The translations under genes and the position numbers were made by a program. Below, in pieces: positions 1 through 33,493 of a stretch of 33,493 nucleotides of DNA. Each line of letters starts with the position of its first letter. Within the stretch, counting starts at the first letter, position 1. The notes under the pieces are model-generated. The model was given only the letters and a program-made list of their open reading frames with translations, did no database searches and had not been told where the DNA came from. This DNA comes from Fulvivirga kasyanovii (GTDB lineage: Bacteria > Bacteroidota > Bacteroidia > Cytophagales > Cyclobacteriaceae): positions 878 through 34,370 of the forward strand of contig NZ_SMLW01000678.1 of the NCBI RefSeq assembly GCF_009711405.1, in the 5' to 3' direction.

Positions 1-85
1 CTGTAGTGTAGATCACAAATTCAAAATCATGCTGCCTGTAACAACTGTAGCAAACTGAAAACAAGCGAACCGCGAATTTGAAACC

Positions 86-889
86 CTATTCCTCAGCCTT
101 CCTAAAATCAAAAATCAGTGGGTAATACATATTGACTGGCTCATCATCAATTTTAGCAGGTTCCCAATGCGGCAGGAGCTTCAAAAGCCGCAATATTTCT
201 TCCTTATATATGCTGGGGTACTCCTGCTCCGGTAGGTCAACATGTAGTTTGCCATATTTATCAATGGGAAAACGGAGGACTAATTTTTCATTAGCATCAA
301 GCCTTTCCAGCCTTGCTGTTCTTTTAATATTTTGGTCAATTATCTTTTGAGGATCGTCATTGCACGAGGTAGGGAATACCTCTGCAAAATAATGTATGGG
401 TTCATTATGTATACTGTCTTTTGAAATAGAATAATACACGTCAGGCCATTTGCAACCAATTTCCCGATAGTATTGGTCATACCAATTCATGTCAAGTGAT
501 TCTGTTCGCATGAGCTTTAACTCTTCTTTATTATTAAAGATCAGGTATAAGGTATCACCAGTCAATTGATGTTTAAATGTGGAGTTCCTGCTTAGCAGGT
601 CTTCCACGTTTTCTCTAAGGCCGGGACAACCCATGAGTGTTCGGCCAGGACTTACATGTTCCAGTTTGATTATGTCGTCATTAATTGAATAAGAGTATGT
701 AAATTCATTACAGCTTTTATCGATTAATACTTCCTTTGTAAAGATCAATGTAGGTTGGAAATGACCGGCCCGTTGATGACAAATGAGTTGGTTTGAATCT
801 TTGTAGTGTAATGCTGTCCAGTTTCCCGACAAGTTGGAGGCTGGCGAGTCTAAAAATAATAGTAGGATTGATAGGGCCAGGAGGTTCAT
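86..889 (-). CDS. Secreted protein with TonB-C-like C-terminal domain
   Basis: 267 residues. A hydrophobic N-terminus (about residues 1-18) looks like a Sec signal peptide, so the protein is probably periplasmic or outer-membrane associated. Residues about 20-130 contain a 'SGNW' start and alternating beta-strand pattern reminiscent of small lipocalin or META-like domains in this phylum; this is a weak resemblance. Residues about 195-262 resemble the TonB C-terminal fold: a 'DKYGKLHVDLPEQ' strand, a helix, then 'LPHWEPAKIDDEPVN' and a final strand ending in F. In the family this segment is usually 'mpkWkPg...gkpv'. There is no TM-plus-proline-rich spacer, so it is not a classical energy transducer. 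Two TAnnTTTG boxes lie just upstream. The function is unknown. Confidence 0.75.
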   Translation of the reverse strand: MNLLALSILLLFLDSPASNLSGNWTALHYKDSNQLICHQRAGHFQPTLIFTKEVLIDKSCNEFTYSYSINDDIIKLEHVSPGRTLMGCPGLRENVEDLLSRNSTFKHQLTGDTLYLIFNNKEELKLMRTESLDMNWYDQYYREIGCKWPDVYYSISKDSIHNEPIHYFAEVFPTSCNDDPQKIIDQNIKRTARLERLDANEKLVLRFPIDKYGKLHVDLPEQEYPSIYKEEILRLLKLLPHWEPAKIDDEPVNMYYPLIFDFRKAEE

Positions 890-905
890 GTTTTGTAAGG
901 CTTTT

Positions 906-929
906 CAAATATAATCATTGGCAAAGATA
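906..929 (-). promoter_or_regulatory. Two candidate Bacteroidota -7 boxes upstream of the 889 start
   Basis: On the minus strand TATATTTG (913-906) and TATCTTTG (929-922) both match the Bacteroidota -7 consensus TAnnTTTG. They lie 17 and 33 bases before the ATG at 889. No convincing -33 TTG at the usual spacing was found for either, so the choice between them is open. Confidence 0.4.
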
Positions 930-1174
930 AAGTCACATAGGTTAATTTAATGAGGGAGCTTTGCTGGAAGAGAACTTTGGTCAGTTCGCGAATGAGGAAA
1001 TTATTTTCTTAGTGGCAAAACACGCCTGTAGTCCCCTCAATGGGACAGTTTGGGACGGTGCGCCTTTGATTCTGCGTAGTTATTTGGATCAGCAACCTGT
1101 AACACCCACCGAATGCCCTGGCATAATTCTTATTTCATAAAGAACTAGCTACAAAATCCTTATACCACACTATT

Positions 1175-1216
1175 CCTCCCTCGAGGGAGGTGGCCGCAGG
1201 CCGGAGGGTGTCCTCC
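1175..1216. repeat. REP-like block of three adjacent hairpins
   Basis: Three inverted repeats follow one another: a perfect 16-base palindrome CCTCCCTCGAGGGAGG (1175-1190), GGCC-GCA-GGCC (1192-1202) and GGAGG-GTGT-CCTCC (1203-1216). The word order (palindrome, GGCCGCAGGCC, GGAGGGTG) resembles dispersed intergenic repeats common in Bacteroidota genomes. The block lies about 55 bases beyond the early stop of the leftward gene at 1270-1815. The rest of 930-1269 holds no gene that I can support. Confidence 0.6.
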
Positions 1217-1269
1217 GCAATGCAGGTTCGTAATAGTAAACGGTGAACAAGCGTACAGTAAACTGTAAA

Positions 1270-1815
1270 TTACGAATCCTTCCCAATAGTTCTGAAAATC
1301 AGCACCGGCCAGGGGAATCTTCTTACTTTTTGGTTGCTTTGAGGGTGCAGGCAAATGACGTGCAATGGACGGCCGGCGAGGGTGATGCAAAAATCAGATT
1401 CACCTGGCATAAGCATTTCATGATCATTTTGAGAGACCTGCTCCAGGGTGTTGCCGGGAACGTATTGCAATTGTGTCCACAACAGCAGTTGAAAATGTTC
1501 TTCATCTTCAATATCCACTTCGTCAAAAATGGCGAAGTAGGAGTTGCACTCCGGCCTGTCTTCTATATCTTCAATAAACTGATTAAGGCTATTGGATAAT
1601 GCACTGGCACTTTCCCTGGTTCCCATTTCAGAAAAAATTCCCATGCTGTAATTGATCTCCCTGATAGAGGGCATATTGGCCGAAGGCACCAGGTGGTTGT
1701 CATAATATCCCTGGATTGCCTCCTTCATCATTCTGTATTTTATATTACTACGGGTGTCGCTTAGTGTGCCATAAAGTTCCCCATCCTCAACTCTGGCATA
1801 TACTGGCTGTTGCAT
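1270..1815 (-). CDS. YqcI/YcgG-like protein, apparently C-terminally truncated
   Basis: 181 residues, cytoplasmic, no signal peptide. The pattern fits the YqcI/YcgG family: a 'YFAIFDEVD' strand near residue 93, then 'FQLLLWTQLQYV', then 'FCITLAGRPLHVICLHPQS' and 'RRFPWPVLIF' near the end. Family members of this type generally continue for some tens of residues after the 'RRF..P.liF' strand; here the frame stops seven residues later. The downstream DNA shows no family-like continuation in the frames I translated and runs into the REP-like block at 1175-1216. It may be a decaying gene or a short family variant. The biochemical function of the family is not established. No clear promoter box is visible upstream of 1815. 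Confidence 0.6.
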   Translation of the reverse strand: MQQPVYARVEDGELYGTLSDTRSNIKYRMMKEAIQGYYDNHLVPSANMPSIREINYSMGIFSEMGTRESASALSNSLNQFIEDIEDRPECNSYFAIFDEVDIEDEEHFQLLLWTQLQYVPGNTLEQVSQNDHEMLMPGESDFCITLAGRPLHVICLHPQSNQKVRRFPWPVLIFRTIGKDS

Positions 1816-1965
1816 ACGATCTATATTTAGATTCTAAAGGTTAAAAAACATGCCATATTGAAAATTGGGAATTTTCCTCATTCCAACTTAAGTACTCATG
1901 CTTCTTAGTGTAATATCATTCTCACTTGTGAAGTACTTCTTCCACAATACTTTAGGCTTTCTATC

Positions 1966-2175
1966 CTATTTCGGTAAATCGGGTATGATCAGTTTTTGAC
2001 CCGCCTTCAAGTCATTCGGGTCTTTGATCTTGTCAATGTTGGCTTCGTAAATGTGCTTCCAAAGTGAAGGATTGCCATAAAACTCCCTGGCTATTATGGT
2101 AAGTGACTCATCTTCCTTCACGGTGTATATATCTTTGATGCCTTTGCTTTTTATCTCTTGCTCTGTCATGGTCAA
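1966..2175 (-). CDS. Stand-alone LysM domain protein
   Basis: 69 residues, almost all one LysM module: 'IYTVKEDESLTIIAREFYG' (about 16-34), 'WKHIYEANIDKIKDPNDL' (about 39-56) and 'KAGQKLIIP' at the end. LysM binds N-acetylglucosamine-containing glycans such as peptidoglycan. There is no signal peptide, so it is cytoplasmic as annotated or works with a partner, as do YgaU-like LysM proteins and phage-baseplate LysM proteins. Start alternatives are ATG 2175 and ATG 2169; both keep the domain whole. No neighbouring gene suggests a partner. Confidence 0.8.
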   Translation of the reverse strand: MTMTEQEIKSKGIKDIYTVKEDESLTIIAREFYGNPSLWKHIYEANIDKIKDPNDLKAGQKLIIPDLPK

Positions 2176-2496
2176 AATGGTTATGGACTCTACCTTGTGA
2201 GTGGATTCCGGTTAATGCTTTATAAAAATTGGGTAAAAAAGTGTGCCAAGGTGAGATGGTTGAAGAGTATGGAGTATACGCAGATGATTTTAGACAAATA
2301 TTATTCCACTGAAACACTAAGTGGAATTTCTTGCATCTGTGAGAAAATTTATCGCGGATGTAGCTCCTGAACTAGTGCTTGATCAGCTTTTATTTTGCTG
2401 TTTATCAGGCTTTTATATCTTGTGTGTTGTGTGGTGAATCGTGGAGTTGAAATTGTAATATACATGGTGGATGTAAAACGAATAAACAGAAATATT

Positions 2497-3576
2497 ATGG
2501 AAACTAAAGATAAAAAGACAAGGAAGAATGCGCCAACTGAAAAAGAGGCTACAAAATCCACAAAGCGTACCAATGATTCAGCAAATGATGTGAGTACCAA
2601 TAAAGCTTCTGACAGGCAGGCGGAGAGCCAGACGGAGTTTGAAGGATATGGTCAGGCAGGGAACAGAATGTCTGAACAGGAATATGGAGAAGACAAAATT
2701 AAAAGCAAAAGTAAAGGTACGGACACTTCGCACCAGCCTAACCGGCAGAGATCTTCTGACAGGTCTTCGGGCCAGAATACGGATGAAGGTACACCACGAG
2801 GCAGCTCTGAAAACGATGTGATAACCGGGGAAACCGGCCGGCGTTACGACCAGGAGGATCAGGATCAGTACCATGCCCGTCTCAGTGACTACGAACGTGG
2901 TTTCAGAGATGGCAGCGACCATGCCTCAAAGTGGCACAATCAACGGAATTTTGAAAGGGAACAAAGCCGCTTTGGAGAGCAAAATCGCTATGGTGAATAT
3001 AATGAGGCCTATAATCCTGTGGGTAGAAATACAGGCAGGAACAGAGGCGATTATAACCAGGGATATGGTTATGAAAGAAGCTACGGCAATCAGGGGTTTG
3101 AAGATGGAGGCTACATGAACCGCAATACTGTATATGGTAATGGAGGCAGCCACAACCAGGAAGGACGCGATTATTACAGAGGCTATTCTGATCCCGGAAA
3201 CTACCAGGGGCCGCAACAAAGCTATCAGAACCAGGGCAGGTATGATACGGATTATGGTTATGGAAATTTGCAGAGGAACAAAGCCAGGTATAATGAAGAT
3301 CGTGGACGGTCTGATGAATACAATCTCCGAAACACTGGATACCAAAACTCCCCGGAAGAAAGGCTTACGGGAGAAAGAACAAGGAGTGGAAACCGGCATG
3401 GAGCTTCTCCTGGAGATTATAACCAGCGGAACGAAAATGACAGGAGCCGCTCCTCTATGTCGTCCGGTTTAAACAGAGATATGGAAAGAAGGGGAGAAGA
3501 CGGAGACTACAGGAGAAGGCGTGAAGACCGAAGATCGGAGGGATACGATGATCCGTACCGGGATTATGATTGGTAG
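2497..3576 (+). CDS. Low-complexity Tyr/Gly/Asn/Arg-rich hydrophilic protein
   Basis: An open frame extends upstream to 2395, but its first 34 codons give a hydrophobic stretch unlike the rest; ATG 2497 (METKDKK) fits best and gives 359 residues. Residues about 1-120 are rich in Lys, Glu, Asp, Thr and Ser. About 125-150 contains 'YDQEDQDQYHARLSDYERGFRDG'-like charged sequence. From about 150 to 300 the protein is dense in Tyr-Gly, Tyr-Asn and Arg-Gly pairs with almost no aliphatic residues. The tail is Arg/Asp/Tyr rich. It has no signal peptide, TM segment or recognisable domain, and is predicted intrinsically disordered with a prion-like composition. Long antisense frames over it are products of the codon bias. 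A clear terminator follows. Function unknown. Confidence 0.75.
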   Translation: METKDKKTRKNAPTEKEATKSTKRTNDSANDVSTNKASDRQAESQTEFEGYGQAGNRMSEQEYGEDKIKSKSKGTDTSHQPNRQRSSDRSSGQNTDEGTPRGSSENDVITGETGRRYDQEDQDQYHARLSDYERGFRDGSDHASKWHNQRNFEREQSRFGEQNRYGEYNEAYNPVGRNTGRNRGDYNQGYGYERSYGNQGFEDGGYMNRNTVYGNGGSHNQEGRDYYRGYSDPGNYQGPQQSYQNQGRYDTDYGYGNLQRNKARYNEDRGRSDEYNLRNTGYQNSPEERLTGERTRSGNRHGASPGDYNQRNENDRSRSSMSSGLNRDMERRGEDGDYRRRREDRRSEGYDDPYRDYDW

Positions 3577-3610
3577 TCTTTTCCAAATGAGAATGTAGAG
3601 ATGTGAGAGA

Positions 3611-3644
3611 GGCTGAGCCAAGGGTAATCCGGCTCAGCCTTTTT
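3611..3644 (+). terminator. Rho-independent terminator after the low-complexity gene
   Basis: A perfect 9-bp stem GGCTGAGCC (3611-3619) / GGCTCAGCC (3631-3639) with an 11-base loop is followed by TTTTT (3640-3644). It ends the rightward transcript from 2497. It sits 10 bases from the stop of the convergent gene at 3655, so it also separates the two transcripts. Confidence 0.85.
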
Positions 3645-3654
3645 AGTTTAAGCT

Positions 3655-4458
3655 TTACTTTTTTACTTTATTTTCCACCTGGTTTTTCCATGGACTGCCT
3701 ATGGCAGAAAGGTACTCGGAATAATTCCATCCGTCCAGCACGGATTTATACTTTTTATCCGGTTTGCAGATGTAGGTTTCATCGAGCGGCTTGTCCACCA
3801 CGTTCATGCCACAGGTGTGCAGCATGGCTTCGATGGCAGCCTGGTTTGGTACCCACCAGTTGGTTGGGTCCCCGGCAAAGCTTTTCTCTATAAAAGCCAT
3901 TTTCGGCCATCCTTCCTCCAGCATTTCCCGGCGGTCGTTCACTTCATAATCATCTTTGATGTGTTTGGTTTTTGTATCTGGCATCATCAATGTCTGGAAA
4001 ACCATTATTTTACGCACTTTCTGCGAAATGATGTCGAGAGCCAGCATGGGGTACCGCAAGTGGTAGAGCACACCCATGAACCAGATGAGGTCAAAATCTT
4101 CCTGTAGCTTGGTGAGATCATAGACCTGCATTTGTTTGAACTCAACCTTATCTTCCAAGCCAAATTTTTTGGCCGCCCACTGTGCCTGCCGCAAGTAATG
4201 AGGGTCGAGGTCTATGCCGAGCACATCCGCACCCCTTTTGGCCAACTCGAAGGTGTAAAACCCGGCGTTGCAGCCGATGTCCAGTACCTTCCAGCCGGTA
4301 AGGTCTTCGGGAATGTGTGGTGATAGCTCTTTCCATTTAAAATTGGGAAAATCTCCCAAAAAATGGTCTGGTGCCGTTTGGCTTCCATCTGGTAAATGGA
4401 GGTTATGGAACCAGGGGTTAAGCTGTTCTATTTCTTTATCTATCTCTTTCGTAATCAT
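3655..4458 (-). CDS. SAM-dependent methyltransferase, TIGR04290-like
   Basis: 267 residues, cytoplasmic class I methyltransferase. Motif I is VLDIGCNAGFY (58-68), the acidic end of strand 2 is 'GIDLD' (about 83-87), and a motif IV-like 'DFDLIWFMGVLYHL' follows. The long 'NWWVPNQAAIEAML' segment and overall layout resemble CmoB-like methyltransferases and the TIGR04290 group that occurs in polysaccharide-type gene cassettes; that assignment is from memory of the family. It is the last gene of the leftward glycan operon, starting 1 base after the stop of the ZIP-like gene, so translational coupling is likely. The acceptor is probably a sugar or glycoconjugate; this is inference. Confidence 0.85.
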   Translation of the reverse strand: MITKEIDKEIEQLNPWFHNLHLPDGSQTAPDHFLGDFPNFKWKELSPHIPEDLTGWKVLDIGCNAGFYTFELAKRGADVLGIDLDPHYLRQAQWAAKKFGLEDKVEFKQMQVYDLTKLQEDFDLIWFMGVLYHLRYPMLALDIISQKVRKIMVFQTLMMPDTKTKHIKDDYEVNDRREMLEEGWPKMAFIEKSFAGDPTNWWVPNQAAIEAMLHTCGMNVVDKPLDETYICKPDKKYKSVLDGWNYSEYLSAIGSPWKNQVENKVKK

Positions 4459-4459
4459 T

Positions 4460-5179
4460 TTAGTCCTCTATTAAAATTAATAACAAACTGTAGAAAAGGG
4501 CGCCCGTACAAAATGCCCAAAATCTACTTTTACGTTCTTCCGGCAGCTCTTCCTTTAACACGTTGAGAATAACACTGCCGCTGACCAGGCCAAACATAAT
4601 GATGAGCAGGTGCTCGTGCAGTGATGAAAATGAGGCTATAATGCCACCAAGTATGATGGCACTTGTTACGAACCACCGGCCATGCTTTAAATACATTTCT
4701 TTATGGTCCTGGATCAGGCTGAAATCATTGACAATGAAATGAAAAGCCATAGCTACAAAGAAAAAAGACGTTTCTTTCAGGTCTATGGCTGTTTCACTGA
4801 TCAGCAGGTAGCCTATAATAAAATTGTAAATAAAATAAGTACTGATATGCAGCCAGAATACATTGCGATTGATGGCGGCATCAGACGAATTTTTCTTCAT
4901 TTTGACCAAGCGTTCAAGGCCATAGAATACCACCAGGCCAACTAATGCAATAGCATAGACATATTTGCTGCCCCACCATGACATGCCGCCAATATTTTCG
5001 GCAAACCTGTCCTGGTAGGCCCCCAGCTCAGGCAGCAGATGAAGAAATATATAGGCAATTGAAGCTCCACCGGCTATGGAAAGCCAGATGCTCCTGGGGA
5101 TGTTTTTCAGGACAATTATCCTGTTGGCTGAAAAATGTATTATAGCAAGGGCAATATTATAGATCCACGCTACCAGCAT
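4460..5179 (-). CDS. ZIP-like multi-pass membrane protein
   Basis: 239 residues with seven or eight hydrophobic segments. Three regions recall ZIP metal transporters: 'GGASIAYIFLHLLPEL' near residue 38, 'MAFHFIVNDFSLIQDH' in the middle with a His and an Asn-Asp pair, and the late 'LVSGSVILNVLKEELPEE' that mimics the last ZIP 'llPE' helix. The central metal-binding HxxxD/HExxxE motifs are changed, so metal transport is not assured. It lies inside the glycan operon: its start overlaps the preceding glycosyltransferase by 23 bases and its stop is 1 base from the methyltransferase start. It could instead supply another membrane function for the pathway. Confidence 0.75.
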   Translation of the reverse strand: MLVAWIYNIALAIIHFSANRIIVLKNIPRSIWLSIAGGASIAYIFLHLLPELGAYQDRFAENIGGMSWWGSKYVYAIALVGLVVFYGLERLVKMKKNSSDAAINRNVFWLHISTYFIYNFIIGYLLISETAIDLKETSFFFVAMAFHFIVNDFSLIQDHKEMYLKHGRWFVTSAIILGGIIASFSSLHEHLLIIMFGLVSGSVILNVLKEELPEERKSRFWAFCTGALFYSLLLILIED

Positions 5180-6254
5180 CCCCTGTCAAGACCAGATTAT
5201 TTACTTCATCATAATAGGTTATCAACTCTTTTGCCCGGTGTGCCGCGGTATGAGCGTGCATTACTTTTTTTCTTGCTGCCTCACCAATTGCTTTTTGCTG
5301 TTCAGGGGTGGTTTCCTTTAAGATCGATTCCATTTCACCGGTGTCTCGGGCAATGAGTATCTCGTTGCCTTCTTCGAAAAGATCAGTGAGGCCTTTCCAG
5401 TAATCGCTGATAATTGGAACACCGCAGGCTGCTGCCTCAAACAGCCTTACACTCGGCGAATAGCCCAGCCTGATCATTGCTTCACGAGTTACATTGAGGG
5501 TGAACTGCTGCCGGTTATAAAATTCACAATGCTTGTGAGGAGCCAGGTGATCAATACGCTGTACATTTTGAGGCCAGGCAATCTCTTCCGGGTAACCCGG
5601 TCCTGCGACTACAAAGTTTTTGGAAACATAATTTTTTGCCGGCTCAATCAATAAATTATTGACCGTCGGCTGCCTGTCCATGCTATAGGTGCCCAGGTAT
5701 CCGAGAGTCCATTTCTTCTCCAGGTTCATGGGATAGTAAAGGTCAGGGTCTACCGAGCAGTATAAAGCCCTGGCGCGTTGTGCGTTATACTGGTTCTCCA
5801 GAAGGTCAAGTACTTCACCTCCGGAAAAAGACAAGTACAGGTCAAATCCGGGGATCAGTGCTTTGGTCAGATACTCTTCGTCTCCCTTATCCAGCTTCGT
5901 AAGAGTTACCGGGGTGTCAATATCATAAAAAGCCGTGACACCGTTGGCGGTATCCTGTACCCACCGGCCAACGCGGACGCCTTCTGGCACATAAGAACCT
6001 ACGATTACCATCTCTGCTGTTTTGACCAGGCTGCCGAATTGCTCCTGCAGCATATCTACAGAATCGTAGAACCGGAGATGATAATGCTCTGACTGGTCAA
6101 AGTCGCGGTTATCGCTGTACCAGGGCTTGTCATGTTCCAGGAAATACACCTCATGGCCCTGGGCGGTAAGCTCTCTCAGCAAGCCGCGGTAGGTGGTGGC
6201 ATGTCCGTTGCCCCAAGAGGAGCTGATGGTTAGTCCAATAAAAACTATCTGCAT
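5157..6254 (-). CDS. CgeB-like glycosyltransferase 1 of 3
   Basis: 365 residues, GT-B fold, cytoplasmic. The N-terminal Rossmann half begins 'MQIVFIGLTISSSWGNGHA' and 'YRGLLRELTAQGHEV'. The C-terminal donor-binding half carries 'VRLFEAAACGVPIISDYWKG', the acidic E-rich loop of CgeB/glycosyltransferase family 1-type enzymes, followed by 'LFEEGNEILIARD' and a C-terminal 'TAAHRAKELI' helix. It is related to the next two genes and so part of a tandem set. Sugar donor and acceptor cannot be read from sequence. Its 3' end overlaps the following membrane-protein gene by 23 bases; 42 bases separate it from the preceding gene. Confidence 0.88.
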   Translation of the reverse strand: MQIVFIGLTISSSWGNGHATTYRGLLRELTAQGHEVYFLEHDKPWYSDNRDFDQSEHYHLRFYDSVDMLQEQFGSLVKTAEMVIVGSYVPEGVRVGRWVQDTANGVTAFYDIDTPVTLTKLDKGDEEYLTKALIPGFDLYLSFSGGEVLDLLENQYNAQRARALYCSVDPDLYYPMNLEKKWTLGYLGTYSMDRQPTVNNLLIEPAKNYVSKNFVVAGPGYPEEIAWPQNVQRIDHLAPHKHCEFYNRQQFTLNVTREAMIRLGYSPSVRLFEAAACGVPIISDYWKGLTDLFEEGNEILIARDTGEMESILKETTPEQQKAIGEAARKKVMHAHTAAHRAKELITYYDEVNNLVLTGDAGSVDL

Positions 6255-6296
6255 ATTTTCAATTCTTTCTAGTCAATGGTCATATTCAAAATGGCC

Positions 6297-7385
6297 TCAG
6301 GCCACAATACTTTTAAGCTGTAAAATCTCTTCAAGCTGCTGCGCCCGGTGGTCATAGGTATGTTTGGTAAGTGCTTTCATCAAAGCAGCATTGCCAACTT
6401 CCCTGGCCCCTTTTTCATCCAGCAGCTCCATGATCTCCACTACCTCTTCGGCACAATCAGCTACCAGTATTTCATCATCTGGCTCGAAGAATTCCCCGAT
6501 GCCTTTCCATGCATCGGTAATGATGCAGGCACCTGCTCCGGCGGCTTCAAAAACACGGGTGGCCGGTGAAAAGCCGTAAGTGGCCATGCTGTCCCGGCTA
6601 ATGTTGAGTATGGCGCGCGCAGAGCAGTTGAAAGCATTGTGGTCTTTGGTAGGTACATGGCCTACGTATTTTACATTTTCGGGCAGGTCTTTATCGCCCC
6701 AGCCGCTACCGCCAAGTATGAATTTCTTATCAGGCAAAACACGGGCTACTTTGATAAAGAAGTTTTCCACCCGTTTCTCGCGGTCGGGCAGCCGGTTGCC
6801 CAAAAATGCCAGATCGCACACATATTCCTCTTTAGGAGAGACAGGAAAATGGGTATCAGGGTCGAAAGCATTGTAAATCGAGGTGCAGTCCCTTGCGCCG
6901 AGCGATTTGTAGGCATCCTCAACCGGAAACCCGCCACCATAAGTTAGTACCTGATCATATTCAGGCACCAGTCGGCGGAAGTAATCGTTTTTATCATTGA
7001 TCATTCGGTCAAGGGTTGCAGGAGCGTCAACATCCCAGAATATGATCTGCTGATGGTCTTGTCTGATCTCTACAATGCGCTCTTCCAGCTCACGGTCAAA
7101 TACACCAACACCACTGGCTTTGATGATAATATCGGCACTTCCTGCCTCGTCCAGGCATTGCTGCAGGGCGTTTTCTTCCGGCTGGTAAACCACTACTGTG
7201 GCATAATCCGGATCAGGAATATCACGGTTGGCCTGTCTTTCGTAAACATCGGGTTCATAGAATGTGATCGAGTGTCCCTGCTGGTGCAAAGTTTTAATGA
7301 TGCCTCTGTAATAGGTAGCGGCACCGTTCCAGTAAGCGCTTACCAGGCTGCTGCCGAAAAATGCTATGTTTAGTCCTTTGTTCAT
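6297..7385 (-). CDS. CgeB-like glycosyltransferase 2 of 3
   Basis: 362 residues. It has the same two-domain GT-B plan as its neighbours: 'IAFFGSSLVSAYWNGAATYYRG' at the N-terminus, a middle 'LTYGGGFPVEDAYKSLGAR', and the C-terminal 'TRVFEAAGAGACIITDAWKG' with 'FFEPDDEILVADC'. The ATG at 7385 is supported by a true Shine-Dalgarno GGAGGT (7396-7391) five bases upstream, unusual for this phylum. That site overlaps the last codons of the preceding glycosyltransferase, whose stop is 1 base away. This suggests coupled translation of the tandem pair. Donor and acceptor are unknown. Confidence 0.88.
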   Translation of the reverse strand: MNKGLNIAFFGSSLVSAYWNGAATYYRGIIKTLHQQGHSITFYEPDVYERQANRDIPDPDYATVVVYQPEENALQQCLDEAGSADIIIKASGVGVFDRELEERIVEIRQDHQQIIFWDVDAPATLDRMINDKNDYFRRLVPEYDQVLTYGGGFPVEDAYKSLGARDCTSIYNAFDPDTHFPVSPKEEYVCDLAFLGNRLPDREKRVENFFIKVARVLPDKKFILGGSGWGDKDLPENVKYVGHVPTKDHNAFNCSARAILNISRDSMATYGFSPATRVFEAAGAGACIITDAWKGIGEFFEPDDEILVADCAEEVVEIMELLDEKGAREVGNAALMKALTKHTYDHRAQQLEEILQLKSIVA

Positions 7386-7386
7386 A

Positions 7387-8499
7387 TCACACCTCCGCTT
7401 TTATGGTTTTACTTTCATTTACCTGCTTATAGATGTTGACCAGCTCTTTTGCCCGGTGGTCGCAGGTATGCTTGTCGCAAATGGTCGAATAGGCCTGATC
7501 AGCCATGGAGCGGGCAAACGATTTATTCGTCATTACCTTATAAAGCATGTCCTTCATCTCTTCACCATCTTCTGCCATGAGGAAATCCTTGCCGATGGTG
7601 AACAACTCTTCTGTATCCTCCCAGGGCGCACTGATCAGTGGTATTTTGCATGCCATAGCCTCGAAGGGACGTATGGTTGGAATACCGTGCAGGTTTTCTC
7701 TGTAGAACTTTCTCGGTACATGGATGGTAGCCTTGTATTTGGAAAAGGTCTCCGCTACTTTGCAGGTAGGGAGCCAGCCGCCATACTCTATGCCGGCAGC
7801 TTCCAATGCGCGTATAGCATGTTTAGGGTACCTTACTCCATAAAACTTAGCTTTTAGCTTCAAAGCTTTAACCGGTTCTATAATGAATTCATGGATCTCT
7901 TTGGTGCGTTCATTGTCGCCCCAATTGCCTATCCATACTACATCACCCAGCTCTTCATCCCTTACCATAGGGTGGTAAGTGTCCGTATCGGCTGCCTCAT
8001 GCCATGTCCACACGTTTTTGTGGTAGCCCTCTTTTTCATAGATGCGGCTTAATGTATTACCAAATGCCAGTACGCCATCGTAGTGGGTAAGGTCGTAACG
8101 CTTCATTTCTTCGCTGGCAGAAACAGCCCTGTGGTGCGTGTCATGAAAGAATAAAGTGAAGTCCTGGATAAGCTTGAAATTCCCGATATCACGTACCAGC
8201 TTCGGGTCGTTCCATTCATGTACAAGCACAAGGTCAGCATCTTTTAGCATGATATTGAGGTCATAATCCTCAGGGTCGTAAAAGCTGGGCTTTAAGTGCG
8301 GAAAATAACTCCGGAAGTCGGAGACCGCTTTGTGTCCGTAATCTTTTATCAGAGAGCTCAGGCTCCAGCCGTTTGTAGGTTCGTATACCACGACCTCATG
8401 GCCCATTTTCATTAGAGAGGCGTATATACCTCTGAGGAAATGGGCATTCCCATGGTTCCAGTCAGATATCAGAGAATGATAGAATAATATAATTTTCAT
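7387..8499 (-). CDS. CgeB-like glycosyltransferase 3 of 3
   Basis: 370 residues, GT-B fold, the most divergent of the three. N-terminus 'IILFYHSLISDWNHGNAHF' with 'RGIYASLMKMGHEVVVYEP'; the middle has 'FFHDTHHRAVS', found in CgeB-type proteins; the C-terminal half has 'IRPFEAMACKIPLISAPWED' and 'LFTIGKDFLMAED'. It starts 11 bases after the GT4 gene and its stop is 1 base before the start of the next CgeB-like gene. Three sequential transferases suggest three linkages in one product, an inference from copy number only. Confidence 0.88.
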   Translation of the reverse strand: MKIILFYHSLISDWNHGNAHFLRGIYASLMKMGHEVVVYEPTNGWSLSSLIKDYGHKAVSDFRSYFPHLKPSFYDPEDYDLNIMLKDADLVLVHEWNDPKLVRDIGNFKLIQDFTLFFHDTHHRAVSASEEMKRYDLTHYDGVLAFGNTLSRIYEKEGYHKNVWTWHEAADTDTYHPMVRDEELGDVVWIGNWGDNERTKEIHEFIIEPVKALKLKAKFYGVRYPKHAIRALEAAGIEYGGWLPTCKVAETFSKYKATIHVPRKFYRENLHGIPTIRPFEAMACKIPLISAPWEDTEELFTIGKDFLMAEDGEEMKDMLYKVMTNKSFARSMADQAYSTICDKHTCDHRAKELVNIYKQVNESKTIKAEV

Positions 8500-8510
8500 G
8501 GTTCTGTTCT

Positions 8511-9587
8511 TTAGTTGTAATTAAAATCAGGCACTGATTGCAGCGCATTGTGATACAGTTTGATATACTGTTCCTTTTTCCTTGCCAATGAGTATTGCTT
8601 ACCGTTTCTATAAGCTTCTTCTCCCATTGACTGGCAATATTTTTTATTGTTTAGCAGGGTGTTGCAGGCTTTGGCTAATTCGGAGGCATTGTCAGTATCG
8701 GTATAGGTCATGCTCTCCTTCCATAGCTCCCGGAGCGTTGGGATGTCGCCACCTATAAGTGCACACTTTAAAGCGGAAGCCTCAAGAAATGATAACCCGA
8801 AAGGCTCATATTTTACCGGAAGGAGATAAATGCTGCTTTTCTTGAGCCATTTGAAAATTTCTTTCCTGCTAAGCTGGCCGAGGTAGGTAATGTTATCGGC
8901 CTTATAGCCTTCAGTGTCGGGTTGTTTCCCTGCTATAAAGATGTTTCCCTTGATTTCCTTTGCTGCCTGAGCAACCAGTCTGATATTCTTAGCTTCATCC
9001 CATAACCTGCCCATGCTGAAAATAATGGGCTGTTTTTCTTCTTTAACACCATAGTCGGTAAGGTTCAAACCATTGTAGATGACCTGGGCATTTTTGAAGT
9101 CCCCATAGATTTGCTGATAAACGGTTAGCATGGCTTTGGTAGGGGAAACTACTATATCTGCGGTGTGGAATGCTTTTTTTACCGTATCAAAATACCTGTC
9201 GGCAGGAAGCGGCTTATTTTTTACGGCCTGCCACCAGGAAGCCACACAGGAGTGTGCTACCAGTATAACCGGCACGTTCCAGTCCAGGGCTGCCTGTGGG
9301 TAGTTGTTGAAGTGGAGTAAGTCTGGTTTTTCATTCCGGCTGATCTCCTTTATCCATTCATTGGTTTTTTCAACATCTTCCCAGGGGTCGTTCATCCACT
9401 CCAGTTTGTAAGGGCGATGGTAAAATTTGGCATCGAGTTGGTCAGCCTGGGCTTGTTGCCCCTCGCTGAGGGTTGGCCCAATGGCTACCAATACCACCTC
9501 TATCTGGCTTTCTGTCAGGCAGGAAACCAGGTCTACGGCATAGTGCCATACACCTCCGACGGTATCGGTAGTCATCAGTATTTTCAT
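8511..9587 (-). CDS. GT4-family glycosyltransferase
   Basis: 358 residues, GT-B fold. The N-terminus 'MKILMTTDTVGGVWHYAVDL' is the glycine-rich acceptor-side loop also found in glycogen synthase-like and GT4 enzymes. The donor site is 'YEPFGLSFLEASALKCALIG', with the two conserved Glu residues spaced as in the EX7E motif, near residue 265. 'FSMGRLWDEAKN' marks the start of the second domain. The ATG overlaps the stop of the Gfo/Idh gene by 4 bases (ATGA), so translational coupling is likely. The product sugar is unknown. Confidence 0.9.
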   Translation of the reverse strand: MKILMTTDTVGGVWHYAVDLVSCLTESQIEVVLVAIGPTLSEGQQAQADQLDAKFYHRPYKLEWMNDPWEDVEKTNEWIKEISRNEKPDLLHFNNYPQAALDWNVPVILVAHSCVASWWQAVKNKPLPADRYFDTVKKAFHTADIVVSPTKAMLTVYQQIYGDFKNAQVIYNGLNLTDYGVKEEKQPIIFSMGRLWDEAKNIRLVAQAAKEIKGNIFIAGKQPDTEGYKADNITYLGQLSRKEIFKWLKKSSIYLLPVKYEPFGLSFLEASALKCALIGGDIPTLRELWKESMTYTDTDNASELAKACNTLLNNKKYCQSMGEEAYRNGKQYSLARKKEQYIKLYHNALQSVPDFNYN

Positions 9588-10606
9588 AGTCTGGTGAAGT
9601 TATAAATGTCCTCAAGCAGTGCTGCTGATTTGATGAGTTCGTTGTTGGCACTGCTAAATTTATTGCTGTGGGCCAGTTTTTCAGCCCATCTTTGTATGGC
9701 CTTGCCTCCCCAGTCGTCAGGAGGGGTCACTATGGTTTCAGCATGGTTCTGAGTATAGATATCCGCCTGAAAGTCATAGAAAGAACCATTTACATTGTGG
9801 AAGCAGGCGCCGCCCTCGGTGCCGTAGATTTTCAGGTAGATGTCTGCATCCTTGCCTACAGAGAGCTTCCAGCTACAGGCCATGCGTACGCTGATGCCGC
9901 TCGATGTACATAATTGTGCTTCTGCGAAATCTTCCACTGTTTCCCAGTGGTTGGAAATCGATTTCCCGCCGGATAAAATATTGGCGTAGCGAACCTCCGT
10001 GGAAGGAGCATCAAAGAGGTAGAGCATCAGGTCTACCAGGTGTGAGCCCAGATCCATGAGGCAGCCGCCCCCGGAAAGTTTAGGATCATAAAACCAGGAT
10101 TTGTCCGGCCCGTAGGCATTATGGAAAACGGCTTCCACAGCATAAATTTTACCCAGCTTTTCTTCATCCAACACCTCTTTTATGGCTTGTATGCCTTTCG
10201 TATAGCGGTAAGAATAATCCACACAAAGCAGCTTATCAGATTTCTGGGCCTGATTGACCACTGCTTTGGTTTCGGCCAGGTTCCTGCCCAGTGGTTTCTG
10301 ACAAAAAACTGCCTTTCCATGCTCAAGAGCAGTGATTGCCTGCTTGGCATGCAAGGCACTGGGAGTGGCAATGACCACACCGTCGATATTTTCTCCCAGC
10401 ATATCTTCCAGGCAGTCATGCTTTTTTGCGTGAGGCACTACTTTCAAAGTTTCCTCTATGCTTGGGGCATCCGTATCGCAAATAGCAATATTTTCCGACA
10501 GATTCGCTGAAACGAGTGATTCAAGCCTGTTCTTGCCGATCCATCCTACACCTAAAAAACCCAGTTTAGGGAGCATGTCTTGTTGTATTTCTACCAATTC
10601 TTCCAT
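9584..10606 (-). CDS. Gfo/Idh/MocA-family oxidoreductase
   Basis: 340 residues. The NAD(P)-binding Rossmann start is 'LGFLGVGWIGKNRLESL' (about 15-31), followed by 'IATPSALHA' and 'GKAVFCQKPLGRN', the family's EKP-type signature with Gln in place of Glu but the catalytic Lys kept. The C-terminal GFO_IDH_MocA half has 'GGGCLMDLGSHLVDLMLYLF', with the conserved Asp/His pair. Enzymes of this family oxidise or reduce sugars, often nucleotide-sugar ketones. It is 17 bases downstream of the zinc-type dehydrogenase, so the two may act in sequence on one sugar. Confidence 0.9.
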   Translation of the reverse strand: MEELVEIQQDMLPKLGFLGVGWIGKNRLESLVSANLSENIAICDTDAPSIEETLKVVPHAKKHDCLEDMLGENIDGVVIATPSALHAKQAITALEHGKAVFCQKPLGRNLAETKAVVNQAQKSDKLLCVDYSYRYTKGIQAIKEVLDEEKLGKIYAVEAVFHNAYGPDKSWFYDPKLSGGGCLMDLGSHLVDLMLYLFDAPSTEVRYANILSGGKSISNHWETVEDFAEAQLCTSSGISVRMACSWKLSVGKDADIYLKIYGTEGGACFHNVNGSFYDFQADIYTQNHAETIVTPPDDWGGKAIQRWAEKLAHSNKFSSANNELIKSAALLEDIYNFTRL

Positions 10607-10623
10607 GTTGATTTTAAAATGCT

Positions 10624-11631
10624 TTATTTAAATTTTATGTATCCTTTGATAAAACCTTCGGGGCAGTCAGCGAGCAAATTGAAAGCCTCGGGCAGCTCAT
10701 TAAAGTCAAATTGGTGCGTAAGTAATTTGTGCGGATCAAGCCGCCCTTCTTCAATGGCTTTTATAGCATGCCGAATGCCTGATTTATATTTTTCAGGGTC
10801 ACGTTCATGAGCGTTGATGACATCTATAGCTTTCCAGTTCCACTGCTGCATGTTTACCTTGCGGAGGTCGTCCTGATGGTATCCTGCAATAATAAATTTG
10901 CCGTAGTAACCTATGATTTCAGTCCCGAGGTCAAGCGGCCACTGTTTGCCCGTGCACTCGATCACCCGGTCACAACCTTTGCCATCAGTGAGTTGCTGTA
11001 TAGTTTCAATGATTTTATAGTGGTCATCCATTTTAATGCAGCGGTCTGCGTCATCGGCGGCCATCTCGAGTGAGGAGTCCCTTCTGGATAATGCCAGTAC
11101 GCGGGCGCCTTTTTCTTTGGCCAGCTTTACCAGCCCGAGGCCAAGAAAGCCGAGGCCGATAATGGCAACCGTCTGTCCCTCCCGGATGTCTGCCCTTTCA
11201 GCAATGTTCATCATGCAACCAAATGGCTCTCCCGGAAACGGAACGCCAGCTAGCTGCTCCGGGATCAGCACGCAGTCAGAAGCAGGGACTGCCACGTATT
11301 CTGCAAAAGCATTACCCTGTAGGATAGCTACCCGCTGACCGGGCTTAAAATGGCTCACTTCGCTGCCGGTTTGCTCTATTACACCCCAGCCCTCATGGCC
11401 AGGTGTGCCTGGCTCCATAGGATAGTCAAACCACTCTCTGCCTTCCCATACCGGGATATTGGAAGCGCAAAGCCCTACGCCTTCCATTTTAACCAGAAGC
11501 TGGTCTTTTTCGAGCTGTGGAGTGGTTAATTCCACATACTCTATGGATTTGGGATTATTGATAACGGCCGCCTGATAAGTATCAGTGGTCGGCCGGGTTA
11601 AAACTGAATCTTGCTGTTGGTATTTAGTCAT
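10624..11631 (-). CDS. Zinc-type medium-chain dehydrogenase/reductase
   Basis: 335 residues, MDR superfamily. The GroES-like half has the catalytic-zinc Cys in 'GVGLCASNIPVWEG' (about 52-65) and the His-Glu pair in 'GTPGHEGWGVIE'. The four-Cys structural-zinc loop is missing. The Rossmann half has 'VAIIGLGFLGLGLVKLA'. The substrate is probably a sugar or polyol given the surrounding genes, but the sequence does not settle it. The start overlaps the end of the upstream fusion gene by 8 bases. Together with the Gfo/Idh gene it supplies redox steps in the cluster. Confidence 0.9.
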   Translation of the reverse strand: MTKYQQQDSVLTRPTTDTYQAAVINNPKSIEYVELTTPQLEKDQLLVKMEGVGLCASNIPVWEGREWFDYPMEPGTPGHEGWGVIEQTGSEVSHFKPGQRVAILQGNAFAEYVAVPASDCVLIPEQLAGVPFPGEPFGCMMNIAERADIREGQTVAIIGLGFLGLGLVKLAKEKGARVLALSRRDSSLEMAADDADRCIKMDDHYKIIETIQQLTDGKGCDRVIECTGKQWPLDLGTEIIGYYGKFIIAGYHQDDLRKVNMQQWNWKAIDVINAHERDPEKYKSGIRHAIKAIEEGRLDPHKLLTHQFDFNELPEAFNLLADCPEGFIKGYIKFK

Positions 11632-13693
11632 GTAAAACTCCGTTTGATAATTGTTTGATTTCCAAATGTGGTTTGTATTCTTTTTGCAGCCAGTTGTAGA
11701 GCTTCTCTATTCCTTTGTCTATCGATACTGACGGAGACCAGCCGACTGCTTTTTTATATTTCCGCGAATCAGAGACATAGTACACCTGATCGCCGGTCCT
11801 GAAATCGCCAAACTCCAGGTCTATTTTCTGGTCGCCTTTTTTGATCTCTATCAGATTGATCAGTTCGAGCAGGCTGATGGAATTGCTTGCTCCTCCACCA
11901 ATGTTAAAAGCTTCACCACTGATGTTTTCCACATTGTCCCAGGCCAGTTGAAATGCCCTGACCAGGTCTTCGACAAAAAGGATGTCCCTGACTTGTTTGC
12001 CATCGCCGAAAATCTGGATGGGCTTATCCTTAATGGCATTGATTAGAAAATGTGCTACCCATCCCTGGTCTTCGGTACCAAACTGGTGCGGCCCGTAAAT
12101 GCAGCTCATTCTAAACACCACTGCTTTCAGGTCAAAAGAACGGGCATAATCCAGTACATACTGCTCTGCTGCGCCTTTTGAACTGCCATAAGGACTATGG
12201 AAGTTGAGTGGTTGCGTTTCATTGATGCCATACTTTTTAATATTTGCATCTGCCGGGAAGTACCTGAAATCCGAGCTCTCAAACGAGATGTCGGGCAGGC
12301 TTCCGTAAACCTTATTGGTAGAGGTAAACACTACCGGAGGTTGTTGTTTTGAGTTTCGGATGGCCTCCAACAGGTTAAAGGTGCCCTTAATGTTCACATC
12401 AAAATCATAGGTAGGGTCTTCCAGGCTGGTTGTTACTGCTACCTGAGCGGCCAGGTGATACACCATCTGGGACTTATCCACTGCCCGTTTGAGGGTGAAG
12501 TAATTCCGGATATCGGCCAGCTCCACCCTGATATTTTTGTTGTTATGTTCGGAAAGCAGCCATTCCAGGTTTTTTTCCACGCCGGGACGGGAAAGGTTGT
12601 CATAAATAATCACTTTATGCCCCTGGTTGAGCAGGTGGTTGGCCAGGTTAGTACCCACAAAACCGGCTCCTCCGGTTATCAGTACATATTTTCCGTCATG
12701 GGCCGTGCTTTGTCGGCCTTTGGGTTCGTTGTTTTCCCACCAGTCGATCTCCCTGAGGCTGTAGATGTCAAAAAGCTCAAGCATCCGGTACAGCAATTTG
12801 GGCTTGCCTTTGGCATTCTTTAACCCAAAATAATACTCCCTCTCATCCAGGTGAAAACCATCTACCGTGGGTCTTGTAGGGCAAAGGTCATATAAGGAGT
12901 ACCAGTATACACGGTCAGCCGTAGAGCTGGTGGCTTTGACAAATTCCTGGAGCTGCTGTTTTTCATCATACTGCCAGGTGGAGAAGCCAGCCTCGGTAAT
13001 CCAGATCTCAGGCTCCAGGTTATGGTCTTTCAATACTTTCTTTACCGCTTCAATCTGGTCATCCCACGGTCTGAAATGGGAGTCGAAGGAGCCGGGAAAT
13101 CCATGGATACCAACCGCATCTATGTTTTCAAGTACATTGCGGCGGGCCATAAAGTCGAGCCAGTTCGTATCAATAGGGCTCATGCCGCCCAAAGCCACCT
13201 TCTTGCCAAGTTGTTTCGACCAATGGGCAGCGCATATGATCATTTCACTGAAAATATCCCAGTTGGAATCCAGTGTATAGTCATATTCGCTCCGGTTGTT
13301 AGGTTCGTTCCAGAGTTCCACCCAGTCGAAATGCTCACCATATTTGCCGATGAACACATCCATAAAGTCGGCATACCTTTTTGGCCCCTTGGGTGGTGAG
13401 GAGGTTTTATGCTCAATGCCTATGGATGGTGGTGTGTATAGAAAGCAGGGCAGGATCTCCACCTGCTCTGAAAGCTTGGGCAGTAGCCAGTCATACCATT
13501 CCGGGCCTTCTTTGGTATAAAAATCTGCCCAGGAGATACCGGTTCTCAGGTGTTTTATCCCCAGCTTTTTCAGGTCTTTGAGTGTTTGTTCTACTCTGTC
13601 GTATTCTCCAATGTGGAACCACTGAAGGATTCCTACCTCCTTGGATTCCTTCGTTTTTCTTCTTTTATGTGTATTGTTATAGCTTCTTCTCAT
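11624..13693 (-). CDS. Glycoside hydrolase-nucleotide-sugar epimerase fusion
   Basis: 689 residues in one uninterrupted frame. Residues about 18-310 form a TIM-barrel glycoside hydrolase of the GH-A clan (GH39/GH5-like), with the acid/base in 'WNEPN' (Glu130) and the nucleophile in 'ITEAGF' (Glu234). Residues about 335-675 form an extended SDR: TGGAGFVG at 340-347, 'YHLAAQ', and YxxxK at Tyr502-Lys506. The segment 'RMSCIYGPHQFGTEDQGWVA' is characteristic of CDP-paratose 2-epimerase-like enzymes. There is no signal peptide, so the hydrolase half is cytoplasmic. It follows the first epimerase by 19 bases. The fusion suggests trimming or transfer of a glycan linked to nucleotide-sugar supply, but the hydrolase may have another role. 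Confidence 0.88.
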   Translation of the reverse strand: MRRSYNNTHKRRKTKESKEVGILQWFHIGEYDRVEQTLKDLKKLGIKHLRTGISWADFYTKEGPEWYDWLLPKLSEQVEILPCFLYTPPSIGIEHKTSSPPKGPKRYADFMDVFIGKYGEHFDWVELWNEPNNRSEYDYTLDSNWDIFSEMIICAAHWSKQLGKKVALGGMSPIDTNWLDFMARRNVLENIDAVGIHGFPGSFDSHFRPWDDQIEAVKKVLKDHNLEPEIWITEAGFSTWQYDEKQQLQEFVKATSSTADRVYWYSLYDLCPTRPTVDGFHLDEREYYFGLKNAKGKPKLLYRMLELFDIYSLREIDWWENNEPKGRQSTAHDGKYVLITGGAGFVGTNLANHLLNQGHKVIIYDNLSRPGVEKNLEWLLSEHNNKNIRVELADIRNYFTLKRAVDKSQMVYHLAAQVAVTTSLEDPTYDFDVNIKGTFNLLEAIRNSKQQPPVVFTSTNKVYGSLPDISFESSDFRYFPADANIKKYGINETQPLNFHSPYGSSKGAAEQYVLDYARSFDLKAVVFRMSCIYGPHQFGTEDQGWVAHFLINAIKDKPIQIFGDGKQVRDILFVEDLVRAFQLAWDNVENISGEAFNIGGGASNSISLLELINLIEIKKGDQKIDLEFGDFRTGDQVYYVSDSRKYKKAVGWSPSVSIDKGIEKLYNWLQKEYKPHLEIKQLSNGVLHD

Positions 13694-13712
13694 GGTTGGT
13701 ATCGGTTATGGG

Positions 13713-14828
13713 TTAGACAGTAAGGCCTCTTGAGGCCAGCTCTTCTTTTGCCTGGTCAACATGGTCAACTGCCATTTGGTCTTCCAGCCAGGTGGCCAGC
13801 TCTTTCATGCCTTCCCGAAGTGAAACTTTTGGGGTGTACCCTAATATGTTTGTGGCTTTTGAAATATCGGCAAAGCAATGCCTGATATCCCCGACACGAT
13901 ACTCACCTGTGATCTCAGGTTCTATGTATGACTTGTTCAGCGTCTCTGCAAGCTGATAGGCCAGGGCACTGATCGAGTAGCTGTTTCCGCTGCCAATATT
14001 GAAAACTTCGTTAGCCGCCTCCGGTGTTTCCAGTGCCAAACGGCATGCCCTGGCTATATCGTGTACATGTACAAAATCCCGCTGCTGATGGCCATCTTCG
14101 AAAATCAATGGAGGCCGGTCGTTAAGCAGCCTCGATGAGAAAATAGCCAGTACACCTGTATAAGGATTAGATAATGCCTGGCGGGTTCCATATACATTAA
14201 AAAACCTCAGGGCTGTTACAGGTATGTTATAAGCCTGGCCTGTCATCAGGCACATTCTTTCCTGGTCATATTTGGAAAGTGCATAGACAGATGAAAGGTT
14301 GGGCTTTTTAAATTCTCCCGTGGCTATCGGAGATAATTTTTGACCCTCAGCACCATAAACCTCCCAGTCGTTGTCTTTTAACTGGCTTAGCGTTCTGGAC
14401 GCTGACTGATAAGTATTGCCCTGGTCATCTTTGTAGAGTCCCTCACCGTAGATGCTCATGCTTGAGGCAACAATCAGTTTTTCGACAGGGTGTTTGATCA
14501 CTGCCTCCAGTACGTTGGCGGTGCCTACGTTATTTACTTCCGTATACTCCTTTATTTCGTACATCGACTGCCCTACGCCTACGAGTGCTGCAAAATGATA
14601 TACAGCATCCGCTTCACTGACCAGTTTTCTCACGATCTCGGGATCACGGACGTCTCCTTTGACCAAATTTACCTGTGGATTGAGGTAGTCTGGCCGCCGG
14701 CAGTTTTTGCCATGCACTTGTTCCGAAAGGTTATCTAAAACGGTTACTTTATAATTGTTTCTTATTAATTCGTCGCAGAGATGGGAGCCTATAAATCCTG
14801 CACCTCCTGTTACTAATATATTTTTCAC
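13713..14828 (-). CDS. NAD-dependent nucleotide-sugar epimerase/dehydratase
   Basis: 371 residues from a GTG start. Extended SDR fold with the NAD-binding 'ILVTGGAGFIGSHL' at the very N-terminus, 'YHFAALVGVGQSMY', the YxxxK pair in 'VYALSKYDQERM' and 'LRFFNVYGTRQ'. It resembles UDP-glucose 4-epimerase and dTDP-glucose dehydratase relatives; which reaction it catalyses is not clear. The frame is open to an ATG at 14864. However, the AGGAGGG motif at 14839-14833 lies four bases before GTG 14828, which also puts the TGGAGFIG motif in its normal place. It is the first gene of the ten-gene leftward run and probably sets its translation level. Confidence 0.9.
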   Translation of the reverse strand: MKNILVTGGAGFIGSHLCDELIRNNYKVTVLDNLSEQVHGKNCRRPDYLNPQVNLVKGDVRDPEIVRKLVSEADAVYHFAALVGVGQSMYEIKEYTEVNNVGTANVLEAVIKHPVEKLIVASSMSIYGEGLYKDDQGNTYQSASRTLSQLKDNDWEVYGAEGQKLSPIATGEFKKPNLSSVYALSKYDQERMCLMTGQAYNIPVTALRFFNVYGTRQALSNPYTGVLAIFSSRLLNDRPPLIFEDGHQQRDFVHVHDIARACRLALETPEAANEVFNIGSGNSYSISALAYQLAETLNKSYIEPEITGEYRVGDIRHCFADISKATNILGYTPKVSLREGMKELATWLEDQMAVDHVDQAKEELASRGLTV

Positions 14829-14839
14829 GTTTCCCTCCT
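14826..14839 (-). promoter_or_regulatory. Strong Shine-Dalgarno fixing a GTG start
   Basis: On the minus strand AGGAGGG (14839-14833), four bases, then GTG (14828-14826). This decides the start of the first gene in the glycan operon. Most other genes in the window have no such site. The 173 bases beyond, 14865-15037, hold no gene and no clear TAnnTTTG box; TACTTG near 14862 is a weak candidate. Confidence 0.75.
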
Positions 14840-15037
14840 GTTGGTTTATGTGGTTAGTATTCAAGTATTGATTTAAACAATTACAATTCCAGAAGCAGGA
14901 TTAAGTCCCGGATAAGGGAAAGATGTTCTTATTGATCCTTTAAAGCGGGAGGTGAGACTTCAACAGCTTCTTTAGGTTAATTATGAAATGGGGATGCAGG
15001 TACTCAATAACCAACTACCCGTGCATGAGCTTCTACA

Positions 15038-15733
15038 CTAGACTTGCTTCGTGGGAGTAATGGTAATATCAGGAATGTTAACGGATTCAGGGAGTTTCAG
15101 AATACGAATGACCATTTCTGCCACCTGTTCAGGGGAGAGGCTGCCCAGGCCAATGTCGTCTACGGTATGGTTGCTGCTGACCATATTTTTAAAGAATTTC
15201 GTATCGACTACTCCAGGGGCTATATTGATGATCCTGAGGAGTCCCTGCGTTTCGAGCCGGAGCGTATCGCTGATCATGTTTATGGCGGCTTTGGTGGCTG
15301 AGTATATGCCTCCGTACTCATAAGGTTGCCGGCCACTGATGGACGACATAAATACTATATCACCCTGCTTTCTCTCCAGCATTTCGGGTAAAAAAGCCCT
15401 TATAAATCGTAAGGTGCCCATTAAGTTGATGTCTATGGTCTTTTGCCATTTGTCAGGATCACCCTCGGCAAGCTTTTCGTGGATGCCTTGTCCTGCGTTC
15501 GATACCAACACATCGGGGATGCCGTATTTCTCTTTTACATGCCCATAGAGCTTATCAATATCCTTGGCAGAAGTAATGTCGCATGGTACATGGTCGACGG
15601 TCGATGAAGGTTCAGCAGTTATATCTGCATTTATAACCTGATAGCCATTGGCAATCAATGCTTTGGCAGTTGCTTCTCCTATTCCTGAACTTCCGCCCGT
15701 AATTACAGCAGTCATTTTCTCAATCATATACAA
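15038..15733 (-). CDS. Classical short-chain dehydrogenase/reductase
   Basis: 231 residues. Classical SDR: cofactor loop TGGSSGIG (12-19), 'NAG' near 79, catalytic Ser131 in 'FMSSISG', Tyr144 and Lys148 in 'YSATK', then 'INIAPGVVDTKFF'. The Asp after strand 2 ('NADIT') suggests NAD preference, by family rule. Start alternatives are ATG 15733 and ATG 15727; the second gives MIEKMTAVITGG. It is separated from the glycan operon by about 200 bases and may have its own promoter. Substrate unknown. Confidence 0.9.
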   Translation of the reverse strand: MYMIEKMTAVITGGSSGIGEATAKALIANGYQVINADITAEPSSTVDHVPCDITSAKDIDKLYGHVKEKYGIPDVLVSNAGQGIHEKLAEGDPDKWQKTIDINLMGTLRFIRAFLPEMLERKQGDIVFMSSISGRQPYEYGGIYSATKAAINMISDTLRLETQGLLRIINIAPGVVDTKFFKNMVSSNHTVDDIGLGSLSPEQVAEMVIRILKLPESVNIPDITITPTKQV

Positions 15734-15739
15734 TCAATA

Positions 15740-15871
15740 TTAAGCAGATTCAAAAATGAATTCCGCTAGTTGTACATTCAGGAACTGTGCCAAGCCACCC
15801 AGATTGATGCCGACTGGAAGGTATATGCTGTTGCCGGATTTTATGTAGCCTTTCCGGATAGGGCAGACGGT
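15740..15871 (-). pseudogene. Possible gene remnant without start codon
   Basis: A minus-strand frame from just after the MtfA-like stop to TAA 15740-15742 reads about 43 codons with no ATG. It includes the protein-like stretch 'SGNSIYLPVGINLGGLAQF'. It may be the end of a broken gene, but the composition alone is weak evidence and chance is possible. I recognise no family. Confidence 0.2.
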
Positions 15872-15873
15872 CT

Positions 15874-16776
15874 TTATTTATTCATAAAACCCATCGGGTT
15901 TTGGTGAAAGATCTTGTTGAGCAGTTTGTATAGCTCAGGGTGCTTACTTTTTAAAAGCTGCGGTCTTTGGAAAAAGTATTCACTGGCCACAGGCAGAAAT
16001 TCTTCTTCGGTTGTGGCTCCGTAAGGATTGATGTCTGATTGGTTATTCCTTATTTTCTGCATCTCCTGGTGCATTACGCGGAACCATGGCTCGGCATATT
16101 TGTGCTCCATAAGTGCATCGGGAATGCCGTCAATACTGCCATCCGACTCGTCTAGCAGGTGTACAAACTCATGAATGCCTACATTCCTTTTATGCTGTGG
16201 ATGCTCAAATCCGAAATGAAGGTCTTTCTTCGACAATATCATTTTTCCATTCATGATACCATTGCCCACCATACCAGATATTGACCTGTCTTCCCCGGCA
16301 GTTTCATAATTGCTGTTAAAGGAATTGGGATAGAGCAGTACTTCATCCAGGTGGTTGTATTCCCATTCGGGAAAGGCAAAGATAGGTATGATGGCGCTGC
16401 TGGCTACCAACAGGCGGTCGAGATCGTCCACATCCGTGTCGATGCCTTTAATGCGTTTCTCAGCCAGAAAGAAGTAAACTTCCTTTTCAAACTGCACTTT
16501 TTTATCCGCGGGAAGCTCCCTGTAGAATTTAACATTTTCACTTAACATCGTTTTCCACGCTTCGGGGAACTGCTCTTGCAGCGCTTTGTTTCTTTTTCTT
16601 ATTCTTCGGGTTAACCTGCGGAAGACAAGGTATGCCATAAGCAAAGCCACCGGAATATAAATGGCGAGCAATGTATGGTTATGGTCATACAGGGGATAGC
16701 TCAGCATGGTTACAGTGAGAAAAGTGGCTGTGGCTACAAAGTAGTGGAAGAATGAAGGTTTGAAAGGGTTGTTCAT
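15874..16776 (-). CDS. MtfA-like zinc metallopeptidase with N-terminal membrane segments
   Basis: 300 residues. Two hydrophobic helices at about 9-30 and 36-53 anchor the protein; the remaining part resembles MtfA (peptidase family M90). The zinc motif HEFVH is at 202-206 inside 'VGIHEFVHLLDESDGSIDG', matching the family HExxH...D.DG. 'RLLVASSAIIPIFAF' and 'LLYPNSF' upstream also fit. In Enterobacteria MtfA binds the Mlc repressor and influences the glucose PTS; no PTS context is visible here, so the role is probably different. The following 149 bases to 16926 carry only a small CGACG/CGTCG hairpin. Confidence 0.88.
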   Translation of the reverse strand: MNNPFKPSFFHYFVATATFLTVTMLSYPLYDHNHTLLAIYIPVALLMAYLVFRRLTRRIRKRNKALQEQFPEAWKTMLSENVKFYRELPADKKVQFEKEVYFFLAEKRIKGIDTDVDDLDRLLVASSAIIPIFAFPEWEYNHLDEVLLYPNSFNSNYETAGEDRSISGMVGNGIMNGKMILSKKDLHFGFEHPQHKRNVGIHEFVHLLDESDGSIDGIPDALMEHKYAEPWFRVMHQEMQKIRNNQSDINPYGATTEEEFLPVASEYFFQRPQLLKSKHPELYKLLNKIFHQNPMGFMNK

Positions 16777-16827
16777 TAAGCTTTAAGGTAAAAAAGAATA
16801 TCCGAATACAACTCCGGCAGGTGGGGG

Positions 16828-16841
16828 CGACGATCCCGTCG
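16828..16841. repeat. Small CGACG/CGTCG hairpin, REP-like
   Basis: CGACG (16828-16832) and CGTCG (16837-16841) form a 5-bp stem with a 4-base loop and are followed by GG. The same CGACG...CGTCGGG core occurs in the palindrome at 29503-29518, so it may be a member of a dispersed repeat family. Confidence 0.35.
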
Positions 16842-16925
16842 GGTAGTCAAAGTTACACCTTTTGCCATTTCTCTATGGAGTTGGGCTATAACTTTCGATG
16901 AACAACCCGGAAAAAATGGATAGTG

Positions 16926-17459
16926 TTAGTACTTGGATACACCCTTAAATACGGTTGATTCATCGGGTGCGCGAAAGTGCCCTGAAAAGGTTATTCTTTG
17001 ACCGAAGGTGCCGGATAATACAGCTCTTGCCATACCATCATCAAAAACCGTCATTTTAAGGTCAGACATGCCCATGGTTAAGGAAGCAATTTTGGCAACA
17101 ACCGTTATAGGACCTTCTTCATTTTGAATCGTATAATCCGATATCTCCCCTTCTATAGTTACCCCGCTTATGCCGTTCCAGTTGGCTACTTTATCAAATG
17201 TCAACTGAATGATTATGTCGTCTTTTTCAACTTTAACGAAGTTAGTGGTAGAACTCACGGCAAAGGTATTGAGGTCTTTGTCATAAATCATATTGGCCTC
17301 AATAATAAAGGTTCTGTCCTTGATCAGCTTAAGTTGCTTTTTCTGCTTTTCCTGGTATTGTTTTTCTTTCGCCCCGGCCTGCTCCTGCTTTATCTGAGCT
17401 GTCAGGTTTTGGCTAAACAATAAAAGTGTGGCAATTATAATTGTGCTGTAAATTTTCAT
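16926..17459 (-). CDS. Secreted DUF4251-type protein
   Basis: 177 residues. Signal peptide at about 1-21, ending 'NLTAQ'. The mature part begins with a Lys/Gln/Glu-rich helix and then the DUF4251 pattern: 'RTFIIEANMIYD', 'SSTTNFVKVEKDDIIIQLTF', 'GISGVTIEGEISDYTIQNEE'. The last third is beta-rich, 'DDGMARAVLSGTFGQRITFSG'. The family is nearly confined to Bacteroidota and has no assigned function. The start is supported by GAGGAG (17470-17465) five bases before ATG 17459. Probably periplasmic. Confidence 0.85.
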   Translation of the reverse strand: MKIYSTIIIATLLLFSQNLTAQIKQEQAGAKEKQYQEKQKKQLKLIKDRTFIIEANMIYDKDLNTFAVSSTTNFVKVEKDDIIIQLTFDKVANWNGISGVTIEGEISDYTIQNEEGPITVVAKIASLTMGMSDLKMTVFDDGMARAVLSGTFGQRITFSGHFRAPDESTVFKGVSKY

Positions 17460-17550
17460 ATCATCTCCTCATTAAAAGCTCTATTACTTTAATGAATGGA
17501 GTTATGAAAAAGTTATCCGGAATGTCAAAAATTTAATTGATCGCCAGGGA

Positions 17551-18072
17551 TTAATGATTGAGAATATCAATGACCAATTTGTTGAGTTCCATCAAAGCTT
17601 CATTGTCTTTGATAATGTAGTCACGAAGGCCGTTTTCAACAAAGGCATCGCGAAGGTTGATATCTATATCATTGAGGATCAGTACTTTCTGATTAGGGTT
17701 AACTTCCGATATTTTTTCCAGGGTTTCCTGTCCGGTTAGTGCGTTGGGCATGCCTTTGTTAATATAAAAATTAAGCAATACCAGGTCCGGATTGAGGGAG
17801 AGGTTTTCCAGACAACTTCTACCGGTAGCGAAATTTCTTACCTTGAATTTGTAGAGGTTATCAGTGTCTGACTTGATCTCCAGCTTATTGAAATGTGTAT
17901 TCAGGATCTGGAGGAAATGAGGATCATCATCTACCACAAATACCAGTAGCTCTTCTTTCTTAACCTGCTTATCGGCAACTAATTCTGAAGGAAACTTGAT
18001 ACGAATAATGTCATTTTGAGGAGATCGTGTATTGCGGTAGTCATCTACCTTACTCAAAGAAAAACGTGGCAT
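17551..18072 (-). CDS. Atypical receiver-domain protein lacking the phospho-acceptor Asp
   Basis: 173 residues. After about 40 N-terminal residues comes a receiver fold: acidic pocket 'VVDDDPHFLQIL' (Asp48-Asp50), strand 3 'PDLVLLNFYINKG' with Asn101 where the phospho-acceptor Asp normally stands, strand 4 'VLILND' with Asn134 at the Thr/Ser switch position, and Lys155 in 'DYIIKDN'. The usual phosphorylation chemistry is therefore probably absent; phospho-independent binding is the likely mode. It has no output domain. A spacer of 91 bases separates it from the DUF4251 gene. Partner unknown. Confidence 0.85.
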   Translation of the reverse strand: MPRFSLSKVDDYRNTRSPQNDIIRIKFPSELVADKQVKKEELLVFVVDDDPHFLQILNTHFNKLEIKSDTDNLYKFKVRNFATGRSCLENLSLNPDLVLLNFYINKGMPNALTGQETLEKISEVNPNQKVLILNDIDINLRDAFVENGLRDYIIKDNEALMELNKLVIDILNH

Positions 18073-18190
18073 TCAGGCTAAGGGTTATGGGGTATTAAAT
18101 GTTTTCTTCCTTCACAAAACTTACACGGATACAAAAATAACATTTTTGATTTATTTTCATAACTTTTTGTAAAATACTGTCTGGGCATTA

Positions 18191-18219
18191 AAAAAGGCGA
18201 GGTTTTAGCCTCGCCTTTT
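18191..18219 (-). terminator. Rho-independent terminator after pruA
   Basis: On the minus strand the stem AAGGCGAGG/CCTCGCCTT (18217-18209 and 18202-18194) with a 6-base loop is followed by a T run (complement of 18191-18195). It lies about 20 bases beyond the pruA stop. Confidence 0.85.
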
Positions 18220-18239
18220 CAGCTTTTTGCAGCTATATT

Positions 18240-19871
18240 TTAATCCTCTCCAAGAAAAGGATATCTGTAATCTGTTGGAGGTACGAAAGTCTCCTTAATG
18301 GTTCTCGGAGATACCCATCTCAACAGGTTTAGCGCAGAACCGGCCTTGTCATTGGTACCGGAAGCCCTGCTTCCACCAAATGGCTGCTGACCTACTACTG
18401 CGCCTGTAGGTTTGTCATTGATGTAGAAATTACCCGCAGCATGGACCAGCTTTTTGGAAGCCAACTCTACGGCGTACCTGTCTTTAGATATGATAGAACC
18501 GGTAAGTGCATAAGGAGAGGTGCTGTTGACCAACTCTAATGTTTCCTCAAAGCGCTCTTCCTGGTACACATAAATAGTAACTACAGGCCCGAAGATCTCT
18601 TCGCAAATGGTTTTTGACTTAGGGTCTTTAGTTACAACCACGGTAGGTTCAATGAAATATCCTTTTGACTTATCATATCCGCCTCCTGCAATAATTTCGC
18701 TCATGTCGTTGTTTTTCGCATGATCGATATATCCGGCGATTTTATCAAAGGCTTTCTCGTCAATAACAGCATTTACAAAATTGCTGAAATCTTCTGTTCC
18801 ACCCATTTTGATATCTTTCAGGTCTTCCTGGATATATTTTTTTACATCGTCCCAAAGGTTGGCAGGTACATATACCCTGGATGCTGCCGAACATTTTTGT
18901 CCCTGGAATTCGAATGAACCTCTAACAATAGCAGTAGCCAGTTCTTTGGCATTGGCAGATTTGTGCGCAACGATAAAGTCCTTGCCACCTGTTTCACCTA
19001 CGATTCTTGGGTAGGTTTTATATTTTTCAATGTTCTGGCCAATGGTTTTCCACAGGTGACGGAATACGCCTGTACTTCCTGTAAAGTGGAGGCCTGCAAA
19101 GTCAGGGTGGTTAAATACCACATCACCTGCAGCAGGTCCGTCAACATAGATCAGGTTGATCACACCATCAGGCAAACCGGCTTCTTTGAATACTTCCATA
19201 ATTACCTGCGCAGAGTAGATCTGGGTATAAGCAGGTTTCCAAACTACGGTGTTGCCCATCAATGCTGCTGAAGCGGGAAGGTTTCCTGCAATGGCAGTAA
19301 AGTTGAATGGAGTGATGGCAAAGACGAAACCTTCCAAAGGACGGTACTCGAGCCTGTTCCATACACCTGGAGATGATTCGGGCTGGTCCTGATAGATCTG
19401 CGACATATAGTGCGCATTGAAACGCAGGAAGTCTATCAGCTCACAGGCAGAGTCAATCTCGGCCTGGAAAGCATTTTTAGATTGTCCCAGCATAGTAGCC
19501 GCGTTGATCTTTGCACGGTACGGGCCGGCCAGAAGATCTGCTGCTTTTAAAAATATACTGGCTCTGTGTTCCCAGGCCAGCTCTGCCCATGCCTCCTTAG
19601 CACCTAAAGCTGCATCAATGGCTTGCTGTACATGTGAAGAATCTCCTTCATGGAAATAACCCAGCACGTGCTGATGGTCATGCGGAGGATTCAACGGTAA
19701 TTTTTTGTCAGTCCTGACCTCCTCACTACCGATGTACATGGGGATATCAACCTGTTTAGACCTCGCTTCCTCAATAGCTTTTTTCAAACTAGCTCTCTCC
19801 GGTGAACCCGGTCCGTAAGAAAGTACGGGCTCATTTTTCGGAAGGGGCACATTGTAAACTCCTTTTGGCAT
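18240..19871 (-). CDS. pruA: L-glutamate gamma-semialdehyde dehydrogenase
   Basis: 543 residues, the usual length of the stand-alone enzyme in Bacteroidota. It oxidises L-glutamate gamma-semialdehyde (from 1-pyrroline-5-carboxylate) to glutamate with NAD+, the second step of proline breakdown. Aldehyde dehydrogenase landmarks: 'TPFNFTAIAGNLPASAALMGN' (about 187-207), 'FTGSTGVF' (about 263-270), general base Glu293 in 'GETGGKD', nucleophile Cys327 in 'FQGQKCSAASR', 'EEIFGPVVTIYVY' and 'QQPFGGSRASGTNDKAG'. No proline dehydrogenase is adjacent. A TAnnTTTG promoter lies upstream and a terminator downstream, so it is probably monocistronic. Confidence 0.96.
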   Translation of the reverse strand: MPKGVYNVPLPKNEPVLSYGPGSPERASLKKAIEEARSKQVDIPMYIGSEEVRTDKKLPLNPPHDHQHVLGYFHEGDSSHVQQAIDAALGAKEAWAELAWEHRASIFLKAADLLAGPYRAKINAATMLGQSKNAFQAEIDSACELIDFLRFNAHYMSQIYQDQPESSPGVWNRLEYRPLEGFVFAITPFNFTAIAGNLPASAALMGNTVVWKPAYTQIYSAQVIMEVFKEAGLPDGVINLIYVDGPAAGDVVFNHPDFAGLHFTGSTGVFRHLWKTIGQNIEKYKTYPRIVGETGGKDFIVAHKSANAKELATAIVRGSFEFQGQKCSAASRVYVPANLWDDVKKYIQEDLKDIKMGGTEDFSNFVNAVIDEKAFDKIAGYIDHAKNNDMSEIIAGGGYDKSKGYFIEPTVVVTKDPKSKTICEEIFGPVVTIYVYQEERFEETLELVNSTSPYALTGSIISKDRYAVELASKKLVHAAGNFYINDKPTGAVVGQQPFGGSRASGTNDKAGSALNLLRWVSPRTIKETFVPPTDYRYPFLGED

Positions 19872-19916
19872 ACTTTATATATGATTATAATGTAAGAAAT
19901 GATGTGTTTAGGCGGG

Positions 19917-19924
19917 CAAATTTA
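19917..19924 (-). promoter_or_regulatory. Candidate -7 box for pruA
   Basis: TAAATTTG on the minus strand matches TAnnTTTG and lies 45 bases upstream of the pruA ATG. A weak TTTTAC occurs at about the right -33 distance. Confidence 0.45.
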
Positions 19925-19952
19925 CGCCATAACTTTGTAAAATCCGACCAGC

Positions 19953-20648
19953 CTACAGGATATTCATGAGCTGGCTCAAACAGTTGATCTCCAGGTGGAT
20001 ATTTTCGCGGTGTACTTTCCGCAATGGATTGAAATAGACTGAATCGATGGATGCGCCCTGGGCACCCAGCACGTCGGCCAGCAAGTTGTCGCCCACCATG
20101 AGGGTGTCGTTACAAGTAGAGCCGGCCACTTCCAGCGCATGGTTAAAGATCTCTTTTGAGGGCTTACGATGACCTATGGTTTCGGAAGTGATCATACCGC
20201 TGAAATAGTTTTTCAGTTTGGAGTTGGAGAGCTTGATCTCCTGTATATCATCAAAGCCATTGGTGAGGATGTACAGGTCATATTTTTGCTTCAAATAGCC
20301 CAGCACATCATGGGCGTAAGGCAGCAGGTTGGTTTTGGTAGGGCAGAGGTTGAGGTAGTCGTCGGAGAGGCGCAGGGCGAGTTCTGTATCCTGAATGCGG
20401 AAGTGCTTCAATATGCGATGAAAGCGTTCTTGCCGGATAGTAGTGCGGTCGATAAGCCCATGGTCGTACTGGCGCCAAAGGCCGGAGTTGACCCGGCCGA
20501 AGCGGTCGTGGAACTGATCGAATGAAAAACCGCAGAGGGCGTTGAGTTTATAGTTGACATATATTTCATTCAGCGTTTCCTGCGAATTTTTCTCGTAGTC
20601 CCAAAGGGTATGGTCAAGATCAAATAATATTACTTTGTATTTCTGCAT
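19953..20648 (-). CDS. YjjG-like HAD-family pyrimidine nucleotidase
   Basis: 231 residues, HAD superfamily with a helical cap. Motif I 'ILFDLDHTLWDYEKNS' (Asp nucleophile and second Asp, about 8-12), motif II 'ILTNGFDDI', motif III Lys in 'GHRKPSKEIF', motif IV 'MVGDNLLADVLGA'. The 'DHTLWDYEKNS' beginning is typical of YjjG-type 5'-nucleotidases that remove non-canonical pyrimidine nucleotides. Its ATG overlaps the stop of the ArsR-like gene (TAATG), so the two are co-translated. No clear reason for a regulator-nucleotidase pair is visible. Confidence 0.9.
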   Translation of the reverse strand: MQKYKVILFDLDHTLWDYEKNSQETLNEIYVNYKLNALCGFSFDQFHDRFGRVNSGLWRQYDHGLIDRTTIRQERFHRILKHFRIQDTELALRLSDDYLNLCPTKTNLLPYAHDVLGYLKQKYDLYILTNGFDDIQEIKLSNSKLKNYFSGMITSETIGHRKPSKEIFNHALEVAGSTCNDTLMVGDNLLADVLGAQGASIDSVYFNPLRKVHRENIHLEINCLSQLMNIL

Positions 20649-21031
20649 TAGCTCTGCCAGTTTCTAGTCTGTAGTTTGTTTAATGCCAGCTCCCTGTTAG
20701 AGTACATCGTTTTATAGGCCTCAAGGTCACCGCGAAGTACCTGGTCCTTTTGTAAAAATTGAAATATCTGATTGATAATGTCGTAGACCTCATCTTTTAA
20801 ATGATAGAATACCCACTGGTCCTGCTTGCGTGTGTTCAGTATACCTGAGTTTTTCAGGTATATGAGGTGCCGTGATGTTTTGGTCTGGGTAAAATCCAGG
20901 ATCAGTTCCAGGTCAGAGATGCACATTTCCTTATTCTTGAAAATAAGGTGAAGGATGCGTAACCTGGATTCATCAGAGCAAGCTTTGAAGATCTGGGAGC
21001 CAAAAGACAAACTAAAATTTTTTAATCTCAT
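20648..21031 (-). CDS. ArsR-family winged-helix regulator
   Basis: 127 residues. Winged helix: 'IFKACSDESRLRILHLIF' (about 14-31), recognition region 'ISDLELILDFTQTKTSRHLIYLKNSGIL' (about 38-65), wing 'RKQDQWVFYHL'. The usual ArsR metal-ligand pairs are not obvious, so it is probably not a classic metal sensor. It leads a two-gene operon with the HAD nucleotidase and is divergent from the gene at 21139. The 107 bases between them probably hold both promoters. Confidence 0.88.
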   Translation of the reverse strand: MRLKNFSLSFGSQIFKACSDESRLRILHLIFKNKEMCISDLELILDFTQTKTSRHLIYLKNSGILNTRKQDQWVFYHLKDEVYDIINQIFQFLQKDQVLRGDLEAYKTMYSNRELALNKLQTRNWQS

Positions 21032-21138
21032 AGTTAAGGTCTGGTTGAATCAAAATTAAAATAAATACTGAACATTATAAGGAAAATTGGCGTTCAATTG
21101 ATATCTTCGAAATCCTATACATCCATAGTTTTAGTACG

Positions 21139-21780
21139 TTGAAGTGTTTGAAAAAGGTTCGTGGAAAGTATTTATGGCTTGCGGTGCTGCTGTTAGCAGT
21201 GCTCGCCCTATCAGGGGTTGACGTTCAGGCGCAAGGCAAGAAAAAAGTAATTCAGCTTTCAGGTATTGTTCTGGGCGAAGACAGCGTCTCAGGAATTCCC
21301 GGGGTGCACGTGTATGTGCCCAAAGCGGGAAGAGGAACAACCACCAACAGAGTTGGGTATTTTTCTATGCCTACACTGGTGGGGGATGAGATCGTGATCA
21401 GTGCGATCGGCTATGAAAAACAATACTACAGAATACCCGACACCGATAAAGAAAACCTGACGATACTGATTGAACTGGTTTCCGATACCACATTCCTGGA
21501 AACCGTGGAGATCATGCCTTTCCCTACAGAAGAGATTTTTAAAGAAGCTGTGCTGGCGCTTAACCTGCCGGTAAGGGAAGATGTGAACAACGAAAATCTG
21601 AACGATGAACTACTGGCACTCATGCTCCAAACCACACCTATGGATGCCAGTATGAACCATAGGTATTATATCGATAACTGGGTGCAGTACCAGGGGGATA
21701 AATTTGGCCCCAGACCCAACCCTTTGTTGAATCCATTTAACTGGGCCAGGTTTTTCAAGTCTTTGAAAAATAAAAACTAA
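21139..21780 (+). CDS. Secreted protein with carboxypeptidase-regulatory-like domain
   Basis: 213 residues from a TTG start at 21139 (a second TTG at 21148 also works). Signal peptide about 1-32 ('WLAVLLLAVLALSGVDVQAQ'). Residues about 38-112 form the CarboxypepD_reg-like beta-sandwich common at the N-terminus of Bacteroidota TonB-dependent receptors: 'IQLSGIVLGEDSVSGIPGVHV', 'TTTNRVGYFSMPTLVGDEIV', 'SAIGYEKQYY'. There is no plug or barrel behind it. The remaining 100 residues are polar with 'PNPLLNPFNWARFFKSL' at the end. Probably periplasmic; partner unknown. Confidence 0.85.
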   Translation: MKCLKKVRGKYLWLAVLLLAVLALSGVDVQAQGKKKVIQLSGIVLGEDSVSGIPGVHVYVPKAGRGTTTNRVGYFSMPTLVGDEIVISAIGYEKQYYRIPDTDKENLTILIELVSDTTFLETVEIMPFPTEEIFKEAVLALNLPVREDVNNENLNDELLALMLQTTPMDASMNHRYYIDNWVQYQGDKFGPRPNPLLNPFNWARFFKSLKNKN

Positions 21781-21790
21781 ACCTTTCCGG

Positions 21791-21883
21791 CTATATCGCG
21801 AGGGATACGATAATAAGGATAAACAATACCAAGTATACCACCCCAATCAACCATTTGTAAAATCTAAACTCTGCACCTTTCAT
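21791..21883 (-). CDS. Tiny 30-residue single-pass membrane protein
   Basis: ATG 21883-21881 to TAG 21793-21791. The product begins MKGAEFRFYKWLIGVV and continues as an unbroken hydrophobic run (about residues 12-30) of Ile, Leu, Val, Phe and Ala. This is a single TM helix preceded by a short positively charged N-terminus, so the orientation is probably N-in. It is convergent with the gene ending at 21780. A 177-base gap separates it from the next gene upstream on its strand. No family is recognised; chance ORFs of this size are common, but the amphipathic start plus clean TM helix argues for a real gene. Confidence 0.5.
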   Translation of the reverse strand: MKGAEFRFYKWLIGVVYLVLFILIIVSLAI

Positions 21884-22059
21884 TGTAGTAATTGTTTGTA
21901 TGTTTCTTTTACTTAATGGGTAGCAGAAGCTGTGCCAAATGCGTAAATCGGCTTATATGGCTTGTTTTGGGTAATTTTTAGGTGTTGCAACCTGTAATAA
22001 TTCTAATTATGGGATTTGTTCTATTATTTGGAATGCCCTGTCGGAGTTAAAATAATTTA

Positions 22060-22794
22060 TCAAAGTTCTTCCAGCAGTTCTCTGGATTCTTCAAAATAAG
22101 GCGAACCCTCCTGTATTTTCAGGAGCTGCTTTTTGCAGGCTTCTTCATTTCCCTGTTTAAGGTAGCTCAGTGCCAGGTACCAGCTTGCAGTAGATTGAAA
22201 GATAGACGTGCCCTGTTGTACATCCGTTAGCAGTTGCTCTGCCTGTGGATACATTCCGGTTTCAATATAGGACAGGGCCAGGTAAACTTTCAGCCTGGGG
22301 TCGTCGGGGCCTGCTTCTGACAATTGTTTAAGGAGAGTGGCAGCCTCGGCATATTTTCCATTATTAAAAGCTTCTTCTGCCGCAATGGTCAGTGATTGAT
22401 CATCACTCCGGCTTGAAAGTGCCAGGGGTTCATACCGGGCATAATCGCTGTATTGCGGAGCCTCAGACAGCCAGTTGATAATAAACACAAAGCTCAGAGC
22501 CAATACTATGCATGCTGCGGCAGCCCAATAGATATTTCGCAGGGGCAGTACTTTTCCCTTTTTGGTTGATGTAGTAAAAAACTCCTCAGAAACAGTTTCA
22601 AGGGTATGTTTAAGCTGCTCTTCTCCCTTTTTTCTTTTTTCTTTGGCTTGCAGACTCTCGTTTACCTCTGTATAAACACGCACCGTGTCTGCAAAGTCGG
22701 CATCCTGCATTTTCAATTCAAAATCCTTCTGCTCCGCTTCGGTCAGGTCGTTGTTCAGATATTTTTCTATGAGGTGATAGTCTTCCGCGCTCAT
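22060..22794 (-). CDS. Membrane-bound TPR protein, probable anti-sigma factor
   Basis: 244 residues from ATG 22794, 1 base after the sigma-factor stop; a longer frame to 22833 would overlap the sigma gene. Residues 1-87 are cytoplasmic and charged: 'HLIEKYLNNDLTEAEQKDFELKM' is the short helix-turn-helix often seen at the start of Bacteroidota anti-sigma proteins. One TM helix spans about 88-109. Residues about 130-244 hold three TPR-like helical pairs ('AEEAFNNGKYAEAATLLKQL', 'YLALSYIETGMYPQAEQLL', 'WYLALSYLKQGNEEACKKQL') on the periplasmic side. It probably sequesters the ECF sigma and senses a periplasmic partner. Context and topology support this; no classical zinc anti-sigma motif is present. 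Confidence 0.8.
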   Translation of the reverse strand: MSAEDYHLIEKYLNNDLTEAEQKDFELKMQDADFADTVRVYTEVNESLQAKEKRKKGEEQLKHTLETVSEEFFTTSTKKGKVLPLRNIYWAAAACIVLALSFVFIINWLSEAPQYSDYARYEPLALSSRSDDQSLTIAAEEAFNNGKYAEAATLLKQLSEAGPDDPRLKVYLALSYIETGMYPQAEQLLTDVQQGTSIFQSTASWYLALSYLKQGNEEACKKQLLKIQEGSPYFEESRELLEEL

Positions 22795-22795
22795 G

Positions 22796-23380
22796 CTACA
22801 ATTCGTTAAGGTTCTTAAACTCTTTCGACTCACGAACCAGATCGGTTAAATGTCCCATGCATAAAGACTTTTTCTTTCTTACATAGGCATAGGTTACGCC
22901 AAGTTTTTCAGCCACTGCTTTCATGGAATCTGTCTGCATGGACAGCTTTATCAGCTCACGGCACTTCTCACTCAGGGCATTCAACTTGTCAGCCAGTAGC
23001 TTACTTTTCAGTTCATACAGTTCTGTACTGTCTGCTGTTTGTTCGCTTTGTCTGTCTACAGATGCAATATCCTCTTCAATTGTTACCTCCTGGCGGTCAG
23101 TATTTTTCAATTTGTTCCACCATCGTCTTTTGCACAACAGAAAGAAGTAAGCATCAAAAGGGCAGGTGAGTACCAGTTTTTTTTCAAAGGCCTGCCGGTA
23201 TATAACTATTAACGTTTCCTGGATAACATCCCTGGCATCATTTTCATCTCCGCTGTTCTTTTTTATGAACGAGACTACCTTGCCGGAAAATTTATCATAG
23301 ATCTCCCGGATCACAGCGCTGTCATTTTGCAGGAGCGCTTCTATATACCTTTGGTCACTATGGGCTTTGGGGCTATCCAT
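22796..23380 (-). CDS. ECF-type RNA polymerase sigma factor
   Basis: 194 residues. Sigma region 2 at about 25-95 ('AVIREIYDKFSGKVVSFIKK', 'ENDARDVIQETLIVIYRQA', 'FDAYFFLLCKRRWWNKLK'). Region 4 at about 130-180 ('LNALSEKCRELIKLSMQ', 'SMKAVAEKLGVTYAYVRKKKS'). The region 4 helix-turn-helix contacts the -35 element. It is the first gene of a two-gene leftward operon with the TPR anti-sigma and is divergent from the lipoprotein-PKD-CHAT operon. A shared 127-base region separates them, an arrangement typical for a sigma and its target genes. Confidence 0.93.
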   Translation of the reverse strand: MDSPKAHSDQRYIEALLQNDSAVIREIYDKFSGKVVSFIKKNSGDENDARDVIQETLIVIYRQAFEKKLVLTCPFDAYFFLLCKRRWWNKLKNTDRQEVTIEEDIASVDRQSEQTADSTELYELKSKLLADKLNALSEKCRELIKLSMQTDSMKAVAEKLGVTYAYVRKKKSLCMGHLTDLVRESKEFKNLNEL

Positions 23381-23452
23381 GATAAGTAAGAATGCTAAAC
23401 AAGTTCATTTTTTTGTCTTCTGAAATTTATTTCAAAAAAACTTCTGCCCGAT

Positions 23453-23481
23453 GGGTAACAATTTGGAAAGCAGTTGATCTA
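23453..23481 (+). promoter_or_regulatory. Candidate ECF promoter for the lipoprotein-CHAT operon
   Basis: GGGTAAC (23453-23459), 16 bases, GATCTA (23476-23481). GTAAC-like -35 and TCTA-like -10 elements at 16-17 base spacing are common for ECF sigmas. The lipoprotein ATG (23508) is 27 bases downstream. A long A/T stretch (23429-23440) lies just upstream. Confidence 0.4.
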
Positions 23482-23507
23482 GGGGTGTAAAACAAAAATT
23501 GAAAATC

Positions 23508-24509
23508 ATGAAAACTTTGAAATTTTTAACCAACCTCGTTTTTATTTTTAGCATTATGACTACTGCACTCATCGGGTGCAAGGATGACGATAATGTGACG
23601 GTGACCCCTGATGTAAAGATCCCGGATGGGGAAGCATTGCAGGAGAAGTACGCAGAACACCTGAATGAAGCCAGCCAGACTTTCCAGGTAGATGCTGAGA
23701 GTGGCGGTGCTGTTACCGGGGAGAAAGGTACTTACCTTTATTTCAACGCCAACTCCATGATAGATGCTGATGGCAATGATGTGACGGGCAATATCGATAT
23801 TGAGCTTATTGAGCTTTACGACAAGGCGCAGATGCTTTTGGGTGACAAGCCGACCCGTGGCCGCCAGGAAGATGGTTCTATTGCTACCCTGGTTTCAGGG
23901 GGTGAATTTTTTATCAATGCGACGCAGAATGGGGAGCAATTGCAACTCAAGCCCGGTATTGGCTTCCAGATCGTAGTGGAAACCGATAGTCTGGATATGG
24001 ACATGCAATTGTTTGTCAATGAAAATGGTGATTGCCTGGAGGCCGATTGTGAGGTGATCTGGGAAGAGGCCAAGGGCAGACTGGAAGCAGGCGATGCCCA
24101 GGGAGGTAATGGTGACGGTGGAGGAGCTTACTATGGCTTTGCCGATAATTTCGGATGGACAAATATTGACAGATGGTACAGCGATCCGCGCCCGAAAACC
24201 ACGCTTTATGTGGATGTGCCCGAAGGTTATGATAATACCAACTGCAGTGTTTTCCTATCGTACGATGGTGAACCTGCTGCGCTGGCAAAGTTTGATGTAT
24301 ATGACGAAGAAACCGGCCTGTTTACTGAGCACTATGGGCAAATTCCTATAGGACTGGAGGTGCATTTTATTGTGCTGTCAGTTATTGATGATCAGTATTA
24401 TTATGCTATTCAGGGTGCTACAATCACTGAGGATCACGTAGAGCTGATCGGTGACCTTAGCCCCACTACAGAGGCTGAGCTTATCCAGATGGTGGAAGAC
24501 CTTCCCTGA
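23508..24509 (+). CDS. Probable surface lipoprotein
   Basis: 333 residues from ATG 23508; a TTG three codons earlier is less likely. Lipoprotein signal with lipobox 'TALIGC' (Cys24) followed by KDDDN, resembling the acidic export signal of Bacteroidota surface lipoproteins. The region about 55-170 has a beta-rich pattern ('GTYLYFNANSMIDADGNDVTG', 'GGEFFINATQNGEQLQL') that I recall from many Bacteroidota surface proteins. A Cys pair 'GDCLEADCEV' lies near 175. The Gly-rich 'GGNGDGGGAYYGF' links to a C-terminal beta-sandwich-like half. First gene of the operon with the PKD and CHAT genes; candidate sensor of the module (inference). Confidence 0.8.
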   Translation: MKTLKFLTNLVFIFSIMTTALIGCKDDDNVTVTPDVKIPDGEALQEKYAEHLNEASQTFQVDAESGGAVTGEKGTYLYFNANSMIDADGNDVTGNIDIELIELYDKAQMLLGDKPTRGRQEDGSIATLVSGGEFFINATQNGEQLQLKPGIGFQIVVETDSLDMDMQLFVNENGDCLEADCEVIWEEAKGRLEAGDAQGGNGDGGGAYYGFADNFGWTNIDRWYSDPRPKTTLYVDVPEGYDNTNCSVFLSYDGEPAALAKFDVYDEETGLFTEHYGQIPIGLEVHFIVLSVIDDQYYYAIQGATITEDHVELIGDLSPTTEAELIQMVEDLP

Positions 24510-24540
24510 TAGTTATTGATCGATCCCTCAGTTCCTCTCC

Positions 24541-24565
24541 CTGTTTTTCGGGGAGGGGATTGAGT
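24541..24565. repeat. Imperfect GC-rich hairpin after the lipoprotein gene
   Basis: A CTCTCCC arm and a GGGGAGGGG arm surround TTTTT. The stem has a mismatch and no T tract follows, so it is more like a dispersed CTCCCC/GGGGAG intergenic hairpin than a terminator. The 24510-24736 gap also contains AT-rich sequence near 24680-24710 that could hold an internal promoter; no clear box was found. Confidence 0.35.
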
Positions 24566-24736
24566 GGTTTCTGTCCAATCGCCTCTGCATACCGCACGGG
24601 AGGTTGTTGCCCTGGTTTTTAGAATATTACTGAAATTTAGGGATTTACGCTCCAGGCCTTTAATTTGGCTTAAGCTATATTTTTAATATATTATCGTTTA
24701 GCTTTCCTTTTAACAGGGGATATCAACTTAACCACC

Positions 24737-26731
24737 ATGCAACGGATCATCATTTTCATTACCATACTTTCGCTCGGTCATATGGCGAGAGGCCAGCTAG
24801 TAACGGATACTACAACCCGAAAGGCTGAAATACTATTTAACCAATATGACAATAAAGTGGAGTTCCAGGCTGACACGCCCCCTCTGGTACAGATCTCCGG
24901 CGCTCCGGAGGCGTTTTATACTTATTTCTGGGAGTTTGGGGATGGCCATTTCAGCTTTGAGGAAAAACCTGAACATGTTTATAATGACAAAGGCGAATAT
25001 CAGGTAAGGCTCCAGGTGACCAACAACTATGACAATGGCAAGCCACCACCCAGCCGACCTAAAATCCTTAAAGTGGGTGAAGTTAACGAGCAGCCCGGCC
25101 CGCTTTCAGTGGAAGGTGACTTTCAGGGACTCGCCATGGTGAAAACCAGGGAGCCAGTGCCCAATGAGGATATGGTAGTGGTAATGAGGTATAAAAATGA
25201 CCTGGGCTATGCCTCTAACGGCAAACTATACATCTACTATAATGAACGGAAGTTTAAAGCCAATAATTTTGAAATTGCTGATGTAAGGACGCATCATAGT
25301 GAAAAGCCGGCAGAAGATATGTTGTTGTCAGCCCATTTTAATACCAACGCCCTGTTTGCATCCCATGAGGCCTGGGCATCGGCAGGTATGGGAGCAGGTA
25401 TGTTTCCTTTCTGCCCGTCACCGGGTGATTCTGTCAGAAACCATGTGTTTATTACCGAAGAGGAGTCGGAGCGGGAGTTTAGAGATAAGTTGATCTTTAA
25501 GTTTGAAGACCTGGCTCCAAAAGAGGAGCGCAATATATTTTTTACCATTAAAACTACCCCTGAAATGCTCAAAGATACCAGTGCTATAGTTAAGATCAGG
25601 GGAGTATTTGTGCCGGATGAAAGGTCGGAGAGCCACCAGGTCCGGGATCTGGAGATGGAGATTACCACCTCGCATGACCCCAATAAAATGGCAGTTTCCG
25701 ATACACGTATTAATTATCGTCTTGCAGATAAAAAGCGGTTGAAGTACAAAGTACGGTTCCAAAATAACGGCGAGGGGCCGGCCACTACCATCAGGCTGGA
25801 TGTGGATGTGCCCTCTATCATTGATAAGAGCACCCTCAAACTGCTGGATACCTATCCGGAATGCCCTGTTTGTCCGGATAGTGATTCATTGACAGTAAGC
25901 TATAGCTGCATCGATACGGTTTTTTCTGAAAAGCAGATCTCATTCATATTCAACAACATATACCTGCCAGGCAGTAACCAGGAAGGAGTGCACAAGTACG
26001 ACTCTACCAAAGGTTTTGTAAGGTACAGTGTGAAATTGAAGGACAAGGCTCCCAAAATTAATTCTGCGAGCCGTACAGCTATCATCTTTGACAAAAATGA
26101 GCCTATACTTACCAACTATAGTAAAACCCATTTTAAGCCGGGGTTGTCATTAGGGGCAATGCTTGGGTACAATTCGGTAAACTCTCTGGACAACAGCCGA
26201 AATTACTTTATTGGTATTACAGCCTCGCCATACAAACCCCATCGCGGATATCTCCAGGCCGAACTCCAGGTCAGCAAGGGTACTTTTGAGAGCAGCCGTA
26301 ACTATGAAATCCGGACTGAACTGGAGCCGGGTATAGACATCATGGAGCTTACCCAGGTCGATGAACAGACAGACTTTGAATATATGGACATTACACTGGT
26401 CCCGGTATCGTACAGGTATAACCTTAACCATTTTATGGGTGTAGGTGGTGGCGTACAGATCTCCGGCAGATTGTACGAAGAATACGAGCAAACATCCGAT
26501 TACGAGTACTTTCTGGAGTTTCCACAAAATCGTATCGAGCCTAATCAGGACAAGCCTGCAGAAACTTTTGTTACCAGTAAAAAGGATCGTACGACTGAGC
26601 TTAACCCCGGTGTCTTTGCGGGGATAAACCTGGGCTCGGCCAGGATAGGGCCAAGCGTTGGCATGCGGTATATCTGGCAGGTGAATGAACCCCGGAATGT
26701 GTGGGCGTTTTACCTGCAATGGAAGTTTTAA
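24737..26731 (+). CDS. PKD-domain protein with C-terminal beta-barrel-like region
   Basis: 664 residues. Signal peptide about 1-19 ('LGHMARGQ'). PKD domain at about 50-115: 'YTYFWEFGDGHFSFEEKPEHVY' and 'YQVRLQVTN'. The middle is beta-rich; about 310-440 resembles the Bacteroidota 'DPNKM...YKVRFQNNGEGPATTIRLDVDVP' domain seen in large secreted proteins. Residues about 470-664 alternate polar and hydrophobic, 'GLSLGAMLGYNSVNS' to a final 'WAFYLQWKF' ending in Phe, as in outer-membrane beta-barrels. Likely outer-membrane located with the PKD part exposed on one side. Its stop TAA directly abuts the ATG of the CHAT gene, so they are co-translated. Confidence 0.8.
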   Translation: MQRIIIFITILSLGHMARGQLVTDTTTRKAEILFNQYDNKVEFQADTPPLVQISGAPEAFYTYFWEFGDGHFSFEEKPEHVYNDKGEYQVRLQVTNNYDNGKPPPSRPKILKVGEVNEQPGPLSVEGDFQGLAMVKTREPVPNEDMVVVMRYKNDLGYASNGKLYIYYNERKFKANNFEIADVRTHHSEKPAEDMLLSAHFNTNALFASHEAWASAGMGAGMFPFCPSPGDSVRNHVFITEEESEREFRDKLIFKFEDLAPKEERNIFFTIKTTPEMLKDTSAIVKIRGVFVPDERSESHQVRDLEMEITTSHDPNKMAVSDTRINYRLADKKRLKYKVRFQNNGEGPATTIRLDVDVPSIIDKSTLKLLDTYPECPVCPDSDSLTVSYSCIDTVFSEKQISFIFNNIYLPGSNQEGVHKYDSTKGFVRYSVKLKDKAPKINSASRTAIIFDKNEPILTNYSKTHFKPGLSLGAMLGYNSVNSLDNSRNYFIGITASPYKPHRGYLQAELQVSKGTFESSRNYEIRTELEPGIDIMELTQVDEQTDFEYMDITLVPVSYRYNLNHFMGVGGGVQISGRLYEEYEQTSDYEYFLEFPQNRIEPNQDKPAETFVTSKKDRTTELNPGVFAGINLGSARIGPSVGMRYIWQVNEPRNVWAFYLQWKF

Positions 26732-29401
26732 ATGCACGGTATGAGGTTAATTTCTGTCTTGAGTATATGCTTCCTGCTGTCCGGGTTTTCGGAACAGGTT
26801 TCTGCCGAATCTCCTTTTCAGCAGAGAGTGGAAGCGCTTATCAGGCAGGATAGTCTCGATGCATTTATATATACTTACCTGGATGAATTTCTAAAAGATC
26901 CGGTTTATGAGCGGCTTTATTTGTTTGATGAGGCCGGTGAGAAACAGTGGCGTGAACCAAGGAGTGCGCAGGAGTACCTTGCCAGCACCATATTCCTGTG
27001 CAACAAAGGATATTATAACCTGAAATTCAGTCAGGTAGACGAGGCAGTGAGTGCTTATGAAAGTGCCTGGGGGTATGATCAGCAATTTGATTTTAGGGAC
27101 TTCGATATTATAGAATACTGTCTGAAACCGCTGGGCAATGCCTACAGCATGCTTGGCGACTACACCAGTGCTGAGAACACCATCAAGAGTTACCTCCTGG
27201 AGGCTCAGAAAAGAGGGTTAAAAGACCAGCAAACCTCCGCTTTGATCAATCTCTCTATTGTATATCATGACACAGGCAAAAATAAGGAAGCTATAGAAGT
27301 GTTAAACACTGCGCAGGAAAGCAACTCCGGAAGCTCTGGCCTGATCTACTCCAACCTGGCAAAAAATCACCTGACTTTAGGTGAGTACGATATGGCAGAC
27401 CGATATGCCAGGAGGGCAATGGCTCTTTTTGAAAAGGCAGGGGCAGATCAGTCAGGTTACTTGAGCAATATCTATAGCATACTTTCATCGGTCAACCTCA
27501 AAGCTCGTGATACTGTTGAGGCATTGAATTTTTTGCGTAAAGCCAGAAGCCTGATGGAAACGGGCTCCACGGGTAAGTCGCGGGATTATGCCAAGGTGAT
27601 TGTTCAGGAGGCCAATGTGCTGTATGCGATGGGCAATAGTGCGGCTTCAATAAACATTTACCGTCAGGCCCTTCAGCAGCTCATTCCGCAATTAGGAGAG
27701 AAGCAATTGCTGCCTTCGGAAGATATGCTGTACGCAGAAAATACTTTGAAAGAGGTATTTGACGGTATGGCGGGTGCATTCGTGAGCCTGGATTCCCTGG
27801 ACCAGGCGATCGACTGCTATAAAAAAAGTTTTAGTGTAGAGGAGCGGCTGAAAGAAACTTACAGCTATGACGAGTCCAAATATTTGCAGCAAGGTGAGAA
27901 CAGGTGGCGTGCTGAGCAGGTGCTTGACCTCTGTTACAGGCTGTTTTCCTTGAGCAAGGACATTCACTATGTGAGGGAAGCCTTCGCGGTGGCGGAAAGA
28001 ACAAAGTCAGTCGCGCTCAGGGACAAGTTGTATAACCGGATGACCTGGGAAAAATTTGCGGGAGATTCAGTATTGGCAGGTAGAAGAAAGCTGGCCCGGC
28101 ACAAGGCGCAGGTTGAAGCAGCACTGGTACAGGAGCAGCTCAAAGGTAGGAATGCTAACCTGGGCACCATTGAGCACCTGATGGACAGGAAGAACAAGCT
28201 CACCATGGATATGAAGGGACTTGAAAAAAGCATGCCCAGGCTAACCAGGCAAAGTCATCGGGAAATTGACTATGATAGTTTGCAGCAAAAGCTAAAGAAC
28301 AATCAGCTTACTATGGTAGAGTATTTCTTTGGAGCAGAAGCTTTGTATGCTTTTGTGCTTAATGGTTCCTCCATCGCCATGTATAGAAATAGCCGGATTG
28401 CGGAGGTGAGGGAGAATATTGTACAGTTCAGTGCATTATTTACCGATGAAGTAAAAATTAATGCCGCCCCGGAGGTTTTCGCGGGGTTATCGCAAAAGCT
28501 AATGGGTATGTTGTTTCCTGGCAAGGTGAAAAATACCTTGCTGATAGTTCCTGATGGACTGCTCAATTTTGTGCCCTTTGAAGCACTGCTTACTGCCAAG
28601 CCATCTTCTGCAGACTATAGCCAATGGCCGTGGCTGATCAATAGTAATCCCGTGTTTTACCAATATTCCGGAGCCCTTTATTTGCACGATTTTGGGCAAG
28701 GCAGGTTTGCGGATGATAAGGTGCTGGGCTTTTTTCCACGTTTTGCTGACTCTGAACGTTATTTAAAATATTCTAAAGACGAACTTGAGGGAATCCGTAA
28801 GCATTTTGATGGAAATTTTCTGAGCGATGAAAAGGCAACTAAACAGGCGTTTTTTAATCATGCTTCTGATTACTCCATCATCCACCTTTCTACCCATGCC
28901 AAACCCGGAGCACTTTATGAGCCGCCTTCCGTAGCCTTTGTGGATTCCGCCTTGCATTTGCCTGAAGTACTTGGGCTTAATTTGCATACTCAACTTTTGG
29001 TGCTGGGTGCCTGCGAAACGGGTATTGGTAAGCTATATAAAGGCGAAGGGCCTTTAAGTCTGGCTAGCGGCTTTTCGCACGCCGGTGTTAAAAATATTGT
29101 GCTATCGTTATGGAAGGTCAACGACCTCTCCACCTCCAGGCTGATGACTGATTTTTACAAATACTATGAAGAGCAGCCACAGGCACACATGGCGTTGCAT
29201 CGAGCCAAACTAGCTTATTTGCAGCATGATGAGATAGCCATGGATAAAAAATCGCCCTACTATTGGGCATCGTTTGTATACTATGGGCAAAGTGAAACAA
29301 AAGATGCCATCCAGGCATCAGGGTATGGTATGCATATGTTTTTTGTAGCAGTTGCCCTTATCGCGATGGCGTTATACTTATATTACCGGCGACGGAGATG
29401 A
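26732..29401 (+). CDS. TPR-CHAT caspase-like protease with signal peptide and C-terminal anchor
   Basis: 889 residues. Signal peptide about 1-25, then TPR repeats at about 75-400 ('LGNAYSMLGDYTSAENTIKSYL', 'YSNLAKNHLTLGEYDMADRYARRAMALF' and further units). A coiled-coil linker spans about 440-520 and the CHAT domain about 525-850. The caspase-like His722 is in 'IIHLSTHAKPG' and Cys761 in 'LVLGACETGIGKLYKGEG', so the catalytic dyad is intact. Residues 867-884 form a C-terminal TM helix ending RRRR, which puts the TPR and protease domains in the periplasm. ATG directly follows the PKD-gene stop. Known CHAT proteases act in conflict and death pathways; this extracytoplasmic form next to an ECF/anti-sigma pair may instead serve signalling. 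Confidence 0.9.
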   Translation: MHGMRLISVLSICFLLSGFSEQVSAESPFQQRVEALIRQDSLDAFIYTYLDEFLKDPVYERLYLFDEAGEKQWREPRSAQEYLASTIFLCNKGYYNLKFSQVDEAVSAYESAWGYDQQFDFRDFDIIEYCLKPLGNAYSMLGDYTSAENTIKSYLLEAQKRGLKDQQTSALINLSIVYHDTGKNKEAIEVLNTAQESNSGSSGLIYSNLAKNHLTLGEYDMADRYARRAMALFEKAGADQSGYLSNIYSILSSVNLKARDTVEALNFLRKARSLMETGSTGKSRDYAKVIVQEANVLYAMGNSAASINIYRQALQQLIPQLGEKQLLPSEDMLYAENTLKEVFDGMAGAFVSLDSLDQAIDCYKKSFSVEERLKETYSYDESKYLQQGENRWRAEQVLDLCYRLFSLSKDIHYVREAFAVAERTKSVALRDKLYNRMTWEKFAGDSVLAGRRKLARHKAQVEAALVQEQLKGRNANLGTIEHLMDRKNKLTMDMKGLEKSMPRLTRQSHREIDYDSLQQKLKNNQLTMVEYFFGAEALYAFVLNGSSIAMYRNSRIAEVRENIVQFSALFTDEVKINAAPEVFAGLSQKLMGMLFPGKVKNTLLIVPDGLLNFVPFEALLTAKPSSADYSQWPWLINSNPVFYQYSGALYLHDFGQGRFADDKVLGFFPRFADSERYLKYSKDELEGIRKHFDGNFLSDEKATKQAFFNHASDYSIIHLSTHAKPGALYEPPSVAFVDSALHLPEVLGLNLHTQLLVLGACETGIGKLYKGEGPLSLASGFSHAGVKNIVLSLWKVNDLSTSRLMTDFYKYYEEQPQAHMALHRAKLAYLQHDEIAMDKKSPYYWASFVYYGQSETKDAIQASGYGMHMFFVAVALIAMALYLYYRRRR

Positions 29402-29441
29402 AAAATTTTGATTTTGTGTTTACCTAATAATAAAATATCCC

Positions 29442-29449
29442 TAATATTG
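29442..29449 (+). promoter_or_regulatory. Candidate tRNA promoter -7 box
   Basis: TAATATTG, one mismatch to TAnnTTTG, is followed by C and lies 12 bases before the first partial tRNA-Pro copy at 29462. It is a plausible original promoter of the tRNA locus. No well-spaced -33 TTG is obvious. Confidence 0.3.
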
Positions 29450-29460
29450 CGATCCGGTTT

Positions 29461-29472
29461 TCGGGATGTGGC
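29461..29472 (+). repeat. Partial copy 1 of the tRNA-Pro 5' end
   Basis: TCGGGATGTGGC is identical to the base before the tRNA plus its first 11 bases (intact copy at 29780-29791). It then diverges. Confidence 0.7.
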
Positions 29473-29483
29473 ATATGGTCACA

Positions 29484-29529
29484 TATAAATCGGGATGTGG
29501 CGTCCCGACGCGTCGGGATTAGCGCACCA
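29484..29529 (+). repeat. Partial copy 2 of the tRNA-Pro 5' half, interrupted by a palindrome
   Basis: TATAAAT plus CGGGATGTGGCG (29484-29502) and TTAGCGCACCA (29519-29529) are identical to 29774-29792 and 29801-29811 at the intact tRNA. In place of the intact CAGTCCGG D-loop part stands the 16-base perfect palindrome TCCCGACGCGTCGGGA (29503-29518). The final A is the first base of the GIY-YIG start codon. Copies 2 and 3 are direct repeats flanking the nuclease gene. Confidence 0.75.
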
Positions 29530-29804
29530 TGTATTATGTATATATAATTGAATCGCAAATTGACAAGAGCTGGTACTATGGCTACAGTCAGAATGTTGAG
29601 AAAAGATTAGGGTATCATAATAATGGAGAAAGTCGTTACACTAAGCGTAAAACGCCATGGCAATTAATTTTTTGCAGAAGTTTTGAAAGTAAAACTGAAG
29701 CATTGAAATTTGAAAAATATTTAAAAGACTCACGAAATAAAGAATACATAAAAAGAGCATTTAGTGAGTACTTTATAAATCGGGATGTGGCGCAGTCCGG
29801 TTAG
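29529..29804 (+). CDS. GIY-YIG nuclease embedded in a duplicated tRNA-Pro
   Basis: 91 residues, the small stand-alone GIY-YIG type. 'YYVYIIES' (GIY strand, 2-9), 'WYYGYSQNVEKRLGYHN' with YYG (16-18) and catalytic-type Arg26, Tyr29 and His30, then 'TPWQLIFCRSFESKTEALKFEKYLK' with the metal-binding Glu62. These residues are as expected for an active endonuclease. The ATG is formed at the edge of the partial tRNA copy (CACC-ATG). The last seven codons (R85 to G91) and the TAG stop are read from the first 24 bases of the intact tRNA, in the D-loop. The gene is AT-rich compared with the chromosomal genes upstream. It is probably a homing-type mobile element that uses the tRNA gene as its target. 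Confidence 0.88.
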   Translation: MYYVYIIESQIDKSWYYGYSQNVEKRLGYHNNGESRYTKRKTPWQLIFCRSFESKTEALKFEKYLKDSRNKEYIKRAFSEYFINRDVAQSG

Positions 29805-29855
29805 CGCACCACGTTAGGGACGTGGGGGCCGCTGGTTCGAATCCAGTCATCCCGA
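29781..29855 (+). tRNA. tRNA-Pro, anticodon AGG
   Basis: All arms pair: acceptor CGGGATG/CATCCCG (7 bp), D-stem GCGC/GCGC, anticodon stem CCACG/CGTGG, T-stem GCTGG/CCAGT (one G-T), T-loop TTCGAAT, five-base variable loop, discriminator A. C1-G72, A73 and G35-G36 are the bacterial proline identity set. The anticodon loop is TTAGGGA, hence anticodon AGG (29816-29818). No CCA is encoded. A terminator follows. The first 24 bases overlap the 3' end of the GIY-YIG gene. Confidence 0.93.
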
Positions 29856-29878
29856 CATTTTTAGTTTCATTTAACTTT

Positions 29879-29912
29879 AAACCCTTTCAAATTGATTTTG
29901 AAAGGGTTTTTT
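29879..29912 (+). terminator. Rho-independent terminator after tRNA-Pro
   Basis: A 13-bp perfect stem, AAACCCTTTCAAA (29879-29891) and TTTGAAAGGGTTT (29897-29909), with a 5-base loop; T's continue to 29912. It ends the tRNA transcript and insulates the integrase gene from it. Confidence 0.88.
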
Positions 29913-29990
29913 GTTTCAGTGTGTCTCAACCTTTTTCAGGTTTTTTCGTGAAATGTTTCAGCTATGTTTCAATAAAAACGAAATGTTTCA
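29911..29990 (+). repeat. Repeated TGTTTCA motifs in the integrase leader
   Basis: TGTTTCA occurs four times before the integrase ATG (near 29912, 29954, 29965 and 29984). Two of these are inside GAAATGTTTCA (29950-29960 and 29980-29990), 30 bases apart, and the first is an inverted repeat TGAAA-TG-TTTCA. They may be recombinase arm-type sites or operators; this is inference. Confidence 0.4.
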
Positions 29991-29996
29991 GTAAGT

Positions 29997-31220
29997 ATGA
30001 AAGAATCCTTTTCCTTAAAGTTTGTACTAATACCCCTAAAAGAAAACCCTGAGCAGGGAAAAATTTATATCCGTATCATAGTAAACCGCAAAAAGACTGA
30101 AATAGCCACTGAGCATGTGCTGGAAAATTCAAAATGGGATGCTAGTGCCCAGCGAGGAATCAAAACACCTGCACTCAACGAAGAATTGGTTTACATTGAA
30201 AACAAGATAAGAGAGATAAAACGTCAATTAGTCTACAGTGGTAAACCAATATCAGCCCGAATAATTAAGGATATTTATACCGGGGCATCGAAGACTACCA
30301 GGTACTTAATAGAATATTTTACCGATTATATTAAGTCAATGGAGGCCATGCCCGGTGAATACTCTGAAGATTTAGTACAGCACTACAAGACCACGAAGTA
30401 TCACCTGGAAGATTACCTAAAATCATTAGGGGTCAGTGATATTAAATTAGAGGAGGTAGATTATAAGTTCTTGAGAGGATTTGATCAAAATATGTTATCA
30501 AAAATAAACCCTCAGTATAAACGTCCGATGGCGAGAAATACTGCTAATAAGCAGCATTCAAGGTTTAAGAAGGTTTTGTCTACTGCTGTAAAAGAAGGGT
30601 TAATTTCTGGATTGCCTTATGTTCATTTCCCTTTAAAGAATGAAAAAACATCCAGAGAATTCTTAACAAGTGATGAAATAGAGAGAATAAGGTGTCATGC
30701 TCTGGGTGATAATTTTGGCTTACAAAAGGTAAGAGACATTTTTCTTTTTTCAGTATATACCGGATTACGCTTTTCAGATGCTTTGGCTTTGAAAATGGCG
30801 GACCTTTATATGGATAAAGACGGTACGTGGTGGATTAACAATAAAGCTCAGGAAAAAACCTTAGAAAGATTAAACGTACCTCTTTTAGAGCCTGCAAAGG
30901 AAATAATTGATAGATATGACAATGAAGAGCGTGAGGTAATGGGATATGTTCTTCCACGCTTTACAAATCAAAAAACGAATGCTTATCTAAAGACTATTGC
31001 TGATTTGGTGGGCATTAAAAAGAAATTAACACATCATATTGCAAGGCATACTTTTGCCACAACCATCACATTATCTAATGAGGTTCCCATTGAAGTTGTG
31101 AGTAAGATGCTAGGTCATACAAATTTGAGGACTACTCAGGTGTATGCAAAAATCACAAATGATTATCTGGCAAAACATGCTCAAAGCCTTAATGAAAGGT
31201 TAAAAGTGGAGAAAAAATAG
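29997..31220 (+). CDS. Tyrosine recombinase / site-specific integrase
   Basis: 407 residues, the Bacteroidota phage-integrase type. The N-terminal arm-binding domain, about 1-95 ('FVLIPLKENPEQGKIYIRIIVNRKKTEIAT'), is followed by a SAM-like core-binding domain (about 100-210). The catalytic domain has Arg258 in 'TGLRFSDAL', a Lys in the 'WWINNKAQEKT' beta-hairpin, 'HHIARHTF' (Arg350), 'LGHTNLRTTQVYAK' and nucleophile Tyr383. The active-site set is complete. It begins 142 bases after the 3' end of tRNA-Pro, a standard position for an island integrated at a tRNA 3' end. No second copy of the tRNA 3' end was found before the window ends, so the island border is unseen. Confidence 0.92.
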   Translation: MKESFSLKFVLIPLKENPEQGKIYIRIIVNRKKTEIATEHVLENSKWDASAQRGIKTPALNEELVYIENKIREIKRQLVYSGKPISARIIKDIYTGASKTTRYLIEYFTDYIKSMEAMPGEYSEDLVQHYKTTKYHLEDYLKSLGVSDIKLEEVDYKFLRGFDQNMLSKINPQYKRPMARNTANKQHSRFKKVLSTAVKEGLISGLPYVHFPLKNEKTSREFLTSDEIERIRCHALGDNFGLQKVRDIFLFSVYTGLRFSDALALKMADLYMDKDGTWWINNKAQEKTLERLNVPLLEPAKEIIDRYDNEEREVMGYVLPRFTNQKTNAYLKTIADLVGIKKKLTHHIARHTFATTITLSNEVPIEVVSKMLGHTNLRTTQVYAKITNDYLAKHAQSLNERLKVEKK

Positions 31221-31248
31221 CACTTCTGTTTGTCGATAGGGCCTTCTT

Positions 31249-31389
31249 CTAACGCTTTATAAATGATACCAACTCTTTAGGAAGAAGTATTTGCCTTCTT
31301 CCGTTATCAAGTCCCTCTATTTGCTTTAACTTCAATCGGAGTGTTTCTCTACTGATACGCAATTGGGCTGCTAGTTCAGCCTTGCTCAT
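31249..31389 (-). CDS. Small helix-turn-helix-like ORF, possibly a truncated regulator
   Basis: 46 residues, ATG 31389 to TAG 31249. 'SKAELAAQLRISRETLRLKL' looks like a helix-turn-helix, followed by 'GRRQILLPKELVSFIK'. It is similar in style to the small HTH proteins of Bacteroidota mobile elements. An in-frame stop lies 11 codons upstream of the ATG. It is convergent with the integrase gene. It may be a complete tiny regulator or the end of a broken one. Confidence 0.45.
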   Translation of the reverse strand: MSKAELAAQLRISRETLRLKLKQIEGLDNGRRQILLPKELVSFIKR

Positions 31390-31473
31390 GGCTTTAATGT
31401 AATCTATGTTTATCAGAAGTTAATACCAGTACCGTTGCAAAGTTCTGAACACTTCGTTCGGGTTTTTAAGTAG

Positions 31474-31659
31474 CTAATAGATCGTTGAAATACAGATAAA
31501 ATATCGTTTAACCATTTTAATTAGATCATAAACGTACATGTCATTTTCCATTTCAGCCAGACTCCAGATTATTCCGACTATACCACCCATGAAGTCCCCA
31601 GTGGAGCCTATGTTATTCATATCAATTTCTTTCCCCTGCTCTACAATCGGAATGCCCAT
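31474..31659 (-). CDS. Short hypothetical ORF, doubtful
   Basis: 61 residues, or 48 from the internal ATG at 31620. 'GSTGDFMGGIVGIIWSLAEMENDMYVYDLIKMVKRYF' contains a modest hydrophobic stretch. I recognise no domain and no good promoter or ribosome site. The region 31390-31811 is AT-rich spacer DNA with nothing else I can support. Confidence 0.3.
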   Translation of the reverse strand: MGIPIVEQGKEIDMNNIGSTGDFMGGIVGIIWSLAEMENDMYVYDLIKMVKRYFICISTIY

Positions 31660-31811
31660 ATATTAATTCTTCAAAAAAGACAATAAACCTACATATGAGA
31701 TTTATGATCGTTATTTGCAATTTTTCACGCTATCATTATAACGAATTTTATGTTTTATTAAGAAAGATCATAGCCTTAAATGGGCTTTTTTGAACTTGAA
31801 ACTGTTATTTA

Positions 31812-33170
31812 ATGAGTTTTAAAATATTTATTGTAGAAGACGATCCTTGGTATGGGCAGATGTTATTACATCATTTATCTCTCAACCCAGACTACACAGT
31901 AGAATTATACACCACGGCCAAGGAATGTCTGTCTAATCTTTCATCAAACCCACAGGTAATTTGCACTGACTATGGCTTACCAGATATGAACGGTGAATCC
32001 TTGGTGTCCAAAATCAAGGCAAATAATCAAGATATTCCCATTGTAGTTATCAGTGGCCAGGAAGAAATTGCTGTTGCCGTAAACCTGTTAAAGTCCGGAG
32101 CCAGCGAATACATCATAAAAAATGATCATACTACTGACCTGCTTTGGAAAGCGATACTCAATATTCGTGAGAACCTTAGCCTAAAAAGTGAAATCAACGA
32201 CTTAAAGGAACAGCTTAGGGAAAAGCATAGCTTCGAAAAAAGCATTATTGGCCAGAGTGATGCTTTAAAAAATACCTTCACTCATATAGAGAAGGCTATA
32301 TCGTCTAATATCAATGTATCGATTACCGGCGAAACTGGAACCGGGAAAGAGGTGGTAGCCAAGGCTATACACTTCAACAGTATCCGAAGTAAAAAACGCT
32401 TTGTAGCAGTCAATATGGCGGCCATACCGCGAGAGTTGATTGAAAGTGAGCTGTTAGGCCATGAAAAAGGAGCTTTTACCGGGGCTGTCGGGCAGAAGCC
32501 AGGTAAATTTGAGGAGGCTGATGGGGGCACTATATTTCTGGACGAAATTGCCGAACTGGATCTCAACCTGCAAAGCAAACTGCTGCGGGTCATACAGGAG
32601 CGTGAATGTGTAAGAATAGGTGGAAATAAAAGTATAAAATTCAATGTAAGGCTTATCACCGCAACGCATAAAAACCTCATGGAAGAAGTAAAAGAAGGCA
32701 ATTTTCGGGAGGATCTTTACTACCGTATATTAGGTTTGCCCATTGAGCTCCCTCCTTTAAGGAACCGGGGTAAAGATGTTCTGATTCTTGCCCGGCATTT
32801 TATAAAAGAGTATGCTAGGGAAAATAAAATATCTCCCCCCATCCTTTCGGAAGGGGCTAGCGACAAGTTGTTGAAATATAATTTCCCAGGTAATGTAAGG
32901 GAGCTTAAAGCAGTAATCGACCTGGCGTGTGTAATGTGCGACAACGGCCAGATCACCGAACAGAATATTCGTTATCATACGGTGAGTGAAAACGGTATGT
33001 TCACTATAACAGAAAAGACACTTCGTGAGTATAATGCGGATATCATCAGCTTCTTTATGGACAAGTACAATAACAATGTTCTTGAGGTTTCCAAAAAACT
33101 GGATATAGGCAAATCAACAATCTACAATATGATAAAGAATGGTGAAGTGCCAGGAAACAAAGCTAAGTAA
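31812..33170 (+). CDS. Sigma-54-dependent response regulator (NtrC family)
   Basis: 452 residues. Receiver domain 1-120: 'IFIVEDDPWYG', phospho-acceptor Asp53 in 'CTDYGLPDMNG', 'VVISGQ' and Lys in 'EYIIKND'. AAA+ domain about 145-375: 'SITGETGTGKEVVAK' Walker A, GAFTGA sigma-54 contact loop at 220-225, 'GGTIFLDEIAEL' Walker B, 'FREDLYYRI' and 'NFPGNVRELK'. The C-terminal Fis-type helix-turn-helix is unusually worded: 'NNNVLEVSKKLDIGKSTIYNMIKNGEV'. It activates sigma-54 promoters when phosphorylated. The partial PAS protein starting 69 bases downstream is the probable sensor partner. Confidence 0.95.
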   Translation: MSFKIFIVEDDPWYGQMLLHHLSLNPDYTVELYTTAKECLSNLSSNPQVICTDYGLPDMNGESLVSKIKANNQDIPIVVISGQEEIAVAVNLLKSGASEYIIKNDHTTDLLWKAILNIRENLSLKSEINDLKEQLREKHSFEKSIIGQSDALKNTFTHIEKAISSNINVSITGETGTGKEVVAKAIHFNSIRSKKRFVAVNMAAIPRELIESELLGHEKGAFTGAVGQKPGKFEEADGGTIFLDEIAELDLNLQSKLLRVIQERECVRIGGNKSIKFNVRLITATHKNLMEEVKEGNFREDLYYRILGLPIELPPLRNRGKDVLILARHFIKEYARENKISPPILSEGASDKLLKYNFPGNVRELKAVIDLACVMCDNGQITEQNIRYHTVSENGMFTITEKTLREYNADIISFFMDKYNNNVLEVSKKLDIGKSTIYNMIKNGEVPGNKAK

Positions 33171-33239
33171 GAATAAACGCGCCTGCCAAACACCGATATT
33201 TAACCCTATAATGTTGGTAAGAGGCATAATGATCAGATT

Positions 33240-33493
33240 ATGGAAATGTTAACAACTTTACAGTCATATGTTGATGCCGGTGGCTTTTATAAAGATGCGG
33301 TGGAAGATGGTTCAGATATTATTTTTGTTGTCGACTTGCAAGGAAAAATCCTTTACCATAATTCCGCTGAAGAAACACTGGGATACGGCCCCAATGCACT
33401 CCAAGAAAGAAATTTTTTGGATTTTATAGCTCCTCAAAAGCGTAACACTATACAAAGTGTATTTAGAAACTGTCTGACCAGACTATATACAAA
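33240..33493 (+). CDS. PAS-domain protein, 5' part only (probable sensor kinase)
   Basis: The frame starts at ATG 33240 (MEMLTTLQSYV) and runs off the window after 84 codons. 'AVEDGSDIIFVVDLQGKILYHNSAEETLGYG' (about 20-50) and 'NFLDFIAPQKRNTIQSVF' are a typical PAS domain. It has no signal peptide, so it is probably cytoplasmic. Its position right after an NtrC-type regulator suggests a histidine kinase, but the kinase domain is outside the window. Confidence 0.75.
   Translation, partial: MEMLTTLQSYVDAGGFYKDAVEDGSDIIFVVDLQGKILYHNSAEETLGYGPNALQERNFLDFIAPQKRNTIQSVFRNCLTRLYT

Follow-up and report, generated by a model that had tools for sequence, protein, structure and literature searches.

The tRNA-Pro(agg) gene in the window, which is the whole 33,493-nucleotide stretch of the Fulvivirga kasyanovii genome analysed here, is preceded by a short inserted unit that combines a partial, palindrome-bearing copy of the tRNA with a gene for a GIY-YIG nuclease. 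We consider it fairly probable that this unit represents a homing-like element, minimal and free-standing, with specificity for a single tRNA gene, a reading in which cutting and mobility are deduced from sequence comparison. The best reading of its relatives is a family of isotype-specific homing-like elements that would work like the phage nuclease SegB, but as single-domain, chromosomal versions with pseudo-tRNA arms. A sequence-only reading of the locus had reached part of this interpretation; it had noted neither the palindrome nor the tandem arrays, nor the specificity for isotypes.

Table 1. Coordinates of the features at the tRNA-Pro locus (positions in the window)
Feature	Positions	Strand	Remarks
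889-aa flanking gene, synteny anchor	26732..29401	+	CHAT/TPR-like by eye
TAATATTG, native promoter-like element of the tRNA-Pro gene, at present on the 5′ side of the insert	29442..29449	+	role as promoter presumed
Extra 29-bp partial duplication containing the tRNA-Pro stub TCGGGATGTGGC (29461-29472)	29461..29489	+	repeat family D2; not in G014
TATAAAT leader copy before the pseudo-tRNA	29484..29490	+	19-nt exact repeat with 29774-29792
Pseudo-tRNA-Pro 5′ half, tRNA positions 1-12 and 21-31 around the palindrome	29491..29531	+	
Perfect 16-bp palindrome TCCCGACGCGTCGGGA in place of tRNA positions 13-20	29503..29518	.	
GIY-YIG nuclease gene, 91 aa, ATG start, single domain	29529..29804	+	
Second TATAAAT leader copy	29774..29780	+	
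Gene/tRNA overlap, last seven codons and TAG stop within the tRNA	29781..29804	+	as in L241, L277, L289
Intact tRNA-Pro(agg)	29781..29856	+	ARAGORN; Rfam tRNA 63.2 bits

Much of the anatomy first proposed for the locus was recovered (Table 1). The 91-codon GIY-YIG frame does lie between tRNA-Pro repeats and ahead of an intact tRNA-Pro(agg), and both of the shared blocks that had been described were found, one (29484-29502 and 29774-29792) exact over 19 nt with the TATAAAT leader included, the other (29519-29532 and 29801-29814) 93% identical. The predicted use of tRNA sequence to end the gene was likewise borne out, with 24 nt of the frame overlapping the intact tRNA, the TAG stop in the D-loop and seven residues encoded by the tRNA. 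The left copy, however, is not the plain tRNA 5′ half that had been assumed, since 8 nt of the D-loop region (positions 13-20) have been swapped for the palindrome TCCCGACGCGTCGGGA, an exact 16-mer that occurs twice in this genome; beyond it, tRNA positions 21-31 run into the ATG of the nuclease gene. Among open reading frames of at least 40 aa, only the 91-codon frame lies wholly within 29491-29804, leaving no integrase in the unit, and an Rfam search at the gathering threshold of the locus sequence spanning the element found the tRNA only and no host intron around the gene such as a group I intron homing endonuclease would have. The upstream stretch bearing TAATATTG, a motif that we take to be a promoter, leads directly into an intact tRNA-Pro in one genome of the comparison (G008) and partly so in another (G001). 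At this locus the gene follows this promoter, which is native to the tRNA and has been displaced from it, and its frame ends inside the tRNA, so that a shared transcript of gene and tRNA is probable. Directly downstream of the same tRNA-Pro lies a tyrosine integrase gene (29997-31220), and the native 3′ flank of the tRNA, still present in G014 and G008, has been displaced. The 3′ end of this tRNA-Pro has thus been used by a separate integrative element, whose far end (attR) was looked for in the rest of contig C443 and not found.

Comparison of 14 tRNA-Pro(agg) loci from the same genus, in which a profile search for GIY-YIG frames covered flanks of up to 1.5 kb on each side, places the gene at two, that of the present genome (G000) and that of G014. 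The other 12 loci carry no GIY-YIG frame within these flanks, and the outcome that the sequence-only reading had named as contrary to it, occupation of all relatives, was therefore not observed. In G008 the site is empty and syntenic, with a counterpart of the 889-aa upstream gene (66.7% identity over 460 aa) beside an intact tRNA-Pro. G014, whose copy of the upstream gene is 87.1% identical over 373 aa, has a pseudo-tRNA exactly at the native tRNA start, followed by the nuclease gene and an intact tRNA, the insertion amounting to 290 bp. As the unit is missing from the syntenic G008 locus and present in G014, it is not a chance arrangement, and the sequences show a real insertion event that spared the tRNA, as had been suspected. 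Two marks of homing endonucleases are accordingly found here, namely occupied (G000, G014) and empty, syntenic (G008) alleles of one site, and a location at tRNA genes. The original estimate of a unit of about 290 bases with no other gene holds for G014, and the insertion at the present locus measures 319 bp, the additional 29 bp being 29461-29489. The stub TCGGGATGTGGC within this stretch is real, but its interpretation as a repeated event did not survive, since G014 is without the 29-bp stretch and the stub is thus a later lineage-specific duplication rather than the trace of an older full insertion.

The two nuclease genes differ at 2 of 276 positions, and that of G014 has an in-frame stop, which by its sequence marks decay of the element. 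The G000 and G014 copies are 99.2% identical over 252 nt, above all 243 outside segments compared, yet the best of these reaches 98.8%, so that the near-identity is suggestive only and was not accepted as demonstrating a recent transfer. The present genome has a second element, at a tRNA-Asn (C443:38-268), that is missing from the tRNA-Asn of G014; a neighbouring stretch (L004:488-680) looks like a dispersed repeat, and many of 45 matches in G014 fall on it. A further relative in this genome (L002; G000:C413:1154-1381) lies 321 nt downstream of the tmRNA gene, and the interval between them holds repeats resembling the tmRNA 3′ end and terminator.

The 91-aa protein belongs to the GIY-YIG superfamily (Pfam match, E=1.7e-18), and its catalytic-type residues Y5, Y16, G18, R26 and E62 are invariant in the 26 rows of one alignment as well as in a 29-row set. 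AlphaFold predicts one well-modelled GIY-YIG domain of about 80 residues (mean pLDDT 91.4), with residues 87-91, part of the tRNA-encoded tail, below 50 and not confidently placed. By profile the nearest solved relatives are UPF0213 BH0048 (E=3.5e-18), EF2693 (5.6e-16), SLX1 (1.9e-8) and I-TevI (0.0043), and Foldseek concurs that UPF0213 and SLX1 are closest in fold. The records for UPF0213 (COG2827) and SLX1, although these are the closest solved proteins in sequence and fold, are silent on tRNA linkage or pseudo-tRNAs; SLX1 works with SLX4. An NCBIfam search with the protein gave no match. A phage origin was considered and rejected, as a PHROG search matched 0 families and tblastn against phages returned 12 records with a best identity of 36-40%. 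Membership in the SegB family also fails, with 14% probability over 21 columns, 18.5 bits and no C-terminal region beyond the GIY-YIG domain.

Relatives of this protein are abundant. Matches occur in 33 of 58 related genomes, 91 in total, and a draw across the phylum gave a match at E 1e-8 or better in 158 of 247 genomes, with up to 22 per genome among the genomes searched. We pooled 226 matches from 85 genomes, 63 genera and 16 families, comprising a relatives set of 95 (all 91 and their neighbours) and a phylum set of 131 (30 loci and 60 regions), the latter being the best-scoring among the matches listed. An intact tRNA or tmRNA lies within 1.2 kb of 179 of the 226, a rate flattered by the high-scoring matches and by a profile built from tRNA-linked proteins, and the nearest one is on the strand of the gene in 179 of 179 cases; 191 of 226 have intact or partial tRNA or tmRNA sequence within 450 bp. 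For a random site, the expectation with 450 bp and one strand is about 0.3-0.6%, as computed from the 33-62 tRNA matches in each of six one-contig genomes. In the relatives set, 62 matches have an intact tRNA or tmRNA within 1.2 kb and 72 have tRNA sequence of any kind within 450 bp; the corresponding counts in the phylum set are 117 and 119. Of the 226, 144 have partial tRNA copies on the strand of the gene and 2 have them on the opposite strand. Opposite-strand tRNAs appear in two contexts (G032:C155), where they are not the nearest. Since the 226 matches include tandem copies, they were also thinned to one per genome and isotype, with an intact tRNA or tmRNA within 1.2 kb at 127 of 169 and none opposite. 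The best 80 of 460 candidates, taken as a separate named set that shares a few loci with the 226, gave an intact same-strand tRNA or tmRNA within 450 bp in 62 of 80, or 68 of 80 counting partial copies (29 and 32 of 35 in its Bacteroidota part), and in none of the 80 is the nearest tRNA on the other strand. These best 80 span Bacteroidota, Patescibacteria groups, Omnitrophota, Zixiibacteriota, Fidelibacterota, Lentisphaerota and one Myxococcota.

The elements come in two mirror forms, with the nearest intact tRNA upstream of the gene in 139 cases and downstream in 40. Where it is upstream, the pseudo-tRNA is usually downstream and keeps the tRNA 3′ end in 44 of 52 cases; where it is downstream, as in the window, the upstream pseudo-tRNA keeps the 5′ end in 17 of 17. 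Among the 41 cases in which an intact tRNA follows the gene, the frame ends within that tRNA in 18. The use of a tRNA 5′ half had been presented as opposite to the habit of integrases, a contrast that does not extend to the family because its commoner form carries a copy of the tRNA 3′ end downstream of the gene. C-termini encoded by tRNA 5′ ends do recur in other bacteria, as a search suggested for them would have it: three loci in other Bacteroidota (L241, L277, L289) have exactly the form seen here, a partial tRNA-Pro with a D-loop palindrome and then a gene whose tail is read from tRNA-Pro to the same TAG.

The protein clades track the tRNA isotype. On a tree of 130 rows from 77 genomes, one per genome and isotype after removal of identical or unlabelled rows and those below 60 aa, the isotype changes 38 times, as compared with 88-102 times in 300 shuffles; for 92 of the 130 rows the closest protein from a different genus is of the same isotype (9.2% expected). 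Cross-family pairs of at least 60% identity agree in isotype in 109 of 113 cases, compared with 348 of 4169 pairs at 40-50% identity, the pairs not being independent. Most Val, Ala and Lys rows have their nearest relative at another isotype, and retargeting therefore happens. Of 11 isotype mismatches in the partial-copy search, 7 were Met against a library entry mislabelled SeC, which was then relabelled Met; ARAGORN had named a palindrome-bearing Met pseudo-tRNA 'SeC'. Taken alone, the isotype lock could also be produced by vertical inheritance at one locus. Met-type proteins are 75.7% identical across classes and 74-76% identical within one genus, and these identities suggest horizontal spread of the Met-type elements.

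Same-strand copies lie within 1.5 kb of each other in 98 of 226 cases, mostly at a spacing of 306-468 bp and with 0 opposite-strand neighbours. Such tandem arrays are what one would see if an ordinary UPF0213-like gene were repeatedly caught in tandem duplications of recombination-prone tRNA genes without driving them, and weak sequence specificity is expected of a single-domain nuclease. We hold this passive origin to be quite unlikely, as it leaves unexplained the specificity of clades for isotypes across families, the strict strand relationship (0 of 179 opposite) and the constant position of the palindrome per isotype (the same site in 10 of 14 Asp copies). The same layout, isotype-locked, strictly same-strand and with tandem RNA-like repeats beside a nuclease gene, also recalls a tRNA-coupled host or addiction module, in which the GIY-YIG enzyme would act on tRNA and the pseudo-tRNA would serve as a decoy or RNA antitoxin; type III toxin-antitoxin pairs have tandem RNA repeats. 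It seems very unlikely that this is the case here, given that the closest relatives are DNA nucleases, that many partial copies are half tRNAs, and that presence within the genus is patchy, with at least one clearly broken copy (G014).

In the partial copies, a tRNA loop or arm is usually replaced by a palindrome. Two colinear blocks of tRNA are present in 93 distinct pseudo-tRNAs, and the stretch that they enclose was compared with shuffles; a stem of at least 6 is present in 73 and p is at most 0.05 in 69, while 20 have a shorter stem and 24 exceed that p value. Between the two blocks, 15 of the 93 have lost 8 nt of the tRNA, 10 have lost 17 nt, which equals an anticodon arm in length, and 21 have lost none of it. 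Both the site of the palindrome and the sequence of its arms follow the isotype. In 10 of 14 Asp copies the interruption falls at 50-51/59-60, each of these 10 beginning TCCCG, and Met copies carry TCCGCC in 9 of 10 and GGCGGA in 10 of 10. Across 67 arms, similarity between genera within an isotype is 0.68 as against 0.50, a difference reached by 0 of 1000 shuffles. An abundant genomic repeat was rejected as the source of the palindromes, as TCCCGAN{2,10}TCGGGA occurs 14 times per strand in the present genome and its reversed control 10 times, with no strong excess. Two loci (L042 in G015:C44 and L012 in G037:C39) hold tandem palindromic pseudo-tRNA units without a nuclease gene, adjoining an intact tRNA.

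Three roles would fit the palindrome, as a means of abolishing the cut site in the arm, as a dyad bound by a dimer or as a hairpin substrate; its conservation is not predicted by plain homing and counts against a homing reading. Alternatively, the element might be hairpin-directed and loosely REPIN/RAYT-like, with a structure-selective, Slx1/UPF0213-like nuclease acting on palindromic pseudo-tRNAs as hairpins or cruciforms; it would then be the pseudo-tRNA that moves and the nuclease that mobilises it, and the solo tandem arrays in G015 and G037 would be non-autonomous copies. We retain this possibility because profile and fold are closest to UPF0213 and SLX1, I-TevI being far weaker, and it would account for the frequent stems, the likeness of arms within an isotype across genera and replaced stretches of exactly 17 or 8 nt. 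It is nevertheless unlikely, since such palindromes are not abundant in the present genome, the units seen, within the neighbourhoods of GIY-YIG genes, are all at cognate tRNAs, and the tree shows few insertions between different isotypes. REPIN/RAYT systems link a nuclease gene, for an HUH enzyme, to palindromes, whereas the present element has a GIY-YIG enzyme, and its palindrome lies inside a pseudo-tRNA.

The nearest working model is phage SegB, although the element itself is not a SegB. SegB is a free-standing GIY-YIG homing endonuclease of T-even phages that shares with the element the GIY-YIG start motif and the place at tRNA genes, T4 segB sitting between tRNA-Arg and tRNA-Ile. According to the available text of PMC13096335, it cuts within tRNA genes at sites including RAWTSGAAC and drives tandem tRNA-segB amplification by recombination, with no preference for particular isotypes reported there. 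By our own reading, RAWTSGAAC is complementary to the T-loop, and in Asp pseudo-tRNAs it is the T-loop that is replaced. SegB, at 221 aa as against about 80-95 aa in the element, shows hardly any sequence similarity to it, is phage-borne and without isotype preference (as far as the available text of PMC13096335 goes) where the element clades are isotype-locked, and has no palindromic pseudo-tRNAs mentioned in that text.

On the homing-like reading that we prefer, the insertion, the intact tRNA left behind, the arrays, the decay and the isotype lock are what the sequences themselves show, and isotype-specific cutting, repair against an occupied copy and spread between species would be the steps that connect them. 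The nuclease would cut empty copies of its cognate tRNA gene, and the break would be repaired against an occupied copy, with the tRNA sequence flanking the nuclease gene serving as homology, such that the gene is copied in and an intact tRNA is left. Since each arm consists of tRNA sequence, even distant species with only the tRNA in common could be invaded. The palindrome probably removes the cut site from the pseudo-tRNA arm, or forms a hairpin or dyad recognised by the nuclease, or both, and recombination between the tRNA repeats would generate tandem arrays. Counting against homing, the host's intact tRNA would still contain the target, and the element is without the extra DNA-binding region of SegB and hardly SegB-like. 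The isotype lock makes the question of specificity, that is, whether each clade cuts only its own tRNA gene, directly testable.

Tyrosine-integrase elements at tRNA genes likewise use the tRNA as a site, spare it and leave a partial copy, and the available text of PMC9897764 describes tRNA fragments left by integrative elements. The present unit differs from them in its size of about 290 bp without an integrase, in its use of both 5′ and 3′ tRNA parts and in its palindromic partial copies. In the full-text literature searched, subscription journals and preprints being outside its scope, no description of a tRNA-linked minimal GIY-YIG family was found. It is conceivable, if somewhat doubtful, that these units form a new class of minimal selfish element, in which a single-domain GIY-YIG nuclease of about 85 residues and a palindrome-substituted pseudo-tRNA make up about 300-450 bp, each lineage is locked to one tRNA or tmRNA gene, and bacterial phyla are crossed as the tRNA supplies homology arms and the hairpin self-immunity or a recognition signal. 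If so, they would be among the smallest known mobile elements, present at tRNA genes across Bacteroidota and several other phyla, and conserved tRNA sequence would have become portable homology arms. Their pseudo-tRNAs could mislead annotation, as in the 'SeC' call, and their nucleases would offer a ready panel of single-domain enzymes with naturally different tRNA targets.

Of the 226 pooled matches, 35 are without any tRNA, whether intact or partial, within 450 bp; 7 of these have less than 450 nt of sequence on one side, and the rest are partly another subfamily. Ribosomal or other RNA genes as alternative neighbours were rejected, as 32 loci without an ARAGORN match, run through Rfam together with three loci whose RNA was known, yielded a single additional tRNA, truncated by the end of its contig. 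Five loci (L039, L067, L038, L070, L082) carry another GIY-YIG subfamily with the C-terminus KKEALI or similar and no tRNA, their genes being flanked, by eye, by dispersed palindromic repeats such as CCTGAGCTTGTCGAAGG. At three others (L044, L049, L054), GIY-YIG genes without a tRNA lie, again by eye, between short CCCGTAGGA- or CCTGTGGAAT-like repeats located at the end of other genes.
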